A stretch of DNA of 64,000 nucleotides from assembly GCF_006337165.1 (NCBI RefSeq), contig NZ_CP040896.1, forward strand, positions 4,898,001 to 4,962,000, in the 5' to 3' direction. The translations under genes were made by a program, and so were the position numbers. The stretch is from Hymenobacter jejuensis (lineage in GTDB: Bacteria; Bacteroidota; Bacteroidia; Cytophagales; Hymenobacteraceae). Below the pieces are notes generated by a model. It did not search any database, was not told where the DNA came from, and saw only the letters and a list, made by a program, of their open reading frames with translations. Of the stretch, positions 1-64,000 are shown in pieces. Positions within the stretch are counted from its first letter, which is position 1; every line of letters starts with the position of its first letter.

Positions 1-187
1 AGACGACGATATAGTTGGCACCATTCAGCGCGTGGCGCAGGAGAAAAACGCCACGCTGTTGGTGTGCGGCGCAACTGCCGAGAAAACCCTCTGGGAGAAA
101 GTCACCCGTCGCTACATCACCCAGCGCCTAGTTCGCGCGCTGGCCCGCTCTTCTCCCGACCTCGACATCTTCTTGGTCATGTATTGA
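1..187 (+). CDS. kdpD: KdpD-type sensor protein, C-terminal end (partial)
   Basis: Only the last 61 codons are inside the window (reading frame starts at base 2; stop TGA at 185-187). The visible residues fit the end of the universal-stress-like domain of KdpD: an alpha/beta segment with LLVCGATAEKTLWEK, then an arginine-rich stretch and the terminal strand DLDIFLVMY. In this phylum the KdpD/Usp half is usually a separate protein of about 370 residues without kinase domains, and the kinase is the next gene, as seems to be the case here. It would sense potassium limitation or turgor for the Kdp potassium pump; the pump genes would lie upstream, outside the window. The family call rests on a short fragment plus the neighbour. 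Confidence 0.6.
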   Translation, partial: DDDIVGTIQRVAQEKNATLLVCGATAEKTLWEKVTRRYITQRLVRALARSSPDLDIFLVMY

Positions 188-254
188 GTTTGCGTCCCTT
201 TATGATACGCTTCTCATGTTTTCATAATCATCTCACAATCAAAGTTTTACAAAT

Positions 255-2021
255 GTGAGCCTTAAAAGCAAGATCACTAATGGCTTTTTGGCGATGCTTC
301 TGCTCTTGGTAGCGCTGGGCGGCTACGCCTTCTACACGGTGCAGCGCCTCGACCGCAGTGCCCGTGCCGTGCTGCAAGCCAACTTTTACACGGTGCAACT
401 GGGGCAGCAGATGCTGCGCGCCCTCGACCAGATGGAGCGCCCGCCGTCAGTGGCAACCGGCCTGCGGGTGTTTCGGCAGAACCTCACCCGCGAGGCCGGC
501 AACATCACCGAGCCCGGCGAAAAGGAGTTGGTTGATAGTCTGGCGCAAAACCTAGCCGATTACCAGCAACTCTACGACGACTCGGCCGCGGCCGCGCAAC
601 GCCTCAGCGAGCTCGCGCAGCTCCGCCGCCAAACCCATCGCATGGTGCAACTCAACATGGATGCCCTGGTCGCCAAACGTGACTTTGCCAACCGCACCGC
701 CGAGCAAACCGGCCGCTATTTGCTAGCGTTTATTGCTTTCAGCATCATCGTGGCTTCTTTTCTGGTTTTGAGCGTGCCGGAGGCAGTAGTTACGCCGCTG
801 CGCAAGTTATTCGTGAGCATAGAACACGCTACCAATCAAGATTTTACCGCCACTATCCCCGTAGAAAGTCGTGATGAATTTGGCCGCGTGGCGCGGGCGT
901 TTAATCGAATGCTGGTGCAACTCAACGATTATCGCAGCTCTACCTTAGCCCAGCTCGTGACAGAGCGTAACCGCGCCTCCAGCATTGTCAACACCCTCGA
1001 CGAAGGCCTGCTGTTGCTCGACCAGAACCGGGACGTGCTGCTGGCAAATCCTGTTGTTTGTCAGCTCCTTAACCTTCCCGCCGAGCAATTGGTCGGGCGG
1101 CCCGCCGCGGAAGTAGCGCAGAAAAACGACCTGCTGCGGGAGCTGCTCAAGCCCTTGGATGCCCCCCGCCGCGATGCTGTGGTAGCCGACGCTCCCTTGC
1201 TGACCATTGCCCAAAACGGCGAAGAAGCCTACTATCGCCTAGCCGTGCAGGATTTGATTTCCTTCAACGACGCCCTCGACCAGATGGAGTTTGTGGGCCA
1301 GATTATTACGCTGCGCAACGTCTCGGATTTCAAGCGCCTCGACCTGATGAAGTCAAACTTCTTGGCTACCGTTTCGCACGAATTGAAGACACCACTTTCC
1401 AGCATGAACATCAACTTGAAGCTGTTGCAGGATGACCGCCTGCCCGCTGGGGAGCGTCAGCGCATTACGGCCAGCATCCGGCAAGAAACCCAACGCTTGC
1501 AGCGCATGGTGGGCGAGTTGCTCGATGTGTCGCGCCTCGACTCGGGCGCAGGTATTCAGCTTGATCTGCGCCCAACCCAAATGCGCGATGTAGTGCAGTA
1601 CGCGACCGATACGGTGCAGGCTCAACTCGCTGACAAACACATCCGGCTTGATTTGCAGCTGCCGCCCAACCTGCCCGCTGCCCGCGCCGACGTAGAAAAG
1701 ACCACCTGGGTGCTGATCAATCTGTTGGCCAATGCCATTCGGTATTCGCCCGTAGACGAAACCCTTACCGTGAGTGCCGAAGTCGTGGGCAAGTGGCTGC
1801 AAGTCAGCGTAAAAGACAACGGCCCCGGCATTGCCGCCGAACACCACGAACGCATTTTTCAGCGCTTCGCCCAGATTCCCGACAAAGCCGGCTACCGCGG
1901 TGGCTCCGGCTTAGGGCTGAGCATTGCCCGCGAATTTATCACCACGCAAGGCGGCCGGCTGTGGGTGGAAAGCGAACTGGGGTCTGGTAGCACGTTTCGC
2001 TTTACGCTACCGGTCAGCTGA
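255..2021 (+). CDS. HAMP/PAS sensor histidine kinase, probable Kdp partner
   Basis: Membrane histidine kinase of 588 residues. Visible order: first transmembrane helix about residues 10-29, a periplasmic helical region about 30-152, second transmembrane helix about 155-175, HAMP about 176-228, PAS about 240-355, then the H box with phospho-acceptor His375 (ATVSHELKTPLSS) and an ATPase domain with N box (LLANAIRYS), G1 (DNGPGI) and G2 (GSGLGLSIA). The start is GTG at 255: the overlapping ATG at 253 is followed at once by TGA. Only 67 bases separate it from the kdpD fragment, so it probably forms the kinase half of a split KdpD system. No response regulator follows on this strand. Kinase role is certain; the Kdp link is inferred from position. 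Confidence 0.88.
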   Translation: MSLKSKITNGFLAMLLLLVALGGYAFYTVQRLDRSARAVLQANFYTVQLGQQMLRALDQMERPPSVATGLRVFRQNLTREAGNITEPGEKELVDSLAQNLADYQQLYDDSAAAAQRLSELAQLRRQTHRMVQLNMDALVAKRDFANRTAEQTGRYLLAFIAFSIIVASFLVLSVPEAVVTPLRKLFVSIEHATNQDFTATIPVESRDEFGRVARAFNRMLVQLNDYRSSTLAQLVTERNRASSIVNTLDEGLLLLDQNRDVLLANPVVCQLLNLPAEQLVGRPAAEVAQKNDLLRELLKPLDAPRRDAVVADAPLLTIAQNGEEAYYRLAVQDLISFNDALDQMEFVGQIITLRNVSDFKRLDLMKSNFLATVSHELKTPLSSMNINLKLLQDDRLPAGERQRITASIRQETQRLQRMVGELLDVSRLDSGAGIQLDLRPTQMRDVVQYATDTVQAQLADKHIRLDLQLPPNLPAARADVEKTTWVLINLLANAIRYSPVDETLTVSAEVVGKWLQVSVKDNGPGIAAEHHERIFQRFAQIPDKAGYRGGSGLGLSIAREFITTQGGRLWVESELGSGSTFRFTLPVS

Positions 2022-2112
2022 TTTGATAAGGCACGTTTCCCAGGCGTAGGCTGCCGATCGTGGCTAGTTCGCACCTAGCGACAGCTCACGTAAGCACTTG
2101 CAAAATAAGACA

Positions 2113-2448
2113 TTACGGCAATAACGGGCGCCGCTGCCTCCTGCTATCAGGCACCAGTTGAGGCTGGGGCAAACGCTTGATGCGCAGGCTATAATGCCGA
2201 CTGGAATCGGCTTTGCTCACGGGCATGTTGTCGGGAGAAGCTTCTGCTTTCAGCACGCGCAAGGAATACGGCTGAGCCCTATACGATTGGTAGTCAGAAG
2301 GTTGCTGCAGCATATTTTTTAGGTGCGACGGCAGCGGAATCTTCGGGTTCAGGCGGAGCGTGTCGGGAAAATCACGCGATTGGGCCTTGGCCGCGCCGGC
2401 TGAACAAACCGCTAGCACCAAGGCGAAAAAAATGCCGAAGGGTTTCAT
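2113..2448 (-). CDS. small exported hypothetical protein
   Basis: Predicted protein of 111 residues that I do not recognise. Residues 1-22 form a clear signal peptide (Lys-3, hydrophobic core FFALVLAVCSAGA, cleavage after AKA). The mature part is proline, serine and basic-residue rich with no Cys, and ends in an arginine cluster (DSRRQRRPLLP). It stands alone between a plus-strand kinase and a minus-strand hydrolase. The signal peptide is the main reason to accept it as a gene; no function can be given. Confidence 0.55.
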   Translation of the reverse strand: MKPFGIFFALVLAVCSAGAAKAQSRDFPDTLRLNPKIPLPSHLKNMLQQPSDYQSYRAQPYSLRVLKAEASPDNMPVSKADSSRHYSLRIKRLPQPQLVPDSRRQRRPLLP

Positions 2449-2531
2449 AACTGATCAGGTTGGCTTGGTTAAAACAACCCATCTAAGGATACGCAACAAG
2501 TCTAAATCGTTGCATAGTAGCCTTTTATCTT

Positions 2532-3533
2532 TTACTGCAAAAAGTCCAACAGCGCCTTGTAAAACTGTTCCGGCGCTTCCAGATGCGGAATGTGGCCGAT
2601 TTTGTCCAGCGGCACCAGTTTTGCCCCTTTGATCTGGGCAGCGGTGCGCTTGCCTAGTTCAGGATACTGACCCATGGCAGCTTGCACTTTGGGGTCTTTG
2701 ATGAGGGCTTTGCCCACCACGGTGCGGTCGGCCTGCCCGATGATGAGCAACGTGGGCACCTGCAAGCGGCCGAACTCGTAGCACACCGGCTGCTGGTAAA
2801 TCATGTCAAACGTCAGGGCGTTGGCGCGGGCCACTTTCGGAAAGTCGGGGTGGCGCGTCTGGGCGGCTAGGGGGCGCACCCATTCGTCGTGGGCGGCAGG
2901 ATAGCCGTTGGGATAATAGCTGGCGTGGTACTTTCGGATACTTTCCTCCGTGCTCTTCCGTTCCGAGGTTTCGGCCTGATCAACGCTCTGAAACGGCACG
3001 CCGACGCGGTAATCCTCCAGGCCGATGGGGTTTTCCAGCACGAGCTTTTCGACGGTCTCGGGATACAGGAGGGCAAAGCGGGTGGCCACCATGCCGCCCA
3101 TGCTGTGCCCGACCACCACAACGCGCTTAATCTCCAGTGTATCAAGCAGATGCCGGGTATTGCGCGCCAGCTGGTGAAAGGAATAGTGAATGTCGGGTTT
3201 ATCGGATTTACCAAAACCCACCTGGTCGGGCACGACTACGCGGAAACCCTTGCTGGTCAATTGCTTAATAGTTTCGCGCCAGTAAGCGCCATAGAAATTC
3301 TTGCCGTGCAGCAGCAGCACCGTGCGGCCGTTGGCATTGCCCGAGGCTGGCACATCCATATACGCCATCCGGATGGCTTGGCCTTCGAGCTTGAGGGGCA
3401 GAAAGCTAACCGGAAAAGGGTATTCGTAGCGGTCGAGGGTGGCGTTGAGCGACGCGGGGGTTTGGGCCGTTTGTGAAAATCCGACGGCGGCCGAAAGCCA
3501 CAACGCCAGTACGAATAGCGAGAAACGAATCAT
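2532..3533 (-). CDS. exported alpha/beta hydrolase
   Basis: Serine hydrolase of 333 residues with the alpha/beta-hydrolase fold. A signal peptide covers residues 1-20 (FVLALWLSAAVGFS). The oxyanion strand is LLLHGKNF, the nucleophile elbow is GHSMGG with Ser144, the acid is probably Asp in GQADRTV, and the His is in GHIPHLEAP near the C-terminus. The reading frame is open for 25 codons further upstream, but the ATG at 3533 starts the signal peptide directly and is preferred. The substrate is unknown; relatives act as esterases, lipases or haloalkane/epoxide hydrolases. Acts in the periplasm or outside. Confidence 0.85.
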   Translation of the reverse strand: MIRFSLFVLALWLSAAVGFSQTAQTPASLNATLDRYEYPFPVSFLPLKLEGQAIRMAYMDVPASGNANGRTVLLLHGKNFYGAYWRETIKQLTSKGFRVVVPDQVGFGKSDKPDIHYSFHQLARNTRHLLDTLEIKRVVVVGHSMGGMVATRFALLYPETVEKLVLENPIGLEDYRVGVPFQSVDQAETSERKSTEESIRKYHASYYPNGYPAAHDEWVRPLAAQTRHPDFPKVARANALTFDMIYQQPVCYEFGRLQVPTLLIIGQADRTVVGKALIKDPKVQAAMGQYPELGKRTAAQIKGAKLVPLDKIGHIPHLEAPEQFYKALLDFLQ

Positions 3534-3638
3534 TGCAAACAACTGAGTACCTACCTCAGTACGCACGTTTCGCGGTTTCGGCTGCACTGGCCGGGCGCCG
3601 CCGCCCAAGCCTAAAGCATCGGCTGCAAGCTGGCGAGC

Positions 3639-4232
3639 TTACTTTTCTTCTTCGTTGCGCTGCCGAATCAGCAGCTCGATGGTGCGGGTGTCTTCGTCGC
3701 TCCAAACGAGGCTGCTGATGCCGTCCGTATCGAGCACCGTGTGACCGTCGGGCTCGCCGTATTGGGTGTACACCTCCATCATCAGCTCGTCTTCGGTGAG
3801 CCGTACTACGTACCCGTAGAGCGAGTGGTCGGAGTGCGTTTCGAGCAGCACCAACTGATGCGACTCGTGGGCACGCTGTAGCAACGCCTGAACAGTAAGG
3901 TATTGGTCATCAAGCCCATCCGGAGCCCCGACCCGGGCGTACACAACTTCCGGGTTGTGTTCCTTAAACTCGATCAGCCGCACGTAGCGGTCGTCGAAAT
4001 GCACCTGCGAAACCGAGTTCAGACTGATTGTGCGTACCCCCGTGAGCAGGCCCTGCCGCGTAATGGTGCGCATCACAACCAGCTCCGGGTTGAAACTTAC
4101 CACGTAGCCCAAAAACATAATGCCACCCGACTGCATGGCCACCACGCGTCGGCTGCGCTGGGCTCGCTGCAACATGTCAATCAATAAGGCTCCCATAACC
4201 AGGCAGAATACCAGTTTTTGATAAAGAGGCAA
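3639..4232 (-). CDS. hypothetical protein with N-terminal membrane anchor
   Basis: Protein of 197 residues of unknown function. Residues 6-22 (KLVFCLVMGALLIDML) form one likely membrane helix followed by a basic patch (QRSRR), which places the rest in the cytoplasm. The soluble part is rich in beta strands and acidic residues, with similar segments that may be a small duplicated barrel (VVSFNPELVVMR and VVRLTEDELMMEVY). It starts 22 bases after the bcp stop codon and is very likely cotranscribed with it, but nothing in the sequence ties it to peroxide defence. Confidence 0.7.
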   Translation of the reverse strand: MPLYQKLVFCLVMGALLIDMLQRAQRSRRVVAMQSGGIMFLGYVVSFNPELVVMRTITRQGLLTGVRTISLNSVSQVHFDDRYVRLIEFKEHNPEVVYARVGAPDGLDDQYLTVQALLQRAHESHQLVLLETHSDHSLYGYVVRLTEDELMMEVYTQYGEPDGHTVLDTDGISSLVWSDEDTRTIELLIRQRNEEEK

Positions 4233-4254
4233 ATATAGCCTCCGCGCTGCCTAG

Positions 4255-4725
4255 CTAGATTCGCTCGGCCGTGCTTAGCTCGGCCAGGATTTCCTTGGTG
4301 TTCTGCACGTGGTCGGTAGCGCGGCTCATCGAGTTGAAGATGTAGCGGATAACGCCGTGTTTATCAATGACAAACGTAACCCGACCCGGCAGAATGCCCA
4401 GCAATACGCGCGGTACTTCGTAGAGCTTGCGCACTTTGCCACCTTCGTCGGCAAGCAACGGAAACGGCAGGCGGTGCTTCTGGGTAAATTTCTGATGCGA
4501 AGCCTCGCTATCGGAGCTCACGCCCACTACTTCGGCCCCCAGTTCCTGAAAATCTTCGTACTGATCGCGAAACGAACAGGCTTCGGCGGTGCAACCGGGC
4601 GTGTCGTCTTTGGGGTAAAAATAAAGCACGATGTTGCGCTTCCCACGCTGCTCAGAAAGGCGAAAAGAATCACCGGAAGTGGTTTTGAGGGTGAAATCGG
4701 GGGCTTTGTCGCCTACTTGAAGCAT
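4255..4725 (-). CDS. bcp: thiol peroxidase of the BCP/peroxiredoxin Q family
   Basis: Cytoplasmic peroxiredoxin of 156 residues, the usual length for the family. It reduces hydrogen peroxide and organic peroxides with electrons from thioredoxin. The peroxidatic Cys45 lies in DTPGCTAEAC and Cys50, five residues on, is the resolving cysteine of the atypical two-Cys class. The N-terminus GDKAPDFTL and the later motif GVSSDSEASHQKF are typical. Transcribed away from the glycosyltransferase at 4927 from a promoter just upstream (-7 box at 4745-4752). Confidence 0.95.
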   Translation of the reverse strand: MLQVGDKAPDFTLKTTSGDSFRLSEQRGKRNIVLYFYPKDDTPGCTAEACSFRDQYEDFQELGAEVVGVSSDSEASHQKFTQKHRLPFPLLADEGGKVRKLYEVPRVLLGILPGRVTFVIDKHGVIRYIFNSMSRATDHVQNTKEILAELSTAERI

Positions 4726-4744
4726 ATCGGGGAGTTTAAAAGAA

Positions 4745-4752
4745 CAAACATA
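4745..4752 (-). promoter_or_regulatory. Bacteroidota -7 promoter box for bcp
   Basis: Read on the minus strand it is TATGTTTG, a perfect match to the TAnnTTTG consensus of the phylum's housekeeping sigma factor. It would give a very short leader (about 13 bases) before the bcp ATG at 4725. Confidence 0.5.
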
Positions 4753-4926
4753 ATAGTTCAGGTGCCGGCCCTGAGCCGCAAAAGAACTGTAATAAGCGCC
4801 CGAAGCCCAAATAGTTTTGTCGAGCTATGGTGGCCCGTCACAAATCCCGTCGCGAACCACTATAGCTTACGGGCAGTTTACTTCCGTTTGAATTGACATC
4901 TTTGTGTTTCTCACGCACTTGCCTAC

Positions 4927-5637
4927 ATGTCCTTTTCGCCCACCGCGCCGCGCATCGATGTCATCATTCCTGCCTTCAACGAAGAACTGTCTATCGGCCG
5001 AGTGCTGGCGGAAATTCCGGCCTTTCTGGTGCGCGAAGTCATTGTAGTAGACAATAATTCCTCTGACCAAACCGGCGCGGTAGCACGGGCCGCCGGCGCT
5101 ACTGTATTGCGCGAAGCGCGGCCTGGCTACGGCTACGCCTGCCTGCGTGGCATGGCCCATTGCTTTGCCCGCCCCGAAGCGGAGCAGCCTACCATCGTCG
5201 TTTTTCTCGACGGCGATTATTCCGATTATCCCGAAGAAATGCCTGCGCTCGTCGACCCTATCCTGCGGGGCGAAGCCGACATGGTTATCGGCTCGCGGGC
5301 GCTGGGCCAACGGGAAAGCGGCTCGATGATGCCCCAACAGATTTTCGGTAATTGGCTTGCTACTACTCTCTTACAAGTGCTGTACCGCGCGCGCTTCACC
5401 GATCTTGGTCCCTTCCGCGCCATCAGGGCTGAGGCGCTCAAGCAGCTGAACATGCAAGACAAAACCTACGGCTGGACCGTAGAGATGCAGCTCAAAGCCG
5501 CCAAACAGAAGCTGCGCAGCCAGGAAGTGCCCGTGCGCTACCGCCGCCGCATTGGCGTGTCGAAGGTATCGGGCACGGTGAAAGGGACTTTGGGCGCAGG
5601 TTATAAGATCCTCTGGACAATAGCTAAATACTTGTAA
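4927..5637 (+). CDS. family 2 glycosyltransferase, dolichyl-phosphate-mannose-synthase-like
   Basis: GT2 enzyme of 236 residues with a GT-A fold. N-terminal nucleotide-binding segment DVIIPAFNEELSIG, VVDNNSSDQTG, and the metal-binding acidic motif in FLDGDYSDYPEE. The region GSRALGQRESGSM and later ARFTDLGPFRAIR are typical of the polyprenyl-phosphate glycosyltransferase branch. No clear membrane helix is present, so it is soluble or peripheral. It probably transfers a sugar from a nucleotide donor to a lipid carrier or another acceptor, and is followed by two more transferases on the same strand. The gene end overlaps the recurring 3'-end palindrome (5627-5648). Acceptor unknown. Confidence 0.85.
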   Translation: MSFSPTAPRIDVIIPAFNEELSIGRVLAEIPAFLVREVIVVDNNSSDQTGAVARAAGATVLREARPGYGYACLRGMAHCFARPEAEQPTIVVFLDGDYSDYPEEMPALVDPILRGEADMVIGSRALGQRESGSMMPQQIFGNWLATTLLQVLYRARFTDLGPFRAIRAEALKQLNMQDKTYGWTVEMQLKAAKQKLRSQEVPVRYRRRIGVSKVSGTVKGTLGAGYKILWTIAKYL

Positions 5638-5648
5638 GTCAATATATT
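5627..5648 (+). repeat. recurring 3'-end element, degenerate copy
   Basis: The last codons of the GT2 gene and the bases after the stop read AAATACTTG, TAA, GTCAATATATT. This aligns with the copy at 21641 (AAATACTTG, ATAA, TCAATATATT), in the same orientation relative to the gene. Confidence 0.45.
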
Positions 5649-5701
5649 ACTTATAAGATTCACTTTGTAAATCACACTTTTGCAATGCCCTCATTTCACG
5701 C

Positions 5702-7174
5702 ATGCTAGGTCTGGAAATTGCGCTTCTGGTCCTGTACGGGCTGTGTCTGACGTTTATTCTGGGCTTTAGCCTTACCCAGCTCCAGCTTACGCGGCTAGCG
5801 CAGCGTGCGTACCGGCAGCCCCTAGCGCCGGAGCCCCTGCCTCCCACCGAGTGGCCCCGCGTGACCGTGCAATTGCCGATATACAACGAAGTTTATGTCG
5901 TGGAGCGCGTCATCGACGCGGCCGCCGCCCTGGATTACCCTGCCGATAAGCTTCACATTCAGGTACTTGACGACTCAACCGACGAAACCCTGGCGCTGGC
6001 AGCGGCGCGGGTGGCGTACCACCGGGCGCAGGGCCTACGCATCGAGCATGTGCAGCGGCCCGACCGGCAGGGCTTTAAAGCCGGCGCCCTCCGGCACGGC
6101 TTGGAACTGACTGATGGTGAGTTCATTACTATTTTCGATGCCGACTTCGTGCCCAACCCCGATTTTCTGCGCCGTAGCATTCCGCATTTCCACAATCCCA
6201 AGGTGGGCGTCGTGCAGACGCGCTGGGGCCACCTGAACGAAGAGTATTCGTTACTCACTGAATTACAAGCTTTTGGTTTGAACGCCCACTTCTACGTCGA
6301 GCAGGTAGGCCGCACGTACGGTGGGCATTTCATCAATTTCAACGGCACGGGCGGCACTTGGCGGCGCACCTGTATCGTCGACGCCGGCGGCTGGCACACC
6401 GACACGCTCACCGAAGACCTCGACCTGAGCTACCGCGCCCAGCTACGGGGCTGGCAGTTCCTGTATCTGCCCCGCGTGGTAGCCCCGGCCGAGTTGCCGG
6501 CCGCCATGGACGCGTTGAAATCGCAGCAGTTCCGCTGGACTAAAGGCGCTGCCGAAACCGCCCGCAAGCACTTGGGGAGAGTGTTAACTTCTTCTGTCAG
6601 GGCTTCCACCAAGGTGCATGCAATGTTTCACTTGCTCAACAGCACCGTATTTATGGCCATTCTGCTGATGGCGCTGCTGAGCGTGCCGCTGGTGTTTGTG
6701 CGGGTACGGATTCCGGAGTTCAGGCCGGTTTTTCAGATGGCCTCGATCTTTCTGCTGGGTTTCCTGCCCCTCACCTATTATTACTTCATGGCTTGGCGAC
6801 TGTCGAATGCAAAAAAGGCTTGGTGGAAGTTCGTGCCGCTTTTTTTGCTTTTTCTGGCTGTTTCGATGGGATTATCGCTGCACAATTCGCGGGCGGTAAT
6901 GTTGGGGCTGCTGGGCCGGCAATCGGCCTTTGTTCGCACGCCCAAGCTGGGGCTGGTGCGCCGGCAGGGCACCTGGCAAGGGCGCCGCTACCGCACCGGT
7001 GCGCTGGATTGGCTCACGGCCCTGGAAGGTCTGCTGACGCTGTACTTCCTGTTCGGGTTGGGCGCGGGCCTATATTTCCGTGACCTAGGCCTGCTGCCCT
7101 TCCACCTGCTTCTGACCATCGGGTTTGGACTGGTGTTCTATTATTCCCTACGCCACAACCGCCAGCCCGCATGA
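5702..7174 (+). CDS. membrane family 2 glycosyltransferase (cellulose-synthase/ceramide-glucosyltransferase-like)
   Basis: Processive-type GT2 enzyme of 490 residues. One N-terminal membrane helix (residues about 3-25), a cytoplasmic GT-A domain with VTVQLPIYNEVYVVERV, VLDDSTDE, the DxD motif in IFDADFVPNPDF, GTGGTWRR, the catalytic base motif TEDLDLS and the acceptor-site motif QQFRW, then four or more C-terminal membrane helices. These are the D, D, D, QxxRW hallmarks of the cellulose synthase superfamily, but without a PilZ domain, so the product is more likely a glycolipid or short glycan than cellulose. It overlaps the next gene by four bases (ATGA), so the two are translationally coupled. 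Confidence 0.88.
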   Translation: MLGLEIALLVLYGLCLTFILGFSLTQLQLTRLAQRAYRQPLAPEPLPPTEWPRVTVQLPIYNEVYVVERVIDAAAALDYPADKLHIQVLDDSTDETLALAAARVAYHRAQGLRIEHVQRPDRQGFKAGALRHGLELTDGEFITIFDADFVPNPDFLRRSIPHFHNPKVGVVQTRWGHLNEEYSLLTELQAFGLNAHFYVEQVGRTYGGHFINFNGTGGTWRRTCIVDAGGWHTDTLTEDLDLSYRAQLRGWQFLYLPRVVAPAELPAAMDALKSQQFRWTKGAAETARKHLGRVLTSSVRASTKVHAMFHLLNSTVFMAILLMALLSVPLVFVRVRIPEFRPVFQMASIFLLGFLPLTYYYFMAWRLSNAKKAWWKFVPLFLLFLAVSMGLSLHNSRAVMLGLLGRQSAFVRTPKLGLVRRQGTWQGRRYRTGALDWLTALEGLLTLYFLFGLGAGLYFRDLGLLPFHLLLTIGFGLVFYYSLRHNRQPA

Positions 7175-8502
7175 AGCCGCGCCCGCAACGCATCGCCGGG
7201 GGCTTGGCCGTGGTGCTGAGTGTGTTGGCCTATGCCGCACTGGCCTATGCTACGCCGCGTGCCCACTTTTTGCAAGTACTTGGCTTATTGATAGTTGCAT
7301 TTGGATGCTACGCCGCCTTGCTGGCTTGCCAACTGCCGTTGCGCACGGGGTTGCTGGTAGCGTTGGCCTTCCGGCTGCTCTGGCTGCCGGCCCTGCCCAC
7401 CCTTTCCGACGATTATTACCGCTTTCGCTGGGATGGCCTGTTAGTAGCATCGGGCCAAAACCCTTTCCGATACCGCCCCGACGAGCTGGTGCCCGCTACG
7501 AACAGCGCACAAAGCACTGAAAATCAACAACTATCTGCTATTTATCCGCGCCTAAACTCGCCGCATTACTATTCGGTGTATCCGCCGGTATGTCAAATGG
7601 TGTTTGGGGGCGCTGCCGTTATTTTTCCAGGCAGCGAGCGCGGGGCAGTGCTGCTCATGCGTTTGGTGTTGCTGGCAGCGGAGGCTTGCACGGCGTGGCT
7701 GTTGCTGCGGCTGCTGGCCCACTACGGATTTCCGACCCAAAGAGCGCTGTGGTATCTACTTAATCCTTTGGTAGTTATAGAGCTTGTAGGCAATCTGCAT
7801 TTTGAAGCCTTGGTCATCTGCTTTTTCCTGCTGTCGGTGTGGCTGCTCGTGCGGGGCCGATGGCAATGGTCGGCGGCGGTGCTGGGTTTGGCGGCCGCTA
7901 CGAAACTATTGCCGCTGTTGCTGCTGCCGCTGCTGGGACGTCGGCTCGGGTGGCGTCGGTTTTGGAGGTATGTACTCCTGACGGGGGCTACCTTGCTGGG
8001 ACTGTTTGCACCGTTTTTTTCCTCAGATCTGCTTGAGCACTTGGCGCGTAGCCTGGGCCTGTATTTCCACAATTTCGAATTCAACGCCAGCCTGTATTAC
8101 CTGCTGCGGCCCATCGGATATTGGCTTACCGGCTACAACCAGATTGCCTACATCGGGCCGGGGCTGGCGGTGCTCACGGCGGTTGGCGGACTGCTGTATG
8201 CGTGGCGCGAAAAAAATCCTACGCTGTTTTCGCTGCCGAATGCCTGCCTGCTCATCCTGACGCTCTATTATCTTCTGGCAACCATCGTGCATCCTTGGTA
8301 CCTCACGCCGCTGGTGGCGCTGAGCGTGTTTACGCGTTACCGTTACGCGTTGGTGTGGTCGGCGATGGCAATGCTTTCGTACGCCACCTACCAGACCTCC
8401 GCCTATACCGAAAACCTGGGCTTGGTGGCGCTAGAATACGCGGTGGTGCTGAGCGTGTGGGTATACGATGTTCGCCGCCCTCAGCCCTTAACAACCAGCT
8501 AG
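7171..8502 (+). CDS. polytopic mannosyltransferase-like membrane protein (GT87/DUF2029 type)
   Basis: Integral membrane protein of 443 residues with about ten to twelve hydrophobic helices. Between helices 2 and 3 lies the loop LSDDYYRFRWDGLL followed by GQNPFRY, an acidic-residue motif typical of GT-C lipid-linked mannosyltransferases in which Asp side chains act in catalysis. Relatives use a polyprenyl-phosphate sugar made in the cytoplasm and act on the outer face of the inner membrane. Its ATG overlaps the stop of the preceding glycosyltransferase, and with the GT2 gene at 4927 it makes a plausible three-gene set that synthesises a lipid-linked donor and uses it. Acceptor unknown. Confidence 0.78.
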   Translation: MKPRPQRIAGGLAVVLSVLAYAALAYATPRAHFLQVLGLLIVAFGCYAALLACQLPLRTGLLVALAFRLLWLPALPTLSDDYYRFRWDGLLVASGQNPFRYRPDELVPATNSAQSTENQQLSAIYPRLNSPHYYSVYPPVCQMVFGGAAVIFPGSERGAVLLMRLVLLAAEACTAWLLLRLLAHYGFPTQRALWYLLNPLVVIELVGNLHFEALVICFFLLSVWLLVRGRWQWSAAVLGLAAATKLLPLLLLPLLGRRLGWRRFWRYVLLTGATLLGLFAPFFSSDLLEHLARSLGLYFHNFEFNASLYYLLRPIGYWLTGYNQIAYIGPGLAVLTAVGGLLYAWREKNPTLFSLPNACLLILTLYYLLATIVHPWYLTPLVALSVFTRYRYALVWSAMAMLSYATYQTSAYTENLGLVALEYAVVLSVWVYDVRRPQPLTTS

Positions 8503-9404
8503 TGAACCCAATACGCGTAGCGCCGCAACGACTTGAGTTGCAGGTTTCGGCCGTCCCAGGTGGTTTGGCGTAGCAGCGTGTTGGGGTATTTTTTGGCGAA
8601 CCAGTATACGTTCTGTTTCTGCTTGTCGAGCTGCAACTGCACGCGCCAAGCGGGCTCCGGAGCGTCGGCCGAGGGCGCTTCGGCCACTTGCACTTGCGCC
8701 GCATAATACACGGGAGGCTTGGCTTGACTGGTTTGCTGCAAGTCGCAGATTTCTACCCGAAAGCTTGGCTTCGTGTCAAACTTGAGGCTTCGCAGTGTGT
8801 AGGGCAAAGCGTCTTCAAACAACACATCGTGCCGCAGGTGGCGCTCGCCGGCGCCCTGGCCGTCCCAGTAAGAATTGTAGGTTTGGATGTATTCCATGCC
8901 ATCGTCGGAGATGGCTTTGAACGTGTTGCCGCACCATTCCTGCGACGAGGTGGTGAGCTTATAAAGCGGCACGGGCTGATCGCGGCGAAAAAAGAGCGAC
9001 GTGAGAAAATGGTACGGGTACTGCTCGGTCGGGATGCGGCAAAACTGATTTACCTTCATCACCGGAAACACGTCCTTGCGCTTGTAATCGTCGGTTTTGA
9101 CGTTGAATTGCTGGTTAAATTCCTCTTTCACTGTGATGAGCACGTACTCGAAGCGGCGCTGCTTGTTGTAGATCACCCGCTCGGCATCGTAGATAGCCAC
9201 TTCGGCCAAGCCGTCTTCCCAGAGCTTGTTCATGGCCCAAAGCGAGTTGAAATACTCGTCGAGGTGCCGCAGCCGATCGGACGTAGCAACGGCTTTGGCA
9301 GGCGGTTTTCTTGACTCACCTTCCGGCGAACAAGCCACCAGTCCGCCCAGCAAAAGGCCTGTACAAACTGCGGACGTAACTAGTGTGGCAACAAAATGGC
9401 GCAT
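8499..9404 (-). CDS. hypothetical lipoprotein
   Basis: Protein of 301 residues with a lipoprotein signal peptide (residues 1-25; lipobox GLVAC with Cys25). The mature part has a distinct central motif NSLWAMNKLWEDGLAEVA and several aromatic-rich strands (TYNSYWDGQGAG); I recognise this as a family conserved in Cytophagales whose function I do not know. It should sit in the inner leaflet of the outer membrane or at the inner membrane. It is convergent with the mannosyltransferase gene, the two stop codons overlapping by four bases (8499-8502). It precedes nothing obvious functionally. Confidence 0.75.
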   Translation of the reverse strand: MRHFVATLVTSAVCTGLLLGGLVACSPEGESRKPPAKAVATSDRLRHLDEYFNSLWAMNKLWEDGLAEVAIYDAERVIYNKQRRFEYVLITVKEEFNQQFNVKTDDYKRKDVFPVMKVNQFCRIPTEQYPYHFLTSLFFRRDQPVPLYKLTTSSQEWCGNTFKAISDDGMEYIQTYNSYWDGQGAGERHLRHDVLFEDALPYTLRSLKFDTKPSFRVEICDLQQTSQAKPPVYYAAQVQVAEAPSADAPEPAWRVQLQLDKQKQNVYWFAKKYPNTLLRQTTWDGRNLQLKSLRRYAYWVH

Positions 9405-9464
9405 AGGGTAGCAAAACGCGGTAAGGAAGCCCTAGTACGTGCAAAAGCCACGGTCGCGTTTTCC

Positions 9465-10094
9465 TTATGTTATTTGTGCCGCTCGCCACGCCACCAAGTC
9501 CTCGGCCGTATCAACGTCGCGGAGCTGCGGCAACTGGTGCACAGTGAGCCCCAATCGCGTGGCATCGCGCAAGGTGTGGGCCAATACGGAAGCGGTACTC
9601 CAGGTTTTATTCAGAAACAAATCGGCGTGTAAAGTGCTCATTCCTAGCAGGTAATACCCCCCATCGTGAGCCGGACCCAGCACCACGTCGTGCGTGGCAA
9701 GGCAGTCGAAAGCGGTTGTTAAGTGCGCTGAGGTCAGGCCGGGGCAGTCGGTGCCGATGATGACCACAGCCGACGCGCCCGCCGCAAAAGCCTCTGCAAA
9801 AGCCCGATGCATTTTCGCGCCTAAGTCGCCCGGCCCCTGAGTTTGGTGCAGATAATCTGCCCACAGATCGGGAGGCGCGGCCGCTGGTTTTGCATCGGCA
9901 AACCAAACCGTCCGAGTCGCGGCTACCCCGCTGGCCGCGGCTTGGGTGTGCGCCAACAGCTCACAGTACACTTCCAGCGCCGCCTCGTCGCCGATGGTTT
10001 GCGCCAGCCGCGTTTTCACCCGGCCCAACTCGGGGTGACGGGCAAAAATGAGCAGGTGCCGCTGCGGGTTTGCAGAAACAACGGCGTTACTCAT
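9465..10094 (-). CDS. TIGR04282-type (DUF2064) nucleotidyl/glycosyl transferase of arsenosugar clusters
   Basis: Protein of 209 residues with a GT-A-like Rossmann fold: N-terminal LLIFARHPELGRVKTRLA, which resembles the pyrophosphorylase motif, and the acidic site in VVIIGTDCPGLTSAHL and GPAHDGGYYLLG. The family (DUF2064) is named from its co-occurrence with the ArsS radical SAM protein in proposed arsenosugar pathways; the reaction has not been settled to my knowledge. Here it is the third of at least four genes transcribed together and overlaps the rhodanese gene by eight bases. It may equally serve the nearby glycosyltransferases, since such proteins also occur next to GT2 genes. Confidence 0.82.
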   Translation of the reverse strand: MSNAVVSANPQRHLLIFARHPELGRVKTRLAQTIGDEAALEVYCELLAHTQAAASGVAATRTVWFADAKPAAAPPDLWADYLHQTQGPGDLGAKMHRAFAEAFAAGASAVVIIGTDCPGLTSAHLTTAFDCLATHDVVLGPAHDGGYYLLGMSTLHADLFLNKTWSTASVLAHTLRDATRLGLTVHQLPQLRDVDTAEDLVAWRAAQIT

Positions 10095-10635
10095 ACACAG
10101 GGTTGCCGCGCTTGAGCCAAGGGCACCAGATCGGCGAATACGGATGCACGTTGACCGTTGGCCCTTGCTGGTTATACACGGGCAACCCCTCGTTTACCCA
10201 TTCAAAAATACCGCCATACAGGTTGCGGATATCCTTGAATCCCAAGGCTTTCAGACGCTCGCCGGCTTTCTCGCTGCGGTAGCCCACGCTGCAATACACC
10301 ACGACGGTGCGGTTGCGAGGCACGGCACTGAAATCGGCTTTTGCCAGCGAATCGAAGTTTACGAACCGAGCACCACGCAGGTGACTTACCGCATATTCGG
10401 CGGGCGTGCGCGTATCCAGCACAACAACCGATTCGGGCTTTTGGCGCAGCAAATCGGCTAGCGCGGCGGGTTGAATGACGCGCACCGTACCGCTGTAAAG
10501 CGTCCGCAGCAGCTGCTGGTACGCCGGACTAGCGCCGCTTGTGACCTCCTTATCGGAGTTGCAAGCGGGAACGACTGCCGAAGCCAGTACAATTACAAGT
10601 ATTGATATAGCACGCCCAAATAACTTAACAATCAT
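10087..10635 (-). CDS. rhodanese-domain lipoprotein
   Basis: Protein of 182 residues: a lipoprotein signal peptide (about 1-25, lipobox VVPAC) and a single rhodanese domain about residues 60-165. The active-site loop is YCSVGYRSEKAG, with the catalytic Cys that carries a persulfide, and the conserved DTRTPAEYAVSHLRGA segment upstream. Unlike most rhodaneses it appears to be exported and lipid-anchored. Located between arsS and the TIGR04282 gene, overlapping the latter by eight bases; rhodanese genes are common companions in these clusters. Possible role: sulfur transfer or thiol chemistry on an arsenic compound, but this is inference. Confidence 0.85.
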   Translation of the reverse strand: MIVKLFGRAISILVIVLASAVVPACNSDKEVTSGASPAYQQLLRTLYSGTVRVIQPAALADLLRQKPESVVVLDTRTPAEYAVSHLRGARFVNFDSLAKADFSAVPRNRTVVVYCSVGYRSEKAGERLKALGFKDIRNLYGGIFEWVNEGLPVYNQQGPTVNVHPYSPIWCPWLKRGNPVYE

Positions 10636-10641
10636 AATTTA

Positions 10642-10659
10642 TTGATTATCAAGCATTTA
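10642..10659 (-). repeat. recurring 3'-end element at arsS stop codon
   Basis: An exact TTGATTATCAA (minus strand TTGATAATCAA) begins four bases after the arsS TAA stop at 10657-10659 and ends six bases before the rhodanese ATG region. Confidence 0.55.
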
Positions 10660-11706
10660 TGTAGTAGCACCGCCGCAGCTTGAGCCAGCGCCTGCCGTGC
10701 AGCCGTAGCAATGCTGGTTCACCACGATCGCTCGGTTGTTTAGCGCGGCCAGGTTGAAGTCGCGGATGTGCTGGGGGGCTCGCTCCTCGACCGGCAAATC
10801 CAGCTGTTGGTTGAAATCACAGTCATACAGTTGGCCGTCCCAGCCGATGGAAAGCGTACTGCGGCACATCACGTTAGCGGCGGCGGCGGGGTTATAAGCC
10901 AGCACCAGCTTCTCCATATAGGAGGCGTAATTGCCGCTTTCCAATAGGTAATCGAGAAAGCGACTGATGGGCAAATTGGTGATGGTGAGCAAGTTATTAA
11001 ACACAATTCCGTGCTCACGCAAAAGCCGCTGCTTAAAATCGCGCTCCAACGCGGCCTGACTGCCCGGCAAAAAAGCACCGGAAGGATTGTAGACCAAGTC
11101 CAGCGACAAGCCCGAGCCTTCTGCGCCGTAGCCGGCTTCGTTGAGCAAGCGCAGGGCCTTGATGGATTTGGCGAACACGCCTTCGCCCCGCTGGGCATCG
11201 GTGCGCAAGGCCGAAAAGTGCGGCAGCGACGAAACCACCTGCACGCCGTGGCGGGCAAAAAACTGCGGTAAGTCGTAGTACTTCGGGTTGGCGACGATGA
11301 TGGTCAGGTTGCAGCGCACGATGATTTGGCGCCCCAAAGCCGAAATCTGCTCCACAAACCAGCGAAAATCTGGGTTCATTTCGGGCGCGCCGCCCGTAAG
11401 ATCAACTACCTGAATATCCGTCTGAACCAAGGCATCTAGGCAGAGCTGCATGGTAGCGCGCGTCATGATTTCGGTGCGGTCGGGGCCGGCATCTACGTGG
11501 CAATGGCGGCAGGTTTGGTTGCACATTTTCCCCACGTTTATTTGCATCACACGGATGCCCGTTGGGCGCAACGGCAGCAAACCAGTTTCGCGCAGGCGCG
11601 CCGCAAAAGGCAACAGTTGGGCTCCTTCCACATCGGCCTGCGTCAGCACGGTAAGCTGATAGCCGGAGTCGGCTAAGGGATGGTGCTGGGCATGCAAAGA
11701 TTTCAT
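10657..11706 (-). CDS. arsS: arsenosugar-type radical SAM protein ArsS
   Basis: Radical SAM enzyme of 349 residues. The iron-sulfur cluster motif CNQTCRHC (CxxxCxxC) lies near residue 60 in VGKMCNQTCRHCHVDAGPD, followed by VDLTGGAPEMNP. The C-terminus carries a second cysteine set, CYGCTAGAGSSCGG, characteristic of this family (TIGR04167) and expected to bind an auxiliary cluster or product. ArsS is thought to add the 5'-deoxyadenosyl group to dimethylarsinous acid, the first step to arsenosugars. The frame is open 20 codons further upstream, but the ATG at 11706 matches the usual N-terminus. No arsM methyltransferase is in the window. Related members contain selenocysteine; this one has Cys in all visible positions. 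Confidence 0.88.
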   Translation of the reverse strand: MKSLHAQHHPLADSGYQLTVLTQADVEGAQLLPFAARLRETGLLPLRPTGIRVMQINVGKMCNQTCRHCHVDAGPDRTEIMTRATMQLCLDALVQTDIQVVDLTGGAPEMNPDFRWFVEQISALGRQIIVRCNLTIIVANPKYYDLPQFFARHGVQVVSSLPHFSALRTDAQRGEGVFAKSIKALRLLNEAGYGAEGSGLSLDLVYNPSGAFLPGSQAALERDFKQRLLREHGIVFNNLLTITNLPISRFLDYLLESGNYASYMEKLVLAYNPAAAANVMCRSTLSIGWDGQLYDCDFNQQLDLPVEERAPQHIRDFNLAALNNRAIVVNQHCYGCTAGAGSSCGGATT

Positions 11707-11796
11707 GGGCAGGGCAAAAACAGGCTTATCGGCGGTACGGAGAGGCGGCCTCAGACTGAGGGCCACGCACCGACGTTCCAGACGACAACGCAGAAA

Positions 11797-12135
11797 CTAC
11801 ATAGAAAGCTCCTTGGCCTTGTTCATCATCTGCACACCGTGTACCAGGGCCGCTCCTCCCTTGATGGCAGCCGCAACGTGCACTGCTTCCATCATTTGCG
11901 CTTCGTCGGCCCCTTTTTGCAACGAATCGCTGGTATAGGCATCGATGCAATACGGGCATTGTACGGCATGGGCTACGGCCAGCGCGATTAGCGATTTTTC
12001 ACGTTCGGTGAGAGCTCCCTCTTTGAAAACCTCGGCGTAATACTCAAAAAATTTGCGCCCCAGCTCGGGTTGCCACTCGGAGATGTTGCCAAATTTCGAT
12101 AAGTCGGCCGGGTTGTAATAAGTCGATTTTTCCAT
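11797..12135 (-). CDS. arsenosugar-associated AhpD/CMD-like peroxidase
   Basis: Protein of 112 residues with one carboxymuconolactone decarboxylase (AhpD-like) domain. The redox motif is AHAVQCPYCIDAYT: CPYC with the following acidic and upstream His residues that are typical of AhpD-type peroxidases. It matches the family found beside ArsS (TIGR04169, peroxidase-like, sometimes a selenoprotein). Likely cytoplasmic and oligomeric. It is the first gene of the arsenosugar-type operon, 90 bases ahead of arsS. Its substrate is not known. Confidence 0.87.
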   Translation of the reverse strand: MEKSTYYNPADLSKFGNISEWQPELGRKFFEYYAEVFKEGALTEREKSLIALAVAHAVQCPYCIDAYTSDSLQKGADEAQMMEAVHVAAAIKGGAALVHGVQMMNKAKELSM

Positions 12136-12192
12136 GAGGGTTGCGTGAGACCTAGCACTTCTTACTGAGCAACAAGCGCTTAGCGTAACATG

Positions 12193-12209
12193 TTTATTAT
12201 CAATTGTTT
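12193..12209 (-). repeat. recurring 3'-end element, one mismatch
   Basis: TTTATTATCAA followed by TTGTTTAC, starting ten bases beyond the TGA stop of the H-NOX gene; differs from TTGATTATCAA at one position. Confidence 0.4.
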
Positions 12210-12218
12210 ACAAATACG

Positions 12219-12758
12219 TCAGATGCGGCGCACCCGGATTTGAACGTGTTCGCCGTTTTCGCTTGTGGTGGGTTCTACCACGATCTGGTCGGCCTCGTCG
12301 AAGTACGTTGCCAGGCCGCGCACAATGCCCACGGCCAGCGCGCCCATCCGGCGGTCCGAGACGTAGTTGATCTGCACTTCCTGCGACGATACTCGTGTAA
12401 CATCCAGCACGGGCGGGCGGTTTTCGGCGTGGTCTTGGCGCACGCGTTTGTGCATCACCGACTCAGTATGCTCAATCATGTCCAGCGTGCGCCAAGCGGG
12501 GTCAACGAGCTTGCCGTATATGTACATCAGATCGGGCACGAGGTATTCGCCAAATTTCTCCTGGAGCTTTTCCGCCGGAATGCCCGTCATCTCGGCCGCA
12601 TGGCCAACCAGCGCATAGATGTGCGCGTCGGGGTATACTTCTTTGTGGTTGAAATCGAGGGCGCCAAGGCCCGATGTTTCGACCAGGCGTACCCAGGTGC
12701 TATGGTCGTATTGGGTCTGGACGTAGCGCTTCAGCAGAATAAAGATTGATCCGTGCAC
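12219..12758 (-). CDS. H-NOX haem NO/O2-binding protein
   Basis: Stand-alone H-NOX domain, 179 residues. The start is taken as GTG at 12758 because the family begins with M-H-G (here GTG-CAC-GGA), so the 19 extra upstream codons are not expected to be translated. Visible hallmarks: HGSIFILLKRYVQ at the N-terminus and the haem-propionate motif YxSxR (NYVSDRRMG); the proximal His is probably one of those in DMIEHTESVMHKRV. It senses nitric oxide through haem and normally passes the signal to a partner kinase, cyclase or receptor. No such partner is adjacent: neighbours are the arsenosugar-type operon and an ECF sigma/anti-sigma pair. Confidence 0.85.
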   Translation of the reverse strand: MHGSIFILLKRYVQTQYDHSTWVRLVETSGLGALDFNHKEVYPDAHIYALVGHAAEMTGIPAEKLQEKFGEYLVPDLMYIYGKLVDPAWRTLDMIEHTESVMHKRVRQDHAENRPPVLDVTRVSSQEVQINYVSDRRMGALAVGIVRGLATYFDEADQIVVEPTTSENGEHVQIRVRRI

Positions 12759-12883
12759 GGAGGGTGAAAAAAGTGAAGCTGTAAAGTACGGAATTGGTTG
12801 GCGCTGCACCGGCATAACCTGATGCGCGCCGTTCTTCCCAATTCAACCTCTACAGCCTCTTACTTGTTTCCGTTGCCGCGAGG

Positions 12884-13768
12884 CTACATTTTGCCCATCA
12901 CCGTCAGGGTCGACATGGTCGGGTTTGCGCTGCCGCCGGCTTCTTCTACCGTCATGGCGAAGGCTTGGGCACTGGCCACGTCTTTCATCTGCTGAAGACT
13001 ATCGCCGGCTGCAGTGGCGGCGGCCAACATGCCCGCATCAATGGGTTTGCCGTTGTCGAGGGCCCAGAGCTGGTACTGCTTGCCGGAAGGCGGCGTCGGG
13101 AGGCTGTGCACATCGACGTATACTTTGCGGGTAGCAGGGTTATACAACACCTTGGCCCGCGCTGTAGGCGCCACCGGCATGCCCGCCAGCGTAACCGAAT
13201 GAAACTGATCGCTGCGCAGAATGGCGAGCTCCTGCGTCCGGTAGCCCAAGGTTCGCTGCACCGCCTGCACCGACGAGGCCACGCGAGCTTGCTCGCTTTG
13301 GGCAATGGCCAAGCTGGATTCAGCCTCTTTCCAACGGGTATACAGCAGCAGGTTGCCTACCGCGCTCAGCAATAACAGGACTACGGCAGCGGCCATCATC
13401 CAGTTGAAGCGAGCTGCCGGGGCTTCTTGCGTATATTCTTGATTAACAGGCATTTGCCTTACCACGCTTTCTGCCACAGGGGCAGCTTGTGGTTGTGGCG
13501 CGGCTGCGCTCTGGGACTCGGGTGCGCCTGTATCGTGCTTGATGGCCGCTTGCCACCCACTCAGCACCCGCTCGCGCATCCCGGCGGGGGGTGCTTGGGC
13601 ATGAGCCTGCGCATACGCTCCCAGAGCATCCGTGATAACGTTGAGTTCCTCACGGATTTGTGGATGTTCGGCGGCCAGACGTTCGACGTCGGCGCGCTCC
13701 GCCTCGCTCAGCTCGCCGAGGGCGTACTGTTCGAGGATGCCTGATTCGATGTATTCCTGGATGTTCAC
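12884..13768 (-). CDS. membrane anti-sigma factor (RskA-like)
   Basis: Protein of 294 residues paired with the ECF sigma gene just upstream. N-terminal cytoplasmic sigma-binding segment (IQEYIESGILEQYALGELSEAE) without a zinc-binding HxxxCxxC motif, a proline/alanine-rich linker, one membrane helix about residues 128-148 (AAAVVLLLLSAVGNLLLY), a short coiled coil, and a periplasmic RskA-type C-terminal domain (VYVDVHSLPTPPSGKQYQLWAL). It would hold the sigma factor at the membrane until a signal triggers release. Its ATG is two bases after the sigma stop codon, so the two are cotranscribed. Confidence 0.9.
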   Translation of the reverse strand: MNIQEYIESGILEQYALGELSEAERADVERLAAEHPQIREELNVITDALGAYAQAHAQAPPAGMRERVLSGWQAAIKHDTGAPESQSAAAPQPQAAPVAESVVRQMPVNQEYTQEAPAARFNWMMAAAVVLLLLSAVGNLLLYTRWKEAESSLAIAQSEQARVASSVQAVQRTLGYRTQELAILRSDQFHSVTLAGMPVAPTARAKVLYNPATRKVYVDVHSLPTPPSGKQYQLWALDNGKPIDAGMLAAATAAGDSLQQMKDVASAQAFAMTVEEAGGSANPTMSTLTVMGKM

Positions 13769-13770
13769 GG

Positions 13771-14304
13771 TTATCGAATCAATTTTGCCAATACTTTGAT
13801 AGCGGCCCGGGCACGGGTTTTCACCGTTCCGAGCGGCAGGTTGAGTTCTTCAGCCACTTCGCTTTGCGTAAATCCGCCGAAATAAAGCAGATCAATCACC
13901 TGTTTCTGCTCGGGGTTGAGCTTATTGGTCATGTCCTGCAAGCCTATGTGCTCGGGCCGGAACGTGGGAGAGGCGGCCTGACGCAGTGCTGCACTTTCTT
14001 CGATGGGCTGCGTACGACTACCTACGCGGTACTGTCGGGACCGGATTTTGTCAATTGCCAAATTCCGCGAAACGTTGAGCACCCACGTAAACAAACGCCC
14101 CTTGCCGGCATCGTAGGTGTGAAACGAATGCCAGATTTTGACGAGGCTTTCCTGCAAAACGTCTTCCGCGATTTCCTCTTTTTTTACAATCCGGAGGATC
14201 ACGCCATAGAGAGCAGCGGAGTACTTGTCGTAGAAAAGCGTCATCGCTGCTTCGTCTCGGGCACGGAGGCGCTGCACAAGCAGATCTTCCGAAACAGGCG
14301 TCAT
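13771..14304 (-). CDS. ECF sigma factor (SigK-like)
   Basis: Sigma-70 family factor of 177 residues with region 2 (MTLFYDKYSAALYG, EEIAEDVLQESLVKIW, FTWVLNVSRNLAIDKIRSR) and region 4 (LLYFGGFTQSEVAEELN, LPLGTVKTRARAAI); no region 1 or 3. The ATG at 14304 is chosen; a second in-frame ATG at 14361 would add 19 residues of no family resemblance. It pairs with the downstream membrane anti-sigma factor, so it likely responds to an envelope or oxidative signal. Its targets cannot be read from the window; it probably controls its own promoter in the 284-base gap before the divergent aldehyde dehydrogenase gene. Confidence 0.92.
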   Translation of the reverse strand: MTPVSEDLLVQRLRARDEAAMTLFYDKYSAALYGVILRIVKKEEIAEDVLQESLVKIWHSFHTYDAGKGRLFTWVLNVSRNLAIDKIRSRQYRVGSRTQPIEESAALRQAASPTFRPEHIGLQDMTNKLNPEQKQVIDLLYFGGFTQSEVAEELNLPLGTVKTRARAAIKVLAKLIR

Positions 14305-14588
14305 TGACTCGGGGGGTGTAGCAGACACGGGCAACTTGGAGTAAACGCCGGCCGGCACCAATTATCCAGCCAACAATGAGACGAAAGTAGAGGATTATGC
14401 TTGTATTGCGATGCGGGAAGCTGCTGAAGCTATTTCGCGCTACTATAACCCGATTCTTGCAGTTGGGTTTACGGGCTACGGCTCAACTGGTAAATCAGCG
14501 CCGCTTGACCGGCTTTTGCGACCGACAACCGCATCCTGGCGTATGGGTTATCGTACCCTGAACTGGCATTTACTTTTTCCTTCCTTGC

Positions 14589-15995
14589 ATGGCTATCGAG
14601 TCTTTCAATCCCTACACCGGCCGGGTTGAGCGCCGCTTTCAGGCTTTTTCCTGGGCCAAAACCGAACGCATTCTGGCGCAGGTCGCCAAGGAGGCCATCA
14701 CTTGGCGCACTACTTCCTTTGCCCACCGCGCCGAGCGCATGCGCCGCGCCGGTCAACTGCTGCGCGACCGCCAAAACGAGCTTGCTCATATGATGGCCGT
14801 GGAAATGGGCAAACCCATCACCGATGGCCGGGCCGAGGTGCTGAAATGCGCCCTTACCTGCGATTATTACGCCGAGCACGCCGAAGAATTTTTGCGCGAT
14901 GAGCCCATCAAAACCCAAGCGCAACACAGTTTTATTGCCTACGAGCCGTTGGGCGTAGTGCTGGCCGTGATGCCTTGGAATTTTCCGTTCTGGCAAGTCG
15001 TGCGGTTCGCCGCGCCGGCGCTCATGGCCGGCAATGTGGGATTGCTCAAACACGCTTCCAACGTCCCGCAATGCGCCCTGGCCCTCGAGCAGGTTTTCCA
15101 CGATGCGGGCTTCCCGCCTGCTACCTTCCGGACGCTGCTCATTGGATCGGAGTTGGTCGAAAAGCTAATTCAGGACGACCGGGTGAAGGCCGTAACCCTC
15201 ACGGGCAGCGAACCGGCCGGCGCGCAGGTAGCATCTACCGCGGGCGCGCAGATCAAGAAAACAGTGCTCGAACTCGGCGGCTCCGACGCCTTTGTGGTGC
15301 TGGCCGATGCCGACCTGGAGCTGGCGGCCAAAACCGCCGCGCAGGCCCGTATGATTAACTCCGGCCAGAGCTGCATTGCCGCCAAGCGCTTCATCGTCGA
15401 AAAGCCGATTGCCAAAGAATTCATCAGCAAGATGAAGACGCACCTGCTGGCCATGCGCACCGGCGACCCGCTCGACGAAGCTACCCAATTTGGCCCCCTA
15501 GCCCGCCCCGACCTTGCCGACGACCTCACCCGCCAAGTGGATGAATCGGTAGCGAAAGGCGCCAAAGTAGATTTGCACGGCGGCCAGTCGAAGCCCGGCA
15601 CCGCCCTTTTCCGCCCCATGATCATCAGTAATATAAAGCCCAGTCAACCAGCCTATTACGAAGAACTGTTTGGTCCAGTGGCCATTATCATGGAAGCCAA
15701 GAACGAGGAGGACGCCATTCGGTTGGCCAACGACTCGCGCTTTGGCCTGGGGGCTTCCATCTGGACGCGCGACGAGAAACGCGGCGAAACTTTAGCTCGT
15801 CGCATCGAAGCCGGGGCCGTATTTGTCAATTCGATGGTAAAATCGTCGCCGGAAATGCCCTTTGGGGGCGTCAAGAAATCGGGTTACGGCCGCGAGCTTT
15901 CCTACCTCGGCATTCGCGAGTTTGTCAATCAGAAAAGCATCTGGGTGGCTGGCACGCAAAAGAAAACAGCCCCGAAGCAGAAGAAAGTCGAGTAG
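14589..15995 (+). CDS. NAD(P)-dependent aldehyde dehydrogenase, succinate-semialdehyde type
   Basis: Aldehyde dehydrogenase of 468 residues, the usual length for the bacterial NAD-dependent succinate-semialdehyde subgroup. Visible motifs: VMPWNFPFWQV (cofactor binding), TGSEPAGAQVA, the general base Glu in KTVLELGGSDAFVV, and the catalytic Cys in NSGQSCIAAKRF; the C-terminal EMPFGGVKKSGYGREL loop is intact. It oxidises succinate semialdehyde or a related short aldehyde to the acid, feeding the citric acid cycle. The C-terminus has a short lysine-rich tail. Followed by a strong terminator, so it is transcribed alone. Exact substrate is inferred. Confidence 0.9.
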   Translation: MAIESFNPYTGRVERRFQAFSWAKTERILAQVAKEAITWRTTSFAHRAERMRRAGQLLRDRQNELAHMMAVEMGKPITDGRAEVLKCALTCDYYAEHAEEFLRDEPIKTQAQHSFIAYEPLGVVLAVMPWNFPFWQVVRFAAPALMAGNVGLLKHASNVPQCALALEQVFHDAGFPPATFRTLLIGSELVEKLIQDDRVKAVTLTGSEPAGAQVASTAGAQIKKTVLELGGSDAFVVLADADLELAAKTAAQARMINSGQSCIAAKRFIVEKPIAKEFISKMKTHLLAMRTGDPLDEATQFGPLARPDLADDLTRQVDESVAKGAKVDLHGGQSKPGTALFRPMIISNIKPSQPAYYEELFGPVAIIMEAKNEEDAIRLANDSRFGLGASIWTRDEKRGETLARRIEAGAVFVNSMVKSSPEMPFGGVKKSGYGRELSYLGIREFVNQKSIWVAGTQKKTAPKQKKVE

Positions 15996-16023
15996 CGTTT
16001 TCTGCTAAATGCTACTTGCCTTG

Positions 16024-16080
16024 TTGCCGGCCGCCATTCTGGGCTTCGTGCCTTACCAGAACGGCGGCCGGCAAGTTTTT
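16024..16080 (+). terminator. rho-independent terminator after aldehyde dehydrogenase
   Basis: Long stem: 16024-16042 pairs with 16056-16074 (TTGCCGGCCGCC and GGCGGCCGGCAA, then TTCTGG with CCAGAA, one mismatch), followed by GTTTTT. The rest of the gap to 16290 shows no further gene; it should hold the beta-galactosidase promoter. Confidence 0.8.
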
Positions 16081-16290
16081 ATAACGGGGTATTGGATGAA
16101 TACCGACGTCATTTAGGTCGAAAGGGATGTTGGCCCAGAGAGTACATGATGCTACAGCAATCATGCTGGTGCTACTTGCGTTGCATCGGCCGCCACGGCC
16201 GCATACCTTGCCACTGCGGGAATATGGCTTCGGCACCCTTGCTTACCCTCTCCCTACGGCATCGATTCAAATCTCAACGCTTGCTAAGCT

Positions 16291-18396
16291 ATGCGCAAAC
16301 CTTTACACCATTCCTCGGTCGTTCTGACGCTGTTGTGCCTGCTGGGCAGCAAATCATTGTTTGCTCAAAGCGCAGATCGATTTTTCCCCAAGAAAGATCT
16401 GATGACCATCGGCTCCTATTACTACCCGGAGCAGTGGCCGCACGCGTACTGGGAGCGGGATTTGAAGAAAATGGGCGAGTTGGGGTTTGACTTCACCCAC
16501 TATGGGGAATTTGCCTGGGCCTTTATTGAACCCGAAGAAGGCAAGTTTGACTTTGCCTGGCTCGACGAGGCCGTGGAGCTGGCGCATAAAAACGGCATCA
16601 AGGTCATTATGTGCACCTCAAGCCCGACGCCACCGGCTTGGCTGGTGCAAAAGCACCCGGAGATCCTGATGGTAAACGAAAACGGCACGACGATGCAGCA
16701 TGGCTCGCGGCAGCACATCTCGTGGTCGAGCCCCGTGTACCGGCAGTACGTGGCGAAAATGGTAACCGCCGTAGCGAAACACTACGCCAACGATAAGCGA
16801 ATCTGGGGCTGGCAACTGGATAACGAACCCTCCCATTACGGCCAGTACGATTATAGCCCGGCCGCCCAAACCAGCTTTCGCAACTGGCTTAAAAATAAGT
16901 ACAAAGCCATAGACTCGCTGAATGCCACCTGGGGCACCGCTTTCTGGAGCATTCGGTACAACAACTTCGACCAGATACGCATCCCCAACGGCAAAGAACT
17001 TATTGCGCAGCCCAACCCCCATGCTGTGCTCGATTTCAAGCGTTTTTCGAGCGATGAAGTCACCGACTTTCTGGGCATGCAGTACCAAATACTGCGTAAA
17101 AACATCCCGGCCAACCAGTGGATCACGACCAACCTGATGCCGGAGCATGCGCCAGTTGATCCCACCCGCATGACCAACCTCGACTTTGTCACCTATACCA
17201 AATACCTAGTGGCCGGGTATGATGCCGGATTGGGATCGCAGGGGTTCCGGATGGGCTCGCCTACCAGCATCGCCTTTGCCAACGATTTGTTTCGATCCAT
17301 CAACGGCGTAACCGGGGTTATGGAATTGCAGCCGGGGCAGGTAAACTGGGGCAAGTTCAACCCGCAGCCGCTGCCGGGCACCGTGCGCATGTGGATCTGG
17401 CACGCCTTTGCCGGCGGCAATAAGTTTGTGTGCAACTACCGCTTCAAACAGCCTTTGTATGGCGGCGAACAATACCATTATGGCATCATCAGCACCGATG
17501 GGGTGACGGTGAGCACCAGTGGGGTGGAATACACACAGGTGATCAAGGAGCTGAATGGCATCAAGTCGCATTACCGCCCCAATGCTAAAATGCCTGCCGA
17601 GTACGCGTCGCGTTTGACGGCTGTTTTATACAGTCCGGACAGTCGGTGGGAAATGGACAACCAGCCCCAAACCTACCAGTGGGACTATATGCAGCACCTG
17701 ATGCGCTACTATGGCGGCCTCAAACAGCTGAATGCCCCCGTGGATGTGATCACCGAGGACAAAGATTTCTCGAAATATCCGGTCGTCATCGCGCCCGCCT
17801 ACCAGCTGCTAGATGCCAAACTCGTCGAGCGCTGGAAACAGTATGTGGAGAAGGGCGGCCATTTGGTGCTGACCAGCCGGACCGGGCAAAAAAACCGCAA
17901 CGGCAAACTGTGGGAAATGAAATGGGCCGAACCTATTTACAACCTGATAGGCGCCAAAATTTCGTTTTACGATTTGATGCCGGACACCGAAAAAGGCACC
18001 ATCCTATTCAATAATCAAACTTTCAACTGGAACAACTGGGCCGATATCCTCGAGCCCAATCCGGGCACTCAGGTATGGGCCACCTACACCAACCAGTTTT
18101 ATACCGGCCGGGCCGCCGTTGTTTCCCGCAAATTGGGCAAAGGCACGGTGACCTATGTGGGCCCCGACACAGACGACGGAGCCTTGGAAAAAGAGGTGAT
18201 GCGCCGGGTATACCAGCAGGCCGGCATCCCGGTTAAGGACTTGCCCGCGGGCGTGATCCTGGAATGGCGCGATGGGTTTTGGGTCGGCGTCAATTATTCC
18301 GACAAACCCTATTCGGTTAGCCTACCCACCAAAGCGCAGGTCCTCGTTGGGGACAAACAGCTAAAACCAGCCGGCGTAGTAGTGTGGCAAGAATAA
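16291..18396 (+). CDS. exported GH42 beta-galactosidase
   Basis: Glycoside hydrolase family 42 enzyme of 701 residues with a signal peptide (1-25, cleavage after LFAQ). The TIM barrel begins GSYYYPEQWP; the acid/base Glu is in WQLDNEPSHYG and the nucleophile Glu in GVMELQPGQVNWG. A beta-galactosidase trimerisation domain follows (about residues 430-630, VVIAPAYQLLD). It hydrolyses beta-galactosides in the periplasm or outside, likely from plant or algal galactans. No SusCD pair or other polysaccharide-utilisation genes lie next to it, so it is a lone enzyme here. Confidence 0.92.
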   Translation: MRKPLHHSSVVLTLLCLLGSKSLFAQSADRFFPKKDLMTIGSYYYPEQWPHAYWERDLKKMGELGFDFTHYGEFAWAFIEPEEGKFDFAWLDEAVELAHKNGIKVIMCTSSPTPPAWLVQKHPEILMVNENGTTMQHGSRQHISWSSPVYRQYVAKMVTAVAKHYANDKRIWGWQLDNEPSHYGQYDYSPAAQTSFRNWLKNKYKAIDSLNATWGTAFWSIRYNNFDQIRIPNGKELIAQPNPHAVLDFKRFSSDEVTDFLGMQYQILRKNIPANQWITTNLMPEHAPVDPTRMTNLDFVTYTKYLVAGYDAGLGSQGFRMGSPTSIAFANDLFRSINGVTGVMELQPGQVNWGKFNPQPLPGTVRMWIWHAFAGGNKFVCNYRFKQPLYGGEQYHYGIISTDGVTVSTSGVEYTQVIKELNGIKSHYRPNAKMPAEYASRLTAVLYSPDSRWEMDNQPQTYQWDYMQHLMRYYGGLKQLNAPVDVITEDKDFSKYPVVIAPAYQLLDAKLVERWKQYVEKGGHLVLTSRTGQKNRNGKLWEMKWAEPIYNLIGAKISFYDLMPDTEKGTILFNNQTFNWNNWADILEPNPGTQVWATYTNQFYTGRAAVVSRKLGKGTVTYVGPDTDDGALEKEVMRRVYQQAGIPVKDLPAGVILEWRDGFWVGVNYSDKPYSVSLPTKAQVLVGDKQLKPAGVVVWQE

Positions 18397-18436
18397 TGGG
18401 CTGCTGCCAAATTTTGGGGTCTACACTGCAAGACAA

Positions 18437-19201
18437 CTAACAGTACCTCAACAGTTTATACGTAGCGTATCCTACCATCTCATGCAGGAGCGTGCTCCAC
18501 AAGCCCAGCGCGCCAGCATCCGGTATGAGCCAATAGTCGGGAGCTAAGCTGCGGTCGATGGTGCGGAAATCAGCAGGAAAGGCAGTCGGCGACAAGCCCA
18601 CGCGCCGAAAGCAGCCCAGCGCGCGTCGTTGGTGAAAGGCAGACGTAATGAGCACCAACGATTTGATATCGGGGTGCTGTTGCAATAACTGCTTGGTGTA
18701 GAGCGCGTTTTCGCGGGTGTTTCGGCTGCGCTGCTCCAACAGCACATCCTCTTTGGGAACGCCCGCCATGCGCAACAGAATAGCCAGCTCGGCCGCTTCG
18801 CTGCGCGCGGTGCTCTGGATCAGCCCCGACCCGCCCGAAATGATAATACGCCGGATTCGGCCCGAACGGTACAGCCACAGCGTATGCGTAAGCCGGTCGG
18901 CGCCTTCGTTGAGGTACACGCGGTCGTGGGGCGACTTATTTACTTTCGTGATGCCGGTAAGCAGCACGCCGGCATCGTGCCGCCCCACCGCGCGCAGCGA
19001 AACGGCCGGCAGTTCCCAAGCCAGCATGGCCTCGTTAGCCAACCCCGGATTGGTACCCAGCAAGGCTACTACCAAGGCTGCTAACAATAAGCGCCGCTTG
19101 TAAACGGGCTGGCGCACCACGACGGCCGCCAGCAGCAACGCCACCAGCCAGACTGCTGGCATGATGACGTAATACAGAATTTTGGAAAGCAGGAAAAACA
19201 C
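18437..19201 (-). CDS. YdcF/ElyC-family membrane protein (DUF218)
   Basis: Protein of 254 residues with two N-terminal membrane helices (about 3-27 and 36-52) and a DUF218 domain: VLLTGITKV, ISGGSGLIQ, the motif RSRNTRENALYTKQLL and LVLITSAFHQRRAL. E. coli relatives (ElyC, SanA) affect peptidoglycan precursor or lipid-carrier handling and envelope barrier, so a role in the envelope is likely but the reaction is unknown. The start is GTG at 19201, lying directly at the foot of a hairpin (19201-19244) and followed by a T-run; the hairpin could end upstream transcripts or limit translation. Confidence 0.82.
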   Translation of the reverse strand: MFFLLSKILYYVIMPAVWLVALLLAAVVVRQPVYKRRLLLAALVVALLGTNPGLANEAMLAWELPAVSLRAVGRHDAGVLLTGITKVNKSPHDRVYLNEGADRLTHTLWLYRSGRIRRIIISGGSGLIQSTARSEAAELAILLRMAGVPKEDVLLEQRSRNTRENALYTKQLLQQHPDIKSLVLITSAFHQRRALGCFRRVGLSPTAFPADFRTIDRSLAPDYWLIPDAGALGLWSTLLHEMVGYATYKLLRYC

Positions 19202-19244
19202 GGCCGCGAAGCTAACCGAAATTACCCGGGTTGCTTCGCGGCCG
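19201..19244 (-). terminator. hairpin with T-run downstream of DUF885 gene
   Basis: CGGCCGCGAAGC at 19201-19212 pairs perfectly with GCTTCGCGGCCG at 19233-19244, and on the minus strand TGTTTTTCC follows. It fits a terminator for the DUF885 gene, but its T-run is the first codons (GTG TTT TTC) of the DUF218 gene. Confidence 0.6.
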
Positions 19245-19299
19245 TTACATGTGAAAGACTACCTAGAGAAAACAGACAATCGAGGCAAATTATAATTAT

Positions 19300-19316
19300 C
19301 TTATTATCAGATATTT
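19300..19316 (-). repeat. recurring 3'-end element, degenerate copy
   Basis: CTTATTATCAG followed by ATATTTAC, seven bases beyond the DUF885 stop codon. Confidence 0.4.
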
Positions 19317-19322
19317 ACAAAA

Positions 19323-21098
19323 TCAGTGCAACATCATTTCGCGGATGTACTTCACAGGGGCGCTGCCGAAACTCAGAAACTGCTCATTAAAGGTTTTAAG
19401 GTCGAAGCTTTTGCCCTGTTTCCGCTTCAGCTCCTCGCGCAGATCGTAGATTTCGGTGTAGCCCGTGAAGTAGCTGCTGAGCTGCACCTGCGAGAGCGTG
19501 GCCCGGCGCCACTTGTTGCGAGCCTCGGCTTCTTCCTGAAAGCCGTCGCGCAGGAGCATGGCCACGGCATCCTTTTCCGAAAGGTTGCCCGCTTGCACCT
19601 CGTGGTCGACGATGGTATTGAGCGTTACGCGCATGTTCCATTTGTCCCACATCAGCCACATTTCGTCGGAGTTGCCGCCGTAGCCGTTTTCCAGCATCAT
19701 GCGCTCGGCGTACACGGCCCAGCCCTCTACCATGGCGCCGTTGCCAAAGATGGCCTTAATCAGCGAAGGCGACAGGTTGGCGTACACCAACTGTGTGTAA
19801 TGCCCAGGGATGGCTTCGTGGATGTTGAGGATTTGAAGCGTGTAGTCGTTGTACTCGCGCAGGTAGCTTTCGGCTTGCGCGGCAGGTTGCCCGTCGAGCG
19901 GCTCGACGTTGTAATAGGTATTAGCCGCTTTGTCGTAAGGACCTGGTGCTGAAATAGATGCACCAGCCCCACTGCCGCGCATGTAGAGGGGCGTTTCGCG
20001 CACCACGAGCGGCTTGCTGGGGTCTTGAGTGAGCAGTTTGTGATCGTTGACAAACTGAATCAGCGTCGGGATCTGCTGCTTCACGGCCGCCACGAAGCCG
20101 GCTTGAGAGGCGTGCTTTTGCGAAAGGCGCGCAATCATCTGCCGGATTGTGGCGGCCGTATCGGCAGGCATCGGCTGGCCGGCAAAGTACTTGGGCCACA
20201 GCCGGGTAGCGCGTTTGCCCATGTCGTGCAGCAGCTCGGCCCGGTGGCGCTGGGCCTTCCGGTACACTTCATCGGCGGAGTAGCGAGATTGGATGTCGTA
20301 AGCGAACTTCTTGTCGAACAGAGCTTTACCCAACCGGAAGCTGCGAAACTTACCCGCCGGCAATACTTGCTTCTGCAAAAAGCTGATGTAGTTCTCTATC
20401 GTTAAGCGCGTGGTTGACAAGCGATTGCGAAACTCCTGCTTTTCCTTCTCTGATAGTTCCGAACGGCTTATCGAATCTTCCAGCGCTTTGCCGAATACGG
20501 CCAGCCCGCCTTTGTTCTGCAAAATGGCCAGTTCGGTATGCTCGCGGGTGGGCTGACTGATGTTTTGCTCGGCGGCCTCGTAATAATCCGGGGCGTGCGA
20601 AATCTTGGAAGAAATGGCTCGCAGCCGCCGGGCGAGGGGCCAGTAGCGGCCGTTCAGGATTTCGGCTACGGAGCTGCCCAAGTTGTACGTAGCGGGGTTC
20701 CATTGCCAGTCGCGCAAGGTATCGGCCGACCAGCGGGAGCTACGCAAGTAGTTGTTGATCAGCAGATAATCCGTTTGATTATTGACTCGCAGGCTTTTTA
20801 GCTCAAACGTGCTCAGCTGCTTGAGCATGCGGGTACGCGCGGCGGCTTCTGTCTGTCGGCGGGCCGCAGTGGGCACCACCAGCAGCGAGTCGTACTTGTG
20901 GTAGCCTGCCCTGGACGCGCGGCCGGGGTTGTAGTACCAAAGCGAATCGATAAACTGTTTTTTGTAGCGCTCAAACACTGCATCGGGCTGCGTGTCGGTC
21001 AGGGCCTGCTTGCGGCCCTCCGATTGGTTGCAGCCCGCCAAGCAGGCCGAAGACACTATGGCGGCGAAGAAAAGTTTGGCAGAGGAGAAGTGGGTCAT
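19323..21098 (-). CDS. DUF885-family lipoprotein (putative metallohydrolase)
   Basis: Protein of 591 residues with a lipoprotein signal peptide (lipobox ACLAGC). Almost entirely helical, as expected for the DUF885 family, which resembles thermolysin-like carboxypeptidases. The likely zinc motif is HEAIPGHYTQL (HExxxxH-like) in the C-terminal third, with a downstream Glu-rich helix MVEGWAVYAERMMLE that would give the further ligand. Probably cleaves peptides or a small amide in the periplasm. The frame is open 47 codons upstream, but that region holds a terminator hairpin (21238-21275); the ATG at 21098 starts the signal peptide directly. Confidence 0.87.
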   Translation of the reverse strand: MTHFSSAKLFFAAIVSSACLAGCNQSEGRKQALTDTQPDAVFERYKKQFIDSLWYYNPGRASRAGYHKYDSLLVVPTAARRQTEAAARTRMLKQLSTFELKSLRVNNQTDYLLINNYLRSSRWSADTLRDWQWNPATYNLGSSVAEILNGRYWPLARRLRAISSKISHAPDYYEAAEQNISQPTREHTELAILQNKGGLAVFGKALEDSISRSELSEKEKQEFRNRLSTTRLTIENYISFLQKQVLPAGKFRSFRLGKALFDKKFAYDIQSRYSADEVYRKAQRHRAELLHDMGKRATRLWPKYFAGQPMPADTAATIRQMIARLSQKHASQAGFVAAVKQQIPTLIQFVNDHKLLTQDPSKPLVVRETPLYMRGSGAGASISAPGPYDKAANTYYNVEPLDGQPAAQAESYLREYNDYTLQILNIHEAIPGHYTQLVYANLSPSLIKAIFGNGAMVEGWAVYAERMMLENGYGGNSDEMWLMWDKWNMRVTLNTIVDHEVQAGNLSEKDAVAMLLRDGFQEEAEARNKWRRATLSQVQLSSYFTGYTEIYDLREELKRKQGKSFDLKTFNEQFLSFGSAPVKYIREMMLH

Positions 21099-21237
21099 AG
21101 ATGGGAAATTGGCGGAATAAATAAGCAACAAAGCACGACCGGAATTGTACTGCCCGCAGCTGGTTATAGTTGTACTAAAAAAAGCGGCCCGCTTTGAGGC
21201 AGCTGTCGCTAGGGTGGTTTTGTGCCCGCCCAAATGC

Positions 21238-21275
21238 AAAAGCCCTGTTCCGGCGCACCGAAGCAGGGCTTTTTT
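21238..21275 (-). terminator. terminator of small exported protein gene
   Basis: AAAAGCCCTG at 21238-21247 pairs with CAGGGCTTTT at 21264-21273 around an inner TTCCGG/CCGAA stem. T-runs on both strands (six on plus, four on minus). Confidence 0.75.
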
Positions 21276-21301
21276 ATTAATAGCCGTTACGCGGACAAAG
21301 C

Positions 21302-21625
21302 TCAGCGCGGGGTGCTTACCTGCGCGTCGTGCTTCTGGCGGTAAATGGCCCGGCTGGTGCGGGCTTCGTCGCGCCGCAGTTCCTTGCGCTCCGGCACCGA
21401 GATGCGCCCGTCGGCGCGAGCCATTATTTTTTCGTTGCGCAACGCCGTCTGCCGGGCTTTCAGGCGCGCGGCTTCGGTGCGGGTCAGCTCTCCAGATTGT
21501 ACTCCTGCCTGAATGCGGGCACTTTGAGCATGCTGTTGCGCCGTAACGCGTGGCGTCGTCGTTTGGGCCGAGGCGGTGCCCAATACTAGGAACAGAAGAG
21601 CCGAAAGAACAGGAAGCTTTTTCAT
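21302..21625 (-). CDS. small exported basic protein of unknown function
   Basis: Protein of 107 residues: signal peptide 1-20 (cleavage after ASAQ), then a mature part that is helical and highly charged (AARLKARQTALRNEK, VPERKELRRDEARTSR). It contains repeats of the pattern xLxxxEAxxL and a short DGRIS turn that recalls EF-hand-like or DUF-type small periplasmic proteins, but no metal site is convincing. It is followed by its own terminator and preceded by the recurring palindrome. Small proteins like this are common in Hymenobacter; function unknown. Confidence 0.7.
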   Translation of the reverse strand: MKKLPVLSALLFLVLGTASAQTTTPRVTAQQHAQSARIQAGVQSGELTRTEAARLKARQTALRNEKIMARADGRISVPERKELRRDEARTSRAIYRQKHDAQVSTPR

Positions 21626-21640
21626 ACTATTTACAATATA

Positions 21641-21658
21641 TTGATTATCAAGTATTTA
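21641..21658 (-). repeat. recurring 3'-end element, exact copy
   Basis: TTGATTATCAA at 21641-21651 followed by GTATTTA, whose TTA is the reverse complement of the TAA stop codon of the lipoprotein gene at 21656. It lies between that gene and the ATG at 21625. Confidence 0.55.
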
Positions 21659-22504
21659 TCTCAAAGTTACAGTTCGGGTAACGCCGTTAATCGTCACGGA
21701 AGCAATATTGTCGCAGGCGGCCGTTCCGGTAGGGTCGTAGTTGAGCACCATCGACTTCTCTTTGGAGTTGGTAATAGTAATGATTCCGGCCGTAAAATGA
21801 CGAGCGCAGCCGGGCGTGAATTGCTTTACCAGCGGCTGCGTAATCACAGCCGAATAGCCCACGCCTTTGCGGTTTGTGCCTGTAGCCGAGCCGGTTACCG
21901 TAAATTTATCGTCCAGAATCGTGCGCGTACCAAACCCGGCCGTGCGGGTGTACGTGCGCTGCGCCGACCATTTGTGCGTGCCTTCAGTCGTCACGACGCT
22001 GGCGTCTTTTACATCCAGCGAAAAAGAACCGTTGCCTAGGTTGGTTAGTACGCGCGTACCGAGGTGCTGTTTGTCGTTCACGAAGTAGTTCTGGGGCGTA
22101 ATGGTGATAGTTGCACCTGCTTGGCGGTAGGGTCCGCTGAAAACGGCGATAATTTTGCCGCGCCGCGCTACCCCGTTGGGGCCCACGCAGTTGGTGGTAC
22201 CAAAATCGATGGTAAGGGTTTTGGTAGCCGCATCGTAGCTGCGCGTCGCACACCCCGACAGCAGCCGCGCCAAATCGTCGGCTGATGCTACTGTGGCACT
22301 GTTTGACTGGGCTTCGGTTTCGGGCGAAGCGGCGTCGATGATGTCGCCGGCAGAAGCATTTTCTTCGTCGGCAAGTCCTTGGTCTTCAGCCGAAACGGTG
22401 GTACTTAGGGCACCGGGCGCATTGTCCTTGTTACAGCTTGTGAGCCAAAGCATGCTGCTGGCTATGAACACAAAACTGAGGGTGGGTACTGAAAATCGTT
22501 GCAT
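21656..22504 (-). CDS. hypothetical lipoprotein
   Basis: Protein of 282 residues with a lipoprotein signal peptide (lipobox WLTSC, Cys24). The mature domain is rich in Thr, Ser and beta strands, with a CAT...TNC pair near residues 85-107 that could form a disulfide, and the closing strand VTINGVTRTVTLR. I do not recognise the family. It is likely exposed at the outer membrane. Located 30 bases before the small exported protein gene, so the two may be cotranscribed. Confidence 0.75.
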   Translation of the reverse strand: MQRFSVPTLSFVFIASSMLWLTSCNKDNAPGALSTTVSAEDQGLADEENASAGDIIDAASPETEAQSNSATVASADDLARLLSGCATRSYDAATKTLTIDFGTTNCVGPNGVARRGKIIAVFSGPYRQAGATITITPQNYFVNDKQHLGTRVLTNLGNGSFSLDVKDASVVTTEGTHKWSAQRTYTRTAGFGTRTILDDKFTVTGSATGTNRKGVGYSAVITQPLVKQFTPGCARHFTAGIITITNSKEKSMVLNYDPTGTAACDNIASVTINGVTRTVTLR

Positions 22505-22713
22505 AAAATGGAGGGAGAAAAGGGATTGGAAATTGATTTACCCCTTGGAGAGAGAATGTCACAAAAGGTTTAATACAATAGTAGGATTTTTTCTATAATA
22601 TTTCTTTTCCTATACGTACAGGCTTTCGAGGCATAAACGATGCCCTTATTGCCACGAAAAGGCGTTACAATCGTTACAACTTTGTATTGTTGTCGGATCA
22701 TTTTCTGAGCCCT

Positions 22714-24138
22714 ATGCGCCCTGCCTCTTCCCTCCTACTGTACGGCCTGTTGCTGAGCCTCACGCCCCTGGCCTGCTCGCAACAGCAACCCGAAACGACT
22801 AGCACCGTTGCCACCGCCCCGCCCATGCCCACGCAGGCGCAAACAAGCACCGGTAGCGTTGTCGAAACCTTCGAAACGGGTAGCAAAGGGGCGTATACCG
22901 AAGCCGACGAAACCTTGGCTACCGGCACCTGGCACTTCACCGATGCCCTGATCGGCTCGTCGCCCACTGACCACAAAAACGGCTCTCATGCGGCTCGCCT
23001 GCGTGGCAAAGGTAGGCTGCGCATGAATTTTAACGCACCCGCCAGCACCCGGCAAATCCGGGTGAGCACAGCGACCTACGGCGACGACCAAGCCAGCACG
23101 TGGGAGCTGTGGATCAGCCAGGACGGCGGGCGGCGCTACGTGCGCACCGGCGCGCCAGTCCGGACTACCGGCCCGCGACTTTCCGTCAGCAGCTTTCCGG
23201 TAAGCGGTGGCAACTCGGTGCGCCTCGAAATTCGCAAAACCGATGGCAGCAGTGCCCGCCTCAACGTCGATGATATTGAGTTTGTCGGGGGCACGGGTGT
23301 GGCCACCACCGGCAGCACTACCTCCCCGACGCTTCGGACCACGGCAGGCAATCCGCCTATTGCGGCCATCGTAACAAGCCGGGAAGACAACCTGGCGCTC
23401 GGCAACCCCAGCGGCGCCACCAGCAGCCTCGATAACTTCAGCAACTACCTGATGGTCAAGCCCCAATACACGCTTAGCTACAACCGCGACCGGGGCACGC
23501 CCAACTGGGTAAGCTGGCACCTCAACCGCGCCTGGATGGGCTCGGCTCCGCGCCAAGATGATTTCCGGCCCGATCCGGCGCTGCCGCGCGGCTGGTATTC
23601 GGTTACGCCGCACAGCTACGCCGGCTCCGGCTTCGACAAAGGCCATAACTGTCCCTCCGCCGATCGCACAACCGACCTCGACGACAATTCGGCGACCTTC
23701 CTGATGACCAACATGATTCCGCAGGCGCCCAACAACAACCAGCGCACGTGGTCGAGCCTGGAGGAATACGGCCGCTCGCTGGTGAACCAGGGCTATGAGA
23801 TTTACGTGATTATGGGCAACTACGGCAAAGGAGGCACAGGCCTCAACGGCCGCGCCGTGACCTTGGACGAAGGCCGCGTTACGGTGCCTGCCCGCGTGTG
23901 GAAAGTACTGGTAATCATCCCCGAAGGCGCCGACGACCTCCAGCGCATTGCCGCTGGCCAAGCCCGCATTTTGGCCGTCGATACGCCCAACGACAACAGC
24001 ATCGACCCGGATTGGAGCCGCTACCGTGTGTCGGTGGATGCGATTGAAGATGCGACCGGCCTGGATTTACTCAGCGCCCTGCCCGTGGAGGTGCAAGATC
24101 GCCTGGAAGCTACGGTTGATAGCCGAATGGTGCGTTAA
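22714..24138 (+). CDS. DNA/RNA non-specific endonuclease (NucA/NUC1 family), lipoprotein
   Basis: Exported nuclease of 474 residues. Signal peptide with lipobox TPLAC (residues about 1-22), a beta-sandwich region about 50-200 (TWELWISQDGGRRY, VDDIEF), then a beta-beta-alpha-metal nuclease domain. Its active site is GFDKGHNCPSADRT with catalytic His311 (family usual DRGH; here DKGH) and the metal-binding Asn in TNMIPQAPNNNQRTW. It should cut DNA and RNA without sequence preference at the cell surface, for nutrition or defence. The frame also has an ATG at 22687, nine codons earlier. A NuiA-like inhibitor domain is encoded 4 kb away (28280). Confidence 0.9.
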   Translation: MRPASSLLLYGLLLSLTPLACSQQQPETTSTVATAPPMPTQAQTSTGSVVETFETGSKGAYTEADETLATGTWHFTDALIGSSPTDHKNGSHAARLRGKGRLRMNFNAPASTRQIRVSTATYGDDQASTWELWISQDGGRRYVRTGAPVRTTGPRLSVSSFPVSGGNSVRLEIRKTDGSSARLNVDDIEFVGGTGVATTGSTTSPTLRTTAGNPPIAAIVTSREDNLALGNPSGATSSLDNFSNYLMVKPQYTLSYNRDRGTPNWVSWHLNRAWMGSAPRQDDFRPDPALPRGWYSVTPHSYAGSGFDKGHNCPSADRTTDLDDNSATFLMTNMIPQAPNNNQRTWSSLEEYGRSLVNQGYEIYVIMGNYGKGGTGLNGRAVTLDEGRVTVPARVWKVLVIIPEGADDLQRIAAGQARILAVDTPNDNSIDPDWSRYRVSVDAIEDATGLDLLSALPVEVQDRLEATVDSRMVR

Positions 24139-24177
24139 GCCAGCAAACCCCAAGCGTTTTTACTCCGCTCCGAACGT

Positions 24178-24231
24178 GCCCCCGCGGGGCAACACCACTG
24201 CCGGGCAGGCGGCGTGTTGCCCCGCGGGGGC
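24178..24231. repeat. REP-like 18-bp perfect inverted repeat
   Basis: GCCCCCGCGGGGCAACAC at 24178-24195 is the exact reverse complement of 24214-24231, around an 18-base loop. There is no T-run on either side, so it is not a simple terminator. The surrounding gap (24139-24422) is otherwise gene-free; its right half is AT-rich and should hold the promoter of the transporter gene. Confidence 0.6.
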
Positions 24232-24422
24232 TTCGCTTAGGACCGAAAAGTGTACTGCTACACTATAGTTTACAGGGGCTTACCGATGATATATCATAAT
24301 GAATTGATCTATAATGTGTTATGAATTTCAATTCTATATACGACCTTTGTGTTTCCGATCGTGCACTATCCAAATTCCCGCTATCCTGACTTTGCTATCT
24401 ATTATAACGCTTTCATAACCTG

Positions 24423-25577
24423 ATGCTTACATACGTTTCCTCGCCTGCGCTTCCCAAGCATGTGCATCGCTTGGCCGTGGGCGCCCTGTTCTTTTTGCAA
24501 GGCTTGTGCTTTGCGAGTTGGGCCTCGCGCATCCCGACCATTCAGCAAAAAATGGGGTTCTCGGATGCTACGCTGGGCGCCGTGCTGTTCGCGTTGCCCG
24601 TCGGCCTCATGATTTCGCTACCGCTTTCGGGCTGGCTGGTGACCAAGAAAGGCAGCCGGACGGTGGCCATCGGCGGGGCACTGCTTTATTCCACGATGCT
24701 GGCGAGTCTGGGGTTGGCCCAGAACGTGTTTCAGCTGGTGGCGTGCCTGCTGGTGTTTGGCTTTGCCGGCAACATGATGAACATCGCCGTGAACACGCAG
24801 GCCGTGGGCGTCGAGTCGCTCTACCGCAAGTCGATCATGGCTTCGTTTCATGGCCTGTGGAGCTTGGCGGGCTTCACCGGAGCCGCGGTTGGCACGCTCA
24901 TGATTGGCAACGGCATCGAACCGTTTCACCACTTCCTGCTGATCATGATCTTGATTGTGGCCGGCGCTACGGCTGCCTCACGCTTCGCGCTGCCCCAAGA
25001 TTCTAACCGCAACCCCGACCAGCCCATTTTCGCCAAACCCGATAAATCGCTGATCAACCTGGGCATCATTGCCTTTTGTTCGATGATCTGCGAGGGCGCG
25101 ATGTTCGACTGGAGCGGCGTGTATTTCAAAAAGGTGGTGCTCGCCGATCAGGCTTGGATTGGCGCAGGTTACACCGCTTTCATGAGCACCATGGCCGGCG
25201 GGCGCTTCGTCGCCGACTGGCTCACAACGCGTATCGGCGTGAAGCGAGTGCTGTTACTGAGCGGCACCCTCACGGCTTCCGGTCTCGCACTGGCGGTGCT
25301 TTTTCCTACGATGCTCACGGCTATCGTAGGCTTTCTGTTGGTGGGTGCGGGCGTATCGTCGGTGGTGCCGCTGGTGTATAGCGCCGCCGGCCGGTCCGAG
25401 GTGCTGTCGCCGGGCGTGGCGCTGGCGGCTGTTTCTACCATCGGCTTCTTGGGCTTTCTGATCGGCCCGCCCATGATTGGGTTGGTAGCGGGCGCTACGA
25501 GCCTGCGCATTTCATTTTCCATCATCGCCGTGATGGGCCTTTGTATCGCAGTAGTAGCCAGCCGATCGAAGCTGTAA
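24423..25577 (+). CDS. MFS transporter (sugar/fucose-permease-like)
   Basis: Integral membrane protein of 384 residues with about twelve hydrophobic helices. It starts with the typical opening RLAVGALFFLQGLCFASWASRIPTIQ and has the conserved loop 2-3 GWLVTKKGSRTVAIGG. This pattern places it in the branch of the major facilitator superfamily that includes FucP-like and YbjJ-like permeases. Substrate unknown; sugars are likely. No sugar kinase or regulator is adjacent. Ends in a clear terminator. Confidence 0.88.
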   Translation: MLTYVSSPALPKHVHRLAVGALFFLQGLCFASWASRIPTIQQKMGFSDATLGAVLFALPVGLMISLPLSGWLVTKKGSRTVAIGGALLYSTMLASLGLAQNVFQLVACLLVFGFAGNMMNIAVNTQAVGVESLYRKSIMASFHGLWSLAGFTGAAVGTLMIGNGIEPFHHFLLIMILIVAGATAASRFALPQDSNRNPDQPIFAKPDKSLINLGIIAFCSMICEGAMFDWSGVYFKKVVLADQAWIGAGYTAFMSTMAGGRFVADWLTTRIGVKRVLLLSGTLTASGLALAVLFPTMLTAIVGFLLVGAGVSSVVPLVYSAAGRSEVLSPGVALAAVSTIGFLGFLIGPPMIGLVAGATSLRISFSIIAVMGLCIAVVASRSKL

Positions 25578-25602
25578 GACGAAAGCTTTAAAGACTATAA
25601 GC

Positions 25603-25638
25603 TAGTTCCCCTCCTCAGCTGAGGAGGGGAACTAATTT
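25603..25638 (+). terminator. terminator after MFS transporter
   Basis: Perfect palindrome 25603-25634 (left arm TAGTTCCCCTCCTCAG, right arm its reverse complement) followed by ATTTTC. Lies between convergent genes, so it may serve both. Confidence 0.8.
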
Positions 25639-25673
25639 TCTAGTTAAATTATAAATTATTAATAGTCAGCATT

Positions 25674-27320
25674 CTACATCTTTGGCTTAGCGAAGAAATC
25701 TCCCGTATTCCAAGTAGGCCGTTGCGGATTTTGAGCTATCTGGTAGCCAATTAGGAAATTGAGTTGTACGTACTTTTTGCCGGCTTCAAAATCAAACGTG
25801 CCGTTGATGTCATCCTGGGGCTTGTGGTAATATTCAGCTCTCCATTTCTGCACGGTTTGGTTGAGATTGTTCTGGCCGTCGGCGGTTTTGTTGCCGTATT
25901 TGATGTGTAGCGCCGGAATGCCCTGTGCTACAAAGCTGTATTGATCGCTGCGGATGAAGCGGTTTTGCTCCGGCTCGGGGTCCTGCTCGACCGTCAGGCC
26001 CAGGTAGCTGCTAGCTTTCGCTACCTCCTTTTCCAGCGACGAATGCTCAGCGCCCAGCGCCACCACCGACAGCAACGGCGCGATAATCGTGGGCATGTCG
26101 GTATTGATATCGGCCACAATGCTCTTGACCGGCACCGTTGGGTTCTTGGCAAAATAAGCCGACCCAAGCAGGCCCATTTCTTCGCCTGTTACCATCACCA
26201 GCAACACCGAGCGCTTGGGTTTTTCCTTCAACCGCGAATAGACCTTGGCAATTTCCAGAAGGCTCGCCACGCCGGAAGCGTTGTCGTGCGCCCCGTTGTA
26301 CAGCGAATCGCCTTTGACCGGTGCCCCGTAGCCTACGTGGTCGAGGTGGGCACTGTGCACCACATATTCGTCTTTCAGGCGGGCATCTGAGCCTGGAATT
26401 TTGCCTACCACATTGTAGCTATCAAAGTCCTGATACCGAGAATGATACTTTACCGCAACCGTTGTTTTGAGCGCCGCGGAAGCTGGATGACCTCCCGCAA
26501 TCGCGGCAAATGCTTTGGCGGTGTCAACGGCGGCAGTGCGCAAAAACTGGTGTAGCGTAGCCGCGTTTACATTGCCCAGCACCTTGATTTGCTTGGAAAT
26601 GTAATTCCTTGATACTGAAACCTTTCCATCAGCACCTAGCACATAATAAACGCCTTTGTGCAGATTCGGCAATGCGGCCGTAGGCCGAGGATTGGTACTG
26701 CCCACCAATACGCCCACCGCGCCGTGCTGCAAGGCATTGCTCAATACGGTGTGCATGTCCATACTCGAAGCCGATATGCTGGACGAAAAGCTCTTCGGAG
26801 CGCCCCGCACGATCACCACAATCTTGCCTTTGGCGTCGAGGCCAGCGTAGTCATCGTAGCCCAGCGCAGGCGCGCTGATGCCGTAGCCTGCAAACACCAG
26901 CGGCGCCTCCACGGTCACGTCTGCTGCCTCGGGGTTGGGGTATAGTACGTAATCTTTGCCGGAAACCAAGTTCGCAGCAGCACCATTGTTGCCCCGAACC
27001 GTGAAGGCAGAAGCAGCATCGGGAATGCCACGGCGCAAGCGCACCCGTTGCAGGTAGGTATTTTTTTCGCCGGCGGGCAGCACGCCCAGCTTTTTGTATT
27101 GGCCGGTCACGTAATCTACGGCCATCTGGTAGCCTTCGGTGCCCGGCATGCGGCCTTTCAGCTTGTCATCGGCTAGGTACTGGATGTGGGCCTTGATATC
27201 ATCCGGACGCACTTGTTCCAGCGCCTGGCTTACGTTTTTATCGACGCTCAACGCTTGAGCCACAGCGTTCTCCGCCAGCAAAGCCCCGCACGACCCCACC
27301 AAAAAAGAAAGAATTTTCAT
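25674..27320 (-). CDS. exported M28-family zinc aminopeptidase with PA domain
   Basis: Metallopeptidase of 548 residues with a signal peptide (cleavage near AVAQALS). An inserted PA domain lies about residues 120-250. The peptidase domain has the zinc ligands in VHSAHLDHVGYG, NGAHDNASGVASL, the general base Glu in VTGEEMGLLGSAYF, DINTDMP and the last His in ALHIKYGN, so the active site is complete. It removes N-terminal residues from peptides in the periplasm. Sixty-three bases after the FkbM gene, on the same strand. Confidence 0.9.
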   Translation of the reverse strand: MKILSFLVGSCGALLAENAVAQALSVDKNVSQALEQVRPDDIKAHIQYLADDKLKGRMPGTEGYQMAVDYVTGQYKKLGVLPAGEKNTYLQRVRLRRGIPDAASAFTVRGNNGAAANLVSGKDYVLYPNPEAADVTVEAPLVFAGYGISAPALGYDDYAGLDAKGKIVVIVRGAPKSFSSSISASSMDMHTVLSNALQHGAVGVLVGSTNPRPTAALPNLHKGVYYVLGADGKVSVSRNYISKQIKVLGNVNAATLHQFLRTAAVDTAKAFAAIAGGHPASAALKTTVAVKYHSRYQDFDSYNVVGKIPGSDARLKDEYVVHSAHLDHVGYGAPVKGDSLYNGAHDNASGVASLLEIAKVYSRLKEKPKRSVLLVMVTGEEMGLLGSAYFAKNPTVPVKSIVADINTDMPTIIAPLLSVVALGAEHSSLEKEVAKASSYLGLTVEQDPEPEQNRFIRSDQYSFVAQGIPALHIKYGNKTADGQNNLNQTVQKWRAEYYHKPQDDINGTFDFEAGKKYVQLNFLIGYQIAQNPQRPTWNTGDFFAKPKM

Positions 27321-27383
27321 GCCACTAAGAATGGGTAAAACTTAAGTCCACAAGAAAAGCCGCAAACCAGCGTACGCAGCCCT

Positions 27384-28268
27384 TTAAGCCACGAGATCTT
27401 GCTCGTGCACAAATACGAAGTTAGTCGAGCTATCGGCAAGGGCAGCCTTGCTCAAGTGACCGCTGGGGGTGATAAACTGCATATGATAGCCCAACGCAGC
27501 CATAAACCCAACTATTTCATTATCTGACAGTTGTGCGTTCTGCAAAATACTGCGGTCTATCTCCATCACTACTTTGGGCTTGTGCGTAGCCAGCAGATTT
27601 CTCATGCCCCGCAATGCCAGCAGCTCACCACCTTCAATGTCAATTTTGACGAGGTTGAGAGCCGGCAGATCCGCCGCATAGCGGTCGAGGGCCACTGCTT
27701 GCACCACTTGCGGCCGGCTACCAACAGCTTGGCTGTAGCGCGAGCCCATGCCGCTATTGTTGGGTGGCGGCGCAAAAAAATCCAGCGGCCCATCTGTGTC
27801 GCTGACGGCCAGTTCGGCCGCCACCACATTCGTCAGGCCATTGAGCTGAATGTGCGCTTGCAAGTGCTCGAAGTTCTGCCGGAAGGGTTCGAAAGCATAG
27901 ACTTTGCCCTTCGGGCCCACCATTTTGGCTGCCACCAGTGTGTGCAGCCCTATGTTGGCTCCTACATCAAATACCACGTCGCCGGGCTTGAGATAACGCT
28001 CCAGAAAAGCAATTTCCCGAGCTTCATAGGCACCCAGAAAATACAGGTTTTGCTGAATCCAGTCGCCCAGATGCAAGTGCAACGTCAGCCCGTGCCGATA
28101 CCTTACGCGCTTGGAAACACCATCGAATAGGCCGATTGGCAAAAACACCTTCTGGTACAGCCCAAAATACTTCGCTTGGAAGTACTTGACACTAAACAAC
28201 TTACGAAATCCAGTGGCAATCAGCGCTTTCAGTGCGAAACCCGCCTGCATCCACGCCCGGCATGGCAT
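27384..28268 (-). CDS. FkbM-family methyltransferase
   Basis: SAM-dependent methyltransferase of 294 residues. SAM-binding motif VVFDVGANIGLHTLVAAKMVG, followed by VYAFEPFRQNFEHL and NVVAAELAVSDTDG, then VKIDIEGGELLALRGM: the standard FkbM pattern. These enzymes O-methylate sugars or polyketides, often surface glycans. Its ATG is 11 bases after the HIT-NuiA gene stop, so the two are transcribed together, although no functional link is evident. Confidence 0.9.
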   Translation of the reverse strand: MPCRAWMQAGFALKALIATGFRKLFSVKYFQAKYFGLYQKVFLPIGLFDGVSKRVRYRHGLTLHLHLGDWIQQNLYFLGAYEAREIAFLERYLKPGDVVFDVGANIGLHTLVAAKMVGPKGKVYAFEPFRQNFEHLQAHIQLNGLTNVVAAELAVSDTDGPLDFFAPPPNNSGMGSRYSQAVGSRPQVVQAVALDRYAADLPALNLVKIDIEGGELLALRGMRNLLATHKPKVVMEIDRSILQNAQLSDNEIVGFMAALGYHMQFITPSGHLSKAALADSSTNFVFVHEQDLVA

Positions 28269-28279
28269 AGCGTGTAGGT

Positions 28280-29137
28280 TTAGGTTTCTGTAAGAACCGT
28301 TTTGAATCCGGCCAGCTGACCATCGTCGGTGCGGCCCAGCGCGTAGGCTTGTATTGTGGGACCTTTGCCGATGCGGTACACTTTGGCATCCTGTAGCTCC
28401 TGCTTCATGTACATCTGCAAGGCTTTGAAGCGGTTGGCCAGCGCCACGTCGTTCAGAATGCCTTTGTCGGCGGTATGATTGCGAAGGAAAAGCGTGAGTT
28501 CCTGCATTTCTACAGGTGTGCCTGCCGGTTCGCCCACGAGCTTCAGCAAGGCATCGTTGGAGAGGTTGCCGGCCGGGGCCTCAAAGTGCACGGCAGCCAA
28601 GGGCGCATCCGATTCGCTCATGAAAAGCAGCCCTTCGGTGAGTTTTTCCAGGCGCTCCGTCACGGCAGATGCGCCTGCACCAGCTGGCGCGGCTTTCGCA
28701 TCATTTGACTGAGACGCGCTGGCGGCTGGGGCTCCGTCGCCGCCTGGAACTTTGGCCGCAATGGCAGCCGCCAGTTCTTTCATGCGCGCTTCGGCTACTT
28801 TGATCTTCGGATTGGCAAAATTCATGTCCGACACCTTGTTCATCGGAATCAAATGAATGTGAGCGTGCGGCACCTCCAGCCCAATCACGGCCACCCCGAT
28901 GCGCTGGCACGGCACGGCCGCCTGCACGCCCTTGGCCACGCGCTGGGCAAAAAGATGCAGAGCCGCCAGCTCGTCCGGCGCCATATCGAAAATGTAATCG
29001 ACCTCCCGCTTCGGAATGACCAGAGTATGGCCTTCCACCAGCGGGGTGATGTCGAGAAATGCCAAATGCTGTTCGTCTTCGGCCACCTTATAGGAAGGCA
29101 GCTCGCCGGACACAATTCGAGAAAAGATAGAAGCCAT
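28280..29137 (-). CDS. HIT-family protein fused to NuiA-like nuclease inhibitor domain
   Basis: Protein of 285 residues made of two parts. Residues 1-130 are a HIT hydrolase: ASIFSRIVSGELPSYK, FLDITPLVEGHTLVIPK, and the histidine triad HAHIHLIP. After an Ala-rich linker (about 131-165) the C-terminal 120 residues resemble the cyanobacterial nuclease A inhibitor NuiA: TEGLLFMSESDAPLA, VYRIGKG, and the C-terminus DGQLAGFKTVLTET. The start at 29137 gives the standard HIT N-terminus; an in-frame ATG at 29224 would add 29 unrelated residues. The HIT part hydrolyses nucleoside phosphoramidates or dinucleotides; the second part may bind a nuclease such as the one at 22714. The NuiA call is from remembered motif resemblance. 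Confidence 0.82.
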   Translation of the reverse strand: MASIFSRIVSGELPSYKVAEDEQHLAFLDITPLVEGHTLVIPKREVDYIFDMAPDELAALHLFAQRVAKGVQAAVPCQRIGVAVIGLEVPHAHIHLIPMNKVSDMNFANPKIKVAEARMKELAAAIAAKVPGGDGAPAASASQSNDAKAAPAGAGASAVTERLEKLTEGLLFMSESDAPLAAVHFEAPAGNLSNDALLKLVGEPAGTPVEMQELTLFLRNHTADKGILNDVALANRFKALQMYMKQELQDAKVYRIGKGPTIQAYALGRTDDGQLAGFKTVLTET

Positions 29138-29281
29138 GTTGTGAAGAAATGAGGGTTGGAAAGGAGTCGGTCGGCGATAAGCTTTTCGGTGTGCGGGAAG
29201 TGTACGAAAACCGTGGAAAAGCAAAGAGGCGAAACTGATTAAAGTCTCACCTCCCGCTTCTCATTTCTCATTTTTTGCCGT

Positions 29282-29755
29282 TTACCGGCTGATTTCCAGA
29301 ATCTCAAATTGCAGCTTGCCAGCGGGCACCGTGATTTCGGCCACGTCGCCTACCGATAAGCCCAGCAGCCCTTTGCCAATAGGCGATTTCACCGAAATCT
29401 TGCCTGCCGCCAAATTGGCTTCTTCCTCGGCCACGAGCGTATAGTCGAGAATCATGTTGTTCTTGAGGTTTTTGAGCTTCACTTTGCTCAGAATCAAGGC
29501 TTTGCTGGCGTCCATGTTCGAATCGTCGATGACGCGGGCGTTGCCGATGATTTCTTCGAGTTTCGCGATTTTCAGCTCTAGGTGGCCCTGCGCATCTTTG
29601 GCAGCGTCGTACTCGGCGTTCTCGCTCAAGTCGCCTTTATCGCGCGCTTCGGCAAGCTGACGGGCTACCTCGGCCCGACCGCGGACTTTGAGCGAATTGA
29701 GTTCCTCCTTTAGCTTTTGCAGGCCTTCGGGAGTATAGTAATTGACAGTTGACAT
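29282..29755 (-). CDS. greA: transcription elongation factor GreA
   Basis: Protein of 157 residues with the two GreA parts: an N-terminal coiled coil (YYTPEGLQKLKEELNSL, acidic tip residues in SENAEYDAAKDAQG) and a C-terminal FKBP-like domain (SPIGKGLLGLSVGDVAEI). It rescues stalled RNA polymerase by stimulating transcript cleavage. The frame is open 31 codons before the ATG at 29755, but those codons pass through a terminator hairpin and do not resemble the family. Confidence 0.95.
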   Translation of the reverse strand: MSTVNYYTPEGLQKLKEELNSLKVRGRAEVARQLAEARDKGDLSENAEYDAAKDAQGHLELKIAKLEEIIGNARVIDDSNMDASKALILSKVKLKNLKNNMILDYTLVAEEEANLAAGKISVKSPIGKGLLGLSVGDVAEITVPAGKLQFEILEISR

Positions 29756-29771
29756 GGCGGTGGGATGGTAA

Positions 29772-29814
29772 GCTAAAAAACAAGGAGAACGGTCGGCCAA
29801 GCCAACCGTTCTCC
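29772..29814 (-). terminator. terminator after rsmA-dehydrogenase pair
   Basis: GGAGAACGGT at 29784-29793 pairs with ACCGTTCTCC at 29805-29814, with an inner GGC/GCC stem. On the minus strand it is followed by TTGTTTTTTAGC, so it ends transcripts coming from 29856 and separates them from greA. Confidence 0.75.
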
Positions 29815-29855
29815 GAACAGGTTGAGACAAATATACAAACCTCCCCAAACTTCCG

Positions 29856-30881
29856 CTACTTCTGCATGGAGCCGGTGCGCAGAAATTCTGCGATTTTCCG
29901 GACCAACACTTCGTTAATGCGGCGGTACGATTGGTGGGTCCAGCCGCCGATGTGCGGGGAGAGAATTACGTTGGGCGCGGAGGTCAGAAAATCGAAGCGC
30001 GCTTGCTGCTCGGCGGTTAAGGTAGTGAGCTTTTCGTTCTCGAGCACGTCTAGGCCCGCACCCCGAATCTGGCCGCTTTGCAGACCACTTACCAACGCGG
30101 CGTGGTCGAGCACTTCGCCGCGGGCTGTATTCAGCAACCAGATGGGGTTGCGAAACCCTCGGAGCAACTCATCATTCACAAACCGATGATTATCAACCGA
30201 ATATGGAATATGAATACTAAACACCTCGGCGCGTTGCTGCAATTCGGCCAGTGATACCAGCGTCGCGTGGTGATCGGCAGTGCACGCTGGGTCGTGGTCG
30301 TAGGCCAACACAGTGCAGTCGAACGCGGCCAGGCGACGTGCAACGGCGCGCCCCATGTGCCCATAGCCCAACAAACCGATGGTCTTGCCTCCGATTTCTT
30401 CGCCCCGGTTGGCTTCGCGCCGCCACACGCTTTGGCGCACTTCGCTGTCGGCTTGCACTATATTCCGAAACAGGCTCAGCAGCAATCCGATAGCGAATTC
30501 CCCTACGGCATCTTGGTTGCCTTCGGGCGCATTCAGCAGCGTAACGCCCGCCGCCGCCAACGCCGCTTCATCGATGTTATCGACGCCGGCACCGGCGCGG
30601 GCCACGTAGCGCAGCTTGGGGCCGTGGGCGAGCAGCTCGGCGGTCACGCGTATTTTGCTGCGCACCATCAGGCCGTCGTAGGGCTGCGCAGCGAGGGCAG
30701 CGGGAATTTCAGCCGCTTTCAGATCGGGGCGGTAGTGCATCTGCACGTCGATCTGTTGCAACATTTCTTGCAGCGACGGGTGCATCTCATCGACCACGAG
30801 GCAAAGGGAGCGCGTTATGCCGCCGGAATTTTGGGTAGAAGGGAAAACAGAATCCGCGGAATTAGAATCAAGATTCGTCAT
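29856..30881 (-). CDS. D-2-hydroxyacid dehydrogenase (phosphoglycerate-dehydrogenase-like)
   Basis: NAD-dependent dehydrogenase of 341 residues. Rossmann motif GKTIGLLGYGHMGRAVARRL, the catalytic Arg in NTARGEVLDHAAL, Glu in VLENEKL, and the catalytic His in SPHIGGWTHQS. The early segment VRSKIRVTAELLAHGPKLRYVARAGAGVDN is typical of D-3-phosphoglycerate dehydrogenases, so serine biosynthesis is the likely role, but there is no ACT domain. Its ATG is seven bases after the rsmA stop codon; a terminator follows the gene. Confidence 0.87.
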   Translation of the reverse strand: MTNLDSNSADSVFPSTQNSGGITRSLCLVVDEMHPSLQEMLQQIDVQMHYRPDLKAAEIPAALAAQPYDGLMVRSKIRVTAELLAHGPKLRYVARAGAGVDNIDEAALAAAGVTLLNAPEGNQDAVGEFAIGLLLSLFRNIVQADSEVRQSVWRREANRGEEIGGKTIGLLGYGHMGRAVARRLAAFDCTVLAYDHDPACTADHHATLVSLAELQQRAEVFSIHIPYSVDNHRFVNDELLRGFRNPIWLLNTARGEVLDHAALVSGLQSGQIRGAGLDVLENEKLTTLTAEQQARFDFLTSAPNVILSPHIGGWTHQSYRRINEVLVRKIAEFLRTGSMQK

Positions 30882-30888
30882 TGGCTAT

Positions 30889-31722
30889 CTAAAACATGGG
30901 CTCGTGGCCGCCACGCAAGCCTTGCGAAGCCGGATTGGGGGCTCGGTGCTGCTCTACAAACTGCGTCAAGCCCACAAACTCAGGCACGCCAAGCTGCTCG
31001 GCCCGTTTGTCGAAAATCGGGTCGGTGGTGGCTTCGGCGGGCATCCCAAATGGCTTCAGGGCGTTGCGCAACGTTTTGCGGCGGGTCTGGAAAGCCTGCT
31101 TTACCACCTGAAAAAACAGCTTCTCGTCGCAGTCTAGCTTCACGGTATCATTCCGCGTCAGACGAATTACGGCCGACTGCACCTTGGGCGGCGGAATAAA
31201 AACGTGAGGCGGTACCGTAAACAAATACTCGATACGATAAAATGCTTGTAGTAAGACACTTAGAATACCATAGGTTTTGGAGCCCGGCGGCTCGGCCAGG
31301 CGGTCGGCTACTTCCTTCTGTATCATGCCCACCACTTCGCGCACCTGGTGGCGGTGGTTGAGCACTTGAAAGAAAATCTGGCTCGAGATATTATAAGGAA
31401 AGTTGCCGATGATGCTCAACGGCTGGGCCGGAAACAGCTTGCTTAGGTCCTGCTTCAGAAAGTCGGCCGAAAAAATGCGGTTGTTGAGCGCCGGAAAGTG
31501 CTGTTGCAGGTACGCCACCGATTCGCGGTCAATCTCGATGACGGTGGTGCGGTATTCCGGGTGCTTCAGCAGATCGCCGGTCAGCACGCCCATGCCCGGC
31601 CCGATTTCCAGCACTTCCGACACGCCCTCAGGCAATTGCAGCGATTCGACAATGCGGCGGGCAATGTTTGGATCGGCCAGGAAATGCTGACCTAAGTGTT
31701 TTTTCGGGCTAACGTGGTCCAT
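30889..31722 (-). CDS. rsmA: 16S rRNA dimethyladenosine transferase
   Basis: SAM-dependent methyltransferase of 277 residues (also KsgA) that dimethylates two adjacent adenines near the 3' end of 16S rRNA during small-subunit assembly. N-terminus KKHLGQHFLADPNIARRIV, SAM motif EIGPGMGVLTGDLL, catalytic IGNFPYNISSQIFF (NxPY type), C-terminal helical domain. Divergently arranged with the leucyl aminopeptidase gene; the 216 bases between them must hold both promoters. Confidence 0.96.
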   Translation of the reverse strand: MDHVSPKKHLGQHFLADPNIARRIVESLQLPEGVSEVLEIGPGMGVLTGDLLKHPEYRTTVIEIDRESVAYLQQHFPALNNRIFSADFLKQDLSKLFPAQPLSIIGNFPYNISSQIFFQVLNHRHQVREVVGMIQKEVADRLAEPPGSKTYGILSVLLQAFYRIEYLFTVPPHVFIPPPKVQSAVIRLTRNDTVKLDCDEKLFFQVVKQAFQTRRKTLRNALKPFGMPAEATTDPIFDKRAEQLGVPEFVGLTQFVEQHRAPNPASQGLRGGHEPMF

Positions 31723-31938
31723 AAGGGCAATGTAAGGGCGGGCGAAGATGTAAAAGCAACCGAAGCAAGCAAATATCGTTTCCAGCGGAGATCAGCGCGG
31801 TTGCCTGCTTTTGTCCTCACTTCCACTACACGGCTAAAACGCATACCTTGCGCGGCCGTAAAGATACGGTCTGTCCGCCCCGATTTGCATTGGGTTGCGC
31901 AGTTGGCCGCTTCTTCCGCCCCTTCAAGCCCTGCTACC

Positions 31939-33390
31939 ATGCCGCTTCACCTTGCTCATGCCGCTGACCTGCCTACGGGCGTCACGACCGTTTTTATTCT
32001 GCCCGCCGGCACGCACAACCTGCCGGATGCGGCGGCTACTGACCTTCCCAAGGAGGCTCGGCAGTACGTTTCCGATCAATTAGCTGCCGATGCTAAGCTG
32101 GTTACTGTCAACCACTTCTCGCACCACCACTACTTTGTCGCCGCGGCCGCCAAGCCTTCCGCCGATCTGGTGGCGGAAGCCCTACGCCGGCACGGGCATC
32201 AATTGCATAATGCCCTTAAAGCAGCTAAAACGCAAGAGGTTTATATTCAAGACCTTACCGAAGAAGGCTCCGGAGCTTTGGCCTTGGCGGAAGGACTTTA
32301 CCTTTCAGCTTACAAATTTGCCGGCTATAAGACCGATGCGAAATCGAAAGCCGATTCGGCCCTGAACCGCATCGTCGTGACCGGATCGCAGGTTACGGCC
32401 GAAGCAGTGCAGGAGTTGGAAGGAGTGCTGCAAGGTGTATTCTTGGCCCGTGACCTCGTTAACGCCCCCTTCAACAAGCTGAATGCCACACAGTTTGCCG
32501 ATCAGATGGCCGCAGCAGGTGAAGAAGCAGGCTTTCATACCGAAATTCTGGATTTGGTGCGGATTGAGGCGTTGCGGATGGGCGGCCTGCTGGCCGTAAA
32601 CATGGGCAGCCCCGAGCCGCCCACGTTCACCATCATGGAATACAAACCCGAAAATGCGCGCAACGAGAAGCCCTACGTACTCGTCGGCAAAGGCGTAGTA
32701 TTCGATACGGGTGGCCTGAGCCTGAAGCCCACGCCCAACTCCATGGACATGATGAAGTGCGACATGGCCGGCGGGGCTGCCGTAACGGGCGTATTATATG
32801 CCTTGGCCAAAAACAAAATTCCATTGCACGTTATCGGCTTAGTACCAGCCACCGACAACCGTCCCGGCGGCATGGCTTTCGTGCCCGGCGATGTGCTCAC
32901 CATGTACAGCGGCCTCACGGTGGAAGTGCTGAACACCGACGCCGAAGGCCGCCTGATCCTAGCCGATGCGTTGGCCTTTGCCAAGAAATACCACCCCGAG
33001 CTGGTGGTCGATATTGCTACTCTCACCGGTGCGGCGGCTCGCGCAGTGGGCAAAGAAGGCTTGGTGGCAATGGGCACGGCCGGCGACGAGCGGCTACTTC
33101 AGCTCAAACAAGCCGGCAACCGCACCCACGAACGCATCGTGGAATTTCCGCTCTGGGAAGAATATGCCGACCACATCAAATCCGACATTGCCGACATCAA
33201 CAATTTGGGCAAAGCTGAAGCCGGCCACGTTTCCGCGGGCAAGTTTCTGGAGCGCTTCACCGAAGGTTACCCTTGGATCCATCTCGACATCGCCGCCCCG
33301 GCTTACCTGACGGCCCCCGACAGCTACCGCGGCAAAGGTGGCACCGGCACCAGCGTACGCTTGCTCTACGATTTTCTAAAGAGCCTATAA
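31939..33390 (+). CDS. pepA: leucyl aminopeptidase, M17 family
   Basis: Cytoplasmic aminopeptidase of 483 residues. Metal and catalytic motifs of the M17 family are complete: VGKGVVFDTGGLSLKP, the Lys and Asp ligands in MKCDMAGGAAV, and the signature NTDAEGRLILADAL. It trims N-terminal residues from peptides as a hexamer with two metal ions per subunit. The reading frame is open 81 codons upstream, but that stretch crosses the intergenic region and the usual N-terminus begins at the ATG at 31939. Confidence 0.94.
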   Translation: MPLHLAHAADLPTGVTTVFILPAGTHNLPDAAATDLPKEARQYVSDQLAADAKLVTVNHFSHHHYFVAAAAKPSADLVAEALRRHGHQLHNALKAAKTQEVYIQDLTEEGSGALALAEGLYLSAYKFAGYKTDAKSKADSALNRIVVTGSQVTAEAVQELEGVLQGVFLARDLVNAPFNKLNATQFADQMAAAGEEAGFHTEILDLVRIEALRMGGLLAVNMGSPEPPTFTIMEYKPENARNEKPYVLVGKGVVFDTGGLSLKPTPNSMDMMKCDMAGGAAVTGVLYALAKNKIPLHVIGLVPATDNRPGGMAFVPGDVLTMYSGLTVEVLNTDAEGRLILADALAFAKKYHPELVVDIATLTGAAARAVGKEGLVAMGTAGDERLLQLKQAGNRTHERIVEFPLWEEYADHIKSDIADINNLGKAEAGHVSAGKFLERFTEGYPWIHLDIAAPAYLTAPDSYRGKGGTGTSVRLLYDFLKSL

Positions 33391-33509
33391 CTCCCGCCTC
33401 ACTCCTCAGCTTAAGTGCTACGCCCCTATTAAGGCCTACTTAGCTGAGAAAATTTGTTAGGATAATTCCTTATCCGACAAGTAACTCCCTCACCTCTGAC
33501 CACTTACCT

Positions 33510-34541
33510 ATGACGCACCCGCCCCGCATCGGCATATCCGTCGGCGACCTGGCTGGCATCGGGCCGGAAATCATCTATAAAACGCTCTTAGACAGCCGTT
33601 TATTAAAATACTGTACGCCGGTTGTTTACGGTACCGCTACGGTTCTCTTCGACGATTTCCCCGTTGACAAGCAAGCTGGCCCGCTCACGTTCCGTCAGGT
33701 ACGCGCGGCCGCCGATATCGCCATCGGCAAGCACAATGCCGTTACGTGCTGGGACGAAGACTTTGCCCTGACTCCCGGCAAGCCCACGGAAGCTTCGGGT
33801 CGGGCTGCCCGGCAATCGCTGTTGGCCGCCTGCCGCGATTTGAAAGCAGGCCTGATCGACGGCATCGTGACGGCTCCTATTAGCAAAGAGAACACACAGG
33901 CCGACGATTTTCGCTACCCTGGCCACACCGAATTTCTTACCGATTTCTTTGGGGCACCGGAAAGCCTTATGTTGCTAGCCAGCGAGGATTTGCGCGTAGC
34001 AACCGTAACCGGGCACATGGCCTTGAAAGACGTACCCGGCAAGCTTACTGCCAACTTGCTGACGACCAAGCTGCGCATTTTGCTTGATTCGCTGCATCAC
34101 GATTTTGGTATTGACAAGCCGCGCGTGGCAGTCTTAGGCCTGAACCCGCACGCCGGCGAGAACGGGCTGCTTGGGTCGGAGGAGGTGGAAATTGTTACGC
34201 CCGTCATCCAGCAGTTCCTCAACAACGGCGAACTAGCATATGGCCCCTTCCCTGCCGATGGCTACTTCGGCACCGGCCAGTTCCGGAAGTTTGATGCCAC
34301 CTTGGCGCTCTACCACGATCAGGGGCTGATTCCTTTTAAAACCATTGCATTTGAGCGCGGCGTCAATTTTACGGCCGGCCTGCCGGTCATTCGCACCTCG
34401 CCCGACCATGGTACGGCTTATGGCATTGCCGGCAGCTTTGCCGCCGATGCCACTTCCTTCCGGGAGGCGCTGTACATGGCCTGCGATTTGGTACGCAAAA
34501 GAGCAACAGAAGCAATCACCAAGTCACAAGCAATGCATTGA
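33510..34541 (+). CDS. pdxA: 4-hydroxythreonine-4-phosphate dehydrogenase
   Basis: Protein of 343 residues for the NAD-dependent oxidation in the DXP-dependent pathway to pyridoxal phosphate. N-terminus RIGISVGDLAGIGPEIIYK, then TAPISKENTQADDFRYPGHTE (substrate and metal-binding His), GLNPHAGENGLLGSEE and the second metal His in LALYHDQGLIPFKT, RTSPDHGTAYGIAG. The motifs are complete. No other pyridoxine gene is adjacent. The 119 bases before it show only a weak inverted repeat (33405-33416 with 33438-33448). Confidence 0.95.
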   Translation: MTHPPRIGISVGDLAGIGPEIIYKTLLDSRLLKYCTPVVYGTATVLFDDFPVDKQAGPLTFRQVRAAADIAIGKHNAVTCWDEDFALTPGKPTEASGRAARQSLLAACRDLKAGLIDGIVTAPISKENTQADDFRYPGHTEFLTDFFGAPESLMLLASEDLRVATVTGHMALKDVPGKLTANLLTTKLRILLDSLHHDFGIDKPRVAVLGLNPHAGENGLLGSEEVEIVTPVIQQFLNNGELAYGPFPADGYFGTGQFRKFDATLALYHDQGLIPFKTIAFERGVNFTAGLPVIRTSPDHGTAYGIAGSFAADATSFREALYMACDLVRKRATEAITKSQAMH

Positions 34542-34605
34542 TAGTGAATGTGTTGCAAAAATCCCATAAGAATAAGCTGCTATCATTTTGGGCAATGTTC
34601 AGGAG

Positions 34606-34630
34606 TAAAGTTTCCAAAAACGAAACTTTA
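34606..34630. promoter_or_regulatory. inverted repeat, probable operator of HigA-like regulator
   Basis: TAAAGTTTC at 34606-34614 and GAAACTTTA at 34622-34630, a perfect 9-bp inverted repeat around seven bases. It sits just upstream of a -7-like AATCTTTG (34644-34651) ahead of the helix-turn-helix gene at 34700, the position expected for self-repression. Confidence 0.5.
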
Positions 34631-34699
34631 TTTTCCCATTAGAAATCTTTGCCCCAACTTTGTGCACCCAAACCACTTAAGCAGCGTATCCGTTTTCTG

Positions 34700-35074
34700 A
34701 TGCTGATTACCTCTCCCTTACTTTACAAAGAAGCACTGCGGCGCCTCGATGAGCTCACCAGCGACAGAACAAGCCAGCAGGGAGACCCAGATCAATCTAT
34801 TGATATTCAGCATCTTACATCAGAAATCGAGGCTTATGAAGCCCGCCTACAGCTGCTACCCCTTCCGATGTTGCCCACTACCTTAGCCGATATGATCGAG
34901 CTGAAGCGCCAGCAGTTGCAACTGAAGCAGAAAGAATTGGCACAACTGCTGGAAGTACCGGCAGGTCGCCTGTCGCAAATCCTAAGTGGCAAGCGTCGAG
35001 TTACCCTCGATTTAGCCAAAAAGCTTTACGAACGGTTGGGCATTAGCCCCGAATTCATTCTCAAAACTGCTTAG
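34700..35074 (+). CDS. HigA-like helix-turn-helix regulator (orphan antitoxin type)
   Basis: DNA-binding protein of 124 residues. An N-terminal helical part (LYKEALRRLDELTSD, SEIEAYEARLQLLPLP) and a C-terminal XRE/Cro-type helix-turn-helix (KQKELAQLLEVPAGRLSQILSGKRRVTLDLAKKL, LGISPEFIL). This layout is that of the COG5499 HigA antitoxins, which normally follow a HigB toxin gene; none is visible upstream. The ATG at 34700 is chosen because the one at 34649 overlaps the putative -7 box. It probably represses itself through the inverted repeat at 34606-34630. Confidence 0.8.
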   Translation: MLITSPLLYKEALRRLDELTSDRTSQQGDPDQSIDIQHLTSEIEAYEARLQLLPLPMLPTTLADMIELKRQQLQLKQKELAQLLEVPAGRLSQILSGKRRVTLDLAKKLYERLGISPEFILKTA

Positions 35075-35122
35075 GATTTGGGCTTATAAAGGCTTTGTTT
35101 TTACAAAACGCAGAAATCTTCC

Positions 35123-35130
35123 TACTTTTG
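35123..35130 (+). promoter_or_regulatory. Bacteroidota -7 promoter box for yceD-rpmF operon
   Basis: TACTTTTG, a perfect TAnnTTTG match, with TTTG at 35094-35097 as a possible (widely spaced) -33 element. It lies 22 bases before the GTG start of yceD and shows that the in-frame ATG at 35095 is upstream of the transcript. Confidence 0.55.
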
Positions 35131-35151
35131 CCCCCTGCTATTAACCCAACC

Positions 35152-35682
35152 GTGAAAAAGGACGCACAATTCGATTTGGCAATTGCCAAACTAGCCTTCA
35201 AAACGCATCATTTTGCGTTTGAGCTGGGGCGTGCTTTTTTTGAGCAGTTCGACCAAAGCTTAATCCAGGAGGGTGATCTTCATGCGGATCTTGATCTGAC
35301 AAAAACCGACCGCCTGTTGACGCTTGATTTTCACATCAAGGGTACCGTGCGCCTTACCTGCGATCGTAGCTTGGAAGAATTCGACCAACCGATTGACGTG
35401 CAGCACCAACTGCTTGTGCGCTACGGCGATCAGGACCTGGAGCTGGACGAAGATGTGTTCCAAATCACGCCTGATACCCAGACGCTTCCTGTTGCTCAGC
35501 ATTTGTTCGACTACATCGGGCTTGCAATTCCGATGAAGAAGTTACACCCACGTTTCCAGAACGAACCGGACGAAAATCCAGAGGCGGATAGCAAGCTTAT
35601 TTTTTCTACCCGCAGCGATGCGGATGAAAACGACGATGAGCCTTCCGACCCACGTTGGGATGCGTTACGCAACCTCAACTAG
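35152..35682 (+). CDS. YceD/DUF177 family protein
   Basis: Protein of 176 residues starting with GTG (35152), chosen because the promoter box at 35123-35130 lies after the only upstream ATG. Central segment RLTCDRSLEEFDQPIDV matches the DUF177 core (usually CxR-CL), and the acidic C-terminus (DADENDDEPSDPRWDALRNL) is typical: relatives end in DPRWAKLKKL. YceD is nearly always encoded directly upstream of rpmF, as here, and has been linked to 23S rRNA accumulation and ribosome assembly. Only one Cys of the usual pair is seen. Confidence 0.85.
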   Translation: MKKDAQFDLAIAKLAFKTHHFAFELGRAFFEQFDQSLIQEGDLHADLDLTKTDRLLTLDFHIKGTVRLTCDRSLEEFDQPIDVQHQLLVRYGDQDLELDEDVFQITPDTQTLPVAQHLFDYIGLAIPMKKLHPRFQNEPDENPEADSKLIFSTRSDADENDDEPSDPRWDALRNLN

Positions 35683-35729
35683 GTTCTCAATTCAATAAAT
35701 TCAACACTCATAATACGTAATTTCCAATC

Positions 35730-35951
35730 ATGGCACATCCTAAGCGCCGCACCTCCAAAACCCGTCGCGACAAGCGTCGCACCCACGACAAGCTCACTCC
35801 GAAAGCAATCACTATTTGCCAAAATACTGGTGAGCTTCACCTGCGTCACAAGGCTTATGTAGTAGATGGTGATCTATATCTGCACGGCAAAGTAGCGATT
35901 AAAGATTACGCTCCAGTAGCCGCTGCCGCGACTTCTACCGACGAGGAATAA
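35730..35951 (+). CDS. rpmF: 50S ribosomal protein L32, zinc-free form
   Basis: Ribosomal protein of 73 residues: [20 protein letters not shown] is the canonical L32 start. The zinc ribbon is gone: where CxxC...CxxC is expected the sequence has [18 protein letters not shown], with a single Cys, so this is a C-minus paralogue that does not need zinc. Forms the usual block yceD-rpmF-plsX-fabH. Confidence 0.95.
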
Positions 35952-36024
35952 CCTATTTCTGCCTCGTCTAGCCGGCGAATAGCCGGCCTGCCTTCCCGAC
36001 CTTATACCTCTTGAACTTTCGTAC

Positions 36025-36966
36025 ATGAAGATAGCCCTGGACGCAATGGGGGGCGATTTTGCTCCTCAGGCTGCTGTCGATGGCGCTGTGCTGGCAGCTG
36101 AAAAGCTGGACGGCAAAGCTCAGATTGTGCTTATCGGCCAGGAAGAAGCCGTGCGGCCCTTGCTTGAACAACACGGACCGGCGGCTGCTAGCCTTATTCT
36201 CATCCCCGCATCGCAGGTGATCGAGATGGGCGAGCACCCAGCCAAAGCCTATCAGCAGAAGCAGGATTCCAGTATTGCTGTAGGCTATCGCATGCTGCAC
36301 GCTGGAGAATTGGATGCCTTCTGCTCAGCAGGCAGCACGGGAGCCATGTTGGTCGGTGCAATGTTTAGCGTAAAAGCTGTGCCGGGTGTACTGCGTCCGG
36401 CCATTGCTAATTTTGTTCCGAAGATGCATGGCGGATACGGCATTCTGTTGGACGTAGGTGCCAATGCCGAATGCAAACCCGAAATGCTGGAGCAATTTGG
36501 CGAGCTCGGCTCTTTGTATGCTCAATACGTTTTGGGCATTAACGAGCCGAAAGTAGGCCTCATGAACTTGGGGGAAGAGGAAGGCAAGGGTACAGTCCTT
36601 ACTCAGGCTGCCCATCAATTATTAAAGGTGAACCCGCACATCAATTTTGTGGGTAACATCGAGGGCCGCGACCTGTTCAATTCCAAAGCTGACGTTATTG
36701 TCTGCGACGGATATACTGGCAACGTCGTGCTGAAATTAGCTGAGTCGATCTATGATATTCTGGTCGAGAAGCAGATGCACGATCCGTTCTTCGATAAATT
36801 TAACTACGAAGCCATTGGAGGCAGCCCAATCTTGGGCATCAACGACAATGCCATTATTGGTCATGGTGTAAGTACTCCATTTGCTATCTGCAACATGCTG
36901 CTGCAAGGCTATCAAATGGCCGAATCAGGCATCTCCGACCAAATAAAAAGCACATTCAAGTCCTAG
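36025..36966 (+). CDS. plsX: phosphate acyltransferase PlsX
   Basis: Enzyme of 313 residues that makes acyl-phosphate from acyl-ACP, the first step of phospholipid synthesis in most bacteria. N-terminus MKIALDAMGGDFAPQAAVDGA is canonical, with VIEMGEHPAKAYQQK, SAGSTGAMLVGAMF and CDGYTGNVVLKLAES. Peripheral membrane protein. A terminator sits between it and fabH. Confidence 0.96.
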   Translation: MKIALDAMGGDFAPQAAVDGAVLAAEKLDGKAQIVLIGQEEAVRPLLEQHGPAAASLILIPASQVIEMGEHPAKAYQQKQDSSIAVGYRMLHAGELDAFCSAGSTGAMLVGAMFSVKAVPGVLRPAIANFVPKMHGGYGILLDVGANAECKPEMLEQFGELGSLYAQYVLGINEPKVGLMNLGEEEGKGTVLTQAAHQLLKVNPHINFVGNIEGRDLFNSKADVIVCDGYTGNVVLKLAESIYDILVEKQMHDPFFDKFNYEAIGGSPILGINDNAIIGHGVSTPFAICNMLLQGYQMAESGISDQIKSTFKS

Positions 36967-36970
36967 CGAC

Positions 36971-36998
36971 TAAGTCCGGCTCAGGCCGGACTTTTTTT
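36971..36998 (+). terminator. terminator between plsX and fabH
   Basis: AAGTCCGGC at 36972-36980, loop TCAG, GCCGGACTT at 36985-36993, then a run of seven T. Located six bases after the plsX stop and 24 before the fabH ATG. Confidence 0.8.
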
Positions 36999-37021
36999 GC
37001 CGCGTTTTTCCGTCCTTTTCA

Positions 37022-38035
37022 ATGAAAGTTACCGCCGCAATCACCGGAGTGGGCTCTTATGTGCCTGACTACGTGCTTACTAACAAAGAACTCGAAACGA
37101 TGGTGGACACCACCGACGAGTGGATTTTGAGTAGAACCGGCATTCAGGAAAGGCGAATTTTAAAAGGAGAAAACCAAGGCACCTCCGTTATGGGCGTGCG
37201 GGCGGTGCAGCAATTGCTGGAGAAAACCGGTACCCGTGCCGACGAAATTGACCTGATTATTTGCGCAACCACTACGCCAGATCTAGTATTTCCAGCCACC
37301 GCCAATATTATTTCTGCTGCTGTAGGTGCTACCAAAGCATTTAGCTTTGATATGCAAGCCGCCTGTTCGGGCTTTATGTTTGCCCTCGCGACGGGCGCTC
37401 AGTTTATCCAAACCGGCGCATACAAAAAAGTCGTAATCGTAGGTGCCGATAAAATGTCGAGCATCATAGATTACACCGATCGCTCCACTTGCATCATTTT
37501 CGGCGATGGGGCCGGCGCTGTGCTGCTTGAACCCAACACAGAAGGATTTGGCTTGCTCGACCAGCAGCTTTGCTCGGATGGCAACGGGGAGGCTTTTCTG
37601 CATCAGAAAGCGGGAGGTAGCCGCCGCCCTCCGTCAGTTGAGACTGTGGCGAATCGGGAACACTACGTTTACCAGGAAGGCGCTACAGTCTTCAAGTTTG
37701 CGGTAAAGAACATGGCCGATGTTGCAGCACAGGTCATGGAACGTAACCACTTGACTAACAATGATGTAGCTTGGCTCGTGCCGCACCAGGCAAACCGCCG
37801 CATTATCGACGCTACTGCTAACCGAATGGGCGTAGGTCCGGAGAAAGTGATGCTCAATATTCACCGTTACGGCAACACGACCAACGGCACTATTCCGCTC
37901 TGCCTTGCTGACTACGAATCGCAACTGCGCAAGGGTGACAACGTAATAATCGCAGCTTTTGGTGGCGGTTTTACGTGGGGTTCGCTCTACCTGAAGTGGG
38001 CTTACGATCCCAAACCCGTTTCCGAACTGGTTTAA
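37022..38035 (+). CDS. fabH: 3-oxoacyl-ACP synthase III
   Basis: Condensing enzyme of 337 residues that starts fatty-acid synthesis from acyl-CoA and malonyl-ACP. Catalytic triad visible: Cys115 in [10 protein letters not shown], His in [10 protein letters not shown], Asn in [10 protein letters not shown]. In this phylum it often prefers branched short acyl-CoA. It follows plsX after a terminator, so it probably also has its own promoter or depends on read-through. Confidence 0.96.
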
Positions 38036-38061
38036 GTAGCCTGCTAAACGCGGAAATCTCC

Positions 38062-38069
38062 TATACTTG
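38062..38069 (+). promoter_or_regulatory. possible -7 promoter box for efp
   Basis: TATACTTG, one mismatch from TAnnTTTG, in the 171-base gap before efp. It would give a leader of about 130 bases that contains two overlapping inverted repeats (12-bp arms 38101-38112 and 38169-38180; 11-bp arms 38092-38102 and 38165-38175). Confidence 0.35.
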
Positions 38070-38206
38070 CACTCCCGACGTGCCGCTTGGTAATTCTGAG
38101 TTATGAATTCTGAAGTTTGAATTGCCAGCTTTGTTGAAGCGGCTCTTCGTACTGTTCAGGTCACAACTCAGAATTCATAATTTATAATCCAGAATTCCCA
38201 CAAAAA

Positions 38207-38770
38207 ATGGCCACCACCGCAGATTTTCGCAACGGTCTGGTACTTGAGTACAACAACGACCTGTACGTTATCACTGAATTTCAGCACGTAAAGCCGGGCA
38301 AAGGTCCCGCTTTCGTTCGCACGAAGCTTCGTAATATCAAAACCGGCAAGGTGCTCGACAACACCTTCAATGCAGGCGTGAAAGTTACCACTGCTCGTGT
38401 GGAGCAACGTCCGCATCAATACCTGTTCCGCGACGACTATGGCTTTACGTTCATGGACAACGCGACGTTTGAGCAAGTGGTGCTTCCCGAAGCGATGGTT
38501 CCGTTCGCTGACCTGATGAAGGAAGGCCAGGAAGCGACAATATTATTTCACGCCGAAACGGAACAGCCCCTGACGGCCGAATTACCCACGACGGTAGAAT
38601 TGATTGTGACGTACACTGAGCCCGGTTTGCGCGGCGATACGGCCACGAACACCTTAAAGCCGGCAACGGTAGAAACCGGCGCCCGTATTCAGGTTCCGCT
38701 ATTCATTGAGCAAGACCAGAAAATTCGCGTCGATACGCGCGATTACTCCTATGTCGAAAGAGTCAAATAA
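38207..38770 (+). CDS. efp: translation elongation factor P
   Basis: Protein of 187 residues in three beta-barrel domains that relieves ribosome stalling at proline runs. The loop that reaches the peptidyl-transfer centre is [12 protein letters not shown] with Lys32 at the tip, the residue modified in other bacteria; no modification gene is in the window. C-terminal signature LPTTVELIV and [17 protein letters not shown] is intact. Continues directly into accB. Confidence 0.96.
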
Positions 38771-38801
38771 GCAGTTGCCGCCAAAGCCTTCCGCCGCCGC
38801 C

Positions 38802-39293
38802 ATGAAAGCCAAAGAACTTCAGGAACTACTCGATTTCATTGCCAAATCGGGCTTGAACAAAGTCAACATTGAAACCGAAGAGTTCAAGATCTCGGTGCAA
38901 CGTGAGCCCAGTTACAAACCCATAATTGGTTCCGTGTCGGCTGCTCCGGCTCCGGCCCCTGTAGCAGCGGCCCCAGCACCTGCTCCGGCGGCTGCCCCAA
39001 CCCAGGCGACACCCGCTTCGGCTCCGGCCCCAGAAGCTGCAGCCAGCAGCAACTACCAGCCCTTGAAAGCACCGATGATCGGCACTTTCTATCGCAGCAA
39101 CAGCCCCGACAACCCTCCTTTCGTGAGCGTTGGCGACATGGTGGAGAAAGGTCAGGTTATCTGCATCATCGAAGCCATGAAGCTGTTCAATGAAATTGAA
39201 GCTGAATCGTCGGGGCGCGTAGTGAAGGTATTGGTAGAGAACTCTACGCCCGTGGAGTACGACCAGCCGTTGTTTCTCATCGAACCGATGTAA
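38802..39293 (+). CDS. accB: biotin carboxyl carrier protein of acetyl-CoA carboxylase
   Basis: Protein of 163 residues: N-terminal helix [20 protein letters not shown], a Pro/Ala-rich flexible linker (about residues 45-80), and a C-terminal biotinyl domain with biotin-accepting Lys in [14 protein letters not shown]. Carries CO2 from biotin carboxylase to the carboxyltransferase. An ATG at 38751, overlapping the end of efp by 20 bases, is also in frame and would add 17 residues; I prefer 38802 because it gives the family N-terminus. Confidence 0.92.
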
Positions 39294-39428
39294 TATCCAG
39301 GGTCTTAGGGTCTTGGAATCTTGGGGATTCAGAATGCTTGAATAAAGCAAGTCTGGCGCCGGGGTTCCAAGACCTTTCTTCTTTCCTCTAATCACCTGAG
39401 ACCCTTCTTTCCAAGATCCCACCACATC

Positions 39429-40772
39429 ATGTTTAAGAAAATACTGATTGCCAATCGGGGTGAGATTGCTTTGCGCATCATCCGTACCTGCAAGGAAATG
39501 GGCATCAAGACGGTAGCCGTTTATTCGACTGCCGACAAGGAGAGCTTGCACGTGCGCTTCGCCGACGAAGCCGTGTGCATTGGCCCGCCACCCAGCGCAC
39601 AGTCCTACCTGAACATCCCGACCCTGATCGCGGCCGCTGAAATTACCAATGCCGATGCCATTCACCCCGGCTATGGCTTCCTGTCAGAAAACGCTGAATT
39701 CTCGCGTATCTGCCAAGAAAACGGCATTAAGTTTATTGGTGCCTCGCCAGAAATGATCAACTCCATGGGCGATAAGGCTTCGGCTAAAGCAACCATGAAA
39801 AAGGCCGGCGTCCCGACCATTCCAGGCTCTGAAGGCTTGATCGACTCCTTTCAGGATGCGTTAAAAATTGCGCACAAGATCAAGTATCCTATCATTTTGA
39901 AAGCAACAGCCGGCGGCGGCGGACGTGGCATGCGCGTTGCCCGCACCGACGAAGAGCTGGAAAAAGGATGGAACGACGCACGTGCTGAAGCCAAAGCCGC
40001 TTTCGGCAACGATGGCATCTACCTGGAGAAGTTTGTCGAAGAGCCGCGCCACATCGAGATCCAGATTGTGGGCGACCAATACGGCCGTGCCGCGCACCTT
40101 TCCGAGCGCGATTGCAGCATTCAACGTCGGCACCAGAAGCTGGTAGAAGAAGCGCCTTCGCCTTTCGTCACGGAAGAACTGCGGGAGAAGATGGGCAAAG
40201 CTGCTGTAGCAGGTGCCAAGTCCATCGGTTACGAAGGCGTAGGCACTATTGAATTTCTAGTGGATAAAAACCGGGATTTCTACTTCATGGAGATGAACAC
40301 ACGCATCCAGGTAGAACACCCTGTTACTGAGGAGATTATCAATTACGATCTCATCAAAGAGCAAATCAAAGTCGCGGCTGGTGTGCCGATTTCGGGTAAT
40401 AATTACGGCCCGAAGATGCACGCCATGGAATGCCGTATTAACGCCGAAGACCCCAGCAACGGCTTCCGCCCCTCCCCCGGCAAGATCACGGTGTTGCACA
40501 TCCCAGGGGGCCACGGCGTGCGCGTCGATACGCATGTGTACGCGGGCTACACCATCCCGCCAAATTACGACTCGATGATTGCCAAGCTCATTACCGTGGC
40601 GCAAACCCGGGAAGAGTGCATCGTGAAAATGAAGCGTGCCCTGAGCGAATTTGTGGTAGAAGGCGTAAAAACAACCATTCCCTTCCACTTGGCATTGATG
40701 GACAACCAGAACTTCCGGGAAGGCAATTTCACCACTGCTTTCCTAGATACCTTCGACTTTTCAGAACTGTAA
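39429..40772 (+). CDS. accC: biotin carboxylase subunit of acetyl-CoA carboxylase
   Basis: ATP-grasp enzyme of 447 residues that carboxylates biotin on AccB. Motifs: [35 protein letters not shown], the glycine-rich loop [32 protein letters not shown], and active-site [16 protein letters not shown]. Separated from accB by 135 bases that contain an inverted repeat (GGTCTTGGAA at 39309-39318 with its complement at 39365-39374). Ends in a large palindromic terminator. Confidence 0.97.
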
Positions 40773-40788
40773 AATCTGGTTTCTCATA

Positions 40789-40840
40789 GAAGGCAACTAA
40801 AAAAGGCTGGCGATATCGCCAGCCTTTTTTAGTTGCCTTC
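40789..40840. terminator. 52-bp perfect palindrome, bidirectional terminator
   Basis: The left half 40789-40814 is the exact reverse complement of the right half 40815-40840 with no loop. A-run and T-run flank the GC stem (AAAAAAGGCTGGCGAT), so it can stop accC from the left and the DUF3109 gene from the right. The last codons and stop of the DUF3109 gene lie inside it. Confidence 0.85.
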
Positions 40841-41407
40841 CGGAATCGTAGTTTCTATTTCCTGAACTAGCTCGCCGTACCATTCTTCACCGTATTTGCG
40901 AATAAGGGGCTCTTTTAGAAACTGATAAATCCGCACGCCTAGGGTGGCGCCAAAAGAGCAGGCAGGATTACAGATGTTCCAGCGGTCGTAATTCAGGGCA
41001 TCGAAGCCGTCGTACTTACTAATCCGAATTGGATACAAATGGCAGCTGATCGGCTTCTTGAAGGAGGTAGCCCCTGCTAAGTACGCTTGTTCGATGCCGC
41101 ACTTCAGGATGCCGCGCTCGTCGTAGAGCGCATACGCACACTCACGATCATTGATGGTAGTAGTGCTGTAGTCGTCCTCCCAATCCTTGATGTAAAGACC
41201 TTGTTGCTCAATGGCTTGACGGCCGGCATCGGTAAGAAAAGGCTTGATATTTTCGTATTCTCTTTCCAGAATCTGAAGCTCCGCTTCTTCCAGCGGGGCG
41301 CCCAAATCGCCTTCTACGCAGCAGGCGCCTTTGCAGGCTTCCAAGTTGCAGACGAAGAAGTTATCGCGAATGTCGTCGGAGATGACGGTATTTTGAATGA
41401 TAATCAT
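40829..41407 (-). CDS. DUF3109 family cysteine-rich protein
   Basis: Protein of 192 residues conserved in Bacteroidota. It has many cysteines in paired motifs: [11 protein letters not shown] near the N-terminus, [21 protein letters not shown] and ICNPACSFG, which suggest an iron-sulfur cluster or zinc site of the YkgJ/Fe-S type. Function unknown. Its stop codon lies inside a 52-bp palindrome. A -7 box (41430-41437) precedes it. Confidence 0.87.
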
Positions 41408-41429
41408 GGGGTTGCAACAAAGCGGACCG

Positions 41430-41437
41430 CAAAGATA
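41430..41437 (-). promoter_or_regulatory. Bacteroidota -7 promoter box for DUF3109 gene
   Basis: Minus-strand TATCTTTG, a perfect TAnnTTTG match, 22 bases ahead of the ATG at 41407. Confidence 0.5.
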
Positions 41438-41466
41438 TTCATTAGTTTTAGCACTTTCACAATTAC

Positions 41467-41485
41467 CTGACTATCACGTATTTAC
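41467..41485 (-). repeat. recurring 3'-end element, degenerate copy
   Basis: CTGACTATCAC followed by GTATTTAC; the TTA within it is the stop codon of the glycosyltransferase gene at 41482, the same arrangement as at 10657 and 21656. Confidence 0.4.
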
Positions 41486-42648
41486 AGAATGCTATAAATT
41501 ATCGCTTCTGTAAGCTCGCATTGGCGGTGGTGCGAATACTTCCGTTGAGCCTCGCGCTGAGCCAATTGCGCAATTTGGTGAGCTTGTTCGGGGTCATGTA
41601 TGTAGCGGGCAACGCACTGCGCGCACGCCTGCAAATCGCGCGGCGGATACAGCAACCCGGTTATTTCATCTTGTATAATTTCGGTAGTACCACCAGAACG
41701 CGTCGCTACTACTGGCCGTGCCGAAGCCATGGCTTCGATGGTAACCATGCCGTAGGTTTCGTTGGCCGAGGCTAGCACAAATACATCGATAGCCTGAAAA
41801 AACACTTCGGCATGTTCGCTAAATGGCCGAAAATGAACTACTTGCGCAAGATCCAACTCCTGTACCTGCTGCTGTAAGGCGTTCCAGTAAGCATCGCCTT
41901 CGTTTTTAGTTGGCTCGCCCATAATCACCAGCTCCACCGGAAGTTTATTTTCCGTGCGCAAGTGGTGCAGCACACTCACTACAAAATCCTGGCCCTTACC
42001 AGCATCGATACGGCCCAGAATGCCCAACAGTGGCGTTTGAGCGGGTAATTGCAGTTGCTGCCGCGCCGCTACGGTTGTCACGCCGGGGCTAACAAAACGG
42101 TCTAGATTAATGCCAATCGGCACTACATAAACGCGGTCGGGATTGAAGCGCGTTTTGGATTCTACTTCGGCAGCCAACAAATTCAGGGGTGAAAGCCACG
42201 CATCCAGCGCCATGAAGCGTAGCGAATGCACTACATCCCGCTTAGGCGGCCCCAGCTGCATATGTTGTTGATAGATAAGCTTTAAGCTTTTACCTAGGCG
42301 CAGCTTGGTTAAGCTTACCAAATCCATTTCCCGGTTTTGGGTGAGGATAAGCACCGGAATTTGAAGCCGTTTTAGGTTGTGGGCGAGCCAGCGGGCACCT
42401 GTAACATCGAAGTATTTGCGGTGGCGCGCGGTGCTCACACACGCAATGCCTTGGTGTTGCGCACCTTGGTGCAAGGGCGAATTGGTGAGGACAAAAAGTG
42501 TAAGGTTCCAGCCCCGCTCCCGTAGCCAGCCCGCAAACTTTAACGTGTTCATTTCCAGTCCGCCGAAGCTGCGCGAAAGACATAAAATACCGAGATTAGG
42601 CTTCGTTGCACCAGAAAAGGCGGAAACGTGTTCTGTACTTGAAATCAT
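41482..42648 (-). CDS. family 4 glycosyltransferase (GT-B)
   Basis: Retaining glycosyltransferase of 388 residues. N-terminal domain LGILCLSRSFGGLEMNTLKFA with acceptor-side glycine loop, C-terminal donor domain beginning LLGILGRIDAGKGQDFVV and the E-x7-E motif region VLASANETYGMVTIEAMASARPVVAT. No membrane helix; likely works on a lipid-linked or lipopolysaccharide acceptor at the inner face of the membrane. It stands alone and is divergent from the helicase gene. Confidence 0.88.
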   Translation of the reverse strand: MISSTEHVSAFSGATKPNLGILCLSRSFGGLEMNTLKFAGWLRERGWNLTLFVLTNSPLHQGAQHQGIACVSTARHRKYFDVTGARWLAHNLKRLQIPVLILTQNREMDLVSLTKLRLGKSLKLIYQQHMQLGPPKRDVVHSLRFMALDAWLSPLNLLAAEVESKTRFNPDRVYVVPIGINLDRFVSPGVTTVAARQQLQLPAQTPLLGILGRIDAGKGQDFVVSVLHHLRTENKLPVELVIMGEPTKNEGDAYWNALQQQVQELDLAQVVHFRPFSEHAEVFFQAIDVFVLASANETYGMVTIEAMASARPVVATRSGGTTEIIQDEITGLLYPPRDLQACAQCVARYIHDPEQAHQIAQLAQREAQRKYSHHRQCELTEAIIYSIL

Positions 42649-42792
42649 GAGGTGCTCTCCGGCTGAAGTCCGCAGAGCCGGCCATTAGGTGTCGCAACGG
42701 TCGATATATAGACTATTGCACCTGCCTTGACTGGCTTCTGTGGGAAATGATGCGGCGAAGATACAATCGCTCGTTTCGCCGGTCGAAAGCCC

Positions 42793-42800
42793 TACCTTTG
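42793..42800 (+). promoter_or_regulatory. Bacteroidota -7 promoter box for uvrD-type helicase
   Basis: TACCTTTG, a perfect TAnnTTTG match, 20 bases before the ATG at 42821. It argues against the ATG at 42740, which would lie upstream of the transcript. Confidence 0.55.
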
Positions 42801-42820
42801 TTGTTCGATTATTTGCGCTA

Positions 42821-45070
42821 ATGGCACTGGATTATCTTAAACTACTGAATGAGTCGCAGGCGGCGGCGGTAATGCAAACCGAAGGCCCCTGCATGATTAT
42901 AGCGGGCGCCGGTTCGGGCAAAACGCGGGTATTGACCTACCGCATAGCCAACTTGCTCGAACAGGGCGTGGACCCGTTCAACATTCTGGCTCTGACTTTC
43001 ACCAACAAAGCCGCGCGGGAGATGCGGGCGCGGATTGAAAAGGTGGTTGGGCCGGAAGCCAAGAACCTGTGGATGGGCACATTCCACTCAATTTTTGCGC
43101 GCATCCTGCGCTCTGAAGCCGACAAAATTGGTTTCCCGCGCCACTTTACCATTTACGACACGCAGGACTCCAAAACCTTAGTGTCGCAGATTGTGAAGGA
43201 GTTGGACTTGGATGACAAGCTTTACAAGCCGGGCATGGTGCTGGGTCGCATTTCAGCGGCCAAGAACAAGCTAATTTCGGTGCAACAGTATGTAAATGAC
43301 CCCGTTATCCGGCAGGACGACGAAGCAGCTTTACGCCCTAAAATCGGGGTGATTTACCAGCAATATGCCTCGCGCTGCTTCAAGGCTGGCGCCATGGACT
43401 TTGATGATTTGTTGTTCAACACCAACGTGCTGTTCAAGGATCATCCGGATGTGCTGAATAAATACCAGAACATCTTCAAGTTTGTGATGGTCGATGAGTA
43501 TCAGGACACGAACTATTCGCAGTACCTGATTACCAGAAAGTTAGCCGCCAAGGACCGCAACATCTGCGTGGTGGGCGACGATGCCCAAAGCATCTACGCC
43601 TTCCGCGGCGCCGACATTCAGAACATCCTCAACTTCGAGAAGGATTATCCTGAGCTACAGGTCTTTAAGCTGGAGCAAAACTACCGTTCGACCAAGAACA
43701 TCGTGCGGGCGGCCAACTCCGTCATCAAGAACAACAAAGCCCAGCTCCGCAAAGACGTTTTTTCCGACAACGAAGACGGCACCCTAATCGAAGTAATCAA
43801 GGCTTCCTCCGACAACGAGGAAGGTAAATTGGTGGCTAACTCGATCTACGAGGACAAGATGAACCTGCATCTTTCCTACGACGACTTTGCCATCTTGTAC
43901 CGAACCAACGCCCAAAGCCGGGCAATGGAAGAGGCCCTGCGCAAGCTCAACATCAAGTACAAGATCGTTGGCGGCCTCTCTTTCTATCAGCGCAAGGAAA
44001 TTAAGGATCTTGTTGCTTACCTGCGACTTACGGTAAACCCAAATGACGAGCAGGCGTTACGACGCGTGATCAATTACCCTAAGCGTGGCATTGGCGACAC
44101 GACCATCAGCAAGCTGATTAATGCCGCTGAGGAATCGAACCACACGCTGTGGGAAGTGGTCAGCAACGCCAATTCTTTCCTCGCGACGCGCATTGCAAAT
44201 CCTATTGAAGGGTTTGCCGAGCAAATCAAGAGCTATGCCGTGTTGGCGGCCAAAGAAGATGCGTTTGAGGCAGCCAAGTTCATTGCCAAGAATTCGGGGA
44301 TGATCGAGGAGCTTTACTCGGATAAGAGCATTGAAGGCTTGTCGCGCTACGAAAACATTCAGGAACTACTGAACGGTATCAAGGAGTACGTAGATGATCC
44401 GGAGCGTGAAGACAAGTCGCTGGCAGCCTTTCTGCAAGACATTGCCCTCGTAACCGACGCCGACACCAAAGACGCCAAGGACGAAGGCGAAACAGTCACG
44501 CTGATGACCATTCACTCGGCTAAAGGTCTGGAATTCAGAAATGTATACATCGTCGGCATGGAGGAAAATCTCTTCCCCTCGCAGATGATGATTACGTCGC
44601 GCGCTGATTTGGAGGAAGAGCGCCGCCTCTTTTACGTGGCCATTACGCGGGCCGAGAAGAAGCTGGTGCTTAGCTACGCTACCTCGCGTTATCAGTGGGG
44701 TAACCTACGCAGCTGCGAAAAGAGCCGCTTTTTAGATGAGATTGATCCTCAATACGTTGACTTTAAGTTTGCAGCAAGCCCAAACCCCGGCGAGTCAACT
44801 TTCGGGCACGTATTGGAGCGGCGCAGCAACCTTATTCCGCCTGCTCCGCGTAAGACGGTAGCAAAAGGCTATACCCCGCCCGCGGATTTTCAGCCGAGCG
44901 ATACCTCCAATCTCGCTACTGGGCAACGGGTGGAGCACCCTAAGTTTGGCTACGGCACCGTTACCAAGCTGGAAACGCAACAAGGCTCGACCAAAGCCAT
45001 CATTCAGTTTGAAGAAGTCGGCGAGAAAACCTTATTGCTGAGTTTTGCCAAATTGCGCGTGCTCACTTAA
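42821..45070 (+). CDS. UvrD/PcrA-type superfamily 1 DNA helicase
   Basis: ATP-dependent 3'-5' helicase of 749 residues for repair and replication restart. SF1 motifs in order: Q motif LNESQAAAV, Walker A IIAGAGSGKTRVL, Ia LTFTNKAAREMR, II FVMVDEYQDTNYSQY, III VVGDDAQSIYAFRGAD, IV LEQNYRSTKNIV, V VTLMTIHSAKGLEF, VI ERRLFYVAITRAEKKL. The C-terminal segment with FGYGTVTKLETQQGSTKAII is the Tudor-like fold that binds RNA polymerase in PcrA/UvrD. Start at 42821 supported by the promoter box. Confidence 0.95.
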   Translation: MALDYLKLLNESQAAAVMQTEGPCMIIAGAGSGKTRVLTYRIANLLEQGVDPFNILALTFTNKAAREMRARIEKVVGPEAKNLWMGTFHSIFARILRSEADKIGFPRHFTIYDTQDSKTLVSQIVKELDLDDKLYKPGMVLGRISAAKNKLISVQQYVNDPVIRQDDEAALRPKIGVIYQQYASRCFKAGAMDFDDLLFNTNVLFKDHPDVLNKYQNIFKFVMVDEYQDTNYSQYLITRKLAAKDRNICVVGDDAQSIYAFRGADIQNILNFEKDYPELQVFKLEQNYRSTKNIVRAANSVIKNNKAQLRKDVFSDNEDGTLIEVIKASSDNEEGKLVANSIYEDKMNLHLSYDDFAILYRTNAQSRAMEEALRKLNIKYKIVGGLSFYQRKEIKDLVAYLRLTVNPNDEQALRRVINYPKRGIGDTTISKLINAAEESNHTLWEVVSNANSFLATRIANPIEGFAEQIKSYAVLAAKEDAFEAAKFIAKNSGMIEELYSDKSIEGLSRYENIQELLNGIKEYVDDPEREDKSLAAFLQDIALVTDADTKDAKDEGETVTLMTIHSAKGLEFRNVYIVGMEENLFPSQMMITSRADLEEERRLFYVAITRAEKKLVLSYATSRYQWGNLRSCEKSRFLDEIDPQYVDFKFAASPNPGESTFGHVLERRSNLIPPAPRKTVAKGYTPPADFQPSDTSNLATGQRVEHPKFGYGTVTKLETQQGSTKAIIQFEEVGEKTLLLSFAKLRVLT

Positions 45071-45120
45071 TCTCGTTGTATCTTACTGAGACACAACGGG
45101 ACAGCCACGCTGCTCCTGAG

Positions 45121-45160
45121 TCAGCCGCAGCCGTTGTTGCGGCTGAACTGGTTTTAATTC
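45121..45160 (+). terminator. probable terminator after helicase gene
   Basis: TCAGCCGCA at 45121-45129 pairs with TGCGGCTGA at 45138-45146; a weak T-rich stretch (GGTTTTAATT) follows. Confidence 0.5.
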
Positions 45161-45229
45161 TTAAGATAAAGCTCGGCTGGCCCGCGCAATACAAATAGCC
45201 GTTGTATTTTCGGCCTCCATTTTCCTCCC

Positions 45230-45928
45230 ATGACACTCCCCTCCCCTTATAAGCACGAATTGCTGTTGCGCGAGTACGGCAAAAGCACCTATGAATTGGT
45301 GCAAACGCTGCGCACAATCGAGGACAAGGCCGAACGCACCCGCCGCGCCCAGCAGATTGTCCAGCTCATTTTTCGCCTGAATCCAAGCCTACGCGATCAG
45401 CCCGATGCCCAGCAGAAGGTCTGGAATCACTTATTTGTGATGTCGGACGAAGATCTGGACGTGGACAGCCCTTTTCCCCTGCACAGCCTCGACTTGCTGG
45501 CAAAGCAGCCCAAAGCGGTAGCCTATCCAAAGCAGAGCCCCAAAATCAGGGCGTACGGCCGGGCCGTAGAACTACTGATCGAGCAGGCTATTGCTATGGA
45601 AGATCCTGCGGAACGCGAACAGGCTACCATCACCATTGGCCGGACAATGAAGTTCTTGTATCGCTCTCATAATAAGGAGAATGCAAAGGACGTCACGATT
45701 CTGAAGCACTTGAAAGAGCTGTCAGGCGGCAAGCTAGAACTGGACCCAGCGCAGGTAGAAGCGCAAGGGCTCTTCGAATTTGCCACCACTGGGCGTCCGG
45801 CACCATTTATCGTACCCCAACCTCGCAATGACCGTGACCCGCGCCGGGGGGGCGGAAACAATCGTCGCGACAAACAACGCCGTGGCGGCAAGAAAGGCCG
45901 CCAGGAACCACAACAACCCCCGCAATAA
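45230..45928 (+). CDS. DUF4290 family protein
   Basis: Protein of 232 residues of a family restricted, as far as I know, to Bacteroidota. The conserved part is the N-terminal about 190 residues (YKHELLLREYGKSTYELVQ, QIVQLIFRLNPSLR, KVWNHLFVMSDEDLDVDSPF), helical and probably soluble. The C-terminal 35 residues are Arg, Gly and Pro rich (RRGGGNNRRDKQRRGGKKGR) and may bind nucleic acid. It sits six bases before murA and is thus cotranscribed with it, which is the conserved arrangement I recall; function unknown. Confidence 0.88.
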   Translation: MTLPSPYKHELLLREYGKSTYELVQTLRTIEDKAERTRRAQQIVQLIFRLNPSLRDQPDAQQKVWNHLFVMSDEDLDVDSPFPLHSLDLLAKQPKAVAYPKQSPKIRAYGRAVELLIEQAIAMEDPAEREQATITIGRTMKFLYRSHNKENAKDVTILKHLKELSGGKLELDPAQVEAQGLFEFATTGRPAPFIVPQPRNDRDPRRGGGNNRRDKQRRGGKKGRQEPQQPPQ

Positions 45929-45934
45929 GTACGC

Positions 45935-47239
45935 ATGGCCGCATTTGAAGTAATCGGTGGGCAACCGCTGAAGGGCGAGATCGTGCCCCAAGGAGCTAAA
46001 AACGAAGCGCTCCAAATCCTGTGTGCCGTGTTGCTCACCTCTGAGCCCGTCACCATTAGCAACATCCCCGACATTCGCGACGTCAACAAACTCATTGAGT
46101 TGTTGCGCGACATGGGCGTGAAAGTTGGCAAGTTATCCACCGACACCTACCGGTTCCAGGCTGATGACGTTCATCTGGATTACCTTGATTCTGAGCAGTT
46201 TGCCGCGCAGGGCCGAGCGTTGCGTGGGTCGGTCATGATTCTGGGGCCCATGCTGTCGCGCTTTGGCCGGTGCCAGCTTCCTAAGCCCGGCGGTGATAAA
46301 ATTGGTCGTCGGCCGCTAGACACTCACTTTCTGGGCCTTGAAAAACTTGGTGGCAAGCTCACACTTGAGGGTACTGATTTTTACAAGATTTCCGCTGAGA
46401 ATGGCTTAAAAGGAGCATATATGCTCCTCGACGAAGCCTCAGTGACGGGCACCGCAAACATTGTAATGGCCGCCGTGCTGGCACAAGGCACCACCACCAT
46501 TTACAACGCTGCCTGCGAACCGTATTTGCAGCAGCTTTGCAAAATGCTGGTACGAATGGGTGCCAAAATCAATGGCATCGGCTCGAACTTGCTGACCATC
46601 GAAGGCGTGGAAGTATTGGGGGGCACAGAACACCGCATGCTGCCCGATATGATCGAAATTGGCTCCTTCATTGGCCTTGCCGCCATGACCGGCTCCGAGA
46701 TCACGATCAAAGATTGCCAAATCCCGGAGCTGGGCCTGATTCCGGATACGTTCCGCAAGCTGGGCATTGAGCTTGAATTCCGCGGCGACGACATTTTCGT
46801 GCCCGCTCAGGATCATTATGAACTGGCCACCTACCTCGACGGCAGCATTCTAACGATCTCCGACCATACGTGGCCGGGCCTTACCCCTGATTTGCTGAGT
46901 GTGCTGCTGGTGGTAGCTACGCAGGCCAAAGGCACGGTACTCATTCACCAGAAGATGTTTGAGTCGCGTTTGTTCTTCGTTGACAAGCTCATCGATATGG
47001 GCGCACAAATTATCCTTTGCGACCCGCACCGGGCTACCGTCATCGGCTTGGACCAGCGCAACAAGCTACGCGGCATCACTATGACTTCGCCGGATATTCG
47101 GGCGGGCGTTGCCTTGCTAATCGCGGCTCTGTCGGCCGATGGCCGCAGCGTCATCGAGAACGTGGAGCAAATTGACCGTGGTTATCAGTTCATTGACAAG
47201 CGGTTGGCGGCGCTTGGGGCACATATTAAACGCCTCTAG
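45935..47239 (+). CDS. murA: UDP-N-acetylglucosamine 1-carboxyvinyltransferase, fosfomycin-insensitive type
   Basis: MurA of 434 residues, first committed step of peptidoglycan synthesis: adds enolpyruvate to UDP-GlcNAc. N-terminus GGQPLKGEIVPQGAKNEAL with the catalytic Lys22. In the active-site loop the usual PGGCxIGxRP reads PGGDKIGRRP: the Cys that fosfomycin alkylates is Asp121 (codon GAT at 46295-46297). Other bacteria with this Asp are naturally fosfomycin-resistant while the enzyme stays active, so target-based resistance is predicted. Later motifs GSFIGLAAMTGSEI and the C-terminal domain are complete. Confidence 0.96.
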   Translation: MAAFEVIGGQPLKGEIVPQGAKNEALQILCAVLLTSEPVTISNIPDIRDVNKLIELLRDMGVKVGKLSTDTYRFQADDVHLDYLDSEQFAAQGRALRGSVMILGPMLSRFGRCQLPKPGGDKIGRRPLDTHFLGLEKLGGKLTLEGTDFYKISAENGLKGAYMLLDEASVTGTANIVMAAVLAQGTTTIYNAACEPYLQQLCKMLVRMGAKINGIGSNLLTIEGVEVLGGTEHRMLPDMIEIGSFIGLAAMTGSEITIKDCQIPELGLIPDTFRKLGIELEFRGDDIFVPAQDHYELATYLDGSILTISDHTWPGLTPDLLSVLLVVATQAKGTVLIHQKMFESRLFFVDKLIDMGAQIILCDPHRATVIGLDQRNKLRGITMTSPDIRAGVALLIAALSADGRSVIENVEQIDRGYQFIDKRLAALGAHIKRL

Positions 47240-47262
47240 TTCATCCAGTTAAGCTATTATAA

Positions 47263-47308
47263 TGCAACAAAAAGGCCTTCTGCTAATGCAGAAGGCCTTT
47301 TTGTTGCA
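47263..47308. terminator. bidirectional terminator between murA and membrane protein gene
   Basis: 21-bp perfect arms (47263-47283 and 47288-47308, loop TAAT) with A-run on the left and T-run on the right of the GGCCTTCTGC core. Serves convergent murA and the gene ending at 47321. Confidence 0.85.
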
Positions 47309-47330
47309 ATTGATTGATAATCAATCAATT
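47308..47330 (-). repeat. recurring 3'-end element, extended palindrome
   Basis: An 11-bp-arm palindrome centred at 47319 with the exact core TTGATAATCAA (47314-47324). The TGA stop codon of the membrane protein gene (47321-47323) is part of it, and it abuts the terminator. Confidence 0.5.
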
Positions 47331-47656
47331 AGCATATCCACTACCGATGTCACAAGGGAGAGCGCAATGCTGAAAATCAAGGCGGATAAGAAGCCGTCTA
47401 CAGCAAAGCCAGACAACAGATAATCGGCCAGCAACACGATTACGGCGTTGATTACCAGCAAGAAAAGCCCCAGCGTGAGAACCGTAATCGGGAAACCCAG
47501 GATCTTCAGGATAGGCTTCACGATGGCGTTTAGGATGGCCAGTACCAGCACCAGCCACAAAGCGCTCGTAAAGCCATCTAGGTGTGCTCCAGGTAAAAAC
47601 TTGGCCAGCAAGTACGTCAGGATGGCCGTTAGCAACAGTTTGAGTATAAAGCCCAT
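47321..47656 (-). CDS. small integral membrane protein, 'phage holin family' (PF04020 type)
   Basis: Protein of 111 residues with four membrane helices and the conserved loop LAILNAIVKPILKILGFPI followed by TLGLFLLVINAVIVLLA. This DUF360-type family is usually labelled phage holin family although it is a common chromosomal gene; no other phage gene is nearby. The frame is open 23 codons upstream, but the ATG at 47656 begins the first helix directly. Function unknown. Confidence 0.85.
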   Translation of the reverse strand: MGFILKLLLTAILTYLLAKFLPGAHLDGFTSALWLVLVLAILNAIVKPILKILGFPITVLTLGLFLLVINAVIVLLADYLLSGFAVDGFLSALIFSIALSLVTSVVDMLID

Positions 47657-47749
47657 AGTGCAAGAAGGGTTGGTGGAAAAAAAGAAGCCGGCCCGCCGCG
47701 TGGCGAGCCGGACAACGTTACGCAAAATTCGTTGCTGTGTTGGGCTTCC

Positions 47750-48859
47750 CTACTCCTCTTTCTCGGCGATGTCGATGTCGCGGGCGGCGATGCGGCCTTG
47801 CGACACGGCCATCCAATTGCAGAGGTGATAAAGCAGGCGGGCACCTACGACGCCGTTCCAGTCGGTATCGCCGGGGGCAACTTCGTTGAGGTCGCAACCA
47901 ATGATCTCGCGGCCCGACCGCACCACTTTGCGAATCAGATACAGGGCTTCTTCAAACTCTAGTCCGCCGGGGACGGGCGTGCCAGTGCCGGGGCACAGCT
48001 TAGGGTCTAAGCCGTCGATATCGAAGCTTAAATAAACTTTGGGCGGCAGCTGCGCAATGATTTTGTTGCACTGTTTCTTCCACGATTTGCCAGCGTACAT
48101 GCTGTCGCGCAGAAATCGGCTTTGGAACATCACCACGCGGCCTTTCGACTCATCGACAAACTCGGCTTCCTGCTGACACAGATCGCGAATGCCTACCTGC
48201 ACCAGTTTCTTGACCTGCGGCAGTTGCAACGCATTGTACATGATGGAGGCGTGCGAATACTCGAAGCCTTCGTAGGCCGGACGCAAATCGCAGTGCGCGT
48301 CGATTTGCAAAATGCCGAATTCCTCGTGCCGTTCGGCCAACGCGTGCAGGTATCCAAGCGGCGTACTGTGGTCGCCCCCGAGCACCACTACCCCTTTGCC
48401 GGCGTCGAGGTAAGCCCCGGTTTTCTGCTTAAGCCATTCGAGCAATTCCTTTCCCTTCGCCGTGACCTGAGCAGGCACTGCCCCCAGCGTTGCGCCTTTC
48501 GTGGCCGGCATGCCGTCTTCCAGCCACCCAATGTAGTTGGCAGCTTGCGGCCGCAGCTCGTTGCTGGCGTGTGCCCACGTTTCGTCGTCGTCTTCCATGG
48601 CCAGGCCTAAGCGCCACGCATCCGGAATGTCCGGATCGTAGAGATCGACTTGGAAGGAAGCATCCCGGATGGCCGCCGGCCCCTTTGCCGTGCCTGCGCC
48701 ATACGAAACCGTGACTTCCCACGGCACTGGCACTACTACTACCTGGGCTTCGTCCACGGTAAAAGGCAACCCGTACACGCCGCCCGAGGCATCGCCCAGC
48801 GCATTGGGATCGAAATTGGCAAGCTTTTGCTCAAGACTGGATTCGGAGGAAGAAGTCAT
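47750..48859 (-). CDS. arginase/agmatinase (ureohydrolase) family enzyme
   Basis: Manganese hydrolase of 369 residues. Metal ligands are in GGDHSTPLGYL, QIDAHCDLRPAYEG and SFDIDGLDPKLCPGTGTP, all intact. The family cleaves a C-N bond of arginine, agmatine, formiminoglutamate or guanidinobutyrate; members of this branch in Bacteroidota are usually named agmatinase or formimidoylglutamase. The ATG at 48859 is preferred to that at 48910. Last gene before the chemosensory operon on the same strand, 135 bases after cheC, so it may be cotranscribed though unrelated. Confidence 0.9.
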   Translation of the reverse strand: MTSSSESSLEQKLANFDPNALGDASGGVYGLPFTVDEAQVVVVPVPWEVTVSYGAGTAKGPAAIRDASFQVDLYDPDIPDAWRLGLAMEDDDETWAHASNELRPQAANYIGWLEDGMPATKGATLGAVPAQVTAKGKELLEWLKQKTGAYLDAGKGVVVLGGDHSTPLGYLHALAERHEEFGILQIDAHCDLRPAYEGFEYSHASIMYNALQLPQVKKLVQVGIRDLCQQEAEFVDESKGRVVMFQSRFLRDSMYAGKSWKKQCNKIIAQLPPKVYLSFDIDGLDPKLCPGTGTPVPGGLEFEEALYLIRKVVRSGREIIGCDLNEVAPGDTDWNGVVGARLLYHLCNWMAVSQGRIAARDIDIAEKEE

Positions 48860-48994
48860 GCGAAGAAGGTTGGTGAGGGGAGAAAATGGCATCGCGCCGA
48901 ACACCGACAATCAAAACACAAAGCTTTGATTAAGAAGGCATTAGGCGCGATTACAAAAAACAACGTATCCGCAATTCAATCGATACAAATTGAC

Positions 48995-49639
48995 TTAGAC
49001 AGCCGGTTGGCCGCCCAAGAAATCGTACGTACGAATGATATCGAGGATTTTGATAAATGTATTACGGTCGAAAAAGAGCATCAGGGGCAATTCCACGGAA
49101 TTTTCTTTGTCAGAAAATTGGGTGATTACCGAGAAAATGAGCGGCTGCACCATGGGCTGATTGAAAATCAGGCTTTTTAGCGAGTCGGCGATGTTGCCGC
49201 GCGGTGCCCGCGGCGGCGCGCCGTAAATGTGGGCCTTGAGGATGTTGGCCAGCTGCGTTACCAAAGCGCCGGTGATGATGTTGCTGATTTCCAGCAACAA
49301 CGATTCCTGCATCGCATCAATTTCGATGGAATCGGGAACATTCATGCGCAAGCAAACCCGCGAGAGGCGCTGCACATGCTGCCCCGAAAAAAACATGAGC
49401 GTAGTACCGTTGAATTCGCCTTTGATATCGGACTGAATGATGGCGTGTGATCCCTCGTATTCGTGCACTCTGTCCAGAATGCTTCGTCCGGGTACAATAT
49501 CCAGGTTCGGAACTTCAAGCAGCACTTTCTCCTGCGCAATGACGGCGAAGGAATCAGCAGCCCTCGCCAAGCCAATGTTCAGAATTTCGCGGATGATGTC
49601 CCGCTCCAGCTCCGTCATGTGCAAATCCATATGAATCAA
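48995..49639 (-). CDS. cheC: CheC-type CheY-P phosphatase
   Basis: Protein of 214 residues with both copies of the CheC/FliY/CheX active-site pattern (D/S-x3-E-x2-N): DIIREILN near residue 14 and SLLLEISN near residue 113. Two sites mean an active phosphatase that removes phosphate from CheY. It is the last chemosensory gene of the operon, 56 bases after cheA. In Bacillus CheC works with CheD, which is not in the window. Presence of CheC instead of CheZ is normal outside Proteobacteria. Confidence 0.83.
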   Translation of the reverse strand: MIHMDLHMTELERDIIREILNIGLARAADSFAVIAQEKVLLEVPNLDIVPGRSILDRVHEYEGSHAIIQSDIKGEFNGTTLMFFSGQHVQRLSRVCLRMNVPDSIEIDAMQESLLLEISNIITGALVTQLANILKAHIYGAPPRAPRGNIADSLKSLIFNQPMVQPLIFSVITQFSDKENSVELPLMLFFDRNTFIKILDIIRTYDFLGGQPAV

Positions 49640-49695
49640 TCAGTTGGGCGAACAAGTACAAATGCTGTGCTTGCTCGAATTCTGCAATACGAGTT

Positions 49696-51327
49696 TTATG
49701 GTCGCTTGGCTAAGAAAAGTCGAGTTAGGGCCGGGACATCCAGCACCAAACATACTTGTCCGCTGCCCAGCACCGTAACACCACCGAACAAATCGATGGT
49801 ATCCAATGGCTTGCTCATGGGCTTGATTACGATGTTCTGCTGGCGCAGAAACCGGTCAACAATCAATCCCAACTTGCGGTTATTATAATTAACAATGATG
49901 ATCTCTTGCCGACCGCGTAGCTCCTCGCGGGTAGCCAGTGGCAACGGACCGTCGCTGTTGTGAAGCAGGCGGCGCAAATCTACTACGGGTACGTTCTCCC
50001 CCATTACTTCAGCCAGCAACAAACCTCCCACAACGTGCAGTTGGTCAGGCCATAGCGAAACAACAGAATCGGTATGCATGAGCGGAATCGCGTAGCTGCG
50101 TTCTTCCAACTCAAACAACAGAGCCCCCTTTACGGCAATGGAAGTAGGCAATACTAGCGTGAAAGTTGTACCCTGGCCCAATACCGAATCTACCCGCAAC
50201 TGACCACCAAGTGAATCGATGGCCAGCTTTACGACATCGAGCCCGACGCCGCGCCCCGAAATCTCGGTGACTTCCTTCGCCATTGAAAATCCAGGCTCGA
50301 AAAGAAAAGCCCGCACTGCATTGTCATCTAAGCCAGCAGCGGCCTCAGCAGTGGTCAGACCTCGTTCAACGGCTTTGCGCCGTACGCTTTCTATGTTGAT
50401 GCCGCGGCCGTCATCAGAGACGTGAATCAAAACGTCGTCACGTTCGGTTTGGGCGTTGATGGTGAGCTTACCACGCGCTGGCTTCCCTGCTTTCTGCCGC
50501 TCTGCCGGCGTCTCAATACCGTGTCCGATGGCGTTGCGCACTAAGTGAAGCAGTGCGTCCGTGATGATTTGGAGAATGTTACGGTCAATTTGAATATCCT
50601 GACCGTTCAGTACCAACTCGATTTCCTTGTTCTCTGCCGTGGCAACGTCCCGGACGACACGGGGAAATTTATTGAACAACGATCCAACGTTCACCAAGCG
50701 CGCGTCCATAACGCTGTACTGTAGCTCGTCGGCAATGCGGAACAGGTGAGTCGCAGCGGTTTGAAGGGCGGGGCTTCCTATTTCCTGGCTAAGGGTAAGA
50801 ATGCGGTCCCGGTCGATAATCAGCTCGCCCACCAGATTCATCAGATGATCGAGCTTTTTGATCTGGATATACACCAGATCTGACAGCTCTAACTTGCGGT
50901 TAGCATTCTCATCGGAATTATCAACATCCTCAATATCAGGCTCTTCCCCACGCACCAGCCGATCGAGGTTGGCTTGCAAGGCCTCCACATTCGGCGTCGG
51001 GTTATTTTCGTCAACCGCCCGGATCATGTCGCCCAGCGCATCGACCCCAGCAAATAATACCGGCACGATGGAGCCCGCAAATTCGCGCTCTTTGCTTCGG
51101 ATGAGGCCAAAAATGGTTTCCATGCCGTGGGCTACCTCACCGATGTCGGCGTAGCCCATGGCGCGTGCATTGGCCTTTAGGTTGTGCATGAGCCGGAATA
51201 GCTCATTAAGTGCACGTTCGTCCGCAGGGTTTTTCTCTAACTCGCTGATGTGGCGGCCCATCGAGTCATAATACTCGAGTGCTTCCGCCATAAAGATTTC
51301 TCGGTATTCCTGCTCCCGTGTCTTCAT
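49696..51327 (-). CDS. cheA: CheA-type chemotaxis histidine kinase without P2
   Basis: Kinase of 543 residues. P1 Hpt domain about 1-105 with phospho-acceptor His48 in RLMHNLKANARAMGY, dimerisation P3 about 150-205 (DHLMNLVGELIIDRDRI), P4 ATPase about 205-390 (HLVRNAIGHGIETP, VSDDGRGINIES, GRGVGLDVVKLAIDSLGGQ) and a CheW-like P5 to the end. The linker between P1 and P3 is only about 45 residues, so the CheY-binding P2 domain appears absent. In the N box the usual DHG reads GHG. Its ATG overlaps the cheB stop (TAATG), so translation is coupled. Confidence 0.92.
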   Translation of the reverse strand: MKTREQEYREIFMAEALEYYDSMGRHISELEKNPADERALNELFRLMHNLKANARAMGYADIGEVAHGMETIFGLIRSKEREFAGSIVPVLFAGVDALGDMIRAVDENNPTPNVEALQANLDRLVRGEEPDIEDVDNSDENANRKLELSDLVYIQIKKLDHLMNLVGELIIDRDRILTLSQEIGSPALQTAATHLFRIADELQYSVMDARLVNVGSLFNKFPRVVRDVATAENKEIELVLNGQDIQIDRNILQIITDALLHLVRNAIGHGIETPAERQKAGKPARGKLTINAQTERDDVLIHVSDDGRGINIESVRRKAVERGLTTAEAAAGLDDNAVRAFLFEPGFSMAKEVTEISGRGVGLDVVKLAIDSLGGQLRVDSVLGQGTTFTLVLPTSIAVKGALLFELEERSYAIPLMHTDSVVSLWPDQLHVVGGLLLAEVMGENVPVVDLRRLLHNSDGPLPLATREELRGRQEIIIVNYNNRKLGLIVDRFLRQQNIVIKPMSKPLDTIDLFGGVTVLGSGQVCLVLDVPALTRLFLAKRP

Positions 51328-52406
51328 TAGGCGGCGTGTAGAGGAGCAGAAATTGGCAAAGGTCGCTTCAGACGCAGAGCAGCCGAAAATCGCTGAATAA
51401 ACTCGGCTATTTCGGAGAGCGGTAACACGGCATTGGCATAACCGGCTTCGATCACCGACTTAGGCATGCCGAAGACAGCGGAGGTAGCTTCGTTTTGCGC
51501 GAGCACCGTGCCACCGTGCTGCCGGATGCTAAGCGCCCCAAGTGTGCCATCCTGCCCGAGCCCAGTCAGCACAACTCCCAGCACCTTGCGACCCGCAGTT
51601 GCGGCTGCAGATTGCATCAGCAAATTGATGGAAGGCTCATCATAGCCGGATACGTATTCAGATGTCAGAGCCGTTTCCCACGCTTGCCAAGGGCTGTCGG
51701 ACACAGGGCGCACCGTAATGTTATAACCTCCCGGAGCCACAAGTATTTTTCCAGCTTCCAGTCGGGTACCCGTATGCGCAACGGCAATCGGCAGCGTGGT
51801 AACCTTGCTCAGCCGCTCAACTAATGAAAGCGTGAAGTGAGCCGGCAGGTGCACCGCAATGATCACGGCACACGAAATCGAAGCGGGAAAAGAACGTATC
51901 AAGGCTTCGACTGCCGCCGAGCCCCCCGTAGAAGCCCCGATTAGCACGATGCTATTGGGTAGCGCAGTTACCTGAGCCCGACGCGCTACCACGGCCTGAG
52001 TTGCGGCGATAAGTTGAGGCTTGGCAGCCCTAATTTTGCGCAACAGTTCCCGTCGCCAATCGGAATACCCGGGGTCGTTCGCAGGCAGCAAAGGCTTGAT
52101 AACGTCGTACACATGCCACCGGGCAGCTTCGCGCAAAGCGCCCCCAAGCAACGTGGTGGCGCTGTATATCAAAACCGGCACGGCATACTGGCGTGCCAAC
52201 TGCTCCAGATCCAGAAGTTGCTCTTCTCCTATCACAACCAGTCCCGGCCGCAGGCGCCGGGCCATGGTTACTAACTCGGTCGCATTACCTGCTACGCCCG
52301 TCACCTGTAAATCGGTCTGTGCGCGTAGCAATTTGGTAAGCTCCAGCCGCACAAACACGGGCAGGTTACCGAGCAAAATTGTGAAAGGAGAAGTAAGGTG
52401 GGGCAC
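51327..52406 (-). CDS. cheB: CheB methylesterase with degenerate receiver domain
   Basis: Protein of 359 residues. The C-terminal methylesterase domain is complete: Ser159 in IGASTGGSAAVEAL, His in IAVHLPAHF, Asp in GLGQDGTLGAL. The N-terminal 125 residues have the receiver fold but lack the acceptor Asp (expected LDxxMP reads VIGEEQL, Gly60) and the acidic pair (LGNL at 12-15 instead of VDDS); the conserved Ser/Thr (YSATT) and Lys (VIKP) remain. It therefore cannot be switched on by CheA phosphorylation in the usual way. It removes methyl groups from receptor glutamates. Confidence 0.9.
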   Translation of the reverse strand: MPHLTSPFTILLGNLPVFVRLELTKLLRAQTDLQVTGVAGNATELVTMARRLRPGLVVIGEEQLLDLEQLARQYAVPVLIYSATTLLGGALREAARWHVYDVIKPLLPANDPGYSDWRRELLRKIRAAKPQLIAATQAVVARRAQVTALPNSIVLIGASTGGSAAVEALIRSFPASISCAVIIAVHLPAHFTLSLVERLSKVTTLPIAVAHTGTRLEAGKILVAPGGYNITVRPVSDSPWQAWETALTSEYVSGYDEPSINLLMQSAAATAGRKVLGVVLTGLGQDGTLGALSIRQHGGTVLAQNEATSAVFGMPKSVIEAGYANAVLPLSEIAEFIQRFSAALRLKRPLPISAPLHAA

Positions 52407-52474
52407 TGGACTGCGGAGACTAACTATATGTCACCTGCCGGAAATACGGCAGATGCTACAAGCACTGCGGAGAA

Positions 52475-52858
52475 CTATACTGGGTCCGACTCAGGACCCT
52501 GAAGCGCGCCCCCAACGATTTCCAGTACTTTTTCTTCCGAGAAGGGCTTTACGATGTAAGCAGTAGCACCGCTTTCAAGTGCCTCATTCACAATCACTTC
52601 CTGGCCTACGGCACTGCACATTACAACTTTCACATCGGGCTGCTCCTGACGGATGCTCTTGAGGACATCCAAGCCTGTGTTGTCGGGCAGAATTACATCT
52701 AGAGTAATCAGGTCGGGCTTGGTGTCAATTGCCATTTCTACTGCTTGCTGACCGTTGGCAGCTTCGCCAACTACGTCGTAGCCAGCATCAGAAAGCATAT
52801 TTTTAAGCATCGTGCGCATGTAAAAGGAGTCGTCCACGATGAGAATGCGATTTTTCAT
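52475..52858 (-). CDS. cheY: CheY-type single-domain response regulator
   Basis: Receiver protein of 127 residues. Complete phosphorylation site: acidic pair in LIVDDSFYM, acceptor Asp54 in ITLDVILPDNTG, Ser in VVMCSAVG and Lys in AYIVKPFSEEK. It would carry the signal from CheA to an unknown target and be dephosphorylated by CheC. 60 bases after cheW and 68 before cheB, same strand. Confidence 0.94.
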   Translation of the reverse strand: MKNRILIVDDSFYMRTMLKNMLSDAGYDVVGEAANGQQAVEMAIDTKPDLITLDVILPDNTGLDVLKSIRQEQPDVKVVMCSAVGQEVIVNEALESGATAYIVKPFSEEKVLEIVGGALQGPESDPV

Positions 52859-52918
52859 ACTATGTAAGCAGAAGAGCTAAATGAGGAGGAAGATGCTTTA
52901 GGATCGAGTACGCAAAAG

Positions 52919-53449
52919 TCAGGCTTTTGTACGGGCAGTGCTAGACGAAGATTCTCCTTTGGGCTGCAACTGCATGATTTCTGAGGGCGTCAGCAACTTC
53001 AGCATATCCAATACAATGATAATCCGGCTTTCGACCCGAGCAATTCCTTCAATGTATTTGTCGTGGATGTTGATGTCCTGAATCAACTCCGGAGCTTTCT
53101 CGATCGCAGAAACCGGAATGGTCAGCGGTTGCGGCACTTCCCGCACCACAATTCCAATGGTATAATCCTTGGCTTCGATTGCAAGCGTGTAGCTTACCGT
53201 AGGTATCTCCTGTCCCTTCGAACGCAGCGCAAAACGCTCTTCGAGGTCAATGATGGCGATGATGTCGCCCCGCAAATTGGCAATGCCTTTTACAAAAGCA
53301 GGCGTTTTGGGCATCCGAGCTACTTCCGGAGTAATCGTTACTTCTTTTACCTGTTCAATGCGAATGCCGTATTCTTCTTCGCCCAATCGGAACACGATCA
53401 GTTGCAGAAGAGCGTCGGGTTTGGAAGTTTTTTTCTCGTCAGTCACCAC
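52919..53449 (-). CDS. cheW: CheW coupling protein
   Basis: Protein of about 176 residues with one CheW domain: LIVFRLGEEEYGIRIEQVKEV, KGIANLRGDIIAIIDLEERF, IGIVVREV, GIARVESRIIIVLDM. It bridges the poly-HAMP receptor and CheA. Start uncertain: an ATG at 53503 is in frame, but a promoter-like CATCTTTTG lies between it and two successive GTG codons (53449, 53446), so a GTG start is preferred. A Ser-rich C-terminal tail (GESSSSTARTKA) is unusual. Confidence 0.9.
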   Translation of the reverse strand: MVTDEKKTSKPDALLQLIVFRLGEEEYGIRIEQVKEVTITPEVARMPKTPAFVKGIANLRGDIIAIIDLEERFALRSKGQEIPTVSYTLAIEAKDYTIGIVVREVPQPLTIPVSAIEKAPELIQDINIHDKYIEGIARVESRIIIVLDMLKLLTPSEIMQLQPKGESSSSTARTKA

Positions 53450-53528
53450 TTTATCAGCCGTGCAAAAGATGGTAAAAGCAAGTAACTGCCGATGCATACA
53501 CACGCATCAGCAGCACTTTGCCAACTAG

Positions 53529-53542
53529 TTGATTGTCAATTA
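53529..53542 (-). repeat. recurring 3'-end element at chemoreceptor stop codon
   Basis: TTGATTGTCAA (one mismatch to the core) followed directly by TTA, the reverse complement of the receptor TAA stop (53540-53542). Confidence 0.5.
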
Positions 53543-56500
53543 TTTAGCCTTTGACTTTGAGCGGCTCGATTTGGCAGTTGCTTGGTCAATATCGGGCTTA
53601 TTGGCCGCGGTATCAGCTGCCTTGCGCCGCCCATTGGGCTTCTTCGGTTCAGAGGCTGCGCTTTTGCCATTTTGTTGAATTGCCGCTTCTGCAGCACCCA
53701 ATCTCATTGTCCGGTTCCGCTCCCGACGTGAAGCAGCAGGTTTGGCAGCGGGTTCCGGTTCGCCTTTGCGCTTCATGGAGGCAGCAGGCGTCATCAGCGC
53801 AGCAACTTTCCGCGTCAGGCGGTCCATCGCTTGGTGATGCGTTCCGTTGGTGCTCGGTGCCGGGGCGGGGGCAACTAACCGACGCAGGCCCCGACGAACA
53901 GGTTCAGGCTCCGGCTCTGGCTCAATTTCTTCGAGCAGTTGGAAGGCCGACAACCCAACCTGCAGGTCATCAGCGATATCTGTGAGGTTCTGGCTGGAAG
54001 TGGTCAGTTCCTGCATCGACGACGAAAGTTGCTTGGCTGTGCTCGCCACCTGCTGCGTGCCCGACGCCGTCTGCTCGGCAATGGCTACCACTTCTTCCAC
54101 GTATTTCACCACGTCACCGATACTGGCTTTCTGTACTTCTGTAGCGGTAAGAATGTCGCGGGAGGTACGGAGCGTTTCGCCACTGCTGGTCGCAATGTTT
54201 TTGAAGGCGCTTGAGGCTTCAAACGTGGCGTTTTTGCCTTTCAATACACGGCCTTCCATCGTCGAGATAGCGGTTGCGGCGGAAGTAGTGTCTTTGCGAA
54301 CGTCTTCTACCAGCGTGGCAATCTCACTAGCCGACTTGCGCGAGCCTTCCGCCAATTTGCGAATCTCTTCGGCTACTACCGCAAAGCCTCGACCTGCTTC
54401 TCCGGCTCGGGCTGCTTCAATGGCGGCGTTTAGAGCCAGCAAGTTGGTTTGCGAAGCGATGTCGGTGATAACGCTCAACGACTTGCTGATTTCCTGCGAA
54501 CGGGTGCTGAGTACTTCGATAGTTTTAGAAGTCTGCGAAGCCGCATTGGAAATTTCTTCCATGTTCTTCACCACTTCGGCTACCGTTTTCAGACCCAGCT
54601 GCGAAGTTTGCTCACCCAGGATAGCTGATTTGTTTACGATGTCGGCTTTGCCAGCGGTCTCCTTCGTGGCCTGCATGATTTCTTCGATCAGCTTGAATGC
54701 CTGGTCAGTTTTAAGTGCTTGATTCTGAGCACCTTCTGCCATTTGCTGCATTGCCAGAGCTACGTCAACCGTTACGCGGCTCATCTCTTGGCCTTTCGAT
54801 GCCATTTCCTCCGACGACTCGCCCACAATCTGCGACGATTCGTTGATTTCGCCGAGCAGTTCGTTGAGGTTTTCAACGGCCAGGTTCAAAGCATTTGACA
54901 TGGCCTCGATATCACCAGCCGTCTGAATACCAACGCGTTGCGTCAGATCGCCTTCCGAGATGGCTCGTACCACGCGGCTTACTTCCAATACTGGCGAAGC
55001 AATGGATTCAATAAGCGCGTTAAGCGTATCAACGATTTCTTTCCAAGATCCGCTCACGCCGCCTACGGTGGCGCGTTCGGTCAGCTTGCCTTCGACCCCA
55101 GCTACTTTGGCTACGCGGCTTACTTCGAGTGCCAAGCGATTCAGGTCGTCCACCATGCGGTTGATCGTGTCCGCCAGCTCTGCTACTTCGCCTTTGGCAT
55201 CCAGCGTCAGCTTCTGAGTCAAGTCACCTTGCGATACGCTGGTTACTACGCGGATAATGCCACGTACTTGGGTTGTCAGATTTGCCGCCATCGTGTTTAC
55301 GTTGTCGGTCAAATCCTTCCACACGCCGTTTACATTCGGCACGTTGGCCTGACCGCCCAAGCGGCCTTCCGTGCCTACTTCCTGCGCCACGCGGGTTACC
55401 TCGCCGGCAAAGATGTTGAGCGAGTCCACCATGCGGTTGATGTTGTCTTTCAGGTCGAGTAATTCGCCTTTCACATCAACTGAAACCTTCTGACTCAAGT
55501 CGCCGCGAGCTACGGCGGTAGTTACGTTGGCAATGTCCCGCACCTGAGAAGTCAGTGAGGCGGCCATCGTGTTCACGTTGTCCGTTAGGTCCTTCCAAGT
55601 GCCGCGCACGTTGGGCACATTGGCCTGGCCACCCAGTTTTCCTTCCGTACCCACTTCGCGGGCCACGCGGGTTACTTCGTCGCCGAAAGTATTGAGCGAG
55701 TCCACCATCTGGTTGAGGTTTTCCTTCAGCTGCAATAGCTCGCCGCGCACATTAACTGTGATTTTCTGGCTCAAGTCACCCCGAGCTACGGCGGTGGCCA
55801 CGTTGGCAATGTCCCGTACCTGACTCGTCAGGTTCGAGGCCATCGTGTTCACGTTGTCCGTCAAGTCTTTCCAGGTACCGCTAACGCTTGGCACGTTGGC
55901 CTGGCCACCCAGAATACCCTCGGTACCCACTTCGCGGGCCACGCGGGTTACTTCGCCGGCAAAGATGTTGAGCGAGTCCACCATCTGGTTCAGAATATTC
56001 TTCAGATCCAGCAGCTCGCCTTTTACATCGACCGTGATTTTTTGGGTTAGGTCGCCTTTGGCTACGGCGGTGGCCACGTTGGCAATGTCTCGTACCTGAG
56101 AAGTCAGGTTCGAGGCCATCGTGTTCACGTTGTCCGTCAATTCTTTCCAGGTACCACCAACACGAGGCACGTTGGCTTGGCCACCCAACTTTCCTTCCGT
56201 GCCCACTTCGCGGGCCACGCGGGTTACTTCGTCGCCGAAGATGTTGAGCGAGTCCACCATCTGGTTCAAGATATTCTTGAGTTCCAGGATTTCGCCCTTC
56301 ACGTTTACCGTCATCTTCTGGCTCAAGTCGCCGCGAGCTACGGCGGTGGCCACGTTGGCAATGTCTCGCACCTGACTGGTCAGGTTCGAGGCCATGTTGT
56401 TTACGTTGTCGGTCAACTCCTTCCACACACCCGCGACATTCGGTACGGAGGCCTGACCACCGAGTTTGCCTTCCGTGCCTACTTCGAGGGCCACGCGGGT

Positions 56501-57943
56501 TACCTCGCCGGCGAACAGGTTGAGCGAGTCCACCATCTGGTTCAGGTTCTGCTTGAGTTGCAGCAGCTCGCCCTTCACGTCCACCGTAATCTTTTGGCTC
56601 AAATCACCCCGGGCTACGGCAGTGGCCACGTTGGCAATGTCCCGCACCTGACTGGTCAGGTTTGAGGCCATATAGTTCACATTATCAGTAAGTTCTTTCC
56701 ATACGCCGGCCACATTCGGTACGGAGGCCTGGCCGCCCAAGCGGCCTTCGGTGCCTACCTCCTGCGCTACGCGGGTTACCTCCCCGGCAAACAGGTTGAG
56801 CGAGTCCACCATCTGGTTGAGGTTCTGCTTCAACTGCAGCAGCTCGCCTTTTACATCGACGGTGATTTTCTGCGACAAGTCGCCTTTGGCCACCGCCGTG
56901 GCCACGTTAGCAATGTCTCGAACTTGACTCGTCAAGTTCGAGGCCATGTTGTTTACGTTGTCCGTCAGGTCTTTCCAGACCCCGCTCACGTTGGGTACGG
57001 AGGCCTGGCCGCCGAGTTTGCCTTCTGTGCCTACTTCGAGGGCCACGCGGGTTACCTCGCCGGCGAACAGGTTGAGCGAATCCACCATCTGGTTCAGGTT
57101 CTGCTTGAGTTGCAGCAGCTCCCCCTTCACGTCCACCGTAATCTTTTGGGTCAAGTCGCCTTTGGCAACCGCCGTCGCCACGTTAGCAATGTCTCGAACT
57201 TGACTCGTCAAGTTCGAGGCCATCGTGTTCACGTTGTCCGTCAGGTCCTTCCACACGCCACCTACGTTCGGAACCGACGCCTGACCACCGAGTTTGCCTT
57301 CGGTGCCTACCTCCTGCGCCACGCGGGTTACTTCGCCGGCAAACAGGTTGAGGTTGTCGATGGTCTTGTTGATGGTTTCGGCCATCACTTTGAAGTCGCC
57401 CGATACCGGAATCTGGAAGGTTTCGTCCAGGTTGCCTTTCGAGATGTTCTTCAATACTTTGCCTACTTCCAATACCGGTACGGCAATGCTATCCACCAAG
57501 CCGTTGATATTGTTAATCATGTCGCGCCAGAAGCCCGACGCGTTTTCGGCTGAAGCACGGGCTTTCAGATTGCCCTCTACCCCAGCAACCTTCGAAATGC
57601 GCGACACTTCCCCCCCTACACCACCGATCATCTCCACCATCGAGTTGTAGGCTTCGGCGATTTCGGCGAAAATGTCGTCGTTCTGCTTAGTCAAACGCAC
57701 CGATACGTCGCCTTTCTTAAAGGCATCGAGCGCGTAAAGCACGCGGTTGAGCTGCTCATTAATATAATCGGCATCCTGCGTAGCTCCTGACCCCCGCGCA
57801 ATACCTCGTTTCCGGGTAATGTCGGCGCTGGTACGCGAGCCTGCAGGCAGCGCGGTACTCGCAGAAGAAATCGGAGTTACTGGAGCAGCCGGCGCAGTGG
57901 AATCCGTGCTAGCGGTGGTTTTGGTAATTTTACCTGAAGCCAT
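53540..57943 (-). CDS. soluble poly-HAMP methyl-accepting chemotaxis protein
   Basis: Chemoreceptor of 1467 residues with no transmembrane helix and no ligand-binding domain in view. Residues 1-60 are Ser/Thr/Ala-rich and disordered; 61-199 hold divergent HAMP units; 200-935 are eight near-identical 92-residue repeats, each with [44 protein letters not shown]; 936-1027 a diverged ninth unit; about 1028-1330 the signalling domain with the hairpin tip [20 protein letters not shown]; the last 130 residues are basic and low-complexity, rich in Lys, Arg, Ala and Pro. The repeats resemble those of fungal Nik1/Os-1 osmosensing kinases. First gene of the che operon. No CheR-binding pentapeptide at the C-terminus. 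Confidence 0.92.
55139..57346 (-). repeat. eight tandem 276-bp coding repeats (HAMP units)
   Basis: Residues 200-935 of the receptor consist of eight 92-codon units in exact register, with long identical stretches also at DNA level (for example GCCACGTTGGCAATGTC recurs). Such an array can expand or contract by recombination and can collapse in short-read assembly. Confidence 0.9.
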
Positions 57944-58283
57944 ACAAAGGTAGAGTTGCGAAGCCTCCTGAAAGAGACGTTGCTTTTAACCGGAAGGGTG
58001 GATAGGGTGGTTTCCGGACTTACAAAGGTAGTAAATATGACTTTGAAGTTTCGTGCAATTTGTAGCACTTCCCAAACGAATAATGTGCGCTCTAGTGAAC
58101 CTCTTGGCGCAAAATAGCCGTTCTCGAAACCTATTGCCTCGGTTTCTCCTTACATATAAATAGGAACCGGATACTGCCACAACGGATTATTCCATCATCT
58201 TTGCGGCAAAATTCAACTTTTGTCAGCGCCAGGTCGTTTCCCTACTTAATCGAGTCACCGTATACTGCCGCTAGCCCCTGCTT
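57944..58283. other. gene-free divergent promoter region between receptor and topA
   Basis: 340 bases with no convincing gene. It holds the promoters of the divergent chemoreceptor operon and topA. The 11-mer TACAAAGGTAG occurs twice (57943-57953 and 58021-58031), each containing a perfect minus-strand -7 box; on the plus strand a near-consensus CATCTTTG (58196-58203) precedes topA. Confidence 0.5.
58023..58030 (-). promoter_or_regulatory. Bacteroidota -7 promoter box for the che operon
   Basis: Minus-strand TACCTTTG, a perfect TAnnTTTG match, 80 bases before the receptor ATG. A second identical box at 57945-57952 touches the ATG and could only give a leaderless or truncated transcript. Confidence 0.5.
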
Positions 58284-60746
58284 ATGGTCAAAAATTTAGT
58301 CATCGTGGAGTCCCCCGCCAAAGCCAAAACCATTGAGGGGTATTTGGGGCAGGACTTCATTGTCAAATCCAGCTTCGGGCACGTTCGAGACCTTCCCAAA
58401 GACAATAACGCCATCGACATCGCTAATGGGTTTAAGCCTACTTATGTAGTATCACCGGATAAGCGTGAAATTATTGCGCAGTTAAAAAAGCTAGCCAAAG
58501 AAGCCGAAACCGTCTGGTTGGCAAGTGACGACGACCGCGAGGGTGAAGCCATTTCCTGGCATTTGGCCGAAACGCTAAACCTGAACGACTCCAAAACACG
58601 GCGTATTGTCTTTCGCGAAATCACCAAAACCGCAATTCTTAATGCCATTGCTTCGCCGCGCGAGATTGACCTGAACTTGGTCAATGCGCAGCAGGCACGG
58701 CGCGTGCTCGACCGCTTGGTAGGCTTCGAACTTTCGCCTGTACTCTGGAAAAAGGTAAAAGCCGGCTTGTCGGCAGGCCGCGTGCAATCGGTGGCGGTGC
58801 GCCTAGTAGTAGAGCGTGAGCGCGAAATCAGCCAATTCAAAACTTCGTCCGCTTACCGCGTGACGGCGCGTTTCGATGCAGGCCGGGGCGCTGTGCTGGA
58901 GGCCGAATTGCCCACCCGCTTTAAAGTACAGCAGGAGGCATACGATTTTATAAGTAATTGCATATCAGCTACTTATAGCATTGATGCTTTAGATAAAAAA
59001 CCTGGCAAACGCTCGCCTGCGCCGCCTTTTACTACGTCGACACTCCAGCAAGAAGCCTCGCGTAAACTAGGCTTCTCCGTGGCCCAGACGATGAGTGTAG
59101 CACAGAAGCTTTACGAAGCCGGTAAGATCAGCTACATGCGTACCGACTCAGTGAATCTGTCGCAGGATGCACTGGCCGCTGCCAAGGAAGAAATCAGCCG
59201 CTCCTACGGCCCGGAATATGCCCTCACCCGGCAGTTCAAAACCAAATCGGCCTCGGCGCAGGAAGCCCACGAAGCCATTCGCCCCACGGATTTTGCCTTG
59301 GCCAAAGCCGGCTCGGATTCGGCCGAACAGCGCCTCTACGACCTGATCCGGAAGCGGGCCATGGCCTCGCAAATGGCCGATGCCACAGTTGAGCGCACGG
59401 TGGCCACCATCGGCATCAGTACGATGCCCGGTACGCCGCTTACGGCTACTGGTGAGGTAATTACGTTCGAAGGCTTCCTGAAAGCCTACAGCGAATCGAA
59501 GGACGATGATGAGCAGGACGGCGAATCGACGTTTTCGCGGGGGTTGCCTCCGCTTACCGTCGGCCAGCAGTTACCGCTTCAGTTGCTGCGGGCGACCGAG
59601 CGTTTTGCGCAACCGCCAGCTCGCTACACAGAAGCTTCGCTGGTGAAAAAGCTCGAGGAAATGGGCATTGGCCGTCCTTCGACCTATGCACCTACCATCT
59701 CAACTATTCAGAAGCGCGGCTACGTCGAAAAGGACACGCGCGAAGGCAAGGAACGCAAGTTCCATGTTTTGACGCTCGAAGGCGACCAGGTAAAAACCGA
59801 AGCCAAAACGGAAACTTTTGGGGCTGACAAAGCCAAGCTCTTTCCGACAGATACCGCTATGGTCGTCAATGATTTCTTGGTGGAGCACTTCCCCATTATC
59901 ATTGATTATCAGTTTACTGCGAAAGTAGAAGGCGAGTTTGACCTGATCGCTAATGGCAAGGAAGAATGGGGCAAAATGCTTTCAGACTTCTACGGCACCT
60001 TCCACGAAACTGTGGAGCGCGGACAGGATATTGAGCGCAGCACCTTGGGCTCGACCCGGGAAATCGGTATGCACCCCGAAACGGGCCAAAAGATCACGGC
60101 GCGCCTGGGTCGTTTTGGCCCTTACGTGCAGATCGAACCCAAAGAAGGCAGCGAAGAAAAGCCAGTGTATGCCAGCTTACGCAAAGGTCAATTCATTGAG
60201 AATCTGACGGTTGATGAGGCCCTTGAGCTGTTCAAACTCCCGCGTATCATCGGTCAGTTTGAGGAAAAGGACATGACGGCGGCTATCGGTCGCTTCGGCC
60301 CTTACATCCGCCACGACAGCAAGTTCTATTCGCTAACCAAGGAGCAGGACCCGCATGCCATTACGGCCCCCGAAGCCATCGAGCTCATCGAAGCCAAGCG
60401 GAAAGCCGATGCCGAACGCCTAATCAAGGAATTCCCAGAAAGGCCTGATATTCAAATACTTAACGGTCGCTTTGGTCCTTACATAGTAGCAGGCAAGAAA
60501 AACGTTAAGATTCCGAAAGGCGAAGAGCCAAAAGACCTGACCCTGGAGCGCTGCATTGAGCTGGCTGATGCCACGCCCGACAAACCCGGTAAAGGTCGTT
60601 TCGCCAAAAAGGAGAAACCCGAAGCCGATGCGCCGGCCAAAACCGCAGCCAAAAAACCAGCGGCCAAAAAGTCTGCTGCGAAAAAGCCCGCCGCTAAAAA
60701 ACCGGCTACGGGAACTGCAAAAAAAGCCACCGCAAAAGCGAAATAA
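58284..60746 (+). CDS. topA: DNA topoisomerase I (type IA)
   Basis: Enzyme of 820 residues that relaxes negative supercoils. Toprim domain at the N-terminus (LVIVESPAKAKTIEGYLG, ASDDDREGEAISWHLAE) and catalytic Tyr284 in KISYMRTDSVNLSQDA. Instead of Cys4 zinc fingers, the C-terminal part has glycine-rich TopA repeats (GRFGPYVQIE, GRFGPYIRHD, GRFGPYIVAG). It ends in a Lys/Ala/Pro tail of about 40 residues like histone H1 (KKPAAKKSAAKKPAAKK), probably for DNA binding or processivity. Followed by a terminator. Confidence 0.96.
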   Translation: MVKNLVIVESPAKAKTIEGYLGQDFIVKSSFGHVRDLPKDNNAIDIANGFKPTYVVSPDKREIIAQLKKLAKEAETVWLASDDDREGEAISWHLAETLNLNDSKTRRIVFREITKTAILNAIASPREIDLNLVNAQQARRVLDRLVGFELSPVLWKKVKAGLSAGRVQSVAVRLVVEREREISQFKTSSAYRVTARFDAGRGAVLEAELPTRFKVQQEAYDFISNCISATYSIDALDKKPGKRSPAPPFTTSTLQQEASRKLGFSVAQTMSVAQKLYEAGKISYMRTDSVNLSQDALAAAKEEISRSYGPEYALTRQFKTKSASAQEAHEAIRPTDFALAKAGSDSAEQRLYDLIRKRAMASQMADATVERTVATIGISTMPGTPLTATGEVITFEGFLKAYSESKDDDEQDGESTFSRGLPPLTVGQQLPLQLLRATERFAQPPARYTEASLVKKLEEMGIGRPSTYAPTISTIQKRGYVEKDTREGKERKFHVLTLEGDQVKTEAKTETFGADKAKLFPTDTAMVVNDFLVEHFPIIIDYQFTAKVEGEFDLIANGKEEWGKMLSDFYGTFHETVERGQDIERSTLGSTREIGMHPETGQKITARLGRFGPYVQIEPKEGSEEKPVYASLRKGQFIENLTVDEALELFKLPRIIGQFEEKDMTAAIGRFGPYIRHDSKFYSLTKEQDPHAITAPEAIELIEAKRKADAERLIKEFPERPDIQILNGRFGPYIVAGKKNVKIPKGEEPKDLTLERCIELADATPDKPGKGRFAKKEKPEADAPAKTAAKKPAAKKSAAKKPAAKKPATGTAKKATAKAK

Positions 60747-60762
60747 TCGGTTTTCATTCATT

Positions 60763-60797
60763 AAAAAGGCCGCTCCTGCTCAGGATCGGCCTTTTTT
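60763..60797 (+). terminator. terminator after topA
   Basis: AAAAAGGCCG at 60763-60772 pairs with CGGCCTTTTT at 60787-60796, inner TCCTG/CAGGA stem, T-run of six. Confidence 0.85.
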
Positions 60798-60919
60798 GTT
60801 GTCCTTCTGCAAGCGATGATGCGTAAGCGATAGAGCGTGGCGCACATCCGAAACCGAAGAAGCGTGCGCCAAAACCAACCCCGAGACACCTAGGTTATCC
60901 ACCTGAAAAGTATACCGTT

Positions 60920-61627
60920 ATGTCGTTTGCTTCTTCCAAACCGAAAATTGTTGTTCTCACCGGCGCGGGCATCAGCGCCGAAAGCGGGCTGGCCACCTTT
61001 CGCGGCTCCGATGGCCTGTGGGAAGGGCACCGGGTAGAAGATGTGGCCTCGCCCGAAGGCTGGGCACGCAACCCCGAATTGGTGCTCGAATTTTACAACC
61101 AACGGCGTAAGGCCGCCCGGGCCGCCCAACCCAACGAAGGACACCGGGCGTTGGTGGCGCTGGAGCAGTCTTTTGAAGTGGTTATTGTAACGCAAAATGT
61201 GGATGATTTGCACGAGCGCGCGGGCAGCAGTCATGTCATTCACCTGCACGGCAAGCTGTTCGAATCACGCAGTACGCGCTACGAAGAGCTGGTGTACCCG
61301 ATGACCACCGACCGCATTGAGTTGGGCGACTGTTGCGAAAAAGGCCACCAGCTACGGCCCAACATCGTTTGGTTTGGCGAAGCGGTACTGCTGATGGAGC
61401 GTGCTATTGAGGAGGCTGCTACCGCTGCTATTTTCATGGTGGTGGGCACCTCGCTGCAAGTGTATCCGGCCGCTGGCTTGGTAAATTATGCCCCTTCTGG
61501 TTGCCCGATTTACGTAATCGACCCTACCCAGCCCCCGCTCACCACCCGGCGCAATGTGCACTTCATCGCCGAGCCCGCCAGCCTGGGAGTGCCGCGGGTA
61601 GTGACGCAGCTGTTGGCTGAAGCCTGA
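60920..61627 (+). CDS. cobB: Sir2-family NAD-dependent protein deacylase
   Basis: Sirtuin of 235 residues. NAD-binding GAGISAESGLATFRGSDGLW, catalytic His in VIHLHGKLF, QNVDDLHERAG, and VVGTSLQVYPAAGLV. The pair Tyr and Arg in EFYNQRRKA matches the class III (SIRT5/CobB) signature for acidic acyl groups, so desuccinylation as well as deacetylation is predicted. The zinc ribbon is reduced: only the CC in GDCCEKGHQLRPNIVWFGE is left in place of two CxxC pairs. Preceded by the topA terminator, so it has its own promoter. Confidence 0.92.
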   Translation: MSFASSKPKIVVLTGAGISAESGLATFRGSDGLWEGHRVEDVASPEGWARNPELVLEFYNQRRKAARAAQPNEGHRALVALEQSFEVVIVTQNVDDLHERAGSSHVIHLHGKLFESRSTRYEELVYPMTTDRIELGDCCEKGHQLRPNIVWFGEAVLLMERAIEEAATAAIFMVVGTSLQVYPAAGLVNYAPSGCPIYVIDPTQPPLTTRRNVHFIAEPASLGVPRVVTQLLAEA

Positions 61628-61681
61628 TCTTGCTCCTTATAAATACCAAAAGATATATATTCAATACTTTCTTGTAGTATA

Positions 61682-61692
61682 TTGATTATCAA
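61682..61692. repeat. recurring palindrome, exact core
   Basis: TTGATTATCAA, 55 bases after the cobB stop codon and 156 before the next gene; the only exact copy not touching a stop codon. Confidence 0.5.
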
Positions 61693-61847
61693 TTCATTGT
61701 AGAAAGCAGCCAAATACTCCTTCCGTTCAGCTGCCCCCTTTCCGCACCGCACAGCTTTTATCAGCGTAGCCCTCGGAATTAAATAACTAAATCTCCAAGG
61801 GATTTTTGCCCGTAAGCAAGCTTTCGATTCCTGACTATTCTAGCTCT

Positions 61848-64000
61848 ATGCGCATTTTTCCACGCTATTTGCTGCTGGCTGGTTTGTTGTTGGCAGCTGC
61901 CCTTCCGGGCCAATCACAATCTACTCAGCCGGCCCACACAGTTTATCTCCTTGGCAATACGGCCACCACTACCCCACCGCCGGCCCATCTGCAAAGCCTT
62001 CGACGTGCCTTAGAGCAGGAAACGGGATCCTTTACCGTCGTCCATCTGGGCGATATTGTGAGCAATGAAGGCCTGGGCAGCAAGAAAGACTCGAGCAACT
62101 CCGACGAAACTGCGCGCATCGATGCGCTTATTGGGTTGGTGAAGGGCCTGCCGAATGGCCGCCTGTATTTCGTGCCCGGCGATAAAGACTGGGCCAATTC
62201 CGGCCCCGAGGGCTTGAAGCGCGTCAAACGGCTCGAAAAATACATTGAGAAGCAACTCCCCGACCAGAATGCTTTTATGCCCACTGGCGGCTGCCCTGGC
62301 CCCGAAATCGCGGATGTGGCTCCTACTGTGCGACTTGTGGCCATCAACACTCCATGGTGGACGCACCCCTACGACCGCCCCGAAGCGCCGGATACGGATT
62401 GCAAGACCCTGACCAAAGAAGAGTTTCGGGAGCAGCTCCAGGACGTGCTCGACGACACGAAAGGCAAAAACGTGCTGCTCGTAGGCCATCAGCCAGTGGT
62501 TAGCAACGGCATCTACGGCGGGCGTATGCCGTTGAGCCGGCATCTGTTTCCGTTCGGGGACGGTGTGCCGCTGCCCGTTTTCGGTACGCTGTACGCAGCT
62601 TATCGCCAAAACGTAGGCACGCCGCGCGACATGGCCAATCCGGCGTATCAGGCCTTCAGCAAGGAAATGCTGAATACGCTTCAAGAGAATCCTGGAGTGG
62701 TATACGCCGCTGCCCACGACTACAGCTTGCAGCTCACCCAGCTCAAAAACAACTACCATCTGGTAGCGGGCAGCTTCGCCGAAAGCGAGCATGTAGGGGC
62801 CAACGCCCAATCACAATTCAACGAATCGGCTGAGGGATATTCGAAGCTGGAATACTTCGCTGACGGCACCGTTAAGGCCTATTTCTATACGTTCGACAAA
62901 CAAGCGGGCGTCCCCAGGCAGGCCTACGAAGCCACGCTGTTCCAGTCGGCCTGCACCGAGCCGCGCCTGCCCAATGTGCCTGTCAATGAGTTCATTCCCG
63001 AATGCCCGAGCGCTCCGCAAGGCGTAGCGGAATCGAAACCCGACGCACCCTTCCAGCCGTCGGTTACGGTGGTTCCGGGCCCGCAATACAAAGCGGGAGC
63101 AGGCAAACGGTTTTGGCTTGGGCCGCTTTATCGGTCTTCGTGGACGCAACCCGTCACGGTTTCTACGCTGGATTTGAACGCGGAAAAAGGCGGTTTACGA
63201 CCCTTTGGCAGAGGGGGCGGGCGCCAGACAACGTCGCTTAAGCTGATCGCGGCCGACAGTTCCGAGTACGTTTTTCGCTCCGTTGACAAAGACGTGACGC
63301 GCATTCTGCCCCCGGAACTGCGCAATTCTGTGGCGGCCGATGTACTTCGCGATATCACGCCGACGGCCCACCCCTATTCGGCACTCGTCGCGGGCTCTTT
63401 GCTCGACCAGACGGATATCCTGCACGCCCGGCCTCGGCTTTTTGTTCTGCCTGATAATCAAAAGCTTGGACCTTATCGCAAGGAATACGCCGGATTACTC
63501 GGCACGCTGGAAGACCGTCCCGTCGATCCAAAACCCAACCTGCCCGGGTTTGGTAACGCCGACGAGGTACGCCGCTCCTTCAGCTTCTTCCGGCAGCTCT
63601 ACAAAGACCATGATAATCAGATAGATGCCTTTGCGCTCGGCAAAGCCCGGGCTTTTGATATGCTCGTGGCCGACTTCGGCAAGCACGAAGACAACTGGAA
63701 ATGGGCCGGGTATAAGCAAGGCAACAAAACCGTTTACCGCCCCATTCCGCGCGACCGCGACCAGAGCTTTACGCTGTGGAACGGCGTATTGACTTACCTC
63801 GCCAACCGCGAATGGGCCGTGCCGAGCATCGAGGATTTTCAGGCCAAATTCCACGATATGGAAAGCCTGAACTGGCCCGCTCGCCACCTCGACCGCTTCT
63901 TGCTGCAATCGCTTTCACGCGAGCAATGGCAGGAGATCGGGCGCTATATGCAGGAAAAAATGACGCCGGCCGCCATCGATCAGGCGACTGCAACCCTGCC
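61848..64000 (+). CDS. exported metallophosphoesterase-like protein (partial, runs off the window)
   Basis: The first 717 codons are visible and open to the window end. Signal peptide about residues 1-24 (LLLAGLLLAAALPGQSQS), then a calcineurin-like phosphoesterase domain about 30-300. Its metal motifs are altered: the first motif (D-x-H) reads LLGNTA, GD-x-x is present in HLGDIVSNEG, the GNHD motif reads PGDKDW, and the late His motifs GHQPVV and AAHDYSLQ are partly kept. The rest (to 717) is a long region typical of large Bacteroidota proteins of this type that often end in an outer-membrane barrel. Probably a surface or periplasmic protein with weak or no phosphatase activity. Confidence 0.78.
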   Translation, partial: MRIFPRYLLLAGLLLAAALPGQSQSTQPAHTVYLLGNTATTTPPPAHLQSLRRALEQETGSFTVVHLGDIVSNEGLGSKKDSSNSDETARIDALIGLVKGLPNGRLYFVPGDKDWANSGPEGLKRVKRLEKYIEKQLPDQNAFMPTGGCPGPEIADVAPTVRLVAINTPWWTHPYDRPEAPDTDCKTLTKEEFREQLQDVLDDTKGKNVLLVGHQPVVSNGIYGGRMPLSRHLFPFGDGVPLPVFGTLYAAYRQNVGTPRDMANPAYQAFSKEMLNTLQENPGVVYAAAHDYSLQLTQLKNNYHLVAGSFAESEHVGANAQSQFNESAEGYSKLEYFADGTVKAYFYTFDKQAGVPRQAYEATLFQSACTEPRLPNVPVNEFIPECPSAPQGVAESKPDAPFQPSVTVVPGPQYKAGAGKRFWLGPLYRSSWTQPVTVSTLDLNAEKGGLRPFGRGGGRQTTSLKLIAADSSEYVFRSVDKDVTRILPPELRNSVAADVLRDITPTAHPYSALVAGSLLDQTDILHARPRLFVLPDNQKLGPYRKEYAGLLGTLEDRPVDPKPNLPGFGNADEVRRSFSFFRQLYKDHDNQIDAFALGKARAFDMLVADFGKHEDNWKWAGYKQGNKTVYRPIPRDRDQSFTLWNGVLTYLANREWAVPSIEDFQAKFHDMESLNWPARHLDRFLLQSLSREQWQEIGRYMQEKMTPAAIDQATATL

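Follow-up and report, generated by a model that had tools for sequence, protein, structure and literature searches.

Receptor methylation as a means of adaptation is regarded as a core part of chemosensory systems. Published work describes two ways of activating CheB, phosphorylation of its receiver domain and, to lesser effect, removal of that domain (PMC8609364), and reports that cheR and cheB prefer to share one operon (PMC2829493). For FrzG of Myxococcus xanthus, the published account gives a response-regulator domain that is largely degenerate in some families, with no absolute requirement (PMC4546325), and the CheB of Campylobacter jejuni is described as having no receiver domain (PMC3879368). 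With both of these in print, a non-functional receiver has precedents among CheB proteins. Here we describe a further case in Hymenobacter jejuensis and place it in the context of the chemosensory genes of its family, the Hymenobacteraceae.

A CheB with an intact triad and a degenerate receiver

The H. jejuensis genome is a single contig of 5.09 Mb. The 64,000-nucleotide stretch of it analysed here (the window, whose positions are used throughout) carries a six-gene chemosensory cluster on the minus strand that encodes an MCP, CheW, CheY, CheB, CheA and CheC. The cheB reading frame (51327..52406) is real, starts with GTG and specifies 359 residues arranged as a pseudo-receiver (residues ~1–112), a linker and a methylesterase/deamidase domain (residues ~150–342). 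The catalytic domain (51381..51959) matches the Pfam family CheB_methylest (PF01339) at 1.7e-53, scoring 181.3 bits where the cut-off is 24, and contains the Ser-His-Asp triad as S159 (51930-51932), H186 (51849-51851) and D286 (51549-51551). For the N-terminal domain (52071..52406) there is no Pfam match to Response_reg up to an E value of 0.1. The sole other Pfam row for the protein, Abhydrolase_3 (0.047), falls below the cut-off of that family.

Alignment with the CheB proteins of seven order-level relatives shows what has happened to the receiver. The phospho-acceptor position, at the end of strand β3, is Asp in all seven relatives and G60 in H. jejuensis (codon 52227..52229). The first acid of the pocket (Asp in five relatives, Glu in two) is N14, the second (Asp in all seven) is L15, and the five residues directly after the acceptor, following β3, are deleted. 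A Lys near the position of the conserved Lys is kept in H. jejuensis and in none of the other 26 intact Hymenobacter orthologues described below. The first-pass annotation had proposed a CheB with a dead receiver and an intact methylesterase triad, and the alignment bears out both points and places no other Asp in the pocket of the H. jejuensis protein. That annotation was right that the pocket is lost, but its reading of LGNL in place of VDDS is one place out of register, as V-D-D-S aligns with G13-N14-L15-P16.

An AlphaFold2 model of CheB (mean pLDDT 87, pTM 0.59) shows the N-terminal domain folded as a receiver (Z 15–17 to solved receivers), with strand β3 ending at residue 60 and helix α3 starting at residue 61, and a catalytic domain that fits structure 3SFT at 1.4 Å. 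The model lies ~17 Å overall from the closed arrangement seen in 1A2O. A canonical outgroup CheB modelled as a control (L092; pTM 0.60) likewise lies 16.5 Å away and is not closed either, so a reading of active-site occlusion from the CheB model was dropped.

We read this CheB as a response-regulator enzyme that has lost the link to its kinase. Its receiver would be a folded pseudo-receiver in which the Mg2+-binding and phosphate-accepting residues are gone, so that CheA should no longer switch CheB, as far as the chemistry can be predicted from the sequence.

Decay of the phosphorylation pocket across the Hymenobacteraceae

A search for orthologues among 99 relatives (long matches, E 7e-51 or better) located cheB in 29 of 61 Hymenobacter genomes, in 27 as an intact gene and in two with a split frame. 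The two split copies (G003, L087:4453-5582; G010, L088:4453-5624) each occupy two frames next to che genes that are otherwise whole, and represent either real decay or an assembly error. In all 27 intact orthologues, that of H. jejuensis included, the second pocket acid is Leu and the esterase triad is kept. The acceptor residue is G, S, A or T in 24 of them and Asp in the remaining three, which also lack the second pocket Asp. The loss of the pocket in all 27 orthologues shows that the receiver change is more than chance.

The trait extends beyond the genus. A scan of a named collection, of which the best 80 of 442 loci were considered and which partly covers the same genomes as the 99-relative set, contained 67 Hymenobacteraceae CheBs by NCBI taxonomy (39 from Hymenobacter, 16 from Pontibacter/Botryobacter, 4 from Adhaeribacter and 8 from Rufibacter). 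Among these best 80, the D/E-D-D set is kept in none of the 67 family members (one, L200, being unreadable), in contrast to D-D-D in 13 of 13 rows from other lineages, and the triad is present in 67 of 67. The acceptor Asp alone is left in 3/39 Hymenobacter, 10/16 Pontibacter/Botryobacter, 4/4 Adhaeribacter and 0/8 Rufibacter rows of the best 80; one family CheB (L194) has E-E-D and another (L178), readable at the acceptor only, has Asn. Again within the best 80 of 442, all 39 Hymenobacter rows carry the five-residue deletion, and none of the 27 remaining family rows that could be read does. The CheB pocket thus decays in graded steps across the Hymenobacteraceae, and a dead receiver that had been taken as the property of a single gene is a trait of the family. 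Phosphorylation is less clearly impossible in the family CheBs with E-E-D or with the acceptor Asp alone.

Where the gene is kept, both domains look to be under constraint, with NG86 dN/dS values of 0.05–0.24 for the receiver and 0.03–0.17 for the catalytic domain in 12 pairs, which are few, not all independent and in several cases saturated (dS >1.5). CheB nevertheless changes faster than its neighbours: identity to the H. jejuensis proteins is 44–57% for CheB, against 78–83% for CheA and 86–93% for CheY. Residues L11, G13, L15, P16, R20 and L23 are conserved around the rewritten pocket.

Absence of cheB in two groups of Hymenobacter

In the 30 CheB-less Hymenobacter clusters that were fetched, cheB is absent while the MCP, CheW, CheY, CheA and CheC genes stay, and CheY and CheA are separated by 104–288 nt. 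Two further genomes without an orthologue (G028 and G035) are fragmentary and were left out of this set. A search of the 30 CheY–CheA gaps for cheB remnants gave nothing convincing; short matches among the 27 queries, of which the lowest E value among those listed was 0.005 on the reverse strand, were taken as chance. A tree of CheA sequences covering 67 rows (29 from genomes with cheB, 30 from CheB-less ones and 8 outgroups; built by a quick method with SH-aLRT support only) places the CheB-less rows in a group of 4 (starred, beside G008) and a group of 26 (support 92), which implies two changes on a tree whose root inside the genus is unsure owing to long outgroup branches. Because the outgroups carry cheB between CheY and CheA (L089, L090, L092, L093, L095 and L129), we read both changes as losses. 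cheB was therefore probably lost twice inside Hymenobacter, and one loss with a regain may be an alternative history. As many relatives manage without CheB, its role must be modulatory or lineage-specific.

The remaining chemosensory genes

The genes around cheB, all on the minus strand, retain the features of a working pathway. CheY (52475..52858) has an intact Asp set (D9, D10 and D54). CheW (52919..53503) has an uncertain start codon. CheA (49696..51327), which occurs once in each of the 61 Hymenobacter genomes (as a partial copy in G028 and G035), has Hpt (H48), dimerisation, ATPase and CheW-like domains, with no Pfam match to a P2 domain between the Hpt and dimerisation domains. The CheC-like protein (48995..49639) has E-x2-N matches at residues 18, 42 and 117. 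Judged by the CheY Asp set, CheA H48 and the CheC motif, the rest of the path looks active, and the core route from MCP through CheA to CheY, reset by CheC, is probably intact.

CheR is missing from the che loci of all 29 Hymenobacter genomes with cheB, all 30 without and 12 other family genomes; the loci compared share one gene order, and some stop at contig ends. The H. jejuensis cluster accordingly contains no CheR partner of the kind that defines a CheR/CheB adaptation module. Among order-level outgroups, CheR lies near Che genes in 7 of 10 loci (L090, L092, L093, L094, L095, L128 and L129) and is absent there in L089, L091 and L127. Genome-wide searches found no CheR match in 6 of the 27 genomes with intact cheB (G001, G006, G007, G013, G017 and G054) and a CheR domain elsewhere in the other 21, in frames of 1021–1533 aa. 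Hymenobacter CheR matches lie in frames of at least 720 aa, with the exception of a split frame (G010) and weak partial matches (G035 and G051). The sole CheR match in H. jejuensis is a 1044-aa CheB-CheR-PAS fusion ~1 Mb from the che cluster. There (L096:6524-11014) the fusion lies divergent to a 382-aa CheB frame with no receiver match.

Elsewhere in the family, 27 of 28 genomes have a CheR match somewhere (G105 has none), never positioned near CheA, and in 19 of the 28 there is a standalone CheR. We considered the standalone protein as the adaptation CheR and rejected it, since none of the 19 is near CheA (they are on another contig or at least 290 kb away). In the eight loci fetched from these 19 (L222-L229), the standalone CheR (276–289 aa) directly adjoins a receiver-less CheB frame (190–224 aa), and these pairs lie near CheY-like or long receiver-containing frames. 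A search for CheD in 37 Hymenobacter genomes and 28 others of the family found a match in none; it is present within the che cluster of two outgroups (G064 and G076), with no match in two others (G077 and G079).

A single receptor with conserved glutamines

The MCP gene of the cluster (53540..57943, minus strand) encodes the sole MCP found in the H. jejuensis genome, a 1467-aa protein that has nine or ten copies of HAMP and lacks a clear transmembrane stretch. All genomes searched likewise have one MCP (37/37 Hymenobacter and 28/28 others of the family). The C-terminal segment of the H. jejuensis MCP bears methylation-type motifs and contains Q1291 (54071-54073) and Q1297/Q1298 (54050-54055). 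In enteric receptors, Gln mimics methylated Glu. All three residues are Gln in every one of the 59 Hymenobacter MCPs compared, whether or not the genome has cheB, and Q1291 and Q1298 are also Gln in the 12 MCPs listed from other members of the family. Six outgroup MCPs have Glu at 1291 in every case and Glu or Gln (4 and 2, respectively) at 1298, a count from which L090 was dropped for having no search motif and L091, L094 and L128 were left out. Gln at 1291 and 1298 would fit, if weakly, a receptor fixed in one state.

The MCP sites were also considered as a record of CheB action and were rejected as such: Gln-to-Glu changes would be expected where cheB is absent, and there are none. The identity of the two residues with and without cheB thus gives no sign of CheB acting at 1291 and 1298. 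A loss of methylation-type motifs was likewise expected and not seen, with 1–3 strict matches per MCP irrespective of cheB, and the strict motifs in Hymenobacter MCPs are not fewer than in the outgroups.

Fate of receptor adaptation in the Hymenobacteraceae

The first-pass annotation had taken adaptation to be necessarily constitutive or under some other form of control. Its starting point, that CheA has lost phospho-control of CheB, is well supported at the level of sequence. Its premise of a working methylation loop is doubtful, because the cluster has no CheR, CheD was not found, six of the 27 cheB genomes have no CheR match and 30 relatives have no cheB. Methylation-based adaptation is therefore more likely to be absent than constitutive. 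We favour, with a probability of roughly 0.6, the reading that covalent receptor adaptation has been dismantled here, and that CheB, dispensable in some lineages, persists in others as an enzyme that works independently of phosphorylation. The receiver change would then be one part of a wider dismantling across the Hymenobacteraceae. Where kept, CheB would most likely be a phosphorylation-free deamidase/esterase whose substrate is the lone receptor or a different protein, which is the least certain step of the proposal. Against dismantling stand the CheR domains found elsewhere in most genomes, the retained MCP motifs and the likeness of Q1291 and Q1298 with and without cheB.

The first two of these points speak for a rival reading in which methylation adaptation still runs, a constitutively active CheB being paired with a CheR encoded away from the cluster and working in trans (the CheB-CheR-PAS fusion, for example). 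A CheR domain somewhere in 21 of 27 cheB genomes and 27 of 28 other family genomes would supply the enzyme, and the persistent methylation-type motifs its substrate. We judge this improbable, as six cheB genomes lack any CheR match, the only CheR of H. jejuensis is part of a distant fusion that has its own CheB domain and sits beside another CheB, and the 30 clusters without cheB keep their remaining genes. A little less improbable, though still unlikely, is that CheB is a functionless relic on its way out. Its absence from two groups, the split frame in 2 of 29 genomes and its low identity relative to CheA and CheY are what such a relic would show; an intact triad in 27 of 27 orthologues, low dN/dS in both domains and a receiver fold kept in the model are not.

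That constraint on the receiver, together with the conserved residues around its pocket, raises the possibility that the pseudo-receiver works as a regulated module that takes a new input, the esterase being controlled by a partner protein or a ligand instead of by phosphate; the conservation may reflect folding only, and we regard this as a minority possibility. A sequencing error or wrong gene model is refuted for practical purposes by the recurrence of the deletion and pocket loss in 27 genomes and in 39 of 39 Hymenobacter rows (best 80 of 442). Returning to the dismantling of covalent adaptation, the evidence suggests a chemotaxis-like pathway in the Hymenobacteraceae that runs without the usual memory loop. 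A broader version, which we put forward tentatively, is that the whole family may have a one-receptor, membrane-free chemosensory pathway without reversible methylation, in which the leftover CheB works as an enzyme without need of phosphate and either has acquired a new target or receives a new input through its pseudo-receiver.

Comparison with known systems

The cluster has neither CheR nor CheD, CheB appears to have a dead switch and two groups of close relatives lack cheB altogether, yet receptor, kinase, CheY and phosphatase persist. This makes the family a system for asking by what means, if any, one soluble receptor can adapt in the absence of methylation, and the matched relatives with and without CheB are the place to test what role remains for that protein. 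Open-access titles and abstracts contained, among the matches listed, no description of this family-wide state (no CheR in the cluster, no CheD, only one receptor and cheB absent more than once).

Compared with canonical CheB, as in Salmonella (1A2O) and P. atrosepticum (6YMZ), the H. jejuensis protein has the same two-domain layout, catalytic fold and triad, but it has neither the phospho-acceptor nor the acidic pocket, and its cluster has no CheR. The system resembles that of FrzG, as described, in having a CheB homologue with a degenerate receiver, and the FrzCD receptor of that group has a soluble N-terminal domain (PMC4546325). It differs in that Frz keeps a methyltransferase, FrzF, whereas the Hymenobacter cluster has neither CheR nor CheD and has no cheB in two groups. 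As described for C. jejuni, CheB in H. jejuensis would have no working receiver, although the C. jejuni domain is missing altogether (PMC3879368) and the one described here is predicted to persist as a folded pseudo-receiver.
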